Translations under genes and position numbers: made by a program | Part shown: positions 1-46,416 of the stretch, one piece after another | Layout: every line of letters starts with the position of its first letter | Position numbering within the stretch: the first letter of the stretch is position 1 | Notes under the pieces: generated by a model | Database searches by the model: none | What the model was told of the DNA's origin: nothing | The model's input: only the letters and a program-made list of their open reading frames with translations | NCBI GenBank assembly: GCA_943356675.1 | Contig: CALRFQ010000007.1 | Location: forward strand, 1-46,416 | DNA length: 46,416 nucleotides | Direction of reading: 5' to 3' | Origin: Candidatus Nomurabacteria bacterium | Lineage (GTDB): Bacteria > Patescibacteriota > Minisyncoccia > Phycocordibacterales > UBA9973

Positions 1-1727
1 ATTATATTATAAGTCTTTGGTGCTACAATCACTGCTACTATGGTAATGCCAAATCCAAAAATAAATAATACATTTGAAATCACTGAAATAATTTTCTGCC
101 TATTTGAATAAAACTTCATCAGATTTTGATCCTTCTTAGCAAACTCATTCCAGTCAAACTTAAGTGGGTCTAGTGGAACATTCTTCGCTATCACTTCCCC
201 TTCATTATTTATGATGATATTATCTCCAAAATATAAATCATTATAAAGTTCATCTGCATTTTTACCTGCCATTTTTTCTGAAGGGAATTTATAATTTGTT
301 TTACTAGCTAAAATAGTATATGTCCCTGGACCTATTAGGAAACCGTAGCGTCCATCAAGGTCAGTAATAGACGTCGAAACTTCTTCACCTTTCTCATTTT
401 TAAGAATCACATATGCTGGGTCGAGGGGTTGCTTAGTCACAGAGTCGTACACAGTACCCCACGGACGATTCTTTTTTTTAAGTCCAAGTGCAGCCATAAG
501 CAGAGCCCATAGTCTAAATGGTATTAAGAATAATTCTGAAAATGAAAGTGGGTTTAAGAATATACCTGATGCTACAGATACGGCTACTCCAGAAACCACA
601 CCCACAGTAGACACTGTTTGTGTAACCTTCTCTCCCACAGGTTTTGTAATAAAATCTTTTGCTACTTTTTTAACTGCATTTACTGCGGGAGCTATTTTCT
701 TATCAAAAATTTCGCTAGGTGGTAAGCAGGCAATATTATCTGGATTTAATTGGCAATAATTTCCAAAAAATCCTCCTCCAGAACTACTACTTGATCCGCC
801 ACCGCCAGAACTACTAGAACCTCCACCATCACCTGAGCTAGAACTAGAGCCATTACCATCTCCTGAAGATGATGAGCTAGAAGAGCTATTACCGTCCCCA
901 GAAGAAGACGAGGTACTAGAACTATTTCCATCCCCAGAGCTTGAAGAGCTATTACCATCACCTGAAGAGGATGAACTTGAACTATTTCCATCACCGGACG
1001 AGCTACTACTAGAGCTAGAAGTGGATGAGCTACTACCCGAACCAGAACCACCAGAATGATTTATTGCCTCAGTATTATCTGTCGGGTCATAAACATTACT
1101 ATTTATACAACCAGTATCCAGTGCATCTATTTTACCGTCACTATCATTATCTACACCGTCACTACATTCAGGTCTCGCAGTAGCTGGGCGCCAATCAGTC
1201 TGTACACAATACAGAGGATCACTGCAATCAAATTTAATCCATCCATAATTCTGGCTCCATGCATAACCATTAAATTGACCTGTGGAATTTATCACTACAG
1301 TAGTCGCACTATTATTCACGAATGGCCCAAAGTTTATCCAGCCAGCGTTCTCTCCCCAGCCGTAGCCTGAAAGTGAACCGTTTGAGGTGTTAGCAACTTT
1401 AAAATTACCATTTGTACTCGAGCATCCACTTGTAGTATTGATGCAGTTCAGCACTACCCAGCCAAATGATTCACCCCAGACTAAACCTGTAAGCTCAGTA
1501 TCTGTAAGATGCACATTGTATGAATCCTGTGGGGTCGTAAAATATCCAAAATTTATTTCACTAGTAGGCGTAGTAGTGCATGCATCATTTTCGCACACTT
1601 GCGCACTATGATTTGTCGAATCTACCGTGCCATTAATTATAGAAGCGAAAGAGTAGTTCACAACTCCAAAGTAAAACATTAGAGTGACAATACCGCAGTA
1701 TAAATAATTTAATAATTTTTTATTCAT
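1..1727 (-). CDS. Large surface/secreted protein, 3'-truncated by window edge: N-terminal signal-like segment, three GxxWGExxGWxxF-type repeats, Ser/Gly-Asp-Gly-Asn low-complexity linker, TM segments, carboxypeptidase-regulatory-like (CarboxypepD_reg-type) domain
   Basis: Reading minus strand from CAT at 1725-1727 gives an open frame to position 3: MNKKLLNYLYCGIVTLMFYFGVVNYSFASIINGTVDSTNHSAQ...GLVWGESFGWVVLNC...GYGWGENAGWINFGP...GYAWSQNYGWIKFDC...CSDGVDNDSDGKIDALDTGC...GDGNSSSS repeats...WGTVYDSVTKQPLDPAYVILKNEKGEEVSTSITDLDGRYGFLIGPGTYTI...; absent from the ORF track because it has no stop in the window. Confidence 0.85.
   Translation of the reverse strand, partial: MNKKLLNYLYCGIVTLMFYFGVVNYSFASIINGTVDSTNHSAQVCENDACTTTPTSEINFGYFTTPQDSYNVHLTDTELTGLVWGESFGWVVLNCINTTSGCSSTNGNFKVANTSNGSLSGYGWGENAGWINFGPFVNNSATTVVINSTGQFNGYAWSQNYGWIKFDCSDPLYCVQTDWRPATARPECSDGVDNDSDGKIDALDTGCINSNVYDPTDNTEAINHSGGSGSGSSSSTSSSSSSSSGDGNSSSSSSSGDGNSSSSSGDGNSSSTSSSSGDGNSSSSSSSSGDGNGSSSSSGDGGGSSSSGGGGSSSSSGGGFFGNYCQLNPDNIACLPPSEIFDKKIAPAVNAVKKVAKDFITKPVGEKVTQTVSTVGVVSGVAVSVASGIFLNPLSFSELFLIPFRLWALLMAALGLKKKNRPWGTVYDSVTKQPLDPAYVILKNEKGEEVSTSITDLDGRYGFLIGPGTYTILASKTNYKFPSEKMAGKNADELYNDLYFGDNIIINNEGEVIAKNVPLDPLKFDWNEFAKKDQNLMKFYSNRQKIISVISNVLFIFGFGITIVAVIVAPKTYNI
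795..1045 (-). repeat. Low-complexity tandem coding repeat, (S)n-GDGN units
   Basis: Repeated plus-strand pattern 'ttaccatc(a/c)cctgaagatgatgagctagaagagct' encoding SSSSSSGDGNSSSSS units. Confidence 0.8.
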
Positions 1728-1735
1728 AGATTGAA

Positions 1736-2374
1736 TTAATTTAAACCAGTCAAAAAACTAAAAATCAAATAAATTACTGGTGAGAAATATTGCCAGATAA
1801 ATATAATGAAAAATAACAAAACAAACATTCCCCACTGCTCGAGGAATGCTTCCATATGTCGAAATTTATCTGAAAGTAAATTAAAGAGCACTCGAGAGCC
1901 ATCAAGTGGTGGAATAGGTATAAGATTGAAGAATGCGAGAACAATATTAACTAATACTACAGATGAAGCAATCTTGTAAAAGGCTGTCATTGTATATACA
2001 GATCCGAGAATTAAACCACTTGCCATAAACAAACGGATAATAATTCCAAAAGCTATAGCAAGACCGAGATTTGCCACAATTCCAGCAATAGCCACGAGCA
2101 CAATAGACATCTTTCCACCTCTTAAATTATTGGGATTATAAGGCACCGGCTTCGCCCAACCCACTACAAAACCTGCATGAGATATAAGTAAAAAGAATGG
2201 GAGTAAGATAGAACCAAACAAATCTAGGTGCTTAATTGGATTTAGTGTAAGACGGCCTTGAAAGCGAGCTGTGTCATCCCCAAGCCTATATGCCATATAT
2301 CCGTGAGCTACTTCATGGATAACAACTGACATTATTAGAATAATTACGTAAAATATTCCATCTGTAAAATTCAT
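1736..2374 (-). CDS. Site-2 protease family (M50-like) membrane zinc metalloprotease
   Basis: HEVAHGYMAYRLGDDTA (HExxH) plus NLIPIPPLDGSRVL motif, multiple TM segments. Confidence 0.92.
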   Translation of the reverse strand: MNFTDGIFYVIILIMSVVIHEVAHGYMAYRLGDDTARFQGRLTLNPIKHLDLFGSILLPFFLLISHAGFVVGWAKPVPYNPNNLRGGKMSIVLVAIAGIVANLGLAIAFGIIIRLFMASGLILGSVYTMTAFYKIASSVVLVNIVLAFFNLIPIPPLDGSRVLFNLLSDKFRHMEAFLEQWGMFVLLFFIIFIWQYFSPVIYLIFSFLTGLN

Positions 2375-2464
2375 ATAATTTATTATAGCATATACTTATA
2401 GCTTACTTGTACATAAATATGGGGCTTGCATATAGTCACCTATTGTGATAATATCACCCTATCT

Positions 2465-2710
2465 ATGGCAAAAGTATGCGACATAACAAAAAAGGGTTCA
2501 CTAATGGCAGGAGGCTACTCAAACGTAGTTCGTGCTACTAAATTCAACCCAACAGGCAAAGTTCGTAAGTATCCAAACCTTCAAAAGAAGCGTATTTACG
2601 TTCCTGAGCTTAAGAAATTCTTTAATCTTACAATCTCAACTCAAGCAATCAAGACAATAGCGAAGAACGGAGCATTTGCAACACTAAAGAAAGCCGGAAT
2701 CATTAAATAA
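2465..2710 (+). CDS. rpmB: 50S ribosomal protein bL28
   Basis: MAKVCDITKKGSLMAGGYSNVVRATKFNPTGKVRKYPNLQKKRIYVPELKKFFNLTISTQAIKTIAKNG; start chosen at internal Met of the ORF. Confidence 0.88.
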   Translation: MAKVCDITKKGSLMAGGYSNVVRATKFNPTGKVRKYPNLQKKRIYVPELKKFFNLTISTQAIKTIAKNGAFATLKKAGIIK

Positions 2711-2721
2711 TAAACAAAAGT

Positions 2722-2748
2722 AAAAAGGCTCCACAAAGGAGCCTTTTT
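2722..2748 (+). terminator. Intrinsic terminator after rpmB
   Basis: AAAAAGGCTCC-ACAAA-GGAGCCTTTTT. Confidence 0.85.
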
Positions 2749-2764
2749 ACTTTATAATAGACAT

Positions 2765-3181
2765 ATGAAAAATTTTGCAAAAGAACTCAAAGAGTTCGCG
2801 ATGAAAGGTAGTGTGGTGGACTTAGCAGTCGGTGTAGTTATTGGTGGTGCATTTGGTAAAGTAGTTTCTTCTCTTGTGTCTGATGTGATCATGCCCTCTA
2901 TTGGTGTCCTAGTTGGTGGTATTAAATTCACTGATTTAGTAATTGTCCTAAAAGATAAGAGCATAGACGCTGCAGGGGCAGTCGTGCCAGCTGTGAATCT
3001 AAACATCGGTAGCTTCATCCAAAGCTGTTTTGATTTCGCAATTGTTGCTATAGCAATATTTGCAATGATAAAAGTCATGAATCATATGAAGAAAAGAAAG
3101 CCAGCTCCTGGAGAAGAGCCAGCTCCGGTTCCAGAAGACATCAAGCTCCTCACAGAAATCAGAGACGCACTAAAGAAATAA
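2765..3181 (+). CDS. mscL: Large-conductance mechanosensitive channel
   Basis: [52 protein letters not shown]. Confidence 0.95.
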
Positions 3182-3189
3182 ACAAATAT

Positions 3190-3217
3190 AAAATACCCCG
3201 ACTATCGGGGTATTTTA
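3190..3217. terminator. Bidirectional intrinsic terminator between convergent mscL and the 1474-aa gene
   Basis: AAATACCCCG-ACTAT-CGGGGTATTTTA. Confidence 0.85.
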
Positions 3218-3226
3218 TATTAAATA

Positions 3227-6200
3227 TTACTCAAAAGTTAATTTTATCTCTCCACCTTCAATTGAAATTTTACTAATATTCTGCTTGTATTTCTTTTCAA
3301 GTTTAACTTTTACAGCAGCTGATAGTCCCACAAGTGCTTCATTCACTGAACCTCTTGAGGTACTGTTTGCACGGACTTTATTGTTTGTTTTATTAAACAC
3401 AAAGTCATTACCTTTACTTACAATATCCAAATCAACTGTTGGCTTGCCACCCTTTTCATCTAGAGCCTTGAGGTTGATATGACTTACAATGTGCCCATCT
3501 TCAACTCCAAAATTAAATTTATCTATTTCAATTTTTCCTTCTTTCTTAAGAATAGAAGCTAATGTCTTTTTATATTCATCACCTAATTCTTTTGCAGACA
3601 TTTTTTCCACTTTTTTTACTTCTATAGAGTCTGGGGTTAATTCTTTTTTGGGAACTAATTTCTTAACGATATTATTATTCTGTCGACGGTACCCCCAGAG
3701 ATATCGCTTTTGATCTTTATATTTTGTAAGCAATTCAATCACTCGAGGCATGGATGCATCGTTAAAGCTGATTTTTCCATCTCCCATAGTGAAATGCGTA
3801 TTTTCCTTGAGCCCCATCATAAACATTGTCTTCTTTATTACAGCTTCAGCCTCTGCGGAGTTCGGACCCATTTGTTCTCTAACAAAACTTAACAATGTAT
3901 TCACAGACTGTTCATATTTGCTCTTCTGTAAGACTGAAGCTGATGAATACTCTTTGACAGTATCTAACAGTTCATCGATAGTTTTTTCTTTTAATGACTG
4001 ATTTTCAAAATCATCATAGGGACTAACATTTTTTGCCATTGCGTCGATAAAACGGCGTGGACTAGAATTAGACCGGAGCCCAGACATCTCGGCTGTTTTA
4101 GTATTTGGGATCTGCTCTCCCTCATTATTTTTATCCCCGCGTAGCAAAGAAATCTTCTGCCCAATCTTCATATCTTCACCGATAAGATCGGGAACATATC
4201 CACCAATCTGCACATATGATTCAGCGGTATATGCTGTGTTCCATCCTCCACTAATAACCCTATTCCAAGCAAAACTACTGCCTTTCATATTCTCAGGTCG
4301 ATAAGCTTCCTTCCGCATTAGTGGCTCCATCATATCCCAGAGTCTTCTTTCGAAGAAGAGGAGATCGTTCTTAGACATTATTTCCGGCTGTCTATCCTGA
4401 ATTCCTCTAAGAACATCTAAATACGGCTTCTCATCAAAAGTAGTAATGAGTTTATCAATCGTACGCTTATCTACTGCCATAAGGTCAGCATCCTCAGATT
4501 CAATATATAGTTCACCTACAGGATTTTTTCTAGCAATTGAACGAATGAGTGCAAGGTCAGTAATATATTTGCGAGCATTACCAACGTTTGCATCCTCTTT
4601 CGCAAATGTCTTGTCGATTGTATTTACCTGATACCCGGGATTCATTTTCTTCCACTCCTCAATAACAGAAAGACTGTTATCTGCCTTTTCTCCCTCTTTT
4701 TTGTTTACAATAATATTTATTTCGAATAGTTTTTTATCAATTAACTTTCCACTTTTATCAACTTGTTTGGAATATTGATCAAGCAAATTCGCTAAATTCT
4801 TTTCTTCGAAACGCGCAGGGATATTGACCGTCACTCTACATTCATCCTGCATTGGTGGCAATGAATTTGCAAATGCATTGAGCTCCTTCAAATATTCTTT
4901 GTTCTGCATTTGTAAATACTCCTTAACCCGGGCTCGCTCACGCTCCAAACTGCGCTTTACAAGATTGCCATCTTTGTCGACGAAGACTTTCTTGCCGTCA
5001 ATCATTTTTTCAAAATATGGATCCGGCTTGAATCCCGCCTTTTTCATCTCCTTCATGAGACCATCGGGGTTATTCATGCCGTAATATATCGGATACATTT
5101 TCTTATCCTGTGGGGTAGGTTTAGATTTACCGTATTCCCCTCTTTCGAGTGGACGGCGAGGGACTATTGGAATTGGGTATGGAGGATCATAGTCTGTATC
5201 GTCTGGTAAATCAAATGTTACGTAAGGCACATCGTCGTGCGGTATATTTGCAGCGTCGTCACCTATGTGTGTAGCTAGGATATCCATGTCTTGCCCACCA
5301 TCTGGGTAAGTCACATCAGCATTCATATGTGCTATCTCTGCATATGCACCAGTATACACTGCATGTCCTGATGCATCAGTAGTGAAGAGCATTTTGCCTA
5401 TCTCACTATTTTTATCTACGATTGCATTTCCATATTTATCTACATCCACTTCAAAAACATACTGCTGGCTATCTTTAGATACGGAAAGAAGCATCTTCAA
5501 ATTACCACCAAGCATTTGCTTATGAGCTTCTACAGATGCATCACCTTGGAAGGATCCATCATCCGTCATACGGTGCACATTAAAAGCATAATCACCATTT
5601 TCAGTGACACCAGTGTTGTTCACTCCTCCCCAATCAGCACGAAGCTCATTTAGATCAGAACCGAAGCGATGTCTAGGGTCTCCAGGATAGTCAGGATTAT
5701 CCACCATAGGAGTATCGTTGCCCATGAAGTGTCTGTGAATTCTGTGCATAGAATCCTTGTGCTGCTCCACCCATTCACTTGGATTTTTTGCACCGTTGCC
5801 ATCTATCTTCCCTTCAGGATCGTGAATCTTGTAGAAGTCTGTATATATATCATCTTTATTAAGTAATGCTATTGATTCAGGAGAAAGGTTACCATTTGAA
5901 TCGAAGCTAAGTGGGATATCATTTGAAATCACTACTCCATCACGCACGAAGTCATAAGTTCCATTACCATTATCTATAATGTCAGCTCCATCTGGAAGCT
6001 CGATATGAGTAGCTCCCATTATTGCTTCATGCATATGCTCTGTAGGCATTCGAGGACTCTCACCGAAGAGATTACGGCGTAATGCTTCAAGTGCAGTTGC
6101 ATTCTTATGAAGATCCGCACCGTGATTTGACTCATCAGAGAAATGATTGTAGATACTTTTCGCACCACCTTCAATCACTCCATCACGAGATGTACCTAAC

Positions 6201-7651
6201 GCCCATAACTCTTGCACTGCGAAGCTTGTCGCTGCACCCATAAGCATTGTCTGCCCCATCTTTCTTGCTATTCTCCATCTCTTTAAGTTACGAAAAATTT
6301 TATCCTTCTTAGCTATATCACCTCCTTCAAACACACTCACTTGGTGAGCAGTTCTCCCTTCTATGAAATCATCATAACTTGCACCATTCATAAATGCTTT
6401 TGGATTTGAAGCAGTCTCTTTTCTTATCGCTACCTTTATCTCAGCAAGCCTGAGTGCTATCTTCATTCTGTCTTTTTCTACACTTCCATAGTGATCGTAA
6501 GAAATAAGGTCAATCTTTTGTGTATCACCCAAGCGAATACGAGCTTCAAGCTCTGCAATGCGTCCAAAAGCTGCTTGCATATCAGCCTCACTTACATTCC
6601 CAGCTTTCATTAAACTAAGATCACCATCTAATTCAGAAATTATTGCTGTAGCATTCTTCGTCTCATACAAATTCTTTGCCATTTCCTCGCGGCGCTCCAT
6701 ATCAGGATCGGTGAACTTCATTCCCTTCGCGTTTTCACGCATGTTCTGGCTTCGTTCACGATTAACTCTGGCATTTTCCTTCACACCTTCAACGACTGCT
6801 CCAGCAGCAAGACCCGCTCCGAAGCCAAACCACTTCGCAGCTCTCTTACCATAATTCATCGTGAGAGACTTCGTAATCGAATACGCTCCCGCCACAGCTC
6901 CAGATAGAATCGCATTTTGTGAGATAGCTTTACCAAATTTATTATCACCAAAAAGCTTATCAAGAGTTGTCTTTTTACCTTCTGTATTAAGACTTTCACG
7001 AGCTTTTCCAAAAGTAAGGTTAACTTCGAAATCCATCTGATCCAGCTTCTCACCTTGCGCTACTGCTTGCTTCACTTCATTGGCAATATCGAAAAGATTG
7101 TCTGCATACAAACTCTCTTCCTTAGCGTATTCTGGATTATGTGTACGTATTATGCGTTTCTTTTCTTCTTCAAATGCAGCTTTATCCATAGTAGGAGTTG
7201 CTGCATAAGTCTTTATCAAATCTTTCAATGCTGTATTTAAGGCAGCTCCAGCATTTTTTCTTGAGTCTCTTTCTTCTTCGCGAAGCATCTCATTTTCGTA
7301 CTCGCTAGTAAAACGCTCCACAATGGCATCCATTGCTTCCTTATGTAAATTTGTATTTTGAGCTTGGTTGGCTATCTCTGCTTCGCCGTGATACAGATTT
7401 TTATTCTCTATAATATCCTTTCTGGCTTTTTGAATTTCTTTATTACGATAGTAACCTTCCATCAGATTCTGCTGCCAAATGCGTCTTGCGAATTTCGTAA
7501 TTCTATTTTGCCCAAGCTGATCTTTCGATTCAGACATTTTTGCATCTCCAATATCTCGAGCCTGCCCTGCCACTAATTGATCCGCGTCTACGACTGCAGC
7601 CTTAAATATCTTTTTTTCACCATTCCCACCGTTAAGTTTTTCTTGTGGCAT
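3227..7651 (-). CDS. Very large (1474 aa) CPR-type protein with hydrophobic segments in the N-terminal half and an internal GT-A/GT2-like glycosyltransferase domain
   Basis: Internal region CRVTVNIPARFEEKNLANLLDQY...ESEDADLMAVDKRTI...YVQIGGYVPDLIGEDMKIGQKI resembles the GT2 N-terminal strand, DxD and ED motifs; hydrophobic segments AGAYSITKSL..., MGQTMLMGAATSFAVQELWALG. Confidence 0.7.
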   Translation of the reverse strand: MPQEKLNGGNGEKKIFKAAVVDADQLVAGQARDIGDAKMSESKDQLGQNRITKFARRIWQQNLMEGYYRNKEIQKARKDIIENKNLYHGEAEIANQAQNTNLHKEAMDAIVERFTSEYENEMLREEERDSRKNAGAALNTALKDLIKTYAATPTMDKAAFEEEKKRIIRTHNPEYAKEESLYADNLFDIANEVKQAVAQGEKLDQMDFEVNLTFGKARESLNTEGKKTTLDKLFGDNKFGKAISQNAILSGAVAGAYSITKSLTMNYGKRAAKWFGFGAGLAAGAVVEGVKENARVNRERSQNMRENAKGMKFTDPDMERREEMAKNLYETKNATAIISELDGDLSLMKAGNVSEADMQAAFGRIAELEARIRLGDTQKIDLISYDHYGSVEKDRMKIALRLAEIKVAIRKETASNPKAFMNGASYDDFIEGRTAHQVSVFEGGDIAKKDKIFRNLKRWRIARKMGQTMLMGAATSFAVQELWALGTSRDGVIEGGAKSIYNHFSDESNHGADLHKNATALEALRRNLFGESPRMPTEHMHEAIMGATHIELPDGADIIDNGNGTYDFVRDGVVISNDIPLSFDSNGNLSPESIALLNKDDIYTDFYKIHDPEGKIDGNGAKNPSEWVEQHKDSMHRIHRHFMGNDTPMVDNPDYPGDPRHRFGSDLNELRADWGGVNNTGVTENGDYAFNVHRMTDDGSFQGDASVEAHKQMLGGNLKMLLSVSKDSQQYVFEVDVDKYGNAIVDKNSEIGKMLFTTDASGHAVYTGAYAEIAHMNADVTYPDGGQDMDILATHIGDDAANIPHDDVPYVTFDLPDDTDYDPPYPIPIVPRRPLERGEYGKSKPTPQDKKMYPIYYGMNNPDGLMKEMKKAGFKPDPYFEKMIDGKKVFVDKDGNLVKRSLERERARVKEYLQMQNKEYLKELNAFANSLPPMQDECRVTVNIPARFEEKNLANLLDQYSKQVDKSGKLIDKKLFEINIIVNKKEGEKADNSLSVIEEWKKMNPGYQVNTIDKTFAKEDANVGNARKYITDLALIRSIARKNPVGELYIESEDADLMAVDKRTIDKLITTFDEKPYLDVLRGIQDRQPEIMSKNDLLFFERRLWDMMEPLMRKEAYRPENMKGSSFAWNRVISGGWNTAYTAESYVQIGGYVPDLIGEDMKIGQKISLLRGDKNNEGEQIPNTKTAEMSGLRSNSSPRRFIDAMAKNVSPYDDFENQSLKEKTIDELLDTVKEYSSASVLQKSKYEQSVNTLLSFVREQMGPNSAEAEAVIKKTMFMMGLKENTHFTMGDGKISFNDASMPRVIELLTKYKDQKRYLWGYRRQNNNIVKKLVPKKELTPDSIEVKKVEKMSAKELGDEYKKTLASILKKEGKIEIDKFNFGVEDGHIVSHINLKALDEKGGKPTVDLDIVSKGNDFVFNKTNNKVRANSTSRGSVNEALVGLSAAVKVKLEKKYKQNISKISIEGGEIKLTFE

Positions 7652-7658
7652 ATAGATT

Positions 7659-7949
7659 TTAGCCTAGATACATGCTTTTAAATGAAATCATTTCAGTTGC
7701 TAGCTTCTCTTCAAAGTCTGGAACATTCTTTTTTATAAATGCTTCCATCTCATCGTCATTTCCACTATCAGCAACTTTCTCGAAATCACCGAGCATTTCT
7801 TCAGGCACATTATTGATAATCATTGCATTCACACGATCTTCGAAACGACTAAGTAAATCCGCCTTAATTTGAGTAATAACTTCTGGGTCAGTTGTGTCGA
7901 AGCCTTTCTCTTCCACCAACTTGTCTATAAATTCTTCTATAGTTTTCAT
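7659..7949 (-). CDS. Small acidic protein, DUF5663-like
   Basis: MKTIEEFIDKLVEEKGFDTTDPEVITQIKADLLSRFEDRVNAMIINNVPEEMLGDFEKV; resembles a small CPR family, recognition from memory. Confidence 0.6.
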   Translation of the reverse strand: MKTIEEFIDKLVEEKGFDTTDPEVITQIKADLLSRFEDRVNAMIINNVPEEMLGDFEKVADSGNDDEMEAFIKKNVPDFEEKLATEMISFKSMYLG

Positions 7950-7988
7950 GTACTAAATTATACTATACATATACAAGGTAGGCAATTT

Positions 7989-8891
7989 TTAACAAGCTAT
8001 CTCGATTCCGTTGCTATGACAAAGGATTGTGCCACTAATATAGGTAGCAAGATACGGGACTTCAAGCGACTTAAGCCTATCTAAAACTTCCTTATGGGGA
8101 TGCCCATACGAATTACCCTTCCCAGCAGAGATAATAACCACACTTGGCGAAGTAGCCTTTAAATACTGGGATGAGGAGGAAGTGCGAGAACCATGGTGCC
8201 CGAGCTTGAGCACATCGACATCGAGAACTTTCGGGTCTTTATTTACTAGATGCATCTCCTTTTCCATAGGAGAATCCGCAGTAAGCATCACACTTGTAGC
8301 CCCATATGTGAGCTTCCCCACTATCGAGCCGTCGTTTGTCTCCATATTTGAAACATCAGCTACGTCTGGATAAAGAATATCAAAATGGACTCCATCTTTC
8401 TCATCGAGCATTATTCGCATCCCGGCTCTGCCAAGAATTCTCGGAATTTTTTGTGTAGCAATTTTGTTTTCTAAACTTTCATATATCTGACTATGTGAAG
8501 TCCCGCCCGATTCGATAACCTGCCCAACGGAATAATTGGAGAGCACATCTACGAGCCCGCCAATATGGTCCGCATCTGGGTGCGTGCCGATAACGACATC
8601 GATAGACTTATCACCAAATGGCATAACTTTCGAAAGCTCTGTAAGCACGCGTGAGCTCCGCCCACCATCCACCAGCATCTGCGATCCATTCGGCGCTTCT
8701 ATATATATCGAATCTCCTTGCCCGATATCAAGAAATGCCACAGTCATCTCATTAGGCTTTCTGTTTATATATAATGTATAGCACAAAATCCCTACTACAA
8801 TCATCAGTAGTACAAAAAATAAAATATACTTTTTCTCTACCTTACCGATTCTGCGCCATGGCGAACTTTCAGTAAAATTATTTTTCTCCAT
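7989..8891 (-). CDS. ComEC/Rec2-type MBL-fold hydrolase with one N-terminal TM, separate from the ComEC competence domain
   Basis: FLDIGQGDSIYIEAPNGSQMLVDGG...GTHPDADHIGGLVDVL...DVLKLGHHGSRTSSS. Confidence 0.92.
   Translation of the reverse strand: MEKNNFTESSPWRRIGKVEKKYILFFVLLMIVVGILCYTLYINRKPNEMTVAFLDIGQGDSIYIEAPNGSQMLVDGGRSSRVLTELSKVMPFGDKSIDVVIGTHPDADHIGGLVDVLSNYSVGQVIESGGTSHSQIYESLENKIATQKIPRILGRAGMRIMLDEKDGVHFDILYPDVADVSNMETNDGSIVGKLTYGATSVMLTADSPMEKEMHLVNKDPKVLDVDVLKLGHHGSRTSSSSQYLKATSPSVVIISAGKGNSYGHPHKEVLDRLKSLEVPYLATYISGTILCHSNGIEIAC
8843..8876. promoter_or_regulatory. Operator-like palindrome site A (degenerate copy), inside the first codons of the MBL gene
   Basis: TTACC-GATTC-TGCGCCATGGCGAA-CTTTC-AGTAA; one mismatch per arm relative to sites B and C. 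Confidence 0.75.
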
Positions 8892-9375
8892 AACCTTTAG
8901 CTAATTTAAAAGTTTTAAAATTATCCCCAAGTTTTATTTCCTTTACATACACAACAAACTCCTGTGGTAATGGAGCTGGACCGACCCATACACTCTTTTG
9001 AATCATAACAAAGTGAAACTTTTTTAAATTTCTACGGAACCAATCTCTCCCTTTCTTATTGTCTTGCGGAATATCATATATAACCAAAAGATTTTTGGGT
9101 GAATTTTTTGTAAGGTTAGTTTCAAAATTTTTTAAAATATCCCTTCCTTCTTCTAAAAATTCTTTTCCTTTATATGTAATGAAAAATTGACCCAGTTTAT
9201 TCTTTTTAATATAACCCTTCTTTTGTAAAATCGAAGATCCATTCGCAAGAGTTTGATATTTATAATTTTTAAAATCTGGTAATCCTGAAAAACCAACTCG
9301 AATACCTTTATATTTTAGAGTTCTATTTTTTCTAGCCTTATCTAAATAAGCAAGAATTTCTCTTTCTATACTCAT
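8878..9375 (-). CDS. PaaX-like transcriptional regulator: N-terminal HTH plus Cas2-like domain
   Basis: Winged-helix-like N-terminus (ILQKKGYIKKNKLGQFFITYKGKEFLEEG) and Cas2-like LLVIYDIPQDNKKGRDWFRRNLKKFHFVMIQKSVWVGP. Confidence 0.8.
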   Translation of the reverse strand: MSIEREILAYLDKARKNRTLKYKGIRVGFSGLPDFKNYKYQTLANGSSILQKKGYIKKNKLGQFFITYKGKEFLEEGRDILKNFETNLTKNSPKNLLVIYDIPQDNKKGRDWFRRNLKKFHFVMIQKSVWVGPAPLPQEFVVYVKEIKLGDNFKTFKLAKGYGEK

Positions 9376-9392
9376 AACATTATTATATCACT

Positions 9393-9426
9393 TTACCGAA
9401 AGTTCGCCATGGCGAATAATAGGTAA
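9393..9426. promoter_or_regulatory. Operator-like palindrome site B, immediately upstream of the PaaX/Cas2-like gene
   Basis: TTACC-GAAAG-TTCGCCATGGCGAA-TAATA-GGTAA; followed on the minus strand by GTGATATAATAATGTTATG (TATAAT-like -10 next to the start codon). Confidence 0.88.
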
Positions 9427-9432
9427 GATTAA

Positions 9433-11175
9433 TTAAACAACCTCTTGTTGGTAGCACTTCTCACAGTAAATAGTCTCTGGCCTGTCAGGAGAATATGAAG
9501 TTTCAAATTCATTTGTGCAGTTACCGCTATGCTCATGATTCGTTTTGTCGCACATACAGGACCTATGCCAGAGTCTCATTGGGTTACGCTTTTGCAAACG
9601 ATTATAGTGGCGGCAATTTAGACAAAAGGTTGGGATTGGTATATTTAATTTTCTATATAATTCGATCTCTTGTTGTGTAATACGGAATGCTTTCGTACAT
9701 TGGCTCACCGCACTTCCTATACCTTCACACTGTACAATTTCATTTACAAAGTCATCACTAATTTCAGAGATACTTTCTGGAATACTATTTATATTAATCG
9801 TAATTTGATAATTACGTTCATCTCTTTCGTACCAATCAAAACCATTTACTCGAGCCTCCACTTCTGTTAGTGGAAAATACTCCTGTGCAATGGTTTCATT
9901 ATAGGCAAAGGGAGATATATCATAAGGGAAAAATTCACCATATTTAAATATTCGTCCTTTATTATCCACATATTGCATAGTTTTCATATGTTCAATAATC
10001 TTAGGCAAGATTTCTTCATATTCCTCTTTAGAATATTGACGGTTTAAAATACAATAATTTTTTGATCTTAAACCATAACAACCAAAAAGATGAGATGACC
10101 CGTGACAATTTATCGAATAATGAATATCGTGAGAATTATATACAACTACGGAAAATAATACTGAATTATTCTGTAACATGTCAAAAACCTCATAAAGCAT
10201 TTCAGACATTCCAATACCAGGACCTGAATCTAATGAATCTTTAATCTTCATACCCCAAGTACAATTTTTAATATTTTCGCATTCTTGCATGTCGAAAATG
10301 TTTATAGATTTAGCCACTAACAAGAGGTTATCTCCAGTTGATCCTTCTGATTTAATATTATTTGCATATTTGAAAAATTGACTGGAGCAGAAATTTTTAT
10401 ATAGATCATTAAATTTTTTAATTCCACTAACTGTATTAAATTTAAATTCATTCTTTAATTTTTCATATTCAATCTTTGAATACTGCTCATTAAAAATGCA
10501 TCTTGATTTGTTTCTCAAATTGACACAACCGATACAATCCACACAGTTCTTACAGTTAAGTAAAAAATATGAATCGGAACATTCCTGTGAATTTATAGAA
10601 TATAAAGTTTTATAACATTTAGTACATTGCACTAATTCATAACAAAGCTCGTTTTCAAAACAAATATATAAATCACTAGATTGTTTATTATATACAACAC
10701 GATTACCATACATTGTGTCTTCATTCCTTTCTGAACCTGAGAGCATATGGCAAGCTTTGTCCCCTTCTGAAACATTGCAATATGTACAATTTAAATTATT
10801 TGTCACAGATAAATTAATTAATGGAGTCTTTCTATATAAATCTTTAAATTGTTCGAAAAAATTACGATTAAAATCATAAGCGAGTCCATAATCCATAGCA
10901 TCCCAAGAATCACCCCACCATGTGCGATCATCATATACAATCACTGGTGTATCTGGCCTATGGATGGAAATAATCTGTTCATCCTCTTGCCCCGTCGCAT
11001 TATTATTTCTTTTATAAAGCACTCTCTCATTACGAAACATCATGCGTCTTTGAGTGCGACAATCGGAGCAAAACGTAGGTGGTGGAACTTTTATTTTTGC
11101 ATAGAAAGAGAAATCGTCTACTTCGATTGTAAAATCTTTTTTACAGTTCTGACAATTTTTAATTTCGGGATTCAT
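9433..11175 (-). CDS. Cys-rich 580-aa protein with zinc-ribbon-like CxxC knuckles at both ends
   Basis: CQNCKKDF...PPPTFCSDCRTQRRMMFRNERVLYKR at N-terminus; PIPTFCLNCRHYNRLQKRNPMRLWHRSCMC...YCEKCYQQ at C-terminus; many internal CxxC. Confidence 0.8.
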   Translation of the reverse strand: MNPEIKNCQNCKKDFTIEVDDFSFYAKIKVPPPTFCSDCRTQRRMMFRNERVLYKRNNNATGQEDEQIISIHRPDTPVIVYDDRTWWGDSWDAMDYGLAYDFNRNFFEQFKDLYRKTPLINLSVTNNLNCTYCNVSEGDKACHMLSGSERNEDTMYGNRVVYNKQSSDLYICFENELCYELVQCTKCYKTLYSINSQECSDSYFLLNCKNCVDCIGCVNLRNKSRCIFNEQYSKIEYEKLKNEFKFNTVSGIKKFNDLYKNFCSSQFFKYANNIKSEGSTGDNLLLVAKSINIFDMQECENIKNCTWGMKIKDSLDSGPGIGMSEMLYEVFDMLQNNSVLFSVVVYNSHDIHYSINCHGSSHLFGCYGLRSKNYCILNRQYSKEEYEEILPKIIEHMKTMQYVDNKGRIFKYGEFFPYDISPFAYNETIAQEYFPLTEVEARVNGFDWYERDERNYQITININSIPESISEISDDFVNEIVQCEGIGSAVSQCTKAFRITQQEIELYRKLNIPIPTFCLNCRHYNRLQKRNPMRLWHRSCMCDKTNHEHSGNCTNEFETSYSPDRPETIYCEKCYQQEVV

Positions 11176-11211
11176 AATATAAATATACTAAATTTTTATT
11201 TAAACATCACT

Positions 11212-11245
11212 TTACCGATAGTTCGCCATGGCGAATATATGGTAA
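11212..11245. promoter_or_regulatory. Operator-like palindrome site C, upstream of the Cys-rich gene
   Basis: TTACC-GATAG-TTCGCCATGGCGAA-TATAT-GGTAA (arms extend to TTTACC/GGTAAA). Confidence 0.9.
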
Positions 11246-11260
11246 ATGTTACAAATAATT

Positions 11261-12787
11261 TTATTCAAATTCTGTAGTTGCAGGAGGCTTGGGAGTCATA
11301 TCGAAAAGCACGCGGACTATTTCCTTATGGCGCACGCACGCACTTGTGATTTCATCCACCACGCTGTCGGGGAAATGGTAACCCTTTGCTGTCATAAAAT
11401 CCACCGTAACTACCGCACGTATTGCAAGCATATATCCATACACTCTTTCATCACCCTTCACTCCCACAGACTTCACGCCAAGGAGTGCTACGATGAGCTG
11501 GGAAATTTCTTTCTCTAATTTGTGAGCTTTAATTATATCTGTCACAGCTTTGTCCGCTTCGCGAACTAGATCTATATGCTCCTTGGAAACTGGCGTGCCT
11601 ACTACGCGCAGGAATAGTCCTGGGCCTGGGAAAGGATTTCTTTCATATACTGCAGGTGGTAATTTAAGAGCTTTTCCAAGTTCGCGCACTTCGTATTTAA
11701 ATAGATTTCGGAATGGATGAAGATCAGACACTTCGAAGTCGAGGCCCACATTGTGATGAGTTTTAATAAGTGCAGATTCTCCTGCACCACCGGACTCGAT
11801 AATATCCGTCGCAAGTGTGCCTTGCAGAATGAAAGATGCACCAGCCTTTTTTATTTGCTCATCGAAAATCCTTTTATACACATCACGGAATTTCATTCTC
11901 TTCTCTTGTGCATCGATAGTTGTGCCGACATTGTTTATGAATTCCTCTCCGGCATCTACTACTATCAAATTCTTCACACCAGCACTTTCTGCATTTACCT
12001 TTAGCTCTGCAAGCTCTCCCTCACGTAGTCCTCCAGTATCGATAGCTACACATACCAGACGTTCTCCGAGAACAGGCGCAAGAAGTGCTGCAAGAGTGGT
12101 GGAGTCCACACCGCCAGACACACCGAGGAGCGCCGTCTTCTCACTTCCTACTTCTTTCAAAACTTCTTCTTGGATTTCTTTTATAATATCTGTAGGGTTC
12201 CAATCTTTCTCGCATTTTGTCATATCGAGAAAATTCTGAAGCATCACCTTTCCTTCCACAGAATCTACAACTTCAGGATGAAATTGAATTCCGAGCACGC
12301 GATTATCAACGCTAGTCATTCCTGCTATTCCGCTCGTAGTGGCAATTTCTCTGAATCCTTCAGGGAGCTTCACCACAGTGTCGCCATGGCTTGCCCAGAC
12401 ATCAGTCTCTTCGTGTACGTTTTTAAACAATGGATGATTAGTATCCACTTTCACTTTTGCAGGGCCATACTCTCTGTGGTCATGGGGGCGCTCCACTGTG
12501 CCACCCGAGAGGTGGGCAATAAGCTGCATTCCGTAGCAAACTCCAAGAATTGGATATGATTTTCCAGAAATATCAAAATCGGCTGGGAGAGTCGGTGCGC
12601 CATCGTTGTGCACACTATAGTTACTACCAGATAGAATTACAGCCTTTGGATTATTTGTTTTAAGCCAAGAGCTGGCCTTTTCAGGAGGAAGAATCGCACT
12701 GCGCACACCAAGCTCGCGGAGTGATCTGCCAATCACGAGGGTGTATTGGGAACCATAATCCACGATAAGAATTTGAATTTCTTGCAT
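11261..12787 (-). CDS. guaA: GMP synthase (glutamine-hydrolysing)
   Basis: ILIVDYGSQYTLVIGRSLRELG...GVCYGMQLIAH...GVSGGVDSTTLAALL...NPFPGPGLFLRVVG...; start set to internal Met (MQEIQ). Confidence 0.96.
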   Translation of the reverse strand: MQEIQILIVDYGSQYTLVIGRSLRELGVRSAILPPEKASSWLKTNNPKAVILSGSNYSVHNDGAPTLPADFDISGKSYPILGVCYGMQLIAHLSGGTVERPHDHREYGPAKVKVDTNHPLFKNVHEETDVWASHGDTVVKLPEGFREIATTSGIAGMTSVDNRVLGIQFHPEVVDSVEGKVMLQNFLDMTKCEKDWNPTDIIKEIQEEVLKEVGSEKTALLGVSGGVDSTTLAALLAPVLGERLVCVAIDTGGLREGELAELKVNAESAGVKNLIVVDAGEEFINNVGTTIDAQEKRMKFRDVYKRIFDEQIKKAGASFILQGTLATDIIESGGAGESALIKTHHNVGLDFEVSDLHPFRNLFKYEVRELGKALKLPPAVYERNPFPGPGLFLRVVGTPVSKEHIDLVREADKAVTDIIKAHKLEKEISQLIVALLGVKSVGVKGDERVYGYMLAIRAVVTVDFMTAKGYHFPDSVVDEITSACVRHKEIVRVLFDMTPKPPATTEFE

Positions 12788-12861
12788 AAAACTAGTATAC
12801 CTCAAACCTACTGTTTCTGTACACCTTTCGCTTTTTGACTACAAAATACTCAAGGTCTTGC

Positions 12862-13039
12862 GGTCGGGTTCCTATCCCGACCTCACCCTGCCCCCTCTCC
12901 AAATTATCCTAATTTAGAGAGGGGAAAAATTCGAATTAGTTTCCATGGAGGGGCCGGCGGAGGACGACGGTCCGAGCACTGAGCAAATTTTTAGCAAAAA
13001 ATTATGCGTACCCGGAATGGAAAGCTAATTCGTATTTTT
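12862..13039. repeat. Intergenic structured region with three successive inverted repeats
   Basis: GGTCGGG-TTCCTAT-CCCGACC (12862-12882); CCCCTCTCcAAATTAtccTAATTTaGAGAGGGG (12892-12924); AATTCGAATTAGTTTCCA...TGGAAAGCTAATTCGTATTTTT (12925-12945 / 13018-13039). Confidence 0.75.
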
Positions 13040-13065
13040 CTGTGTTTATTTGGTATAATAGTGGT

Positions 13066-13659
13066 ATGACAAAATACACAGCAAAAGAATTTAATATTGG
13101 TGAATTAAAAGGAATATCTGCGAAGAACATTGAAGAGCATTTGAAACTATATAAAGGTTATGTAAATAATGCGAATTTAGTATTAGAAAAAATCGGTGAA
13201 TATATGGCAGACTCAGAGAAAAATGCTTATGTTATTGCTGAACTACAAAGAAGATTTTCATTTGAATTCAATGGAATGCGTAATCATGAAATATATTTCA
13301 ACTCACTATCTGGTGGGGCAAAAAGTCTTCCAGCAGATTCTAAACTAAAAGTACAAATCGAAAAGCAAGCACCATCATTCGATGCTTGGTTTGGTGGATT
13401 TAAAATACTAGCTATGACTCGCGGAGTGGGATGGGCAGTTCTATACTGGGATAAAAGTATGGGGGAGCTCACTCATGCATGGGTAGATGAGCAGCACCTT
13501 GGCCAACTGAATGGTCTTACTCCAGTTCTTATGCTCGATATGTGGGAGCATGCATTTGTATACGACTACCCAACATCTCAAAAGAAAGATTATGTGGAAG
13601 CATTCTTCGCAAACCTAAACTGGGAAGTAATCGAAAATAATTTTCTTAAGGCTCTTTAG
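13066..13659 (+). CDS. Fe/Mn-type superoxide dismutase family protein
   Basis: NHEIYFNSL...AWFGGF...GWAVLYWD...LTPVLMLDMWEHAFVYDYPTSQKKDYVEAFFANLNW. Confidence 0.9.
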   Translation: MTKYTAKEFNIGELKGISAKNIEEHLKLYKGYVNNANLVLEKIGEYMADSEKNAYVIAELQRRFSFEFNGMRNHEIYFNSLSGGAKSLPADSKLKVQIEKQAPSFDAWFGGFKILAMTRGVGWAVLYWDKSMGELTHAWVDEQHLGQLNGLTPVLMLDMWEHAFVYDYPTSQKKDYVEAFFANLNWEVIENNFLKAL

Positions 13660-14953
13660 GCTTACGAAAAATATACCAAAAGATAAATACGTATAGTAAA
13701 ACAGTTCCCCAGAGTGGGAACTGTTTTATTGTGGCGCTAGCAAATGGCAAGATTGCGAAATAATGAATAACGATAAGTACATATTTGAGCATTATGTATG
13801 AAACATATGCGAAAGGTAGTGCAATGATATGTGATAGGTAGCCGAGCATGCCGGTAATGAACCCGCCAAACATTATGTAAGGCATAAGTGGCAGGATAAG
13901 CACATTGGCAGGCAGTGAAACGAAAGAAAATATACCAGTAGTATAAAGAAGGAGTGGTAAGACAATAATATTTGCAGCGAGAGTCGTCGCCACGATTTCT
14001 CGTAGTCCTAATTTAGGAGTGATGAAACGCACCCAGAGTGCTACTTTCGGTGAAAAGAAAATTATTCCAATAGTTGCAAGGAATGAAAGCTGGAATGAAA
14101 TGTCAGAAATTACACGAGGATCATATGCCACCATAAGGAGCCCTGCAATTACTAATCCTCTGCCAGCGTCATAGGTGCGCCCTGTGGCACGAGCGAAAAG
14201 CGCGAGGAATGCCATGATGCCGGCGCGCACGGCAGTAGCCTGCGCGCCGGCAAGTAATACAAATAAAATTACTGTAACAATACCAAGCCAGATAGAAAGT
14301 GCTCCGCCAATTAGAAAGCCAAAGAACTTCATCACACCTTCGGCCACTATCGTCACATTGTATCCAGATAGTGCAATGATGTGAATCGTACCAGTCGTGA
14401 TGAATTCCTGCTTCTCCCCGCTCGAGAATCCTCCCTTGCTCCCTAGTATCACTCCATTCATTAAAGAACTCTCTGGTAGCGGAATTAAATTTGCAATATT
14501 TTTCTCGAAACTGTCGCGGAATTTATAGAGCACCCGTATTAAAGAATTCCCACCTCCTCTACTTTGCACCTCAACATTCGCCTTCTCAATAATAAAATAT
14601 ATATCTTTATTTGCTAAGTAATTTACATAATTAAATTCCCTACCATTTTGCCCCATAAAGTTCTCAGGTGTCGTAAGTAGCCCCGTGACTTTCACAGTAT
14701 CTCCATATGAAACTTCAGTATCCGTCGGCACAATTGCAAGCACAGAGACCTCTTCCCCTTTTGGTTTCACCTCTATCCGAGCATTCCATTCTCTTACATC
14801 TGGTGAGTCCATTACCATCCCAACGAGTGTAACCTTTCTACCTACAGCATCAATATAAAATTGTGGAGGTTTGGGCGTGAAATAAAAATACCTCACGCAC
14901 GCGACGATAATTAAAATAAATACTATTGCAATTTCTCTTGATTCGATGCGCAT
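13646..14953 (-). CDS. comEC: ComEC/Rec2-type competence membrane domain protein (no MBL domain)
   Basis: DUF4131-like N-terminus (KVTLVGMVMDSPDVREWNARIEV...), LMNGVILGSKGGFSSGEKQEFITTGTIHIIALSGYNV. Confidence 0.9.
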   Translation of the reverse strand: MRIESREIAIVFILIIVACVRYFYFTPKPPQFYIDAVGRKVTLVGMVMDSPDVREWNARIEVKPKGEEVSVLAIVPTDTEVSYGDTVKVTGLLTTPENFMGQNGREFNYVNYLANKDIYFIIEKANVEVQSRGGGNSLIRVLYKFRDSFEKNIANLIPLPESSLMNGVILGSKGGFSSGEKQEFITTGTIHIIALSGYNVTIVAEGVMKFFGFLIGGALSIWLGIVTVILFVLLAGAQATAVRAGIMAFLALFARATGRTYDAGRGLVIAGLLMVAYDPRVISDISFQLSFLATIGIIFFSPKVALWVRFITPKLGLREIVATTLAANIIVLPLLLYTTGIFSFVSLPANVLILPLMPYIMFGGFITGMLGYLSHIIALPFAYVSYIMLKYVLIVIHYFAILPFASATIKQFPLWGTVLLYVFIFWYIFRKPKEP

Positions 14954-15390
14954 GTTGTAGCAATAACATCTGCACGTTCATTATGCACCACGCCAGCGTG
15001 ACCTTTCACTTTCTTAAATGTTAGTGGCACAGGGCAAGTGCGCACGAGTGCAATGAGTTCCTGCCAGAGTTCTTTGTTTAAAACCGGCTTTTTATTTGCA
15101 GTCTTCCATCCATTCTTCTCCCAGTTCGCAACCCAAGATTCTATACCTCCTAACACATAAGAAGAATCCGCATGAATAATCACTTCAGTTTCTATCCAAT
15201 CTGATTGATTTGAAATATATTTAAGCGCTTCAATCACAGCCTTGAGTTCCATTCTATTATTTGTAGTGTTGGCATCGTATCCTCCAATTTCATGAAGCGT
15301 CTTCTCTCCCACAGTAAGTACTACTCCGTACCCTCCCTTTCCAGGATTCCCGAGAGAACTTCCGTCTGTATATATTTCGATAATTTGCAT
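14923..15390 (-). CDS. rnhA: Ribonuclease HI
   Basis: IEIYTDGSSLGNPGKGGYGVVL...TTNNRMELKAVIEALK...HADSSYVLGGI...KKVKGHAGVVHNERAD. Confidence 0.96.
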   Translation of the reverse strand: MQIIEIYTDGSSLGNPGKGGYGVVLTVGEKTLHEIGGYDANTTNNRMELKAVIEALKYISNQSDWIETEVIIHADSSYVLGGIESWVANWEKNGWKTANKKPVLNKELWQELIALVRTCPVPLTFKKVKGHAGVVHNERADVIATTCASNQEKLQ

Positions 15391-15416
15391 ATGCTAAGTA
15401 TAACAATAAAAACGGA

Positions 15417-15506
15417 AAAGTTACAAAATTTTTATGGTCTGGCCTGCCTGCGACTCACCAGAGTCGGCTGGACAGGAGATCCGAGGACCTAAAAATTTGT
15501 AACTTT
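15417..15506. repeat. Long inverted-repeat element between rnhA and recJ
   Basis: AAAGTTACAAAATTTTTA ... TAAAAATTTGTAACTTT arms enclosing a GC-rich core containing CGACTC-ACCA-GAGTCG and GGTC/GACC pairs. Confidence 0.8.
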
Positions 15507-15513
15507 AGAGTTT

Positions 15514-17169
15514 TTATAAAATATCAACTATCCTCAACCGAAGTGTCGTCCTGCCGGCGAAGAAGCTTTTTTCAAATGTGGCGACGAGGTCCACACTCTC
15601 ACCTGCCACAAGCGGGCGATTATAACTTTCGCGAGTTTTGAAGAAAGCGATGGATTTCACAAGTTTTCTTTTCTCACTTTGGAAAACGATTTCCAAATGA
15701 TTTTTCTCTTTTCCGAATTCTTTCACTTCAGCAATTTTCACATTCTTGAAAAGAAATGTCGGCTTCGGATTCGCCATGCCGTATGGTGCTAGCATTTCCA
15801 CCACTTTGAAATTCTTTTCTGTCACATCATCTAGGGTTATCGTCGCATCTATCTGTTGTTCTTCTGTTTCTGTATTTTCAATCTTAAGTTCACTATGAAC
15901 AGCAATCAATCTCTCTTCCAAGAAATGCACTTCATCATGCGCCACAGAGAATCCTCCTGCACCAACGTGTCCTCCGAATTCGAGCAAGCTTCCTTCTGGC
16001 AGTCCTGTCATAAGTTCCACCAAGTTCACTCCTCCAATACTTCGGCATGACCCGCGGATAGTATCGCTCCCTTCACTTCCCCATACGAATGTCGGTCTCT
16101 TGTATTCTTCCACAATTTTAGAAGCCACAAGCCCAAGCACACCCACACGCCACTTCGGATTTCCAATCACAATAATTGTTTTATCTTCTCTCTCACTTAA
16201 GGAATGTTTTACTTCTTTCATTATCTGAGCCACATTACTTTTTCTCTCTTTATTTATTTTTTCCAAATGCTCCGCAAGCACACGAGCGGCTGCAGGATCC
16301 ATTTCAGAAAGTACTTCAAAGCTTCGCATTGGTGAATCCATACGAGAAGCCGCGTTGAGCCTTGGCGCTAGCATAAATGTAACATCTTCTTCCACAAGAT
16401 TTTCTGTCTTTATATCCATTTTCTTCCATAGCTCCTGAAGCCCTGGCCTGCGATTCTTTTGCAGAACTTTCAAGCCGTAGTATGCAAGCACGCGGTTCTC
16501 ATCTAGTAGTGGCACTTGGTCAGCAAGAGTAGCGAGACCTGCCATATCGAGCGACCATTTCTCCCAGCCTTTTGAAATATTCCAATACTCTCCATATTTT
16601 GAGACGAGTGCTTGCACTAGTTTAAATGCAATCCCAGCACCACAAAGCATTTTATCTGGATATTCGCACCCAATTTGTTTTGGATTTAAAATTGCATAAG
16701 CTTGTGGCATATGCTCATGTGGGAGGTGGTGATCGGTCACTATCACATTTACTCCATTTGCCTCTGCTTCCGCAACTTCTGCAATAGCAGTAATACCTAA
16801 GTCAAAAGTAATGATTAACTTCACATCAGTCTTAATAAATTCTTCAATTGCGTCCATATGTAGGCCATATCCTTCATCGTGCCTATCAGGAATATAAATA
16901 TAAAAATTCTTATAGCCAATCTTTGTGAAAAAGTCATGCATTATAACTGCGGCTGGAATTCCATCACAATCATAATCAGAATATACTACGATTTTTTCCT
17001 TCGCCTCTACTGCTTCGAAAATTCGCACCACTACGCGCTCCATATTCTTCATAAGAAATGGGTCGTATAAATGCTCTTCATATGAAGGATTAAGAAATCT
17101 CTCTTTTTGTTCGGGAGTAATGCCTCGATTTTTAAGCAATATATCTAATAGTTCTTCGGCATTTGGCAT
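15514..17169 (-). CDS. recJ: Single-stranded-DNA-specific exonuclease RecJ
   Basis: IVVYSDYDCDGIPAAVIM...FDLGITAIAEV...VIVTDHHLPHE...GGHVGAGGFSV; start set to internal Met (MPNAEELL). Confidence 0.93.
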   Translation of the reverse strand: MPNAEELLDILLKNRGITPEQKERFLNPSYEEHLYDPFLMKNMERVVVRIFEAVEAKEKIVVYSDYDCDGIPAAVIMHDFFTKIGYKNFYIYIPDRHDEGYGLHMDAIEEFIKTDVKLIITFDLGITAIAEVAEAEANGVNVIVTDHHLPHEHMPQAYAILNPKQIGCEYPDKMLCGAGIAFKLVQALVSKYGEYWNISKGWEKWSLDMAGLATLADQVPLLDENRVLAYYGLKVLQKNRRPGLQELWKKMDIKTENLVEEDVTFMLAPRLNAASRMDSPMRSFEVLSEMDPAAARVLAEHLEKINKERKSNVAQIMKEVKHSLSEREDKTIIVIGNPKWRVGVLGLVASKIVEEYKRPTFVWGSEGSDTIRGSCRSIGGVNLVELMTGLPEGSLLEFGGHVGAGGFSVAHDEVHFLEERLIAVHSELKIENTETEEQQIDATITLDDVTEKNFKVVEMLAPYGMANPKPTFLFKNVKIAEVKEFGKEKNHLEIVFQSEKRKLVKSIAFFKTRESYNRPLVAGESVDLVATFEKSFFAGRTTLRLRIVDIL

Positions 17170-17197
17170 AAGACTGATTGTACCATATACTATATAT

Positions 17198-17602
17198 ATG
17201 AGCACAGAAGAAACAATTTTCACAAAAATTATTAAAAAGGAAATACCCGCAAGTATTGTATATGAGGACGATGAATCAATAGCATTCCTAGATATAAACC
17301 CAGTATCTAAAGGTCATACATTACTAATCACCAAAGATCCGCACCCATGGATGACAGATATACCAGATGATCTTATAGGTAGAACCTTTATAAAGGCAAA
17401 GAAATTAATGATTGTAATGAAAGAGGCAATTGGCTGCGATTATGTACAGCTAACAATTACAGGCACAGATGTTCCACACTTTCATATACATCTAATACCA
17501 AGATACTTTGATGATTCATTAATATCCTGGCCAAAGACTGAATATGAATCCCCAGAAGAAAAGGAAAATTATATATCAAAAATTAAAAATGCCCTTAAGT
17601 AG
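17198..17602 (+). CDS. HIT family protein
   Basis: IFTKIIKKEIPASIVYEDDESIAFLDINPVSKGHTLLI...HFHIHLIPRY; start set to MSTEETIF. Confidence 0.92.
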   Translation: MSTEETIFTKIIKKEIPASIVYEDDESIAFLDINPVSKGHTLLITKDPHPWMTDIPDDLIGRTFIKAKKLMIVMKEAIGCDYVQLTITGTDVPHFHIHLIPRYFDDSLISWPKTEYESPEEKENYISKIKNALK

Positions 17603-17612
17603 GGCATTTTTA
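17584..17612. terminator. Intrinsic terminator between convergent HIT gene and pgk
   Basis: AAAAATGCCCT-TAAGT-AGGGCATTTTT. Confidence 0.85.
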
Positions 17613-17618
17613 ATTTTT

Positions 17619-18752
17619 TTATTTTAAAGCTTTAATTCCAGGGAGAGTTCCATTTGCAAGGAAGTCGAGAGCTGCACCGCCTCCAGTGGAGACAAAAGTA
17701 AATTTGTCAGCAATTTTCATTTCATTTACGAGATCCACAGTATCTCCCCCACCGATTATAGTCTCACCTTTTACGTTTGATATTATTTTGAGAACACTCT
17801 TCGTTGCTCCAACGCCTATACTTGATTCATACTTACCAAGAGGACCATTCCAGAGAATTAGTTTCGCATTTGTTAGCATTGGTTCAAGTAATTTCACAGA
17901 GAGCGGGCCCACATCCATTATGCTTTCATCTTTCTTTACTTCATTTGGCTTACAAGAGCGAGAGTTTCCTTTGCTATCTACTACCGTCACATCGACAGGT
18001 AAGCAAAGCTTTTTATTCTTAATAATTGATAGAAGAATTTTTGGGTCTGTATCGTCCACTAGAGACTTCCCCACTTCATAACCCATAGCTTTAAAGAATG
18101 AATTCACAAGCGCACCACCCAGGAATACACAATCCGCATTTTTGAGATACTTCTTCACGAGCGGCATCTTAGTCGAGAATTTAGAACCACCAAGTATAAA
18201 CACAAATGGATGCTTCTTATTATTTAGGGCTAAACTCAAATTCTTTATCTCTTTTTCTAGCTGGAAGCCGGCGTAGCTTGGCAAATACTTCGGGATACTC
18301 ACGAGTGACATATGAGCGCGGTGAGACACAGAGAATGCATCATTCACATAGAAGTTTCCCATTTTAGCGAAATCCTTCGCAAGCTTTATATCATTACCTT
18401 TTTCTCCAGGGAATTTACGAATATTTTCAAGTAAAATAACCTCACCACCTTTAATCTTATTTATTTCATCCTGAATTTTTCCCAAATCATTATTTGCAAA
18501 GAATTTGATTTTTGTTTTCCTATTTAAATATCTTGCTACTGGTATAAGTGAGTCTGAAGCTCCGTCCTTAGGCTCTAGGTGTGCAATTAGAACAACCTTG
18601 GCTCCTTTCTTTTTTAAATAATCTATTGTGGGAATTGAAGAAATTATGCGAAATGGGTCAGCTACTTTATTGTTCACTATTGGCACATTGTAGTCGACAC
18701 GCACAAATACAACTTTATTTTTTATATTTCCTATCTGCTTTATAGTTTTCAT
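17619..18752 (-). CDS. pgk: Phosphoglycerate kinase
   Basis: VVFVRVDYNVPIVNNKVADPFRI...NDAFSVSHRAHMS...ILGGSKFSTKM...GGGDTVDLV...STGGGAALDFLA. Confidence 0.95.
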   Translation of the reverse strand: MKTIKQIGNIKNKVVFVRVDYNVPIVNNKVADPFRIISSIPTIDYLKKKGAKVVLIAHLEPKDGASDSLIPVARYLNRKTKIKFFANNDLGKIQDEINKIKGGEVILLENIRKFPGEKGNDIKLAKDFAKMGNFYVNDAFSVSHRAHMSLVSIPKYLPSYAGFQLEKEIKNLSLALNNKKHPFVFILGGSKFSTKMPLVKKYLKNADCVFLGGALVNSFFKAMGYEVGKSLVDDTDPKILLSIIKNKKLCLPVDVTVVDSKGNSRSCKPNEVKKDESIMDVGPLSVKLLEPMLTNAKLILWNGPLGKYESSIGVGATKSVLKIISNVKGETIIGGGDTVDLVNEMKIADKFTFVSTGGGAALDFLANGTLPGIKALK

Positions 18753-18753
18753 T

Positions 18754-19521
18754 TTATTTAGATATATTTATACTTGCAATCTTTATAATTTCTCCGAAGC
18801 TCTTAGCATTTAAGCTTGCACGCCCAAGGAGGAATCCATCTGCCATACCAAAGTTTAGGAATGCACCTGCATCTTCCACGCTTGCAGAACCACCATAAAT
18901 TATACGAGTGGAATGTGCTGTTGCTTGGTTTGAAATATCGGAGATACATTTGCGAATAAATATAATCATCTCGTGGCACTCAGCAGGAGTTGCAGCACGT
19001 AGTGCACTGGAACCTATCGCCCACACTGGCTCATAAGCAACGATTACATTTTTAAAACTTGCCTTAGGTATGAGTGAGAGTGAAGCTACCACTTGCTCCT
19101 TTACAGTATTTAGATAAAATCCAGAATGATCACGCTCTTTCTCTCCGACACAAATTATAGGAATAATTTTTATTTTATTTAGAGCTAGAACCTTTTTGGC
19201 CACCATTTCATCAGTCTCACCTTGTGCTCTTCTCTCCGAATGTCCAACGATGCAATATTTCACACCCACAGAACTAAGCATGCTTGTGGAAACTTCTCCA
19301 GTAAATGCACCTTCTTTCTCAAAGTGAACGTTTTCTGCACCCAATGCAAAATTTTGAGTAACACCAATCTTCTTTAGTGATTGTAAGTATGGGAAAGGGG
19401 CACAAACCACAGTGTCTACACCTTTTACAAGAGATTTTTTAATAGATTTAAATAGCTTTTCAGCATCTGTCACAGAACTTGGATTCATTTTCCAATTTCC
19501 AATAATAATTTTCTTATTCAT
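18754..19521 (-). CDS. tpiA: Triosephosphate isomerase
   Basis: IIGNWKMNPSS...YCIVGHSERRAQGETD...VAYEPVWAIGS...IIYGGSAS...FLLGRASL. Confidence 0.96.
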   Translation of the reverse strand: MNKKIIIGNWKMNPSSVTDAEKLFKSIKKSLVKGVDTVVCAPFPYLQSLKKIGVTQNFALGAENVHFEKEGAFTGEVSTSMLSSVGVKYCIVGHSERRAQGETDEMVAKKVLALNKIKIIPIICVGEKERDHSGFYLNTVKEQVVASLSLIPKASFKNVIVAYEPVWAIGSSALRAATPAECHEMIIFIRKCISDISNQATAHSTRIIYGGSASVEDAGAFLNFGMADGFLLGRASLNAKSFGEIIKIASINISK

Positions 19522-19539
19522 TTTTATAGTATATCACAA

Positions 19540-21273
19540 TTACTGTGCCTCCTTCCAGCTAGATATAGTATATGATCCTGACGGCCCGTTAACGAAGTTG
19601 AGGCTTGCTAGTCCACTATCGTAGGTAATTGTTGTATTGTTACCCAAGACAATATTATAACCATTTAATTCTTTTGCTGTAGCATTATTATTTGCTGTTA
19701 TTGTTCCATTTGCGGCATAGAGGACTACAGCCCCAGCATTATTACCTAACGTTATAGCTGAAGTAGAGTACGAAGTGGATAATGCAAGAATATAGCTCCC
19801 TGTTGTACCTGAGCCTGTAAATGTAGCGTTGTTACCCACATCTATAGTTCCATCTACCACAATCACTCCATCATTTGATCCATAGCCTGAAACTAAGTTC
19901 ATATTTCCATTATTGTTTACACTTAGGTTCCCTGTAACCCATAATGTACCGCTCAAACTTAAAGTTCCACCATTATCTACTGTAAGATTTCCAACAATCT
20001 TTTTAGGTCCAAGTGTTTTTGATGTTCCAGATGCAGAATAATTTCCAGTATATGTTCCACCAGCAGCTGCATTATCTTTCCAAGCAGAAATATTTTGTTC
20101 TGAAATTGGTAATCCAGTTTGTACAGGGTCTGCCATGGTTGTATTACAAGCTTTATTGTTACCTGTACCTGTTTGGCAATAGTTTGTACCTTTAATCGTC
20201 GCATTATTTACTGTATGCGCATAAGCATTACCAACTGTGCCTGTTCCTATAGTGATACCACTTATAAGACCCGTAAAACCACCAATATAAATTTGGAAAA
20301 ACATATCGAGCCCAGATGGTGTAGTATTGTTCCAAGTCCCACCAGATTTACCAATCTTTCCAACTCCATTCGCATAGCCATTACTATTTGCTCCAAGTAC
20401 ATAATATTTAGTTGCACTGTATGTTGTATCAATAATAAGCCAATACGTAGTTGGTGAATTTGAAAGTGTCGGATTTGTCGTGAAGTTCACATCTATCCAA
20501 CCATATGAAGTTCCTACAGTAGAAGAAGACAGTGTTCCACTTGCTATCACAGTACTTCCAGGTGCTCCACTGCTATCATTCACAATTTTTACTGTTGCAT
20601 TACTTGGTGAACCTATTTTCTTAATATAAAGTTGCACTTTATTTAATGGACTACTAGCAGACACAGTGAAGCTCTGTGCGATATCTTCAGTGGTTGCGCC
20701 ATTTCCAAAAGTCACATCATATGCGGGAGTACCTGTGCCGTTAGTCTGATCTGCTACAGATGCTGCAGAATTCGCTGCAGTAGCACTACCTGTAATTGAA
20801 CCCGAACCAGTAATATCTCCATTTGAATACACATTCCCTACCACTTTCGATCCAGTTCCCATAACAATACCACCTGTTCCTGTTTGAATTCCATAGTTAA
20901 ATGAAGCTCCATCACCTTTTTCTATAACCATTGCAATCTTTCTCTGGTATGAATTTGTGTCACCGAGTGATTCTATAGATTTCTGGTTACTATTTATGTC
21001 AGTAATAGTGGTAGTTGTAGTAGAAGTACCGAGCACTAGTGTTTCACTTGCACTGATTTGCCTATTATTCTTGAGTCGATAAAGCGCATCTTCGACTCCT
21101 GACTCAGATAAGAAGTAAGTACTCTTTGACTCCAAACTACTTTTAGCAATCTGGAATTCTCTCATAACTGGTCCTACGATACCTACAATAACAGTAATAC
21201 TTCCGAAGATCAGGAATATTACAAACATCATCATTGCTGCACCACTATTATATTTTAAGTTATTTGTTTTCAT
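19540..21273 (-). CDS. PilX-like pilus-associated protein with repetitive Gly/Ser/Thr-rich passenger
   Basis: N-terminal hydrophobic MMMFVIFLIFGSITVIVGIVGPVMREFQIAKSSLESKSTYFLSESGVEDALYRLKN, followed by VDNGGTLSLSGTLWVTGNLSVNNNGNM-type repeats. Confidence 0.75.
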   Translation of the reverse strand: MKTNNLKYNSGAAMMMFVIFLIFGSITVIVGIVGPVMREFQIAKSSLESKSTYFLSESGVEDALYRLKNNRQISASETLVLGTSTTTTTITDINSNQKSIESLGDTNSYQRKIAMVIEKGDGASFNYGIQTGTGGIVMGTGSKVVGNVYSNGDITGSGSITGSATAANSAASVADQTNGTGTPAYDVTFGNGATTEDIAQSFTVSASSPLNKVQLYIKKIGSPSNATVKIVNDSSGAPGSTVIASGTLSSSTVGTSYGWIDVNFTTNPTLSNSPTTYWLIIDTTYSATKYYVLGANSNGYANGVGKIGKSGGTWNNTTPSGLDMFFQIYIGGFTGLISGITIGTGTVGNAYAHTVNNATIKGTNYCQTGTGNNKACNTTMADPVQTGLPISEQNISAWKDNAAAGGTYTGNYSASGTSKTLGPKKIVGNLTVDNGGTLSLSGTLWVTGNLSVNNNGNMNLVSGYGSNDGVIVVDGTIDVGNNATFTGSGTTGSYILALSTSYSTSAITLGNNAGAVVLYAANGTITANNNATAKELNGYNIVLGNNTTITYDSGLASLNFVNGPSGSYTISSWKEAQ

Positions 21274-21276
21274 ATA

Positions 21277-21792
21277 TTAATATGCGCTTCGCAATATTAT
21301 AGTATCATAATAATTTGCTGTCCTGTGGTCTTTACCCTTATTGTCTTTAATAGTCATTTCAATTTTTATTGCACTACCAGAAGTGGTCGTAATATTTCTG
21401 AAAAACAAAGAGGTGGGTACTATGTTCTGTCCAAGCAAATTCCCCTGCAGTACACCGCCGTAATACATATCTATGGCATTATTCTCATACACAAATTTTA
21501 CAGTTCTTGCTGTTCCAGAACCATCAGTACTGTCTAGCTCAAGTGTCCCTGGTGTCACACTAAAAACACTGTTTGATACGTTCACTCCACTTGCCTGTCT
21601 TATTTCTCTTGCCATACGCTCCATTGCAGTAGAACCAGACTCTTGTAAATCTCTATTTGTCTGAGAATTTGAAAATGTACCCACGACAATTGTAAATGAA
21701 GTAATAACAACACCCGCAAGCATTACGAAAATTGCCACGTAAATCAATATTTCCAATAATGTAAAACCTGATTTTTTATTTGTATATTTCAT
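21277..21792 (-). CDS. Prepilin-type N-terminal cleavage/methylation protein (PilW/PulJ-like)
   Basis: KKSGFTLLEILIYVAIFVMLAGVVITSF. Confidence 0.88.
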   Translation of the reverse strand: MKYTNKKSGFTLLEILIYVAIFVMLAGVVITSFTIVVGTFSNSQTNRDLQESGSTAMERMAREIRQASGVNVSNSVFSVTPGTLELDSTDGSGTARTVKFVYENNAIDMYYGGVLQGNLLGQNIVPTSLFFRNITTTSGSAIKIEMTIKDNKGKDHRTANYYDTIILRSAY

Positions 21793-21793
21793 A

Positions 21794-22297
21794 TTAGCTG
21801 AAAATATCTGTTATATAAAATGATAAGGTTTTCGACACAGTGGTACCACTAGAGAGCCAAGACACATTTACATCCACTTTTTTAGTACGAGTATCCACTG
21901 TGCCTGTGGATGCTATATCATCATTCGCATCTCGGTTTACTTCACTAAGCTGAACCTTTCTCGTAAAGAAACTATCTATAGTGTTTGCACTAGTAGATAA
22001 TGACCATGTATTAGTAGTATTATTATAAGCTAAATAGTATGTCGTTCCTATTGTTAGAGCAGATATATTAGTCCAGCTTGCATCACGAATAGTTTTCACA
22101 GCTTCTGCTCCTTCTTCAAGTATGTAGCTGGCTTGAGTTTGATGAAGTGCTCGCTGAGAAAGAGCCAAACCTTTTGAAGCTGCAGAGACTATTGAAAAAG
22201 TTATTATAGATATGATAGCAGAAGCAACCACTACTTCCACCAGAGAGAATCCTTTATTCGAATTTTTATAAAAATTATTTTTCATATTAATTTGCAC
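21794..22297 (-). CDS. Prepilin-like protein (PilV/PulI-like)
   Basis: NKGFSLVEVVVASAIISIITFSIVSA. Confidence 0.87.
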   Translation of the reverse strand: MQINMKNNFYKNSNKGFSLVEVVVASAIISIITFSIVSAASKGLALSQRALHQTQASYILEEGAEAVKTIRDASWTNISALTIGTTYYLAYNNTTNTWSLSTSANTIDSFFTRKVQLSEVNRDANDDIASTGTVDTRTKKVDVNVSWLSSGTTVSKTLSFYITDIFS

Positions 22298-22754
22298 TTA
22301 CTACCCCTAGTTTATTTATAGTAATAATTTTTTTAATTGCAGAGTTTGAAATTAGGTTCACTTGTATTGTACCATACTGACTCGTATCTCCACTAAGTCT
22401 ATCAAATTTAACATCAGATCCACCACCATTGAGTGAGATATTTCCTGACGGAGCTGTGACGAGTGCATCGAAAGTTATAACTATATTTGAAGCTGCATTT
22501 GTATCAAAAGTGCCACCAGTGAAAAGGACTGCCCGAGTATTCTCAATATGTACTGAGTAAAATGTACTACTTTTGGACAATAATGTATCGTTCCGTGCTT
22601 CATTAAGAAGCGTGACCACATCTTCGGCGGTATTCCTTACAACTTGTCTATTTCTAAAATCTGAAAAAGAAGGAATTGAAACTGCGAATATTATTCCCAT
22701 AATCGCTAAAACTATTATTATTTCAAAAAATGATACTCCACGATTATATTTCAT
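22287..22754 (-). CDS. Prepilin-like protein (GspH/FimT-like)
   Basis: RGVSFFEIIIVLAIMGIIFAVSIPSFSDFRNRQ. Confidence 0.87.
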   Translation of the reverse strand: MKYNRGVSFFEIIIVLAIMGIIFAVSIPSFSDFRNRQVVRNTAEDVVTLLNEARNDTLLSKSSTFYSVHIENTRAVLFTGGTFDTNAASNIVITFDALVTAPSGNISLNGGGSDVKFDRLSGDTSQYGTIQVNLISNSAIKKIITINKLGVVSAN

Positions 22755-22755
22755 A

Positions 22756-23973
22756 TTATTTAATAGTATCCATTACTGAATACATAGGTGATATCATAGA
22801 AACCGCAAAGAAGCCGACCGCTCCTCCTATGAAGACCATAAGCACAGGCTCAATAATAGTAGAAAGATCTTTTGTTTTTGCATCCACCTCTCCTTCGTAA
22901 AAGACTGCAATATCGAAAAGCATTTTCGATAAGTTACCAGTTTCTTCGCCCACTTCCATCATTTCGCCCATCATTACAGGATATAGATTTGTATTGGCTT
23001 TAAATATTTGTGAAAGTGTTTGACCCTTCTCAATAGCAACAATAGCATCATCAATGACTTTTTTATAAAATTCATTTTGCAAGACTTCTTTTGTGATTGC
23101 GAGACCTCTCGAAATAGGAACTCCAGAAGATAGCAGTGAGGATAATGTGCGAGCTGTACGAGCTGTGTTTACTTCATTTATCATTGTGCCCAGGAGCGGC
23201 ATTTTTAGTAAAATTAAATCCATATAATGTTTCGTAGCTTTGAGTTTCGATGCACCGATGAACAAAGATACAATTCCGGCCACACCAATTGCAAACAACA
23301 ATATATGATTCTTTAGTGTATCTGAAATCCAAATCACAAATTGTGTAGATGATGGAAGAGTAGCTCCGGTATCTTTAAAAGTAGCCGTGAGTGTCGGTAC
23401 CACATAGATCATCATAAGTATTCCAATAAGGAATATGGCACAGAGGATAATAGACGGGTACATAAGAGCACTTTTTATTTTCTTATTTAATGCGTATGTC
23501 TTCTCGAGAGTCTCACCAATTTCTTTAAGTGTCGAAGACAGATTTCCAGATTCTTCACCCGCACGCACCATAGATACAAAAAGAGGGTTAAAAGTATCTG
23601 GGAATTTTGCAGCACCACCGGAAAGTGTGCCACCTTTGTTTAATTCTTCCACGAGAGCATCAATAATTTCTTTAAACTTCTTATTCTTTGTCTGGCGAGT
23701 AAGCACCGTGAGTGCACGAGAAAGTGCAAGTCCGGCTTGAAGCATTCCACTTAAGTTCTTTGTGAACATTATCTTATCTTGAAGCTTTACACTACCTCCA
23801 AAGCTAATATTATTTAATTTTGTAAAAAAATTATTAGATTCAGCAGGCTCAGTCATAAGTGGCACTTCGCCATTGTCGCGGATCTGCTTAGCGGCTGCAA
23901 ATTTATCAGTCGCGTCGATTACGCCTTCATGTAATTTACCATCTTTGGTTTGTGATTTAAATTTGAATTTCAT
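22756..23973 (-). CDS. pilC: Type II secretion system F family protein / PilC
   Basis: MKFKFKSQTKDGKLHEGVIDATDKFAAAKQIR...FTKNLSGMLQAGLALSRALTVL...MVRAGEESGNLSSTLKEIG...GEETGNLSKML. Confidence 0.93.
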   Translation of the reverse strand: MKFKFKSQTKDGKLHEGVIDATDKFAAAKQIRDNGEVPLMTEPAESNNFFTKLNNISFGGSVKLQDKIMFTKNLSGMLQAGLALSRALTVLTRQTKNKKFKEIIDALVEELNKGGTLSGGAAKFPDTFNPLFVSMVRAGEESGNLSSTLKEIGETLEKTYALNKKIKSALMYPSIILCAIFLIGILMMIYVVPTLTATFKDTGATLPSSTQFVIWISDTLKNHILLFAIGVAGIVSLFIGASKLKATKHYMDLILLKMPLLGTMINEVNTARTARTLSSLLSSGVPISRGLAITKEVLQNEFYKKVIDDAIVAIEKGQTLSQIFKANTNLYPVMMGEMMEVGEETGNLSKMLFDIAVFYEGEVDAKTKDLSTIIEPVLMVFIGGAVGFFAVSMISPMYSVMDTIK

Positions 23974-23976
23974 TTT

Positions 23977-25734
23977 TTATTCAGATATAACACGCAAAAT
24001 TTCCTCTGTGGTTGTGGTTCCTTGCACTGAGAGCAAGATGCCATCTTCAAGCATTGTCATCATTCCCTCTTTCTTCGCTTGAATTTCAATAGCGTCCCCT
24101 GCAGAACCCTTAAGAATTAGTTCTTTAATAGCTGGAGTAATTTTCATAACTTCGTGAATACCTACACGCCCTTTGTATCCATCTGGAGCTTCGTCACTTG
24201 GTTTCGGTCTATAGAACGGTATCTTATCCCAAGTTGCGTCTTCGGGCACAATCTTTTCTAGTTTAAGGAAACCAAGCATTCTGTCGAAATCAATAACCCT
24301 CTCAAGTGCTACTTTCTCTGTCTCATTCAGAAAATACTGTTCTTTATTATCTGCAAGACGACGCACAAGACGCTGAGCGATGATAGTCTTTACTGTGGAG
24401 ACGATAAGGAAAGGCTCCACTCCCATATCTATCATACGAGGAATCGCGCCCGCAGCAGAGTTCGTGTGGATAGTCGAAAGCACAAGGTGCCCAGTAAGAG
24501 CAGCATTCACGCCGAGTGATGCTGTCTCACCATCGCGGATCTCTCCCACCATTATTATGTCTGGGTCCTGACGAAGGAGCGTGCGGAGGCCGTTCGCAAA
24601 TGTTAATCCAATCTCTGACTTCGTCTGAGTTTGATTTATGCGATTCATTTGATATTCTATCGGGTCTTCAATTGTAGAAATGTTTACATCAGGCGTATTC
24701 AAAATATCGAGCATTGTATATAGAGTAGTCGTCTTTCCGGATCCTGTCGGTCCTGTGGCAAGTAGCATTCCTGTGTGCTGTTTCATACCTTCATGAATTC
24801 TCTCAAGAGCTTCACCGTGAAATCCTAGACCTTCAAGACTGAAACCTTTTGAATTTTCGCGGAGCAAACGAATAACCGTCTTCTCTCCATAGTATGTCGG
24901 AAGCGTAGAAACACGGAAAGATACATTGCCAGAATCGCCAGTAATTTTGAAACGTCCATCTTGTGGCAAGCGCTTCTCGTCGAGCTTAAGGTTCGAAAGC
25001 ACTTTAATACGCGCTGTAATTCCCGCTGCAGTGTCCTTCGGTAGCACCATCGCATCTCGCAATATTCCATCGATACGATAACGCACCACCATCGATGCCT
25101 CACCTGGCTCAATATGCACATCAGATGCACCTTGAAGTATAGCGTGAGAGATAAGAGTGTCCACAATTTTAATGATCGGTAAATCCTCTGCCATTTCCTT
25201 GAGTTCCTTCTCGGTTTTAGGTTCACTACTCCCATCATCATCATTTAAAGTATTTAAAGCTACTGATTCTTTTTTAATAATATCTTGGAAATCAGCTTCG
25301 AGAGTTTTCTTGTAGAGTGACAATGCTTCTTTAATAGAATCAGAGCTTGTGAGGCGTGGCAATATATGGCCACCAACCTTCTTCTTAATAAAATCAATCA
25401 CAGAAAGATCATCCACATCAAGCATTGCAACTTCAAGTCCTTTCACAGTTTGCTTGTAGGCGATGATGTTATTCTTTCTTGCGATAGGCTCAGGGATGAG
25501 TGAGAGCACTGCAAAATCTATCTTCTCCCCCTTCAAGCTTACAAATGGAATACCGAGCACCACTGCTTCCATAGAACGTAAATCTTTTTCTGTAAGAGTG
25601 CCTTGTGACATTAAATATTCACCGATGCCTTGCTTAGTATCGCGAGCTTTTTTCACCGCCATTGCCAAATCAGTTTTGGATATTAATCCAGAGTCCGCAA
25701 CTAATTGCAAAAATTTAGTTTCATCAACTTGCAT
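23977..25734 (-). CDS. pilB: Type II/IV secretion ATPase GspE/PilB
   Basis: ASDVHIEP...LLATGPTGSGKTTTLYTMLDIL...STIEDPIEYQM...LRQDPDIIMVGEIRDGETA. Confidence 0.95.
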   Translation of the reverse strand: MQVDETKFLQLVADSGLISKTDLAMAVKKARDTKQGIGEYLMSQGTLTEKDLRSMEAVVLGIPFVSLKGEKIDFAVLSLIPEPIARKNNIIAYKQTVKGLEVAMLDVDDLSVIDFIKKKVGGHILPRLTSSDSIKEALSLYKKTLEADFQDIIKKESVALNTLNDDDGSSEPKTEKELKEMAEDLPIIKIVDTLISHAILQGASDVHIEPGEASMVVRYRIDGILRDAMVLPKDTAAGITARIKVLSNLKLDEKRLPQDGRFKITGDSGNVSFRVSTLPTYYGEKTVIRLLRENSKGFSLEGLGFHGEALERIHEGMKQHTGMLLATGPTGSGKTTTLYTMLDILNTPDVNISTIEDPIEYQMNRINQTQTKSEIGLTFANGLRTLLRQDPDIIMVGEIRDGETASLGVNAALTGHLVLSTIHTNSAAGAIPRMIDMGVEPFLIVSTVKTIIAQRLVRRLADNKEQYFLNETEKVALERVIDFDRMLGFLKLEKIVPEDATWDKIPFYRPKPSDEAPDGYKGRVGIHEVMKITPAIKELILKGSAGDAIEIQAKKEGMMTMLEDGILLSVQGTTTTEEILRVISE

Positions 25735-25778
25735 ATACTATATTATAGCAGATAAATTTAAAAATTAGGCAAAAAAAA

Positions 25779-25815
25779 AGAACGCGTCACCAAAAGGTAC
25801 GCGTTCTTATTTTTA
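25779..25815 (-). terminator. Intrinsic terminator downstream of the T9SS-CTD gene
   Basis: AAGAACGCGTcACC-AAAA-GGTACGCGTTCTTATTTTT; A-tract/T-tract on both sides. Confidence 0.85.
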
Positions 25816-25837
25816 GTAGAGTAAATTCAAAAGAATA

Positions 25838-26971
25838 TTACTCCTTAATAAACTTAGAAACATAGTTTCCGATCTGTATAAAATACATGCCGGATAAAAA
25901 AGAAGAAATATCAATTTGGTTACCGTATGCAACCATTTCAATACTTTTACCACTCATATCAATAATGATAATTCTAGAATCTTCAGGAAGATTCGGAATA
26001 CTCAATACGTTATGAGCAGGATTTGGATAAACCAGAAAATCAGAGGACTGATATTTGTGGTTTATACCATTAGGTTTCGAGATCTTTTGATCAATCCTGA
26101 ATACTGGTAATGAAACCAGTTCATTAGATGGTGAGCAGTGGTCGAATGATTTAAGTTCAAGCGTAGCTTGAATAGAATCAATCAACTTTACTTGCATACT
26201 ATCGATTTGATAAAAGATTTGTACATCGAGCGTCTCACCAGGCTTAAGGCTGTCAGGCTTGGTTAAATTAATAGCAGAAGAAATGTTTGAGTAAATGGTA
26301 TCTCTACCAATTACATACTTTAAATTCTGAACTTTCTTTACATCTTCTTTTTTTATTATAAGGGTTAACTTATCATTAGAAAGCGATGTATTTGTAGCTA
26401 AAAAGTTAACATGTCCTGCTTTCACAAACACATTTGACTGCAGTGTTTCCACCCTGTTGGGGGTGAAATACTGAGTACTTACGAGATCACCCAAAAGGAT
26501 TTGAGTTTTGATACTCGTGTCCAGTCGTTTAAATGAGCTTCCTAGTACATACGAACCAATTTTCATACCGATAATTTTTAGTTCAATTTGTCCAGTTGGG
26601 CAAATTGCAGTACTACCTTGCGGTTGTATCAAATCAACATTACACAAGAATTCAACTGTATGCACTGAGGATTTATACCATTTTTTAGAAACAGCAAGAC
26701 TTAGTACAGAATCACTACCGATTCCAATATCACTGGAGCTTCCATCTAATAAGATTTTAAATCCTGCCAAAGAATATCCCTGACAAGTTGCAATCGCTAC
26801 AAAAGGAATAAATTCAACAGAGTCAATATTGATTGTTACATCAAATTTGAGCATGCTGAAATTAGATTGCCCGATTTTCGGACCAACACCTGCAGTTTTA
26901 ATACAGGTAAAATTTTGTCCATACCCTTTTATCATAAAAAGGGTAAGGAAAAGAAACATTAAACTTTTCAT
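25838..26971 (-). CDS. Bacteroidota-like secreted protein with T9SS type A C-terminal sorting domain
   Basis: Signal peptide MKSLMFLFLTLFMIKGYGQ; C-terminus FLVYPNPAHNVLSIPNLPEDSRIIIIDMSGKSIEMVAYGNQIDISSFLSGMYFIQIGNYVSKFIKE (Por secretion tail pattern). Confidence 0.88.
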   Translation of the reverse strand: MKSLMFLFLTLFMIKGYGQNFTCIKTAGVGPKIGQSNFSMLKFDVTINIDSVEFIPFVAIATCQGYSLAGFKILLDGSSSDIGIGSDSVLSLAVSKKWYKSSVHTVEFLCNVDLIQPQGSTAICPTGQIELKIIGMKIGSYVLGSSFKRLDTSIKTQILLGDLVSTQYFTPNRVETLQSNVFVKAGHVNFLATNTSLSNDKLTLIIKKEDVKKVQNLKYVIGRDTIYSNISSAINLTKPDSLKPGETLDVQIFYQIDSMQVKLIDSIQATLELKSFDHCSPSNELVSLPVFRIDQKISKPNGINHKYQSSDFLVYPNPAHNVLSIPNLPEDSRIIIIDMSGKSIEMVAYGNQIDISSFLSGMYFIQIGNYVSKFIKE

Positions 26972-27085
26972 GATTGATATAGGGGGTTTACAAGAATCCA
27001 TTAAACTCTTGAAAACCACCTATATGTTTGTCAAAATACTATCAAAATTGACAGAAATACCAATTTACTTTATTGTATAAAATTT

Positions 27086-27116
27086 AAAAAGACTAGTCAA
27101 TAGCTAGTCTTTTTAA
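27086..27116 (-). terminator. Intrinsic terminator downstream of the 468-aa surface gene
   Basis: AAAAAGACTAG-TCAATAG-CTAGTCTTTTT. Confidence 0.8.
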
Positions 27117-27137
27117 AAGGGTATAGCTGTGGATAAC

Positions 27138-28544
27138 TTAGAACGATATCTGAGCGTAGCTTGGGCTACCATTTCCACTACTAGCCCCAACAACACCTCC
27201 ACCATTATCATAAAAGCTTCTAGTTCGTCTATTCGTAGACTCACTTATACTGTTAATTACTCCTCCGTGTGAAAGCTTTATCTTATATACATCACCTGGT
27301 GTTACTGGCACAATTGCCTTTACATATCCACCTCCACCTCCACCAGAGTAGCCAGCATCAGCTTGATTACAATCTCCATCGCTAGTGCCACAAGGCACAC
27401 TTTTAGCTTCATCTGCATCGCCCCCCTTGCCACCAGCTCCAGAGCCACCATTGCCATATGAACCACTTATGCCATCTTCACCATAGTAACCCCAACCATT
27501 GAGTGGTGATAATGGTGAATTAGTACAGAAATCCGTTAAACCATATTTATTTATTAGATTATTTAAATTCGAGCCAGCATGACCACCCTTTCCTCCTGGA
27601 GTAGGAGATCCGTAATAGCCAGATTTACCACCAGCACCACCGTCACCACCATTTACCGGTATTTTGTATGTATGTGTCGTAGTTCCACAGAAAAATGTAC
27701 TCGTAGTCGTTGACCCACTAGCGCTACTACCCGCACCACCAGCTCCACCATTTACTGAAGTTAGGTCTGTAATACTTCCTGAAGATATAGAATATCCTCC
27801 TCCATTTGCACCGGTGTGTGCTGATGTAGCGCCGTATCCACCTTTCGCTCTAAGTACGGTATTATTTGTTGAATCAATCAAATACGCGGACCCACCTATT
27901 ATACATCCATAGCTTGATCCACTGTTACAAGTGCTACTATAATTCACATCTGCATCTGGGCTATAATTTACATTAGAGTTATTGTAGCCATAACCAGCTC
28001 CTCCAGCACCCCAAAGCTCTACAGTAATATTTGTAATACCTACCGGCACCTTAAACTCTTTTGTTATATATGCTTTATTCATATTTGCAGTACCACAAGT
28101 ATAGCTTGTAGGAGTAAAGTAATAGCAATCCTTTCCATCAAAGGTCAATTTCAAAAATCCGCACGGTGCAAGTGCCCCAGTATCGTCGGCACATATGGAA
28201 GTTCCTTCTTGCGCTGGACCCATAATGTCGATAGCTCCATGCACATCGAGAGCTTCGGTAGGATTGCTATTTAGATATGAGCCAGTAAATGCTAAACCCA
28301 ATTTACCTGTAGTTGTAAGTTTTGCGACAGAGGGTGAGCTGGCGTTCAAGTCTCCAATAGTCATACCCACTACACTGAGACCTCCGCGTTTTGATTGTGT
28401 GCCACTACTAGAAAGCACTTGAGTAAGAGGTGCAGGCACTATCGCAAAAGAAGTACTCACACCGTCAAGTGGCGATCCGTAAGCTACGAGTGAGCTAAAA
28501 GTTAGAAATACTAGTATGAAGATAAGTGTGGGTATTTTTTTCAT
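27138..28544 (-). CDS. Secreted glycine-rich surface protein (paralogue of 28936..30333)
   Basis: Signal peptide; VPVGITNITVELWGAGGAGYG...GGAGG repeats...GGGGGGYVKAIVPVTPGDVYKIKLSHGG. Confidence 0.75.
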   Translation of the reverse strand: MKKIPTLIFILVFLTFSSLVAYGSPLDGVSTSFAIVPAPLTQVLSSSGTQSKRGGLSVVGMTIGDLNASSPSVAKLTTTGKLGLAFTGSYLNSNPTEALDVHGAIDIMGPAQEGTSICADDTGALAPCGFLKLTFDGKDCYYFTPTSYTCGTANMNKAYITKEFKVPVGITNITVELWGAGGAGYGYNNSNVNYSPDADVNYSSTCNSGSSYGCIIGGSAYLIDSTNNTVLRAKGGYGATSAHTGANGGGYSISSGSITDLTSVNGGAGGAGSSASGSTTTSTFFCGTTTHTYKIPVNGGDGGAGGKSGYYGSPTPGGKGGHAGSNLNNLINKYGLTDFCTNSPLSPLNGWGYYGEDGISGSYGNGGSGAGGKGGDADEAKSVPCGTSDGDCNQADAGYSGGGGGGYVKAIVPVTPGDVYKIKLSHGGVINSISESTNRRTRSFYDNGGGVVGASSGNGSPSYAQISF

Positions 28545-28555
28545 AATATTTTAAA

Positions 28556-28930
28556 TTAACATCGGATAATATAAAGTGATTGATTTCCTCCAGCACCTAG
28601 ACACACAGGGCTGATACCGTTACCCACAAGTAAGTCGGAGCGAATATTACCGTTCACAGATAATCTCACATCACTATCTATATTTGATTTTGAAATTCCA
28701 ACTGCACTAAAATTTATTGCGACAGAGGAAGAAGCATTGGCACCAGAAAGTAATTCATAAAAACCAAGTACATTGGGTGACGATTGCACAGTGGCACTTG
28801 TGTCGATGGCAGTAGTTTCATTGCCACCAGTAGGCGCAGATGATGGCTCAGAGAATGAAGCGAGCCCTGCAGCAGCAAACACAAGAATGAAGGCTGAAAG
28901 CAAGAATATGATTGTAGAATTTATTTTCAT
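28556..28930 (-). CDS. Small secreted/anchored protein
   Basis: MKINSTIIFLLSAFILVFAAAGLASFSEPSSAPTG signal-like N-terminus; lies in the surface-protein gene run. Confidence 0.6.
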   Translation of the reverse strand: MKINSTIIFLLSAFILVFAAAGLASFSEPSSAPTGGNETTAIDTSATVQSSPNVLGFYELLSGANASSSVAINFSAVGISKSNIDSDVRLSVNGNIRSDLLVGNGISPVCLGAGGNQSLYIIRC

Positions 28931-28935
28931 AATAA

Positions 28936-30333
28936 TTAATATGTTATTTTAATATAACCATCGCCACCTTTTCCTGAAATAGCTCCACCACCGATCTGCT
29001 TTAAACTGCAGTTTGTACCTGAGCAAGAACTATTTTGAGGTTTTCCGCCGCCACCAATTTTCATATAAAAGACTTGGCCTGGTGTCACAGAAATAGTAGC
29101 TTGGGCATAACCGCCTCCACCACCACCTGGCACAGACAGACCTCCATCACAATTAAAATCAGGATCATTTACAATAGCGTCACAATTTGAAGTTCCCACC
29201 ACAAGAGCTGATGCTCCGCCGCGCCCACCGAATCCGCCGCCGCCGCCGCCTTTCACACCATTCGCTCCATCTCCACCCTTACGATGATATCTAACAGTGG
29301 CTGGCATATAACTAGATGGTATTTCGTCACTGGTTAAATCTTGCAATAAGGCACATGCTGATGTTGTGAGAAATGTCCAAGAAGAGTAACCTGCATTATT
29401 ATAATCATTACTCGAAAGTGGTCCGTGCCCACCACCATTTCCACCTTGAGCCTGACTGCCATTACCTGCTTTACCACCATTTCCACCTTGATTACCATCT
29501 CCACCAATAATAGGATTGAAATTATAACCACCGCAAACTATGGGGGCATTTGAATGCAAAGTTGGAGAATTTTTATTTACAGATACCACATCACCATCCT
29601 CACCATTTATCGCAGTTGCACTACTTACACTTCCTGAATACGAAGCTGTGCCCTTAACTCCTGGATCAATAGCTGTAACAGCACCATGACCACCCGTTGC
29701 TACAAGTGATACACCAGCACCTTTAAAATAAGACTCATCACCATCGTCTATTCCAGTACCCTCTAAGTTTAGAGATCCATAACCAGCTCCACCTCCACCG
29801 ATAACTTGCACTGTAATAGAACCCATTCCAGGAGGCACAATAAATGAATCATAAGTGGTCTGATCTCCTGCTCCACCTAATCCAAATTCACGCACTCCAT
29901 TATTTGAACAAAGAATTAATTTACCATTCGGATCTGCACACACCAAGTGGCTAGATACATCTCCTGCGCCTGTCCAAGCAAGCGCCGTGGAGCGTATTGA
30001 GTGATATAAACTATTACCATAAGCTGTATTAGAATTATTTATACTAAGCGCAGAGCCTGTGAAACCTGCACCTATAATAGACATTTTACCTTGTGAATTT
30101 ATAGTAGTGTAGGCTCCAGAAGAATAGTTGCCCACAAGTAAGCCGACAGCATTTAAAACACCATCTTTCACCTGCACATCCGGAGATCCAGTCGTCGGTC
30201 CAATATTTATAAATGTATCAGGATTTGAACCAAGTGAGCTAGGGCGTGACATAGCCGACACATAGCTAGTAAATACTGCGAGCACAAGTCCTAGAGTGAT
30301 TGCTATTAATTTTTGTTTAAATGTTTTTGTCAT
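28936..30333 (-). CDS. Secreted glycine-rich surface protein
   Basis: Signal peptide; VPPGMGSITVQVIGGGGAGYGS...GGNGGKAGNGSQAQGGNGGGHG...GGGGGGYAQATISVTPGQVFYMKIGGGG. Confidence 0.75.
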   Translation of the reverse strand: MTKTFKQKLIAITLGLVLAVFTSYVSAMSRPSSLGSNPDTFINIGPTTGSPDVQVKDGVLNAVGLLVGNYSSGAYTTINSQGKMSIIGAGFTGSALSINNSNTAYGNSLYHSIRSTALAWTGAGDVSSHLVCADPNGKLILCSNNGVREFGLGGAGDQTTYDSFIVPPGMGSITVQVIGGGGAGYGSLNLEGTGIDDGDESYFKGAGVSLVATGGHGAVTAIDPGVKGTASYSGSVSSATAINGEDGDVVSVNKNSPTLHSNAPIVCGGYNFNPIIGGDGNQGGNGGKAGNGSQAQGGNGGGHGPLSSNDYNNAGYSSWTFLTTSACALLQDLTSDEIPSSYMPATVRYHRKGGDGANGVKGGGGGGFGGRGGASALVVGTSNCDAIVNDPDFNCDGGLSVPGGGGGGYAQATISVTPGQVFYMKIGGGGKPQNSSCSGTNCSLKQIGGGAISGKGGDGYIKITY

Positions 30334-30344
30334 AATTTTAAAAA

Positions 30345-33300
30345 TTAAAATGGTTTATACTTCGGCCTAAATGTGGGTGGAGCAACGACTGTACATATTG
30401 TGCCACTATCATTTTGAGTTATATTTAAAATCGCAGTATTTGAGATATTGTCTGTGACTGCGATTTGGCCCACGCGTGGTGAGGCACCCGGGTTTTGAAT
30501 CCAAGATATATTCATAGGCATAGATCCATAGCCACTTCCATTATTTACTGTGAGCCAACCTTGATTTGATGACGCGGTCCAGCTACCTGTAGTATTCACA
30601 TTTACATTTCTACTTCCAGCAAGGTCGCTCACACAGCTTATTGTGGAAGGGTTTACACTAACACTATTGTTTAGATTTATTCCATCTTGCATTATTGTTG
30701 TATTTGCAAATATTGAAGAGTCGTGAATGTCAGTTACTTTTATGTCAGCAATTATTGGTGAGGTAGTATTATTTTGGCCAAAGCTTAATGATAAACTCGA
30801 ATTACCATTACCTATAAGTGGCGTAATGGTATTGATCCAGGATATTCCAGGATATGTAACACTCACTTGCCAATCAGTATTTGAGGAAATCACCAAAGTA
30901 GCTGAGGTATTTAATGCTGGGATTACTGACCCAGAACTAATATTCACATAGTCACCGCATCCAATACCGAAACACAATGCATTTTGAGTTATGGTGGCAG
31001 TATCAAAGTTTGCTGGATCATTGTCGTCTGTAACTTTTATATGAACATCACGAGATAATGGCAAAATGTTTGGAGAATTTATATGTATTGGGAATGAGAA
31101 ATTGCCATACATTGCACTTATACCTGGATCATCCGCCCAATTATCATCAAGAGTAAGTGTCCATTTCACATTTGATGAAACATTGAACGGTGGTGTATCT
31201 CCAGTAAAAATAGAGGTGAAAGCTGTTTGTGTTTTAGGTGTGATATGAATTTCAGGATTTGTACCAAGCTGATTTACTGTATATACAGCATTGGCACATC
31301 CTGCAGTAATATTTATAGTAGCAGTACGAGATGTCTTACCGAAATTCTGATCATAAGTAGGAGTGAATGAGGATGGGGAAGAATTTGTTTGAAGCCATGA
31401 ATCTGAAGAAATTTCAGTCCAACTTGGAACATTTGTAGTCACACTCACAGTAGATATAGTCCCCGAGGTATCATTCACATTTTCAAGAATAGATGATAAC
31501 ACTATTGTATCTGTGCATAATGCACCATCTTGTCTTATTGTTGCAGTGTCGAAAATGGTTACATCGTTATCATCCGTAATTTTTATATATGCTGTGCGTG
31601 AAGATGAAGTTAAGTTTGTTGAGAATGAAACATTTATCACACCCAAATTAGCACTAGATATAGGATTTATAGAAGTAATCCAAGGAGTAGTACCAGATGG
31701 GTATGATACAGTAGCAGTCCATGACACATTTGAGTCCACATTAATTGTTGTCGTTGTATTTGTATCTAGCATATTTTGTGAAGTAGGTGTGGCAGATATA
31801 TATGGGACCACCGATCCAGCAGCACAGAAATCAATAGTAGTACTTTTAATAGAAGTATTTTGAGCGACACCACTTGTAATCACATTAATGGAAGATATTA
31901 AATTATTAGTTGGTATTGGATTAATTGGTGTTATTTTTGATGCAACAATAGCATTATATGCTGCTTCAGAAAGTGAAATGTGTGCAACGATAGTATTATA
32001 CAAACCATTTGTAAGAGTAAAGTTTGATGGTGTGATTGAAGCAGTCCCTACAGTTGCACTTGCATATGCATCTATCATACTTATGAAACCATTGAGCGGA
32101 GTGACTGTCATAGTAGCGTCGGCAGTATACTTTGCAGTTTTCCCTGAGCCACTTTTCACTAGTGCTGCACAAGATGGAGCCACACTAATGCCATAGTTCG
32201 GTGAACACATACTCACGCTGGCTCCAGGGCTAGAAACCCTAGATGATAGATTTGCGCCCGAGCCATTTGTACAGGATAATTTATAAGTTGTACTTACATT
32301 TGTGAAATTTGTATCTACAAATGCCCCGGAAGCTCCTGCTCCGGAAGTGTTACCAGTAAGTGTATATGCACCACTTGATGGATAATAGTATGTGGTTCCA
32401 CCAGCTGGAGTAGCTTCTACACGGCAAGTCGGAGTTGGATCATTCACATTCCAATCTATAGAAGGTGAACCTCCACCTGTTTGCCTACAAGCACCACCAT
32501 AAGTCATATACGGAGTGAGAGGGATAGTAGATATAGAAGCATAGCTACTTGTCGCAGTTATATTATTTACATCAGTACATTTTAAAGCAAAAGATGTCAT
32601 AAGCACAGATGTTGGTGCTAGCTTTACATTTATACCACTAGCAGAAGTAGCTGTGCCAAAATTCACAGCATTCCAATCAGTATTATTTGGTACACCACCA
32701 AGACCTTCACATTTCACTGGAATAAATGTACTTGGGCTCGTTGACCATGTGAAACTAGCAGTATTGCCTGAAAGTACACTTGTATTAGAAGGAGTAAGAG
32801 TTACTGTTGGACCGACAGGAGGTGTACTGCAAGAGATACAATCAAAAACTCCTCCAGAATCAAGACTAATACTTCCTGCTGGATTTAGGTCAATCCATCC
32901 GACAACTTTTGATCCCCACCAATATCCAGTAGTACTATGAATAATAGTACCAGAACCAGAAAATAAATTACCCAAACTACTCGCAACATTTGTACTACCA
33001 ATAGATGCACCATAAGCAGGACTACTATTTGAAAGGTGAATCCAGCCGTCAGCTCCACCGTTATTTGTGCCGGCAATCTTCATTGAAAGTACTCTTGCCC
33101 AGCCAGAAGACCAATTGTTTGTATAAGAAGACACACTAGTACAGCTTCCAGAAGGTGGACAGCTTCCCCAATCCGCTGGATTAAAGCTTATCCAGCCTAC
33201 ATTGTCGTTCCACGCATATCCGCTCACCACACCTTGTGCTGTAGTCTTTACTCCGTACCCTATTGTGCCACAAGTAGAACTAAGCCCTGGGTTCTCGCAG

Positions 33301-33470
33301 TTATTGAAACTTACCCAGCCAATGTTATTACTCCAAGCATTACCGAAAATATTGTCACCAACTGAAGCACTAGCCACAGTAGGCACAGCTATATAAAACA
33401 ATACAAAAACTACTATAGGTAGTATGTGTTTGATGATTTTTGTAAAAATATTTTTGTGCATTTTATTCAA
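30345..33470 (-). CDS. 1041-aa surface protein: N-terminal GxAWxxNxGWxxF repeats and about five BACON-like repeats
   Basis: IFGNAWSNNIGWVSFNNC, VSGYAWNDNVGWISFNPADWG; repeated (S)WxxxxxP...xxSRTAxIxxTDDNDxxxFDTATIxQxG. Confidence 0.75.
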   Translation of the reverse strand: MNKMHKNIFTKIIKHILPIVVFVLFYIAVPTVASASVGDNIFGNAWSNNIGWVSFNNCENPGLSSTCGTIGYGVKTTAQGVVSGYAWNDNVGWISFNPADWGSCPPSGSCTSVSSYTNNWSSGWARVLSMKIAGTNNGGADGWIHLSNSSPAYGASIGSTNVASSLGNLFSGSGTIIHSTTGYWWGSKVVGWIDLNPAGSISLDSGGVFDCISCSTPPVGPTVTLTPSNTSVLSGNTASFTWSTSPSTFIPVKCEGLGGVPNNTDWNAVNFGTATSASGINVKLAPTSVLMTSFALKCTDVNNITATSSYASISTIPLTPYMTYGGACRQTGGGSPSIDWNVNDPTPTCRVEATPAGGTTYYYPSSGAYTLTGNTSGAGASGAFVDTNFTNVSTTYKLSCTNGSGANLSSRVSSPGASVSMCSPNYGISVAPSCAALVKSGSGKTAKYTADATMTVTPLNGFISMIDAYASATVGTASITPSNFTLTNGLYNTIVAHISLSEAAYNAIVASKITPINPIPTNNLISSINVITSGVAQNTSIKSTTIDFCAAGSVVPYISATPTSQNMLDTNTTTTINVDSNVSWTATVSYPSGTTPWITSINPISSANLGVINVSFSTNLTSSSRTAYIKITDDNDVTIFDTATIRQDGALCTDTIVLSSILENVNDTSGTISTVSVTTNVPSWTEISSDSWLQTNSSPSSFTPTYDQNFGKTSRTATINITAGCANAVYTVNQLGTNPEIHITPKTQTAFTSIFTGDTPPFNVSSNVKWTLTLDDNWADDPGISAMYGNFSFPIHINSPNILPLSRDVHIKVTDDNDPANFDTATITQNALCFGIGCGDYVNISSGSVIPALNTSATLVISSNTDWQVSVTYPGISWINTITPLIGNGNSSLSLSFGQNNTTSPIIADIKVTDIHDSSIFANTTIMQDGINLNNSVSVNPSTISCVSDLAGSRNVNVNTTGSWTASSNQGWLTVNNGSGYGSMPMNISWIQNPGASPRVGQIAVTDNISNTAILNITQNDSGTICTVVAPPTFRPKYKPF

Positions 33471-33801
33471 GGCTATTAAGTATGGCTTCTTTCTCTGTAG
33501 AAGTTAGTGTTTTAGCTCCTTTAACTGGTGTAGTCTTTACCCGAAGGTCTTGCATTATATTTGTCTTTTCTGTATCAGTTAATTCAACTGCACCATTTGG
33601 TGGAGCTACACGGAGGGCTTCTAGGGCTTTTAGCTTCTCGTCATAGGTAGAGGGTGTGTGCTTATTTAGCTGATACTGCTTTTGCACAATGAAATAAATA
33701 CCGACAGAAGCTCCAATAATTACTAATAAAACAATTATATTCTTAATTGTTTTATGTGTGGATGTAGTTAAAGAATCAGGAGTTTGAATTTGATTATCCA
33801 T
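33463..33801 (-). CDS. Small single-TM protein
   Basis: KNIIVLLVIIGASVGIYFIVQKQYQ TM; C-terminal duplicated ELTDTEKTNIMQDL / TLTSTEKEAILNSL motif. Confidence 0.6.
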   Translation of the reverse strand: MDNQIQTPDSLTTSTHKTIKNIIVLLVIIGASVGIYFIVQKQYQLNKHTPSTYDEKLKALEALRVAPPNGAVELTDTEKTNIMQDLRVKTTPVKGAKTLTSTEKEAILNSLE

Positions 33802-33882
33802 ATAACTATTGTACTAAAAGCACCCATAGTAAGCAAGAAAAAAACCTGTGAAATAGCATCTGTGGTGGACGAGTACAGCATA

Positions 33883-33911
33883 TTGACCAAAATATGAAAA
33901 AAAGCTATTAT
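33883..33911 (+). promoter_or_regulatory. Sigma70-like promoter for nusA
   Basis: TTGACC-N17-TATTAT. Confidence 0.7.
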
Positions 33912-33923
33912 ATGAGAGTAAAT

Positions 33924-33948
33924 GTCCGTCTCGAACCGGACTTTTTTT
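33924..33948 (+). terminator. Terminator-like hairpin in the nusA leader (candidate attenuator)
   Basis: GTCCG-TCTCGAAC-CGGAC followed by TTTTTTT, between the promoter and the nusA ATG at 33975. Confidence 0.65.
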
Positions 33949-33974
33949 ATTAAAATTTAATAACAATTAAATAT

Positions 33975-35204
33975 ATGTTAGACCTTAAAACAATGAAATC
34001 CGCCCTTGAGCAACTCGAGCAAGAGCGCAAAATCCCAAAAGAGAAAATCTTTGAGGCTATTGAGCAGGCATTAGCCGCTGCTTACAAGAAAGATTACGGA
34101 AAAAAGGGCCAAATTATCCGCACACACTTCAACCAAGAGACTGGTGAGACAGAATTCTACCAAGTGAAAATCGTAGTTGATGAGACATTAGTGCGTATTC
34201 CAGATGAAAATGAAAACGAAGACGATATTCAAATCGCCGATGGTGATGAACGCGTGCGTTTCAATGAAGAGCACCACATCATGATCGAAGATGCGAAGCG
34301 TATGAAAAGTGATGTAGTACTCGAAGAAGAAATCACTTTCCCACTCGAGCCTATGGCAGACTTCGGACGCATTGCTGCTCAGACTGCAAAGCAAGTGATC
34401 ATACAGAAGATTCGTGAAGCAGAACGCGGAGCAATCCTAGAAGAGTACGGCACAAAGGAAGGCCAAATCATAAACGGCTTCGTACAGAAGATGGAACGCG
34501 GAATGGTTTACATCGACTTCAATCGTGCCACTGGCATAATGCCACCTGAAGAACAGATTCCTGGAGAATTCTATAAGCGTGGCGACAGAATCCGTGCTTA
34601 CCTATATGCAGTGGAAGAAACTCCTCGTGGAATTAATTTGAAGCTTTCTCGTACACATCCTGAATTTATTGAAGGACTCTTCGCAGTAGAAGCTCCTGAA
34701 ATCGCAAGTGGAGTTGTAGAAATCAAATCTATCGCCCGTGAAGCAGGTTCAAGAAGTAAGATTGCAGTATTCTCAAACGACGAACACATTGATCCAGTTG
34801 GATCTTGCGTGGGCCAGCGTGGAGTGCGTGTGACGACAGTTATGAGTGAGTTAGGTGGTGAAAAAATTGATATAATACCTTGGAGTGAAGATCCTGCTAC
34901 ATATGTGGCAAGTGCCTTATCTCCTGCGAAAGCTCTCGACATACAAGTAGACCTCGAGGGACGCAAAGCTGTAGTAGAAGTGGCAGAAGATCAGCTATCA
35001 CTCGCTATCGGTAAGGGCGGACAGAATGTGCGCCTCGCAGCGAAACTCACTGGATGGAGAATCGACATCAAGGGTATCGCAGGTGAAGAAGTTATTTCAG
35101 AAGAAATCGGTGATGCAGAAGATGAATCTATAGATGATGGAATCGTTATCGAAGAAGGTGTGCAAGCTCCTATAGAAGTAGCAGAGAAAGAAGCAGAGGA
35201 ATAA
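33975..35204 (+). CDS. nusA: Transcription termination/antitermination factor NusA
   Basis: MLDLKTMKSALEQLEQERKIPKEKIFEAIEQALAAAYKKDYGKKG...DPVGSCVGQRGVRVTTVMSELGGEKIDIIPWSEDPATYVASALSPAKA...LAIGKGGQNVRLAAKLTGWRIDIK. Confidence 0.97.
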   Translation: MLDLKTMKSALEQLEQERKIPKEKIFEAIEQALAAAYKKDYGKKGQIIRTHFNQETGETEFYQVKIVVDETLVRIPDENENEDDIQIADGDERVRFNEEHHIMIEDAKRMKSDVVLEEEITFPLEPMADFGRIAAQTAKQVIIQKIREAERGAILEEYGTKEGQIINGFVQKMERGMVYIDFNRATGIMPPEEQIPGEFYKRGDRIRAYLYAVEETPRGINLKLSRTHPEFIEGLFAVEAPEIASGVVEIKSIAREAGSRSKIAVFSNDEHIDPVGSCVGQRGVRVTTVMSELGGEKIDIIPWSEDPATYVASALSPAKALDIQVDLEGRKAVVEVAEDQLSLAIGKGGQNVRLAAKLTGWRIDIKGIAGEEVISEEIGDAEDESIDDGIVIEEGVQAPIEVAEKEAEE

Positions 35205-35229
35205 TTTATTAATTTAATAAAAATATTTT

Positions 35230-35814
35230 ATGGCAAACATAGATCACAAACCAAGTAAGTATATGCTCAATCTATTACACGTTCTTCCTCCATTCGTCGA
35301 TGAAGAAAAGGGTATAGTAAATGCAATCATGGAAGTTTCTACAGGTAGTATTAACAAATACGAACTCATTACAGAAAGTGGCCAGCTCAAGCTTGATCGC
35401 GTTGGTTACTCTTCACTTTCATACCCATTCACATATGGTGCAATACCAATGACTTGGGATTATGATGGCGATCCTCTTGATGTAGAAATAGTAAACATCA
35501 CAGAGCCACTTGTAGCAGGATGTTTAGTAGAAGCTCGCATCATCGGCGTAATGAAATTCATTGATGGTGGTGAAGTTGATGACAAGATTATCGCAGTACT
35601 TAAGGATGACAAGCGTTCAGATCACATAAAGTCAATCGATGATTTAGGTGATTACTTCAAGACTGAGACTCGTTATTTCTGGGAGAATGTGAAAGCTCTC
35701 AAAAAAGCTGGCACAGGAAAAGTAGAAGAATTTTACGGTCCAGAAGAAGCAATCAAAGTCATCAAAGAGTGTGCTGAGAAATACCAAAAAGAATACGCTC
35801 CAAAATTAGATTAA
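35230..35814 (+). CDS. ppa: Inorganic pyrophosphatase
   Basis: VVMEVSTGSINKYEL-like segment AIMEVSTGSINKYE, YGAIPMTWDYDGDPLDVEIV, DDKIIAVLKDD. Confidence 0.94.
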   Translation: MANIDHKPSKYMLNLLHVLPPFVDEEKGIVNAIMEVSTGSINKYELITESGQLKLDRVGYSSLSYPFTYGAIPMTWDYDGDPLDVEIVNITEPLVAGCLVEARIIGVMKFIDGGEVDDKIIAVLKDDKRSDHIKSIDDLGDYFKTETRYFWENVKALKKAGTGKVEEFYGPEEAIKVIKECAEKYQKEYAPKLD

Positions 35815-35828
35815 TAAATACATTCCCT

Positions 35829-36893
35829 ATGATAACAAAAACAATAATAAAGAAGCTCGAGAAGAGCACAGTGGAAATTACTAGTGGGATAGAGGCAGAA
35901 GCATTCGCAAAGTACGAAGACAAGGCGCTCGCTCGCATTAGTGAGAGAATGGAAATCCCAGGATTCCGTAAAGGTAAAGCGCCAGTAGATATGATTAAAA
36001 AGAGTGTGAACGAAATGGCTCTACTTGAAGAAATGGCAGAGTCTGCAATCTATGATGCGTACCCAAAGATTCTAGAAGAAAATAAAATAGATGCTATCGG
36101 TCGCCCAGAAATCTCTATCACAAAGATTGCAAAGGGTAATGATCTTGAATTCACTATCAAGACTGCAGTCCTCCCACAAATGGATCTTCCTGATTACAAG
36201 AAAATTGCAAAGGTAGAATGCGACAAAGCTGAATACAAAGAAGAAATAAAAGTTGATGAAGAAAATGTTACGAAAGTAATTACAGATCTCCGCAAAATGC
36301 GTACAGAGCAAAATATGCCCCCTCATGAACACAAAGAAGGTGAAGAGCACGCACATCATGAATTTACAGAAGAGGAACTTCCAAAAGTTGATGACGAGTT
36401 TGTGAAGTCATTTGGCAAATTTGAAAACGTAGAAGAATTCACAAATAAAATTCGTGAGAACTTAAAGAAGGAGCAAGAAGTAATAAAGAGCGACAAGAAG
36501 CGCCTTGCGATAGTGGAAGCAATCATCAAAGATACAAAGGGTGAGATTCCAGAAATTCTTGTGAATGCTGAGATAGATAAGATGATGTACAAACTCGAAG
36601 CCGACCTCACAGGTATGGGATTTAAGATGGATCAATATATGCAGCAGATAAATAAAACAGAAGTGGAAATGCGTCACGAGATGAAGGACGAAGCCGAGAA
36701 GCGTGCGAAGCTTCAGATGATCGTGCACACAATATCTGAGAAGGAAAACATCAAGCCTACAGATGAAGAAATAAAATTAGAAGCAGAACAAATCACAAAG
36801 ATGTACAAGGATGCAGATCCTGTCCGTGCACAAGCTTATGTGGAGACAATGCTCACAAATGAAAAAGTTTTCGCATTCTTAGAAGGTAAATAA
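35829..36893 (+). CDS. tig: Trigger factor, apparently lacking the FKBP-type PPIase domain
   Basis: RMEIPGFRKGKAPVDMIKK ribosome-binding motif; linker PPHEHKEGEEHAHHEFTEEE leads directly to ELPKVDDEFVKSFGKFENVEEFTNKIREN. Confidence 0.9.
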   Translation: MITKTIIKKLEKSTVEITSGIEAEAFAKYEDKALARISERMEIPGFRKGKAPVDMIKKSVNEMALLEEMAESAIYDAYPKILEENKIDAIGRPEISITKIAKGNDLEFTIKTAVLPQMDLPDYKKIAKVECDKAEYKEEIKVDEENVTKVITDLRKMRTEQNMPPHEHKEGEEHAHHEFTEEELPKVDDEFVKSFGKFENVEEFTNKIRENLKKEQEVIKSDKKRLAIVEAIIKDTKGEIPEILVNAEIDKMMYKLEADLTGMGFKMDQYMQQINKTEVEMRHEMKDEAEKRAKLQMIVHTISEKENIKPTDEEIKLEAEQITKMYKDADPVRAQAYVETMLTNEKVFAFLEGK

Positions 36894-36913
36894 TTTTAAA
36901 AAATTAATTTGCA

Positions 36914-36949
36914 TAAAAAAAGGCCCCTTCGTCAGAAGAGGCTTTTTTG
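36914..36949. terminator. Bidirectional intrinsic terminator
   Basis: AAAAAAAGGCCcCTTC-GTCA-GAAGaGGCTTTTTT. Confidence 0.8.
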
Positions 36950-36963
36950 ATTTGTTGTGCATT

Positions 36964-37491
36964 TTACTGCACGATTTCACCGTTTATTGTTGGATCACGA
37001 TCAGTTTGATGATCGTTAATTGAAACATAAACAGGTGCCCATCCATATAATCCATAGTCGCGATTCTGGAGTTGTGAAAACTTACCAGGATAGTGAACTA
37101 CATTATTATTTGGGTAAGGGTAGTAAATGGGTGCATCTGTGCATAATGCTGTGCCGACAATGTTCCCCCATCTGTCACATACAGGGACCTTTAGTAAATT
37201 GGTCGGAGGACCAGTTACATATAGAACAGTAGTGCTGATACTATAGTTCTGGTACCAATTCGCATAGTTACCGCCATAGTTTCCACCGTAAGGGGAATAA
37301 TAATTCCCAAATCCTACGTTTCCATTCAACCAAAGTTGAACGGATTCAACTTTGAGTTTTCCTGTAGAATCACGGCCGAGAACTACATTGCCACCACCGT
37401 CTACCCCGCTTAAGGTTACTCCTTTTCCACCACAAGATGAAAGAGAAATTACAGCCATTAAGGCTACGATAAAATACATAATACGTTTCAT
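36964..37491 (-). CDS. Putative lipoprotein, Bacteroidota-like
   Basis: MKRIMYFIVALMAVISLSSCGGKG lipobox; Gly/Tyr/Asn-rich YSPYGGNYGGNYANWYQNY. Confidence 0.7.
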   Translation of the reverse strand: MKRIMYFIVALMAVISLSSCGGKGVTLSGVDGGGNVVLGRDSTGKLKVESVQLWLNGNVGFGNYYSPYGGNYGGNYANWYQNYSISTTVLYVTGPPTNLLKVPVCDRWGNIVGTALCTDAPIYYPYPNNNVVHYPGKFSQLQNRDYGLYGWAPVYVSINDHQTDRDPTINGEIVQ

Positions 37492-37499
37492 GATAATTT

Positions 37500-37555
37500 G
37501 ATTTAGAATTAGTTTATTCCCCTAAACACTTAGGAACATAAACTAATCCTAAATC
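37500..37555 (-). promoter_or_regulatory. Near-perfect 56-nt hairpin in the 5' leader of the lipoprotein gene
   Basis: GATTTAGAATTAGTTTATTCCCCTAA-ACAC-TTAGGAACATAAACTAATCCTAAATC. Confidence 0.8.
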
Positions 37556-37600
37556 TCACCATGAAAGCCCTGTATCAAAGAACATTACCTTATTACTCAT

Positions 37601-37630
37601 ATTATAGCATATTTATACCCCATTTGTCAA
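37601..37630 (-). promoter_or_regulatory. Consensus sigma70-type promoter for the lipoprotein gene
   Basis: Minus strand TTGACA-N18-TATAAT. Confidence 0.75.
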
Positions 37631-37677
37631 GCTAGAATAGCCTTATTTTATGGTACTATATTAGGTATTCACCCAAC

Positions 37678-37712
37678 AGTTACCCCGAAGGAAAGAGTAC
37701 TTCCTACGGGGC
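37678..37712. repeat. Short palindromic element copy 1 (upstream of clpP)
   Basis: AGTTACCCCGAAGGAAAGAGTACTTCCTACGGGGC; inverted near-identical copy at 40126-40160. Confidence 0.85.
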
Positions 37713-37766
37713 GAGATGTGGTAATATTACTAGAGTTACATTATAAATTTAATTTTTTACACAAAT

Positions 37767-38357
37767 ATGTTGATTCCTACTGTTATAGAAAAGACAATGA
37801 ACGGCGAAAGAGCTTATGATATATACTCTCGCCTATTAAATGAGCGCATTATTTTCCTTGGTGGCCCAATAGATGACCACATAGCAAACCTCGTTGTGGC
37901 CCAGCTCCTATACCTAGACCATATGGATCCAAAGAAAGACATATATCTATATATAAATTCCCCAGGAGGTTCAGTTTCTGCCGGTCTCGCAATCCTCGAC
38001 ACTATGAACTTCGTAAGAGCCGATGTGTCTACTATCTGTGTGGGTGTCGCCGCTTCTATGGGCTCACTCCTTCTATCTTCTGGCACAAAGGGCAAGCGTT
38101 TCGCACTACCAAATGCTGAGATCATGATTCACCAAGTACTCGGTGGCACAGAAGGTCAGGCATCAGATATCGAGATTCAAGCCAAGCATATCCTTCGCAT
38201 TAAAGAGAATTTGAACAAAATTCTCGCCAAGAACACTGGCAAGTCCCCAACTCAGGTGGAAAAGGATGCAGACCGCGACAATTGGATGACTTCAGATGAA
38301 GCCAAGAAGTACGGACTCATCGACGAGACTATCTCAAAACAGAAAGCTATCAAGTAG
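37767..38357 (+). CDS. clpP: ATP-dependent Clp protease proteolytic subunit
   Basis: [33 protein letters not shown]...[15 protein letters not shown]...[31 protein letters not shown]. Confidence 0.97.
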
Positions 38358-38384
38358 TATTCCTCTGTTTATAAAACTTAATAT

Positions 38385-38450
38385 ATAGACAAACTTCATA
38401 AAATCGGGTATTATGAAGTTATTCGATTATTAATTTAGAATATAGTCTAT
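38385..38450 (+). ncRNA. Possible structured leader/3'UTR RNA between clpP and rny
   Basis: ATAGAC...GTCTAT outer pair enclosing AACTTCATAA-AATCGGGTA-TTATGAAGTT and ATTC...GAAT. Confidence 0.35.
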
Positions 38451-38584
38451 GTTTGAAAGATTAACTTCAGAAGGAATACCGACCTAGCCGAAAAAATTTT
38501 ATGTATAAAAAAGTTCACAGTTTCATAGAGTACAGAAAATATCCAAAGAAGATATAGTTTTTTAGATACGGGCTAACCGTATAT

Positions 38585-40111
38585 ATGACATTAACAGCAA
38601 TAATTATAGCCGCAGCAGCCCTAATAGTAGGAGCTGGTATTGGTTATTATTTGCGTCTGATCATATCACTTGGTAAGAAAGGTTCTATGGAACTTGAGAT
38701 CAAGCAAATCATGATCGGTGCAAAAGAAGATGCACAGAAGGTGGTAGACGAAGCAAAGAAGAAAGCTGAAGACCGCATTCGTGAACTTCATGAAGAAGAA
38801 AAGAAAAAGAGTGAAGAGTGGAAGAAGACAGAAGATCGTTTGATTAAAAAGGAAGAGCACTTAGATTCTCGTCAGAGTGAAATCGACAGAGAAGTGGATA
38901 GTGTGAAGAGTAAGATTGAAGAGATAAAGAAAATTAAAGAGAGAGTGGACGGCATGGAAGCAGAGAAGGCCAAAGAGCTTGAGAAAGTAGCTCGCCTCAC
39001 TCAAGACGACGCTCGTGAACAAATCATCAAACTCGCAGAAGCAAACTACGAGGAAGATTTGGTTGTGAGAATGCAAAAGCTAGAAACTGTAAATGCCGAG
39101 AAGCTAGATCGCCGTGCGAAAGAAATAATGGCTACATCTATCAACCGCTTAGCATCTTCTACAGCAAGTGAAATGATGGTCACATATGTGAACATTCCAA
39201 ACGAAGAAATCAAAGGAAAGATTATCGGAAAAGAAGGAAGAAACATTCGTGCATTTGAGAAAGCTTCTGGAGTGGAGCTCATCGTGGATGAGAACCCAGG
39301 CTCTATCACTATCTCATCATTTGATCCTGTTCGCCGCCAAGTAGCTCGCCTAGCACTTGAGAACTTAGTGCTCGATGGACGTATCCAGCCAGCTAAAATT
39401 GAAGAGATGGTGGAGAAAGCTCACGGAGAAATAAATAAAATAATTAAAGACAAGGGCGAGCAAGCAGTGTATGAATGCGGAATCTTTAATCTAGATCCTC
39501 GCATCGTCGCTATCGTAGGACGCCTATACTTCCGTACAAGTTACGGTCAGAACGTTCTTCAGCACTCTATCGAGATGGCGCACATTGCAGGTATGCTCGC
39601 ACAAGAGCTCGGTGCAGATGTAGCTATCGCAAAGGCTGGTGCACTTGTGCACGACATTGGAAAGGCGCTCGATCACGAAGTGCAAGGCACACACATTGAT
39701 ATTGGTATCCGTATTCTTCAGAAGTTCGGTGCAGACCCTCGTATTGTGACTTCTATGAAGAGTCACCACGATGATTGCCCTCACGAAAGTGTGGAAGCTG
39801 TGATCGTGCAAACTGCCGACTACATTTCAGGTGGCCGCCCAGGTGCACGAAGAGACAGCGTAGAGAATTACATCAAGCGCTTACAAGAACTTGAAGCTCT
39901 CACAAATTCATTCCCTGGCGTGGAGAAGTCATACGCACTCTCAGCTGGGCGCGAAATCAGAATCTTCGTTACTCCAGAGAAAGTGTCAGACCTCGGTGCG
40001 AAAGAGCTCGCTCACGACATCGCCAAAAAGATTGAACAAGAACTCACCTACCCAGGAGAGATTAAAGTAACACTCATCAGAGAAAACAGGATAACGGAGT
40101 ATGCGAGATAG
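38585..40111 (+). CDS. rny: Ribonuclease Y
   Basis: N-terminal TM, coiled coil, KH (GKIIGKEGRNIRAFEKASGVELIVDENPG) and HD (HSIEMAHIAGMLA...ALVHDIGKALDHE) motifs. Confidence 0.97.
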   Translation: MTLTAIIIAAAALIVGAGIGYYLRLIISLGKKGSMELEIKQIMIGAKEDAQKVVDEAKKKAEDRIRELHEEEKKKSEEWKKTEDRLIKKEEHLDSRQSEIDREVDSVKSKIEEIKKIKERVDGMEAEKAKELEKVARLTQDDAREQIIKLAEANYEEDLVVRMQKLETVNAEKLDRRAKEIMATSINRLASSTASEMMVTYVNIPNEEIKGKIIGKEGRNIRAFEKASGVELIVDENPGSITISSFDPVRRQVARLALENLVLDGRIQPAKIEEMVEKAHGEINKIIKDKGEQAVYECGIFNLDPRIVAIVGRLYFRTSYGQNVLQHSIEMAHIAGMLAQELGADVAIAKAGALVHDIGKALDHEVQGTHIDIGIRILQKFGADPRIVTSMKSHHDDCPHESVEAVIVQTADYISGGRPGARRDSVENYIKRLQELEALTNSFPGVEKSYALSAGREIRIFVTPEKVSDLGAKELAHDIAKKIEQELTYPGEIKVTLIRENRITEYAR

Positions 40112-40125
40112 AGAAATCAAAGCAT

Positions 40126-40160
40126 GCCCCGTAGGAAGTAATCTTTCCTTCGGGGTCACT
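40126..40160. repeat. Short palindromic element copy 2 (downstream of rny)
   Basis: Reverse complement AGTGACCCCGAAGGAAAGATTACTTCCTACGGGGC; 33/35 match to 37678-37712. Confidence 0.88.
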
Positions 40161-40199
40161 CTCATCCGCGAAAATCGCATCACCGAATACGCAAGATAA
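40155..40199 (+). pseudogene. Duplicated 3' end of rny (14 codons plus stop)
   Basis: gtcactctcatccgcgaaaatcgcatcaccgaatacgcaagataa = VTLIRENRITEYAR*, identical in protein to 40067-40111. Confidence 0.93.
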
Positions 40200-40211
40200 T
40201 TTAATCACAAC

Positions 40212-40248
40212 AAAAAAATCCTTCATGCATAACATGAAGGATTTTTTA
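40212..40248. terminator. Bidirectional intrinsic terminator
   Basis: AAAAAATCCTTCATG-CATAA-CATGAAGGATTTTTT. Confidence 0.88.
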
Positions 40249-40262
40249 TTTTAGAATAGCGA

Positions 40263-40706
40263 CTAGCGCCGTAGTGCCCATGATACGTTGGTGATTAAAC
40301 CAACAGATAGGATGGTACTACCATCAAAGGTAGTTCCTAACTCGCAAAATTCAAAGAACTTCACATTACCAACCTTCTCCATCCTTTCAATACCTAAACC
40401 GGCATAGTTTCCCTTATGGCTCAAAGGCTTAGAGTACACTCCATACACATCAAAGTCATGCTTCAGGAAGTATCCACTCATAAAGAGTAGAGAATTGTTT
40501 CCAAAGCCATATGAAATGCTATGGAAACTTTTGCTCGTTATGAGCGCACTAGAAACAAACAAATTTGTGCCCATACTAAACGGGGCTTTAAATTCAGTAC
40601 TTGCAACTACCGGCACAAATGCACCAAGTGTCACAAAAGGTTTAGAGTTTTGAGCATTACATATTGATGCTACCAATACAAGGATAATAGACAATAACTT
40701 TGACAT
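40263..40706 (-). CDS. Putative secreted protein, Bacteroidota-like
   Basis: MSKLLSIILVLVASICNAQNSK signal peptide ending in AQ; beta-rich sequence. Confidence 0.6.
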   Translation of the reverse strand: MSKLLSIILVLVASICNAQNSKPFVTLGAFVPVVASTEFKAPFSMGTNLFVSSALITSKSFHSISYGFGNNSLLFMSGYFLKHDFDVYGVYSKPLSHKGNYAGLGIERMEKVGNVKFFEFCELGTTFDGSTILSVGLITNVSWALRR

Positions 40707-40743
40707 AATATTAAGGTTTAAAGGTTTATGATTATTTGAGTAA

Positions 40744-40772
40744 ATTATGCCACATATTTAAAATACTGTCAT
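40744..40772 (-). promoter_or_regulatory. Sigma70-like promoter for the 40263..40706 gene
   Basis: Minus strand ATGACA-N17-CATAAT. Confidence 0.5.
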
Positions 40773-40853
40773 ATTTGTCGTCATTATATATAAATTTGCT
40801 ATATCTGCCTTATTTTGTATAATATATATGTTGTCGGATTTTACGACATAATT

Positions 40854-41603
40854 ATGAAAAATGAAAAATTATTACATATATTGAAAGACATAGGTCTTGA
40901 AGAGAACGAGGCCAGTGTATACCTTGCTGGTCTTTCCTTGGGTCCAACTACAATTTTAAAGATTTCAAAATCAAGCTCCCTACCTCGCACAACTATATAT
41001 GGGATAGTAGAATCATTAAAAGAAAAGGGTCTAATGCGTATAGACCTTAAAGGATTGAAGCAACTCTATGTGGCAGAAAGTCCAGAGAAGCTCGACACCA
41101 TCCTCGAGAATAAAAAATTAGAATTTAAATCCAAACTTCCAGATTTCATGGCGCTATACAAGCTAGAAGGCGGGGAAGGTAGTATTAAATACTATTCAGG
41201 ACTCAAAGCAATGAAGCAAATATATCTTAGTACTCTTGAAAATGTGAGGAAGGGCGATGAATACCTAGTAATTACAAATGAGAAAAAATGGTTTGAACTA
41301 GATCCAGATTTTTGGATGAAAGAATACATAGAAGAACGCGCAAAATTACCTTGTATAACACGCTTGATATCCCAAGATTGTGATGTGGCACGAGAACATC
41401 AGAAATTTCAAAATAATTACAATGAAAAATGGAGAATATTTAAAAATGGGACTTCAATAAATATCGATATGGTCCTAACAAAAGACAAACTTATAATCGT
41501 TGATCTTCTCCCTCCCCTTAACACCCTCGTAATTGAAAATAAAAACATTATAGAGCTCCAAAGACAAATGTTTGAAATTATTTGGCAATCTATACCAGAG
41601 TAA
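40854..41603 (+). CDS. TrmB-family transcriptional regulator
   Basis: LKDIGLEENEASVYLAGLSLGPTTILKISKSSSLPRTTIYGIVESLKEKGLM; TrmB-like C-terminal region; preceded by TGTCG-GATTTTA-CGACA inverted repeat. Confidence 0.85.
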   Translation: MKNEKLLHILKDIGLEENEASVYLAGLSLGPTTILKISKSSSLPRTTIYGIVESLKEKGLMRIDLKGLKQLYVAESPEKLDTILENKKLEFKSKLPDFMALYKLEGGEGSIKYYSGLKAMKQIYLSTLENVRKGDEYLVITNEKKWFELDPDFWMKEYIEERAKLPCITRLISQDCDVAREHQKFQNNYNEKWRIFKNGTSINIDMVLTKDKLIIVDLLPPLNTLVIENKNIIELQRQMFEIIWQSIPE

Positions 41604-41605
41604 TT

Positions 41606-42397
41606 TTATATATCGATATCCCCTTCGAAGGATTTCACCGCGGGACCGGTGAGCCATACGTCGCTGTAACCATTGCGAGTGGGAGTGAAGGACACATTGA
41701 GAATTCCACCGGGCATAATAATTTTTGCAGTGTTATTCTTCGTGAGGCCTTTTGAGTGAAGGTATGTCGCCACAGAGCACGCACCAGTGCCACAAGCGAG
41801 AGTTTCATCTTCCACTCCCCTTTCGTATGTGCGCACGCGGTAGCCATCTTTCGCCTTCATTATAATATTGAGATTTATTCCGCCAGTGTCACGCACTCTG
41901 TCGCGCAGAATTCTCGCTCTATATACGAGCGGATATTTATCGATGTCATCCACAAGCGCCATGTAGTGAGGCGTGGAACCGCAGTAAGTAAATGGCCGGC
42001 CGTGCCTTTGCACAACATCACCCATATTTATCATGCGAAGTTTTACATTATCATTCTTTTCGATGAGTGCTTCATGAATTCCATCCACCGCTTCAAAAGA
42101 AATTAGCTTATTTTTCTTTATTATTCCGAGGTCATAAGCGAAACGCACGATGGACCGCCCACCATTTCCACACATTGAGCCTATGCTTCCATCACTATTT
42201 AAGTAAATCATTCCGAAAGAATGCACTTTACTCTTTGATTTAGTAAGGATTATTACCCCATCAGCACCTATGCCGAAACGGCGATCACAGATTTCAGCCA
42301 CTAACTTCTGATTTGTCACAGGAAATTTCACTTTCCGCCCGTCTATCATCACGAAATCATTCCCAGCCCCATGATATTTGTAGAATTTCAGCTTCAT
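41606..42397 (-). CDS. dapF: Diaminopimelate epimerase
   Basis: FYKYHGAGNDFVMIDG...RRFGIGADGVI...NSDGSIGSMCGNGGRS...YERGVEDETLACGTGACSVA. Confidence 0.94.
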   Translation of the reverse strand: MKLKFYKYHGAGNDFVMIDGRKVKFPVTNQKLVAEICDRRFGIGADGVIILTKSKSKVHSFGMIYLNSDGSIGSMCGNGGRSIVRFAYDLGIIKKNKLISFEAVDGIHEALIEKNDNVKLRMINMGDVVQRHGRPFTYCGSTPHYMALVDDIDKYPLVYRARILRDRVRDTGGINLNIIMKAKDGYRVRTYERGVEDETLACGTGACSVATYLHSKGLTKNNTAKIIMPGGILNVSFTPTRNGYSDVWLTGPAVKSFEGDIDI

Positions 42398-42488
42398 AAT
42401 TTTAGTATATCATAAAAATTATTTGCAAATTATAAAATTATAGATATTTTTAAGACATTATTGTCATTTTTGTCAATTTTAAAAATGC

Positions 42489-42516
42489 TTGCACTAAAAT
42501 ACCCTTGGTATATAAT
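42489..42516 (+). promoter_or_regulatory. Sigma70-like promoter for HU gene
   Basis: TTGCAC-N16-TATAAT, followed by a ~100-nt leader with CCTC-ACTAA-GAGG and CGTTTGCAAACG. Confidence 0.7.
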
Positions 42517-42617
42517 AGTATTACTCCTCACTAAGAGGGATCGTTTGCAAACGGTCGAAATTATTTAACTAGTAACTTAATATTTTTTACACGAAGAAAT
42601 ATTAAAACTAAAAATAA

Positions 42618-42890
42618 ATGAATAAACAAGCATTAGTTGAATTAGTTCACGCAAAAATCGGCGGTACAAAGGTACAAGCTGAGGAAGTTGTGAACGGAAT
42701 GTTTGATGCTATCGTTGCAACTTTGAAAAAAGGTGACGAGGTATCAATAGCAGGTATTGGTATTTTCTCAGTTAAGGATCGCGCAGCTCGTATGGCTCGC
42801 AACCCAAAGACTGGTGAACAGGTTAAAGTAGCTGCAACAAAAGTTCCAAAGTTTCGTGCTGCTAAGGCACTTAAAGACGCTGTTAAATAA
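42618..42890 (+). CDS. HU family DNA-binding protein
   Basis: MNKQALVELVHAKIGGTKVQAEEVVNGMFDAIVATLKKGDEVSIAGIGIFSVKDRAARMARNPKTGEQVKVAATKVPKFRAAKALKDAV. Confidence 0.96.
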   Translation: MNKQALVELVHAKIGGTKVQAEEVVNGMFDAIVATLKKGDEVSIAGIGIFSVKDRAARMARNPKTGEQVKVAATKVPKFRAAKALKDAVK

Positions 42891-42931
42891 TATACTTTCG
42901 CCTCGTTTATTGAGGGAAATATATACAGACT

Positions 42932-42966
42932 AAAAAATCACCCAACTCTATCTGGGTGATTTTTTA
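42932..42966. terminator. Bidirectional intrinsic terminator
   Basis: AAAAAATCACCCA-ACTCTAT-CTGGGTGATTTTTTAA. Confidence 0.87.
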
Positions 42967-42979
42967 ATGCACAATTCTG

Positions 42980-43050
42980 TGCGGGATAAGAGAATCGAAC
43001 TCTTGCCAGCAGTTTGGAAAACTGCAGTTCTACCACTAAACTAATCCCGC
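42980..43050 (-). tRNA. tRNA-Gly (TCC)
   Basis: GCGGGATTAGTTTAGTGGTAGAACTGCAGTTTTCCAAACTGCTGGCAAGAGTTCGATTCTCTTATCCCGCA; no encoded CCA. Confidence 0.95.
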
Positions 43051-43065
43051 AAAATTTTAAATACA

Positions 43066-43198
43066 GGTGCAGGGAATTTCTCGGCTTACCGCCGCAGGTA
43101 CTTTTCTAATTGCAAAGCAATACAGAAAAGTCTTTCGAATCCCTGACGCGAGCAAAGCAGTTTGCTCGCTCGCCCCTCGAAAAACTACGTTTTTCTTG
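43066..43198 (-). mobile_element. tRNA-3'-end-associated palindromic element P (after tRNA-Pro)
   Basis: Contains GCAAACTGCTTTGC, TCGAAAGACTTTTCTGT and AGAAAAGTACCTG shared with element G; ends in a duplicate of the tRNA-Pro 3' end (TCCCTGCACC). Confidence 0.75.
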
Positions 43199-43271
43199 TC
43201 GGGGTGCAGGGATTCGAACCCTGAGTCACCTCTTCCCAAAAGAGGCATGTTAGCCGTTACACCACACCCCG
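43199..43271 (-). tRNA. tRNA-Pro (TGG)
   Basis: CGGGGTGTGGTGTAACGGCTAACATGCCTCTTTTGGGAAGAGGTGACTCAGGGTTCGAATCCCTGCACCCCGA; no encoded CCA. Confidence 0.95.
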
Positions 43272-43317
43272 AATAAATACTTATCTATATTAGCATATTT
43301 TCAGATAAATACAATTT

Positions 43318-43722
43318 TTATAATATAATATTCTCCAATACCTTCACCCTAGACGTCCTTTTCTCCATATCGAGGAATACTAGCATTAAGTTGAATTGCC
43401 ACTCCTTATTCCCTATTCTGTGATGAATTAGATAGGTCTGTACCACGCGAGCCAAGCGCTTCATCTTCCAAGGGTGCATATTCTCTTCGGGTCGCTTTCT
43501 ATTTTGATCTTCCTTGGTTAAGTCAGGCAATGTTGCACATGAAACAGACTTAACTTCTATAAAGTATAGCTTCCCTCCCTTTTCCGCAATTATATCAATC
43601 TCTCCCCATTTCTTTGTATAATTACGCTCTTTCACGGAGAAACAATGCTTCTCTAGCCAAGCAAATGCCACATTCTCCCCTATTTCACCAATCTTTTGAT
43701 TATCTGATGTAAATATTTTCAT
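43318..43722 (-). CDS. YraN/UPF0102 family endonuclease-like protein
   Basis: KIGEIGENVAFAWLEKHCFSVKERNYTKKWGEIDIIAEKGGKLYFIEVKSV. Confidence 0.92.
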   Translation of the reverse strand: MKIFTSDNQKIGEIGENVAFAWLEKHCFSVKERNYTKKWGEIDIIAEKGGKLYFIEVKSVSCATLPDLTKEDQNRKRPEENMHPWKMKRLARVVQTYLIHHRIGNKEWQFNLMLVFLDMEKRTSRVKVLENIIL

Positions 43723-43767
43723 ATTTATTCGTTACACATGTAACAATAACCTTAAAATTCATAATTG

Positions 43768-43783
43768 TGTTTCACGTGGCACA
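43768..43783. promoter_or_regulatory. parS-like sequence
   Basis: TGTTTCACGTGGCACA versus parS consensus TGTTTCACGTGAAACA (14/16). Confidence 0.4.
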
Positions 43784-43888
43784 CATTAGCAATAAAAGTC
43801 AGTAAAAGTCGTCTGTCTCATAAATATCCTTATTATATAAGGAAAGGTGAAAAATTAAGAATGTCTCTTATAAACAATACACACATAC

Positions 43889-43897
43889 TTATCCACA
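43889..43897. promoter_or_regulatory. DnaA-box-like sequence
   Basis: TTATCCACA, exact match to consensus. Confidence 0.4.
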
Positions 43898-43959
43898 AAT
43901 TTGTTATAAAATAAGCGTTTCTGAAGTGGAAAAAGGACGGATAAAGGGCAATAAGATTG

Positions 43960-44031
43960 TGCGCCCGGCAGGAATCGAACCCACATCATCGATTCCGAAG
44001 ATCGATGTCCTATCCGTTGAACGACGGGCGC
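43960..44031 (-). tRNA. tRNA-Arg (TCG)
   Basis: GCGCCCGTCGTTCAACGGATAGGACATCGATCTTCGGAATCGATGATGTGGGTTCGATTCCTGCCGGGCGCA; no encoded CCA. Confidence 0.93.
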
Positions 44032-44162
44032 ATGAATAAACAAATCTATTATACACTAATACTTTGATATTTAAAACAAGCATATAACTAAAGGCTGGCA
44101 AGCATAATTGCAATTTATTCAAAAAAGTAATATAATTGAATCTAGTTTTATTAATCAATTCT

Positions 44163-44233
44163 GCGGGATTGGTTTAGTGGTAGAACACGTCCTTGCCAAG
44201 GATGAGACAGGAGTTCGATTCTCCTATCCCGCA
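44163..44233 (+). tRNA. tRNA-Gly (GCC)
   Basis: GCGGGATTGGTTTAGTGGTAGAACACGTCCTTGCCAAGGATGAGACAGGAGTTCGATTCTCCTATCCCGCA; no encoded CCA. Confidence 0.95.
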
Positions 44234-44363
44234 CTCTTTATACATAACCCGTAAGGGATAGGAAGCAAACTGCTTTGCTTCCGTAGGTGAATCGAAAGAC
44301 TTTTCTGTGCTATAAGCCAGAAAAGTACCTGGGTCTGTAAGGGCCGATTCTCCTATCCCGCAC
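44234..44363 (+). mobile_element. tRNA-3'-end-associated palindromic element G (after tRNA-Gly)
   Basis: Bounded by the 19-bp direct repeat CGATTCTCCTATCCCGCAC (44216-44234 and 44345-44363); internal hairpins GGAAGCAAA-CTGC-TTTGCTTCC and ACTTTTCTG...CAGAAAAGT. Confidence 0.85.
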
Positions 44364-44374
44364 AAAAGTTTCTT

Positions 44375-45919
44375 ATGAAACAACTAAAAATAAATAAAGG
44401 AAATATCCCTTCATATGTTACACATGTAACGGAAACGCTCGAAAAGGCTGGTTTCGAGGCTTTTCTCGTTGGTGGTTGTGTTCGTGATCTAATCATCGGC
44501 AGAACTCCTAAAGACTGGGATATTACTACAAACGCAGTGCCAGAAGAGATAATGCCCTTATTCAGTAAGACTATATATGAAAACACCTTCGGTACAGTAG
44601 GTGTAGTAATCTACACAGATGAGATGGGAAACGTTACACATGTAACACCTGAAGCCACAGAAACAGATAAAATAGGCCTAAAAACAAACATTATTGAGGT
44701 TACACCATATAGAAAGGAAGGCAAATACTCCGACAAACGCCATCCCGACGAAATTTCCTTCTCAAAGAGCATAAAGGACGACCTAATGAGACGTGATTTC
44801 ACAATAAATGCTTTAGCTTACGGAGTTTCACAGGATAGTCTGATAGATGAATATAAAGGACAAGAGGATATAAAGGACAGAGTCATAAAGGCCGTGGGAG
44901 ATGCTGATGTTAGATTCCAAGAGGATGCACTGCGTCTTTTGCGTGCGGTGAGGTTTTCCACAGAATTAGATTTCGCAATTGAAGGGGAGACACTTTCTGC
45001 AATTTACAAAAATGCAGACCTTTTAAAAAATATTTCTTCAGAAAGAATTCGTGATGAATTTACAAAAATTATTGATAGCCCAAACAGTGCACGTGGTGTG
45101 GGAATACTTGCCAAACTTGGATTACTCCAATATATAGTCCCAGAACTAGAGGAGGGTATAGGCTGCCACCAAGGTGGTGCACACAAGTACGATGTGTTTG
45201 AGCATTTACTCGGAGCACTACAGCATGCGACAGACAAGAAGCTTTCAACCACACTCAGACTTTCTGCACTCTTTCACGACATCGGCAAGCCTCGCACAAA
45301 GAGAACTCCAAATAACAAGGCCAAGCCCACATTCTATGGGCATGAAGTAGTCGGGGCGCGTATGACGGACAAAATTATGAACCGCCTGAAGTATCCGAAG
45401 GATATAATTGAAAAGGTGGTAAAGCTCATTCGCTACCATATGTTCTTCTCCGACACTGAGCTCATCACGCTTTCTGCAGTGCGTCGCATAATCGCAAATG
45501 TAGGTGCCGAGAATATCTGGGACCTAATGACAGTCCGAGAATGCGACCGTGTGGGAATGGACAAGACCGAGGCTCCATACCGCCTGCGTAAATACCACGC
45601 CATGATCGAGGAAGCACTTCGTGATCCTATCTCTGTGAAGCAACTGAAAGTGGATGGCAATTACCTCATGAACGAACTCAAAATAAAACCAAGCCCACGC
45701 ATGGGCTGGATGCTAAATGCACTACTTGAAGAGGTGCTCGATGACCCAAAGAAAAATGAAATAGAATATTTGGCTAGTAGAGTAGGGGAGTTTGAAAATC
45801 TTTCCGATGCAGACCTCCGCGCACTAGGTGAAAAAGCTAAAGAGAAGAAAGAAGAACTTGAGGAAGAAGAAATAGCACAGCTGCACAGCAAGCATGGAGT
45901 AGGGAGTAATAAGAAATAA
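44375..45919 (+). CDS. cca: CCA tRNA nucleotidyltransferase with HD domain
   Basis: AFLVGGCVRDLIIGRTPKDWDITTNAVPEEI...RRDFTINALAY...RFQEDALRLLRAVRFSTELDF...LSALFHDIGKPRT. Confidence 0.96.
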   Translation: MKQLKINKGNIPSYVTHVTETLEKAGFEAFLVGGCVRDLIIGRTPKDWDITTNAVPEEIMPLFSKTIYENTFGTVGVVIYTDEMGNVTHVTPEATETDKIGLKTNIIEVTPYRKEGKYSDKRHPDEISFSKSIKDDLMRRDFTINALAYGVSQDSLIDEYKGQEDIKDRVIKAVGDADVRFQEDALRLLRAVRFSTELDFAIEGETLSAIYKNADLLKNISSERIRDEFTKIIDSPNSARGVGILAKLGLLQYIVPELEEGIGCHQGGAHKYDVFEHLLGALQHATDKKLSTTLRLSALFHDIGKPRTKRTPNNKAKPTFYGHEVVGARMTDKIMNRLKYPKDIIEKVVKLIRYHMFFSDTELITLSAVRRIIANVGAENIWDLMTVRECDRVGMDKTEAPYRLRKYHAMIEEALRDPISVKQLKVDGNYLMNELKIKPSPRMGWMLNALLEEVLDDPKKNEIEYLASRVGEFENLSDADLRALGEKAKEKKEELEEEEIAQLHSKHGVGSNKK

Positions 45920-45921
45920 AA

Positions 45922-45945
45922 AAACCGGAACGCAATGTCCGGTTT
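45922..45945. terminator. Terminator-like hairpin after cca
   Basis: AAACCGGA-CGCAATG-TCCGGTTT-type pairing with preceding A-tract. Confidence 0.6.
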
Positions 45946-45966
45946 CGCAATGTAAAAAATTCCAAT

Positions 45967-46239
45967 CTAAACCACAAATGTAAACCAATCAGCAAACTCA
46001 GAGGGTGATTCAATAAGTTTAAAGTCAAAGCCAGTCAATTCTCTCAATTTTAAAACTATTCTCATATCATCTCCGTTAAATATGGTACCTTCTCCACCCC
46101 CTTCACTTTCAAAAATAAGAGCATTCCCATCTCTTATTAGCATAAAACGGCAGTGGCCGTCGTTATCTTCAGCGGATTTAATTCTAAAGATGTCACCAGG
46201 CTGAATGCCTGTATTTTTCTTTGTTATTGGATGTATCAT
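45967..46239 (-). CDS. Hypothetical small protein
   Basis: Plausible intact ORF MIHPITKKNTGIQPGDIFRIKSAEDNDGHCRFMLIRDGN..., convergent with cca; no family recognised. Confidence 0.5.
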   Translation of the reverse strand: MIHPITKKNTGIQPGDIFRIKSAEDNDGHCRFMLIRDGNALIFESEGGGEGTIFNGDDMRIVLKLRELTGFDFKLIESPSEFADWFTFVV

Positions 46240-46416
46240 TTATGTAGTGTTCAGAAACCCTGTTCACGGTTTTAAATTTATTAAATAACTTTACTTTGTT
46301 GTTCATAGTATAGCAGTTTATTTAGTAAATGTCAATATATTAAAACATTAATTATCATAATATATATATAAAATAAGGATGTTTTTACAGATATTATTGT
46401 TTGTCAGAATAATTGA

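Follow-up and report, generated by a model that had tools for sequence, protein, structure and literature searches.

T9SS-type C-terminal tails on secreted proteins of a CPR family: resident, fast-evolving genes with a possible role in partner-cell recognition

Introduction

The closest described counterparts of the protein treated here are the type A cargo proteins of the Bacteroidota T9SS, which are recognized by the profiles TIGR04183 and PF18962. Substrates of the Bacteroidota signal peptidase I mostly expose a glutamine after cleavage, known as the Q-rule, and this residue is itself no sorting signal (PMC5837995). PorV binds the C-terminal sorting domain (CTD) of the cargo through its extracellular loops, and no energy input is required for purified CTD fusions to attach to the isolated translocon (PMC10994853). 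The attachment complex of PorU, PorZ, PorV and PorQ is situated at the outer surface, where it cleaves off the tail and joins the protein to A-LPS (PMC8545088).

No earlier account of T9SS tails in CPR (Patescibacteria) turned up in our literature search. CPR cells are generally regarded as having no outer membrane, which is the seat of the T9SS. Here we describe such a tail protein encoded in the window, i.e., the whole stretch of 46,416 nucleotides that was analysed, which is one contig of a fragmented source genome of 719 kb (98.5% complete). We then compare it with 76 tail proteins collected together with their flanking genes, 64 of which come from the CPR family of the source genome (the source family). 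We take this family to be CPR on the original premise, on its gene content and on the small size shared by all genomes in its phylum sample.

A tail protein in the window

The original prediction, made from the letters of the window, was that this gene encodes a protein with a T9SS C-terminal sorting domain, and the profile searches bear it out. The tail occupies residues 330–392 of a 393-aa form, at the extreme C-terminus, and matches TIGR04183 with 42.6 bits (E 4.3e-11, cut-off 23) and PF18962 with 41.2 bits (E 2.1e-10, cut-off 27). A chance match is excluded, because the same model, run over 380 small genomes sampled across the phylum, was positive in only 7 cases, of which 2 belong to the source family; the ORF is thus confirmed to carry a genuine T9SS type A sorting domain. 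The 393-aa form starts at an upstream GTG (position 27019), and the ATG at position 26971 is the more likely start (Table 1).

An AlphaFold2 model of the tail, built from 48 CPR tails, reached a pLDDT of 89, and its three top matches in the PDB are solved CTDs of T9SS cargo (8glj_D, 8glk_D and 8qb1_A, probability 1.00). The E-values of these matches are modest (best 2.8e-3, none reaching 0.001), as expected for a domain of 80 residues, and the CPR tail is predicted to take the Ig-like beta-sandwich fold of the CTD. A single-sequence fold of the full-length protein gave a pLDDT of 43 and was left unused.

The N-terminus of the protein is hydrophobic and was read as a Sec signal peptide, and the predicted cleavage between KGYG and QNF would leave the Q-rule N-terminus QNFTCIK. 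Between signal peptide and tail lies a body of about 300 residues that matched nothing in Pfam or NCBIfam. A homolog search of 147 source-family genomes returned one marginal short match (E 0.008) and nothing else, and a donor search of 396 genomes drawn from the phylum that includes our Lentimicrobiaceae control genome returned no homolog. A scan of the genome collection with the window protein gave a single hit, at the level of the tail, and none for the body, which on these comparisons appears to be an orphan.

Table 1. Features of the window and of related loci. Positions refer to the window unless another contig or locus is named.
Feature	Position	Strand	Evidence or remark
minor-pilin-like genes	21277-22754		next after pilC/gspF-like gene
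pilC/gspF-like T4P platform protein	22756..23973	(-)	part of a pilB-pilC-minor pilin cluster
pilB-like type IV pilus ATPase	23977..25734	(-)	directly downstream of tail gene, 103 bp away, same strand
T9SS-tail protein gene	25838..26971	(-)	377 aa from ATG; intact ORF
longer ORF of the same gene	25838-27019	(-)	393 aa from GTG
T9SS type A C-terminal sorting domain, YPNP...G...L..GxY...K	25844..26032	(-)	PF18962 / TIGR04183 above cut-offs
Sec signal peptide MKSLMFLFLTLFMIKGYG	26918..26971	(-)	read from sequence; predicted cleavage before Gln
terminator-like hairpin, 14 pairs and T-rich tail	27083..27117	(-)	consensus scan only; between upstream surface gene and tail gene
run of secreted surface proteins	27138-33470		upstream of tail gene
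secreted glycine-rich surface protein, upstream neighbour	27138..28544	(-)	translation; no Pfam match
second secreted glycine-rich protein of the same type	28936..30333	(-)	no Pfam match
1041-aa secreted protein, three BACON matches	30345..33470	(-)	PF13004 E 5.6e-7
ComEC/Rec2-like DNA uptake protein	13646-14953	(-)	TIGR00360, 81 bits
second tail gene of the source genome	C11:19836-20024		283-aa protein starting MKTISLTSKLASLLVLIFMCFSGKAQCP
glycine-rich secreted protein of G024	L057 9515-10876		adjoins tail genes
tail-like protein missed by the family model	L062 8699-10378	(-)	...LYPNPVQAGSP...GMYSVYIDGGWQKLVVIP
anchored secreted proteins	L037, L041, L047, L048, L070, L076, L087		back-to-back with tail genes

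Genomic surroundings

The tail gene lies, as had also been claimed, between a run of CPR surface-protein genes upstream and pilB downstream. The terminator-like hairpin that separates it from the nearest surface gene suggests that it is transcribed as a unit of its own. The two glycine-rich proteins of the run are similar in length and share long glycine-rich C-terminal halves, and a secreted protein of similar kind adjoins the tail genes of another genome (G024). The BACON domain owes its name to the Bacteroidetes, and the protein of the run that bears three matches to it may be another Bacteroidota-flavoured gene. The ComEC/Rec2-like gene is situated close to the T4P cluster, which would fit the gain of genes through natural competence.

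The window pilB shares 71–77% identity with full-length orthologs from 15 further genomes of its genus. What lies upstream of pilB differs among these relatives, and no tail gene occupies that slot, so that a conserved position beside pilB was rejected and the window gene appears to be a species-level insertion.

Distribution within the family and the phylum

Tails were detected in 53 of the 147 source-family genomes and 18 of the 24 genera at E<=1e-5; the genomes are not independent of one another and the count of genera is the safer figure. A family-tuned profile, built mostly from the family's own tails, raised this to 59/147 genomes and 21/24 genera (E<=1e-4), and both genome counts take in partial and weak matches. 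Outside the source family only 5 of roughly 370 genomes of the phylum carry a tail (Fisher 6e-27). Enrichment of the trait in one CPR family, with near absence from the remainder of the phylum, is therefore well supported. The L062 protein has a tail that the family model missed, and the counts are thus probably underestimates. Within the family about 60% of the genomes are without a detectable tail, as are 16 of the 24 genomes in the genus of the window (tails in the other 8), which indicates that the trait is either dispensable or dependent on the partner.

G093, from another family of the same order, carries ten tail genes (on L095, L096 and L097), several of them as tandem pairs or triplets, and represents an independent expansion outside the source family. 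Two genomes of other CPR families, G300 (L103, L110, L112) and G188 (L106), have FCB-type tails (YPNPFRDNT... and NYPNPFNPETE...), which suggests independent acquisitions elsewhere in the phylum. An Ignavibacteria-like tail, NYPNPFNP, occurs in G055 and G059 of genus g17 and in G076 of another family; other g17 genomes have Bacteroidota-like tails.

A second Bacteroidota signature is found at the N-terminus. By a simple heuristic, 61 of the 64 family tail proteins have a Sec signal peptide, and, again by a simple heuristic, the predicted cleavage site of 49 of 61 is followed by Gln. For the remaining secreted ORFs of these CPR contigs that have a predicted site, the proportion is 14/129 (Fisher 2e-21), and some of these 14 resemble further tail or partner-derived proteins. 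Since the glutamine is not a sorting signal, the fact that it has been kept is better read as a mark of origin or of stability than of routing.

Tail genes as residents of CPR genomes

Among the alternatives first listed was a chimeric assembly, to which contamination of the bin by Bacteroidota contigs may be added. The source genome is indeed fragmented, and most genomes of the set are draft assemblies. However, the source genome has a second tail gene on another contig, flanked by a UvrC-like gene (uvrC) and a D-Ala-D-Ala ligase gene (ddl). Tail genes are also embedded within contigs, with conserved genes around them (uvrC/ddl, ssb/efp, rplK, pilB), and they recur in dozens of independent genomes with syntenic flanks, on contigs some of which exceed 150 kb. 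An artefact of this sort is barely conceivable; we reject it, and the chimera is effectively excluded by the uvrC/ddl gene together with the dozens of unlinked cases in the family's independent genomes.

Tail genes evolve several times faster than their neighbours at the protein level. In syntenic pairs from related species the bodies are 28–79% identical, whereas the flanking genes are mostly 85–97% identical at comparable synonymous divergence; some neighbours of tail genes are also fast-evolving (33–63% identical). For 36 of the 76 bodies the set contains no relative; others fall into small groups (Kelch and beta-propeller-like, Ig-like). The tails themselves, where dS could be measured, show a dN/dS of about 0.15–0.6, mostly below 0.4, with the dS values of tail-gene comparisons near saturation. 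PNP, G and GxY are near-invariant in CPR tails, which thus remain close to the Bacteroidota consensus.

Synteny extends across genera. Beside rplK a tail gene occupies the same place in G010 (g1) and G025 (g3); the bodies of this pair are 33% identical and the tails 79%, with dN 0.10 and dS 0.65 in the tail and dN 0.73 and dS 1.55 in the body. Several pairs likewise show a lower dS in the tail than in the body, and for this reason recombination or exchange of tail modules may, besides purifying selection, contribute to keeping the tails alike. The slot between ssb and efp holds unrelated tail proteins in G030 (g8) and G056 (g20). On the basis of conserved CPR flanks and syntenic orthologs, it is well supported that several tail genes of the family are residents. 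This also bears on the proposal of a recent transfer from Bacteroidota: a single recent event is too small an explanation for a family-wide trait of which several genes are syntenic residents.

A different account of the same data holds that partner DNA is integrated and T9SS cargo genes are gained and lost repeatedly, as passengers, with the tail persisting as an idle vestige or a stable beta-sandwich cap. The patchy presence in the genus (16/24 genomes without tails), the scarcity of orthologs (36/76 bodies lacking a relative in the set) and the mixture of tail subtypes in g17, where two genomes have the Ignavibacteria-like form and others the Bacteroidota-like one, speak in its favour, and Bacteroidota are among the inferred gene donors to Patescibacteria (PMC12455944). 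It is harder to reconcile with tail-gene ORFs that are nearly all intact, with syntenic orthologs whose conserved tails last across large synonymous distances, and with a correlation between the GC3 of tail genes and the GC3 of their flanks (Spearman 0.50, n=63, mean difference -0.01). A divergent pairing with anchored CPR surface proteins, described below, repeats across genera and weighs against it as well. Uptake at random would be expected to carry in numerous non-cargo genes for every tail gene. We regard this account as rather unlikely.

Search for T9SS machinery

The original prediction called for a search of T9SS components, which in our case covered SprA, the channel, and PorU, the sortase, with matches judged to E 0.1. 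No match to SprA was obtained in 27 tail-bearing CPR genomes (0/27 over the cut-off), and PorU was over its cut-off in 0/37 CPR genomes, where tail-region or weak partial matches alone appeared. The Lentimicrobiaceae genome used as positive control scored 2568 bits for SprA and 1218 bits for PorU. As far as tested with these two proteins, the tail-bearing CPR genomes therefore appear to be without a T9SS.

One could still imagine that the family has a divergent T9SS of its own, or some other equivalent that reads the tail, and conservation of the tail across many genera would then be readily understood. A search that gave such scores in the control and found neither SprA nor PorU in tail-bearing genomes argues against this, as does the presumed absence from CPR cells of the membrane that would hold the machine. 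We consider a CPR-encoded system very improbable and have rejected it.

Anchored surface proteins beside tail genes

At 37 loci the upstream neighbour of the tail gene lies on the opposite strand, and in 11 of these it encodes a secreted product anchored in the membrane by its C-terminus. The same anchored type makes up 2 of the 398 other ORFs at these loci, one of the two being also near a tail gene (Fisher 3e-11, an optimistic p-value, since the cluster had already been noticed when the criterion was chosen). Many of the anchored neighbours end in ...FLPxTxxGWL..., an anchor of the FxPxTxxGWL type, and most of those scanned (n=7) have FN3-like domains. The divergent pairs occur in genera g1, g11, g14, g15 and g16 and in two other families, and in g3 another anchored surface protein is found close by a tail gene. 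The window gene is not part of such a pair.

These pairs raise the question whether the tail has been repurposed, such that the T9SS beta-sandwich docks secreted proteins on the CPR surface, for example through the divergent FN3-type anchored protein, with no involvement of Bacteroidota machinery. The recurrence of the pairs and the FN3-like domains of the anchored partner agree with docking. On the other hand, an anchored neighbour accompanies no more than about a sixth of the tail genes (11 of about 75); the tails have stayed near the Bacteroidota consensus, with PNP, G and GxY near-invariant; and the Q-rule has been kept too, which is atypical among the remaining secreted proteins of the contigs. 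Repurposing of this kind seems unlikely to us.

A possible reading of the tail by a partner cell

The explanation that we prefer, tentatively and at somewhat short of an even chance, is that the window protein belongs to a lineage-specific secreted set in this CPR family, which bears both Bacteroidota export signatures and has kept its tails for recognition by a partner cell. The tail genes would ultimately derive from Bacteroidota or their FCB relatives and would now be resident, fast-evolving CPR genes. Given a cell thought to have no outer membrane and the lack of any T9SS found, Sec should release the tail protein at the CPR cell surface. The tail would then be kept most likely because the partner, presumably a Bacteroidota or related FCB cell, reads it.

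How the partner might do so is suggested by the machinery itself. Because CTDs are bound by PorV loops and the attachment complex faces outward, the capture and attachment of a tail protein that reaches the partner from outside would be possible in principle. A tail protein from an attached CPR cell could thus be captured extracellularly by PorV/PorU and grafted onto the partner surface, where it would decorate the partner or perhaps tether the two cells. Such grafting onto the partner outer membrane, which would amount to the use of a surface sortase across species, is possible but on balance doubtful. Partner capture would explain why tails remain near the Bacteroidota consensus in cells without a T9SS while the bodies change fast, and fast change of the body is expected of surface interaction proteins. 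Against this reading weigh the lack of a detectable tail in about 60% of the family's genomes, the orphan body of the window protein, and tail dS values that are lower than those of the body in several pairs and near saturation overall. We infer the capture mechanism from these features; residency and enrichment stand as well supported.

Partners are known for a minority of CPR lineages. A label kept in 18–21 of the 24 genera of one CPR family predicts that the partners are Bacteroidota or related FCB bacteria, which is testable, and the T9SS tail becomes a candidate for the molecular interface between CPR and partner. If the PorV/PorU of the partner reads the tail, one bacterium would be altering the surface of another by a new route. 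Even if the tail genes are passengers, the tail subtypes would still hint at the partner from sequence.

Comparison with known systems

Like the type A cargo of the Bacteroidota T9SS, the CPR tail proteins have a Sec signal, usually a Gln after cleavage, a beta-rich body and a C-terminal sorting domain with PNP, G and GxY and a predicted CTD fold. They differ in being encoded by CPR, in genomes without a match to SprA or PorU and in cells where the outer membrane is thought to be absent. Their bodies differ as well, being mostly orphan, Ig-like, Kelch or beta-propeller-like, and no clear hydrolase family is present among their 25 most frequent Pfam matches. The NYPNPFNP C-terminal signals of FCB bacteria (Ignavibacteria and related lineages) are shared by G055, G059 and G076, which differ from them in that the genes are located in CPR genomes beside CPR genes.

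Compared with membrane-anchored surface proteins of CPR, the tail proteins are likewise secreted, beta-rich and encoded close to T4P or other surface genes, but whereas the known surface proteins end in a membrane anchor, the tail proteins carry a foreign export and attachment signal at the C-terminus. Our literature search found no precedent for the use of a partner's sorting label between two bacteria. Under the preferred reading the nearest analogy would be the proteins of symbionts and parasites that carry host sorting signals, as in eukaryote-targeted mimicry, since there too the symbiont would use the address label of its partner. Unlike that mimicry, both parties here would be bacteria and the presumed reader a surface sortase.

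Follow-up and report, generated by a model that had tools for sequence, protein, structure and literature searches.

The DNA analysed here (46,416 nt, referred to as the window) is one contig of a genome of 719,351 bases in 25 contigs, which is 98.5% complete and has 39 tRNAs. Downstream of tRNA-Pro(TGG), on the minus strand, lies an element that extends over 43066–43179, starting at about 43179 (Table 1). Its core matches a covariance model of the family (R1) at 43069–43147 with E 8.9e-25, and the direct copy that ends it, TCCCTGCACC, is offset by 137 bp from the tRNA's own copy (43203–43212). A second element follows tRNA-Gly(GCC) on the plus strand; its core matches the same model at 44283–44357 (E 2.9e-16), and its antisense T-arm has one mismatch to tRNA-Gly. 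Both elements contain GCAAACTGCTTTGC (43152–43165, minus; 44265–44278, plus) and AGAAAAGTACCTG (43095–43107, minus; 44319–44331, plus) without any difference. The window also holds a degenerate core that has no tRNA and is probably a relic.

An earlier, sequence-only reading of the tRNA-Pro element had claimed a common core for the two elements, and an inverted arm and a terminal direct copy that match tRNA-Pro, the latter at the 137-bp offset. These claims held, and all of the motifs it listed in the element were confirmed at their positions. The tRNA of the other copy is tRNA-Gly(GCC), not tRNA-Gly(TCC). We add that the tRNA-Pro element begins at about 43179, with an imperfect antisense of the acceptor (43172–43178) before the hairpin.

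Table 1. Features of the two elements and of the degenerate core in the window.
Feature	Position	Strand	Basis
tRNA-Pro(TGG), target gene with copied 3′ end	43198–43271	−	ARAGORN
A-tract/T-tract hairpin, terminator-like trailer directly 3′ of tRNA-Pro	43179–43197	−	Sequence
Imperfect antisense of tRNA-Pro acceptor 3′ strand, ahead of hairpin	43172–43178	−	Sequence and cross-copy comparison
25-nt hairpin insert, 9-bp stem, CTGC loop, equivalent to tRNA nt 65/66	43146–43170	−	
Antisense T-arm CAGGGATTCGAA, complement of tRNA-Pro nt 65 to 54	43134–43145	−	
Constant core: AGAC, P2, TACC, P3 with GTA loop, GAGAA	43077–43133	−	Covariance model and covariation
P2 hairpin, tRNA-Pro element	43100–43131	−	
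P3 hairpin with GTA loop, tRNA-Pro element	43082–43094	−	
Direct copy TCCCTGCACC, tRNA-Pro T-stem 3′ strand and acceptor start	43066–43075	−	
tRNA-Gly(GCC), target of the second copy	44163–44234	+	ARAGORN
Partial antisense acceptor GGGAT, tRNA-Gly element	44255–44259	+	
25-nt hairpin insert AGGAAGCAAACTGCTTTGCTTCCGT, tRNA-Gly element	44260–44284	+	
Antisense T-arm AGGTGAATCGAA, tRNA-Gly element	44285–44296	+	
Constant core with P2 and P3, tRNA-Gly element	44297–44345	+	Covariance model
Direct copy of tRNA-Gly 3′ end, GATTCTCCTATCCCGCAC	44346–44363	+	
Degenerate core without tRNA (probable relic), intergenic, just upstream of the guaA ORF	12799–12859	−	Weak model match

A family of elements behind tRNA genes

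We read the regions downstream of all 39 tRNAs and observed the same layout behind about half of them. The tRNA, often with a terminator-like A-tract/T-tract hairpin, is followed by the antisense of the acceptor 3′ strand, a hairpin and an antisense T-arm that runs to T54. After T54 come AGAC, P2, TACC or TGTACA, P3 with its GTA loop, and GAGA or GAAA, and the element closes with the T-stem 3′ strand copied in direct orientation, together with more or less of the sequence beyond it. Tandem units were seen behind tRNA-Tyr and tRNA-Ala. The covariance model, built from 14 hand-cut cores, found 17 strong places (E < 1e-6) in this genome, every one at a tRNA, and three weaker ones: two are extra units behind Tyr and Leu, and the third is the probable relic upstream of guaA. 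A 132-base query of the tRNA-Pro element found seven places. The sharing of the element is not due to chance, given these seven places and the 17 strong ones at tRNAs.

Within the same order, the element was present in 104 of 149 genomes, with up to 30 copies in each, and all 24 members of the genus carry it. A phylum-wide sample of 245 genomes gave only four matches, all inside the order, and none outside it. Exact matches to the core patterns in public genomes were mostly from Candidatus Nomurabacteria or Paceibacterota; viral contigs had no exact match to two core patterns, and plasmids had no match. Scanning the loci against Rfam 15 (including RtT, tmRNA, riboswitches and ribozymes) yielded nothing on the core, and only the tRNA matches were convincing. 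We did not find the element described in the open-access literature searched, which was limited to open-licence papers.

Among the fetched loci, 109 of 124 copies had an upstream tRNA on the same strand, at a median distance of 70 nt. Two of the copies without one lie behind tmRNA 3′ ends (L100, L141); tmRNA is a target besides tRNA. One lies behind the 3′ half of a tRNA that is split by a group I intron (L161, 330–597), and several of the remaining copies are behind fragments of tRNA 3′ ends or at contig ends. At another locus (L097), a protein gene is followed by an isolated 3′ fragment of a tRNA with an element behind it (1501–1596). A complete tRNA-Asn with its own element (2467–2562) lies about 1 kb further downstream, and the distal copy of the first element matches the acceptor of this tRNA-Asn.

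The arms track the adjacent tRNA

For 98 copies, we scored the T-stem and acceptor letters alone against the adjacent tRNA and, as a control, against permuted tRNAs (2000 permutations). The antisense T-stem was perfect in 72 of 98 copies, against a permuted mean of 9.8 and maximum of 21, and the direct T-stem in 74 (12.1 permuted). For the acceptor, the corresponding counts were 38 antisense (1.3 permuted) and 41 direct (1.4 permuted), out of the same 98. These values show that the arms match the adjacent tRNA well above chance, and, as the permutation was done on T-stem and acceptor letters, they rule out chance or generic T-loop similarity as the source of the match. The sequence-only reading had proposed a constant core with arms matching whichever tRNA precedes it, which it called hard to explain by chance and which arms that fail to track the adjacent tRNA in other copies would have refuted. 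Both statements held in the 98 copies, where the arms do track.

At G.U pairs in the tRNA, the arm was complementary to the 3′ strand in 60 cases and identical to the 5′ strand in only two. This is what copying from the 3′ strand as template predicts; arms copied from the 5′ strand are ruled out. A structure maintained by RNA pairing tolerates G.U but not A.C mismatches. Between the arm and the tRNA acceptor we counted 6 G.U and 14 A.C, whereas the stems used for comparison had 46 G.U versus 2 A.C (tRNA acceptor) and 12 versus 1 (P3). Without an excess of G.U, RNA pairing seems not to keep the acceptor arms matched; P3 behaves like RNA, and the acceptor arm like copied, decaying sequence. Against copying, mismatches of the arm to the T-stem (9 G.U, 4 A.C) and those in P1 (21 G.U, 8 A.C) lean towards RNA pairing.

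The core covaries and the hairpin has a fixed length and position

The core is a covarying, RNA-like structure: 89.7% of cells were paired versus 71.1% when shuffled, and the covariation score was 0.518 versus 0.172, with all slid controls at or below 0.13. Single elements also fold well below shuffled sequences (z −4.5 to −6.5). In 46 copies with clear arms, the insert that separates the antisense acceptor from the antisense T-stem has a length of 25 nt in almost every case and is placed at the junction of tRNA nt 66 and 65. All nine pairs of this hairpin are Watson-Crick in 57 of 63 copies, with 47 different stems; the loop is mostly CTGC. The order of antisense acceptor, hairpin, antisense T-stem, core, T-stem and acceptor resembles a shortened tRNA in which the core replaces the T-loop. 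A possible TAC/GTA pseudoknot between J2/3 and the P3 loop (CAC/GTG in Arg-CCT) was also seen by eye.

Insertion and duplication at orthologous loci

The same tRNA gene can be occupied in one genome of the genus and empty in another. At tRNA-Gly(GCC), the element was found in G000, G014, G018 and G023 and was missing in most other congeners read; a different module is present in G002 and G010. In G014 the flank after the distal copy is the flank that follows the tRNA itself in G007, where the site is empty. This clean filled/empty pair, the only one read in detail, shows insertion with duplication of the tRNA 3′ end. In G018, the duplication at this tRNA runs through the trailer to the T-run. 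At tRNA-Pro(TGG), the locus is occupied in G000, G018, G009 and G007 and empty in G022, G008, G012, G003 and G015, and the arms follow each genome's variant of the T-stem (CAGGG or CCGGG). The sequence after the terminator T-run in G007 is exactly complementary to the tRNA end, which is not so in the empty G008 and G012. An RNase Y tree shows the occupied genomes scattered, which requires either repeated gain or gain with many losses; the tree does not exclude the possibility of one ancestral insertion followed by many losses.

The left end of the duplicated segment clusters at nt 60–61, with a smaller cluster at nt 57. Its right end varies (T-stem 27, acceptor 12, tRNA end 29, trailer 18), from the T-stem to +35 nt past the tRNA. 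Behind Tyr and Arg-GCG, 5′-truncated copies occur in series, each followed by a T-stem copy, and P2 is broken in the Gln copy of G005; copies decay after insertion. Solo direct copies of the tRNA 3′ end, with no core between, were seen ~ 50–60 nt downstream of tRNA-Phe (L049) and tRNA-Thr(TGT) (L051), and could be remnants or another type of element. In G021, 32 nt from the 3′ part of tRNA-Pro are directly duplicated ~ 47 nt downstream, also without a core (L270).

Cores that are 97–98% identical can follow different tRNAs and carry unrelated arms, as is the case for Ser-GGA and Tyr in G009. The similarity of hairpins and that of cores were uncorrelated, and we rejected movement of core and hairpin as one unit on this ground. 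Without the correlation, core sharing may in part be ectopic conversion, and hops of whole elements cannot be distinguished from conversion of the core; gene conversion, which the sequence-only reading had named as a possible mechanism, may thus explain some of the sharing.

Neither a reverse transcriptase nor a Y1 transposase seems to be required

A reverse transcriptase had been named beforehand as a candidate agent, to be recognized by a matching distribution. None was found in the genome that carries the window, 21 of 38 element-rich genomes lack one, and its presence was unrelated to copy number (p = 0.99). We therefore rejected it as the driver. A Y1 transposase domain was found in 95 of 149 relatives and was weakly associated with element richness (p = 0.004, without phylogenetic control), but it was not detected in 12 of the 38 element-rich genomes, so that a Y1/RAYT transposase does not seem to be a necessary agent. 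Seven element-rich genomes show neither enzyme.

Origin of the elements

The explanation we favor, with moderate confidence, is that these are short foldback mobile elements of one order of Patescibacteria that target tRNA and tmRNA genes and have their arms templated from the target. The element would carry the structured core (P2, P3) and the hairpin of fixed length, and on insertion beside a tRNA would gain two arms, both copied from that gene. The inverted arm would represent the 3′ part of the tRNA from T54 to the 3′ end, often continuing into the terminator, and the direct copy that starts near nt 60 would be the target duplication. For the inverted arm we infer a snap-back synthesis that would begin at the T-run of the terminator, run back across acceptor and T-stem as far as the T-loop (TTCGA), and there switch to the core. 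This route fits two observations: the trailers are palindromic, and an exact complement follows the T-run. The enzyme is unidentified, and host polymerase and nuclease may suffice; once inserted, elements would decay. Copying of the arms during insertion is itself inferred from sequence alone, namely from near-identical cores with different arms, the Gly and Pro loci and the counts at G.U pairs. The targeted, template-copying mechanism suggested by the sequence-only reading is thus supported as the best reading, and the insertion polymorphism was observed; the polymerase and nuclease remain unidentified. Against it, simple snap-back copying does not explain a hairpin fixed at tRNA 65/66, which may point to selection for a tRNA-like fold.

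The main rival, which remains possible, is a host cis-acting RNA domain of tRNA transcripts that serves as a folding, processing or read-through switch. The pairing partner of the antisense arm would be either the 3′ half of the tRNA or the downstream copy, and selection on pairing would keep the arms matched. This view gains from the position of the elements on the tRNA strand at a median of 70 nt downstream, the strong covariation of the core, the occurrence throughout an order with as many as 30 copies in a genome, and the folding of single elements far under shuffles. The hairpin also sits exactly at the acceptor/T boundary, so the element would mimic an acceptor/T minihelix. However, within the genus most orthologous tRNA-Gly loci lack the element, as do about half of the tRNA-Pro loci, it often lies behind a terminator-like hairpin, and mismatches in the acceptor arm show no G.U bias. 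Broken and 5′-truncated copies are common, and a relic exists without a tRNA.

Two other rivals fare worse. Without any dedicated mobility, replication slippage or template switching at palindromes could duplicate tRNA 3′ ends while ectopic gene conversion spreads the core. The tandem units of 123 and 134 bp, the uncorrelated histories of core and hairpin and the palindromic terminators, which are natural sites of template switching, fit this account, and it requires neither candidate enzyme. We consider it unlikely, as it leaves unexplained how a full core and a 25-nt hairpin first came to an empty tRNA, the fixed position of the hairpin and the near-total restriction to tRNA and tmRNA ends. 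Still harder to sustain is the view that an integrase targeting tRNAs (attB being the tRNA 3′ end) mobilizes a mini-element in trans and leaves att-like direct repeats. Direct copies of tRNA 3′ ends do flank the core, and tandem units occur, but the right ends of the copies vary from the T-stem to past the tRNA, unlike a fixed core site. Nor does an integrase explain the inverted arms or one core behind many tRNAs, and no match was seen in plasmids or, for exact copies of two core patterns, in viral contigs.

Comparison with known systems

Integrative elements and genomic islands with tyrosine integrase att sites likewise target the 3′ part of tRNAs and leave a direct copy downstream. The elements described here differ in being ~ 100–150 bp long and gene-free, with copies of variable length, inverted arms and one core behind dozens of tRNAs. 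A direct repeat of the tRNA 3′ end around the insertion, as tRNA-site integration would leave, is present (G014 versus the empty G007; G018), whereas a fixed crossover with a fixed repeat length is not, as right ends spread over the T-stem, acceptor, tRNA end and trailer. Casposons, which use Cas1 integrases at tRNA genes, duplicate the tRNA 3′ end on insertion; they are large and gene-carrying with duplications of fixed size, unlike the present elements. The rtT repeats of E. coli (tyrT locus) are likewise arranged in tandem downstream of a tRNA, and every unit includes part of the tRNA 3′ end. They are confined to one locus and one tRNA, are not known to have an inverted arm, and RtT did not match our elements in Rfam.

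REP/BIME palindromes, associated with RAYT (Y1) transposases, are also small, structured, gene-free intergenic repeats, but their arms do not copy the neighbor, and Y1 was undetected in the 12 element-rich genomes noted above. Like tRNA-derived SINEs and target-primed retroelements, the elements have tRNA-like parts, variable target duplication and 5′-truncated copies. The last two features meet what target priming would predict; a reverse transcriptase in the carriers, which it would also predict, was not found in this genome and is lacking in 21 of the 38 element-rich genomes, and the tRNA part comes from the target rather than from a source gene.

A bolder reading, which in our judgment falls just short of being probable, is that these elements form a new class of mobile element. 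It would insert next to tRNA and tmRNA genes and produce its own arms through snap-back copying, from the terminator, of the 3′ part of each target, so that one core could settle behind nearly every tRNA and still be matched. To our knowledge, no described bacterial element re-templates its ends in this way. If true, it would be a natural case of target-templated DNA synthesis, in reduced and mostly uncultured bacteria and at their most conserved genes. It would also constitute a new class of tRNA-associated structured RNA, with as many as 30 copies in a genome and no Rfam family, and explain why the sequences 3′ of tRNA genes look odd in these lineages.

A second structured module, GCCGGAGTGCGAC..GGGGTCGCGAGC..TTGTGACC, was seen near tRNAs at L055 (behind Lys-CTT and Leu-TAA), L061 (behind Glu-CTC), L151, L177, L184 and L188. 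The copies at L055 and L061 have no Rfam match, and the module is sometimes joined to pieces of the first family.

Follow-up and report, generated by a model that had tools for sequence, protein, structure and literature searches.

Short palindromic elements behind the tRNA genes of Patescibacteria carry inverted arms that match the host tRNA

The window (the whole stretch of 46,416 nt that was analysed) carries, behind its tRNA-Gly(GCC) gene, a member of a widespread Patescibacteria repeat family with inverted arms that match the target. Each element carries a mirror-image copy of the end of its own tRNA, so something keeps rewriting the elements to match the host gene. The reading to which we give about an even chance is a palindromic, non-autonomous DNA element that has the 3' ends of tRNA and tmRNA genes as its insertion sites and whose arm is re-matched to the local tRNA by hairpin-templated copying. 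Within this reading the insertion is shown, whereas the copying of the arm is what we infer.

The 3' end of tRNA-Gly(GCC), CGATTCTCCTATCCCGCAC, is present in exact copies at 44216 and 44345, with a spacing of 129 bp. The original prediction had placed the repeated 19-nt end at 44345-44363 and inverted copies of it at 44255-44263 (GGGATAGGA) and 44283-44294 (GTAGGTGAATCG, one mismatch against the exact reverse complement GTAGGAGAATCG); all of its coordinates are correct. As it had also stated, the intervening stretch has no ORF of its own that reaches 80 aa, hence the element (~130 bp) contains no integrase gene, and in the folding that it had proposed as a check the stretch proved far more stable than shuffles (z = -4.4). 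It had missed that the inverted copies match whichever tRNA lies upstream and that the hairpin at 44261-44282 splits them exactly at the acceptor/T-stem boundary. Rfam searches at the element loci returned convincing matches to tRNA and tmRNA only. The features of the two elements in the window are the following.

44163-44234, plus strand: tRNA-Gly(GCC), the intact host gene (ARAGORN, Rfam)
44216-44234, plus strand: direct repeat copy 1, from T-loop position 56 to just past the tRNA 3' end (exact 19-nt repeat)
44235-44254, plus strand: linker or loop between the tRNA and the antisense arm (sequence, comparison with relatives)
44255-44263, plus strand: antisense acceptor arm, GGGATAGGA (sequence; match to the own tRNA family-wide)
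44261-44282, plus strand: hairpin hp1, GGAAGCAAA-CTGC-TTTGCTTCC, at the acceptor/T-stem boundary (compensatory changes in 7 of 9 pairs, 100% paired, 22 elements)
44283-44296, plus strand: antisense T arm, GTAGGTGAATCGAA (match to the own tRNA in 91 of 91 family members)
44299-44326, plus strand: core hairpin P2 (ACTTTTC..GAAAAGT), with GAAAG before and ACC after (invariant in the alignment; pairs counted)
44331-44345, plus strand: core hairpin P3, loop UGUAA (alignment, fold)
44345-44363, plus strand: direct repeat copy 2 of the tRNA 3' end (sequence; in G014, what follows copy 2 of this locus is alignable with the empty G007 site)
43198-43271, minus strand: tRNA-Pro(TGG), host of the second element of the window (tRNA search)
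43066-43195, minus strand: second element, with linker hairpin 43195-43179, hp1 43171-43148, antisense T arm and P2 43147-43097, and a degraded sense copy 43076-43066

Read on the tRNA strand, the elements consist of the tRNA, a linker, the antisense acceptor arm, hp1, the antisense T arm, GAAAG, P2, ACC, and P3 with the loop GUA(A). A sense copy of the tRNA 3' end follows P3 in part of the copies only. The linker position is occupied by the terminator-like hairpin of the tRNA in many relatives, and most linkers have such a hairpin plus a T run ahead of the arm. Among the 22 aligned elements hp1 has compensatory changes in seven of its nine pairs and every cell is paired, which provides the covarying helix expected of a structured RNA; P2 is invariant and therefore gives no covariation evidence. 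In a larger set hp1 has 951 Watson-Crick and 17 G.U pairs, few G.U for stems so variable, and its loop is CTGC in 83 of 107 detected hairpins. In related elements P2 and P3 are replaced by other modules. A second module type (GCCGGAG..GAGGCGGGGTCGCG..TTGTGACC) has the same arrangement at tRNA ends (L207, L209, L216, L199, L200, L035, L259), is present in distant Patescibacteria as well, and may be a separate family.

The genome from which the window comes is 719 kb, 98.5% complete and of the Paceibacteria type; its element counts derive from searches and extracted stretches. The window sequence found three further matching places in it, and 18 hits with E no higher than 1 came from a covariance model trained on 22 related elements. 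About 15 element loci are present, all directly 3' of a tRNA gene; the hosts are Gly(GCC), Pro, Gln, Lys, Arg (two), Ala, Trp, Ser (four), Tyr, Leu, and Glu. The model matches 54 of 61 relatives (up to 30 matches per genome) and, more weakly, 20 of 290 genomes sampled across the phylum (Patescibacteria). A same-strand tRNA gene lies close upstream in 13 of 17 extracted stretches, mostly weaker distant matches; three others have no upstream tRNA (L248, L249, L250) and in L246 the tRNA is ~150 nt off. The exact core pattern is present in at least 116 stretches from GTDB species genomes, nearly all labelled Paceibacteria-type or unnamed bacteria; one stretch labelled Rickettsiales is a 7-kb low-coverage contig, and this label is probably a binning error. 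Among the matches listed are 131 distinct exact-core elements, of which 91 have a same-strand tRNA no more than 150 nt upstream (~2% expected by chance), with hosts of 36 anticodons. The other 40 include tandem copies, contig edges, decayed tRNA ends, and tRNAs interrupted by group I introns (e.g., L128). The same core thus recurs behind other tRNAs of its own and many related genomes, which rules out a chance arrangement; the original prediction had asked for this search and had named absence of the core beside other tRNAs, or a simple tandem duplication, as its refutation. Elements are also found behind tmRNA genes, at three loci (L015, L151, L034). The 3' end of tmRNA is tRNA-like, and the target is therefore the T arm plus acceptor end rather than tRNA function as such.

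The tRNA-Gly(GCC)-cca locus is filled in the genome of the window and in G014, and empty in G007, G017, and G012, which are the orthologous empty sites that had been proposed as a check. The G014 sequence that follows the second copy can be aligned with what immediately follows the tRNA in G007, and GATTCTCCTACGCCGCACAT (20 nt) is the segment duplicated. Behind tRNA-Arg at the same gene, both occupied and empty sites occur for another element built on this general plan (GTCGG...GGGGTCGCG). The insertion is real: ~20 bp are duplicated, beginning in the T-loop and reaching beyond the 3' end. Since both flanks of the insert carry the stretch between T-loop position 56/57 and a point shortly beyond the tRNA, the gene remains whole. 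In 35 of 91 elements there are exact direct repeats of 14 nt or more, most of which begin at tRNA position 56 or 57, with a variable right end; a clean downstream duplication is absent from many elements. At three loci (L028, L067, L256) whole elements stand in tandem, each unit closing with the tRNA 3' end, as if the downstream copy had served as a new target or had recombined with the first copy.

The gene after the Gly element (44375-45919) looks, from its sequence, like that of a CCA-adding enzyme (tRNA nucleotidyltransferase). Among same-genus relatives whose locus is complete, nearly all have such a gene directly 3' of tRNA-Gly or tRNA-Arg. The end of the gene in the window (residues 458-513) recurs elsewhere in the genome as a second, partial copy, 89% identical (G000:C5:672-839). 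A 14-bp palindrome, GTTACACATGTAAC, occurs at 43731, 44417, and 44633 of the window, three copies within 1 kb where shuffles predict none, and the related palindromes GTTACACGTGTAAC and GTTTCATATGAAAC are found at the start of the cca gene in relatives. These palindromes resemble parS-type ParB sites.

In all 91 elements the antisense T arm matches the tRNA of its own locus more closely than it matches other tRNAs, and in 83 of 91 the same holds for the antisense acceptor arm. Watson-Crick pairing with the own tRNA was found in 1011 of 1092 T-arm cells, a count to which positions 54-56, invariant among tRNAs, contribute no information. An antisense T arm (at least 11 of 12 matches) is present no more than 160 nt downstream of 143 of 336 tRNA genes in the sampled loci, a fraction biased by the choice of part of these loci for their elements; none was found upstream and none in shuffled sequence. 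In whole genomes the numbers are 11 of 38 tRNAs for the genome of the window, 4 of 42 for G017, and 0 of 37 for G038, in which the covariance model detects no element either. Where the acceptor stem of the tRNA contains a G.U pair, the 3' strand is matched by its exact reverse complement in 12 arms, and 2 arms reproduce the 5' strand; the arm therefore reflects the 3' half of the gene, and a plain copy of the acceptor 5' strand, as left by a decayed second tRNA, was rejected on this count. The acceptor part of the downstream copy has been lost in 50 of 91 elements, so that a tRNA-like fold maintained by this copy is not required. In these 50 the acceptor arm still matches its tRNA at 6.34 of 7 positions, versus 4.21 for other tRNAs (chance) and 5.94 in copy-keeping elements.

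The palindrome often extends through the trailer into the terminator hairpin, with up to 23 perfect pairs, and the extensions together have 645 Watson-Crick and 17 G.T pairs. The terminator extension is not significantly longer in elements that have no downstream copy (p=0.29), which gives no support to a simple clock of palindrome growth. Plain fold-back copies that have no hp1 occur at L040, behind Gly(TCC), and at L088, behind Leu. Mismatches of the G.T kind (G.T on the tRNA strand) exceed those of the A.C kind in hp1 (14 vs 3) and in the T arm (22 vs 10), a mild and weak asymmetry that hints at selection on the RNA of the tRNA strand.

The copies have spread inside genomes, from tRNA to tRNA. 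The similarity of core loops is 0.548 between different tRNAs of one genome and 0.441 between the same tRNA of different genomes (p=5e-6; 0 of 2000 label permutations); because of shared ancestry the elements, whether of one genome or of related ones, are not independent, which makes these p-values optimistic. Cores up to 98% alike may have wholly different arms, as in L069 (Glu) and L152 (Pro) of different genomes.

Under the favored reading the arm would not be carried along but remade on site. Together with the element, the tRNA 3' half, the trailer, and the terminator hairpin would make up an imperfect inverted repeat, and a switch of strands at the terminator hairpin (intrastrand template switching, i.e. 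quasi-palindrome correction) would copy the tRNA sequence into the arm. The same process may keep hp1 almost purely Watson-Crick while its sequence drifts. Template switching is documented to create and maintain hairpins, in RNA hairpins (PMC8794818). It would explain in one step both the arms that fit each new host and the near-perfect palindromes with little G.U. Template switching alone leaves unexplained the site of hp1, its conserved loop, and the first entry of the core into a new tRNA. In a tRNA the D and anticodon arms branch off at this same acceptor/T-stem boundary that hp1 occupies, and a tRNA-like shape may therefore be of importance. More tentatively, and with somewhat better than one chance in three, the family could be a self-retargeting mobile element, whose noncoding core rebuilds a target-matching arm from any tRNA-like gene with no encoded enzyme; if so, one such family could colonise nearly every tRNA and tmRNA gene of a genome.

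Searches for an integrase, a reverse transcriptase, or a RAYT link identified no enzyme and no transposition intermediate. One family profile, RVT_1, had no match in the genome of the window or in several element-rich relatives such as G005, G036, G039, and G050. Viral carriage was rejected, as no exact core match is present in IMG/VR contigs. Genes of RAYT-like (Y1) transposases are present in 40 of 61 relatives, viz. 39 of 54 element-bearing and 1 of 7 element-free genomes, a comparison that is confounded by phylogeny. The flanks of eight RAYT loci gave no significant covariance-model hit and carry different hairpins, and RAYT was rejected as the mobiliser. In these loci (L232-L239) the Y1 genes are flanked by genome-specific perfect hairpins of their own, apparently ordinary REP-type repeats. 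Template switching, which needs no encoded enzyme, is in keeping with these results for RVT_1, RAYT flanks, and IMG/VR.

Of the competing explanations, the one given most weight, while still judged unlikely, is a functional cis RNA: read-through past the tRNA would let the arm pair with the tRNA 3' half or with the downstream copy and so control tRNA maturation or supply, selection on the RNA keeping the complementarity. The original prediction had offered, as its alternative, a transcribed RNA that could pair with the tRNA 3' half or mimic it, and the pairing would follow if read-through occurs. In predicted folds of read-through RNAs the strand of tRNA positions 61-72 pairs mainly with the arm in 86 of 90 (mean 0.86, cloverleaf 0.04), and the strong covariation of hp1, the excess of G.T over A.C on the tRNA strand, and the survival of arms after loss of the downstream copy point the same way. 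Against this explanation, elements are patchy at orthologous loci and between genomes, the terminator-like hairpin and T run before the arm in most linkers mean that it may rarely be transcribed, G.U pairs are very rare for RNA stems so variable, arms take A opposite U70, where G would pair too, and harm would be expected if an essential tRNA had its 3' half tied up. A retroelement-like origin, in which the paired 3' end of the pre-tRNA terminator hairpin self-primes reverse transcription as far as the T-loop and the resulting cDNA, with the antisense arm, is inserted, would account for a palindrome with its turning point at the terminator hairpin and its end at the T-loop, for the fold-back copies at L040 and L088, and for target duplications of variable length. 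It is less probable still, as it leaves hp1 inside the arm unexplained and the RVT_1 profile found no match in the genomes listed above.

That the element integrates at a tRNA 3' end and restores the gene, as the original prediction had proposed by analogy with tyrosine-recombinase islands, is borne out by the empty sites and by recurrence at many tRNAs; the analogy itself fails on arms that change with the tRNA, the lack of an integrase, and the 36 anticodons, so that the interpretation was partly supported overall. The direct repeat from the T-loop to past the 3' end, the intact tRNA, and the empty sites would suit a miniature island or satellite integrated by a tyrosine recombinase. The range of hosts, with arms matched to each, and the IMG/VR result argue against it, and it is considered very improbable. 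We know of no inverted target-matched arm of this kind in attachment sites. Plain tandem duplication of the tRNA 3' end, with no element involved, retains practically no probability: a direct repeat is present and whole units are repeated at L028, L067, and L256, but a shared core recurs behind unrelated tRNAs in many genomes, which refutes it, and the empty sites lack the whole unit.

Rfam and the searchable literature (subscription papers lie largely outside it) contain no description of such elements or of target-rewritten arms, and the family is apparently undescribed. A LOOT RNA (RF03000, 67 bits) at L131:6900-7029 (minus strand), in a Paceibacteria-type record, was rejected as the element, being ~5 kb away and unrelated. 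The family makes testable a change of target by a noncoding element that has no guide gene, template switching as an engine of retargeting, and the effect of antisense tRNA ends behind tRNA genes on tRNA supply in reduced genomes. The elements can also mislead the annotation of tRNA-like ends and attachment sites.

Tyrosine-recombinase islands and satellites likewise target tRNA 3' ends, restore the gene, and have flanking direct repeats and empty sites. In contrast to their one or few fixed attachment sequences, the present elements (insert ~110 bp, no integrase) have an inverted target-matched arm that differs per tRNA, across 36 anticodons. MITEs of DDE transposons are defined by terminal inverted repeats of fixed sequence and by a short target duplication whose length is constant, whereas the outer arms here are variable host-tRNA sequence and the duplication varies in length. 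REP/BIME repeats with RAYT are also short intergenic palindromes with no ORF and with tandem copies, but the present arms match tRNAs, and the RAYT genes at the eight loci are not flanked by the element palindrome. Rickettsia palindromic elements (RPE) were reported in protein-coding ORFs (PMC2635572); they too are short palindromic repeats spread through small bacterial genomes, whereas the present elements sit behind tRNAs and copy the target sequence. A palindrome known from one genome, placed ~10 bp 3' of about half of its tRNA genes, shares this position but is a single fixed short motif that is not matched to each tRNA. Hairpin formation by template switching (PMC8794818) similarly creates and corrects near-perfect inverted repeats in one step, but is a mutational process and not a mobile element, and no description of it covers tRNA ends in the present manner. 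The known kinds are insertion at tRNA ends and short palindromic repeats, and the arms rewritten for each target are, as far as the literature is searchable, the new part, a feature undescribed for tRNA islands, MITEs, and REPs.
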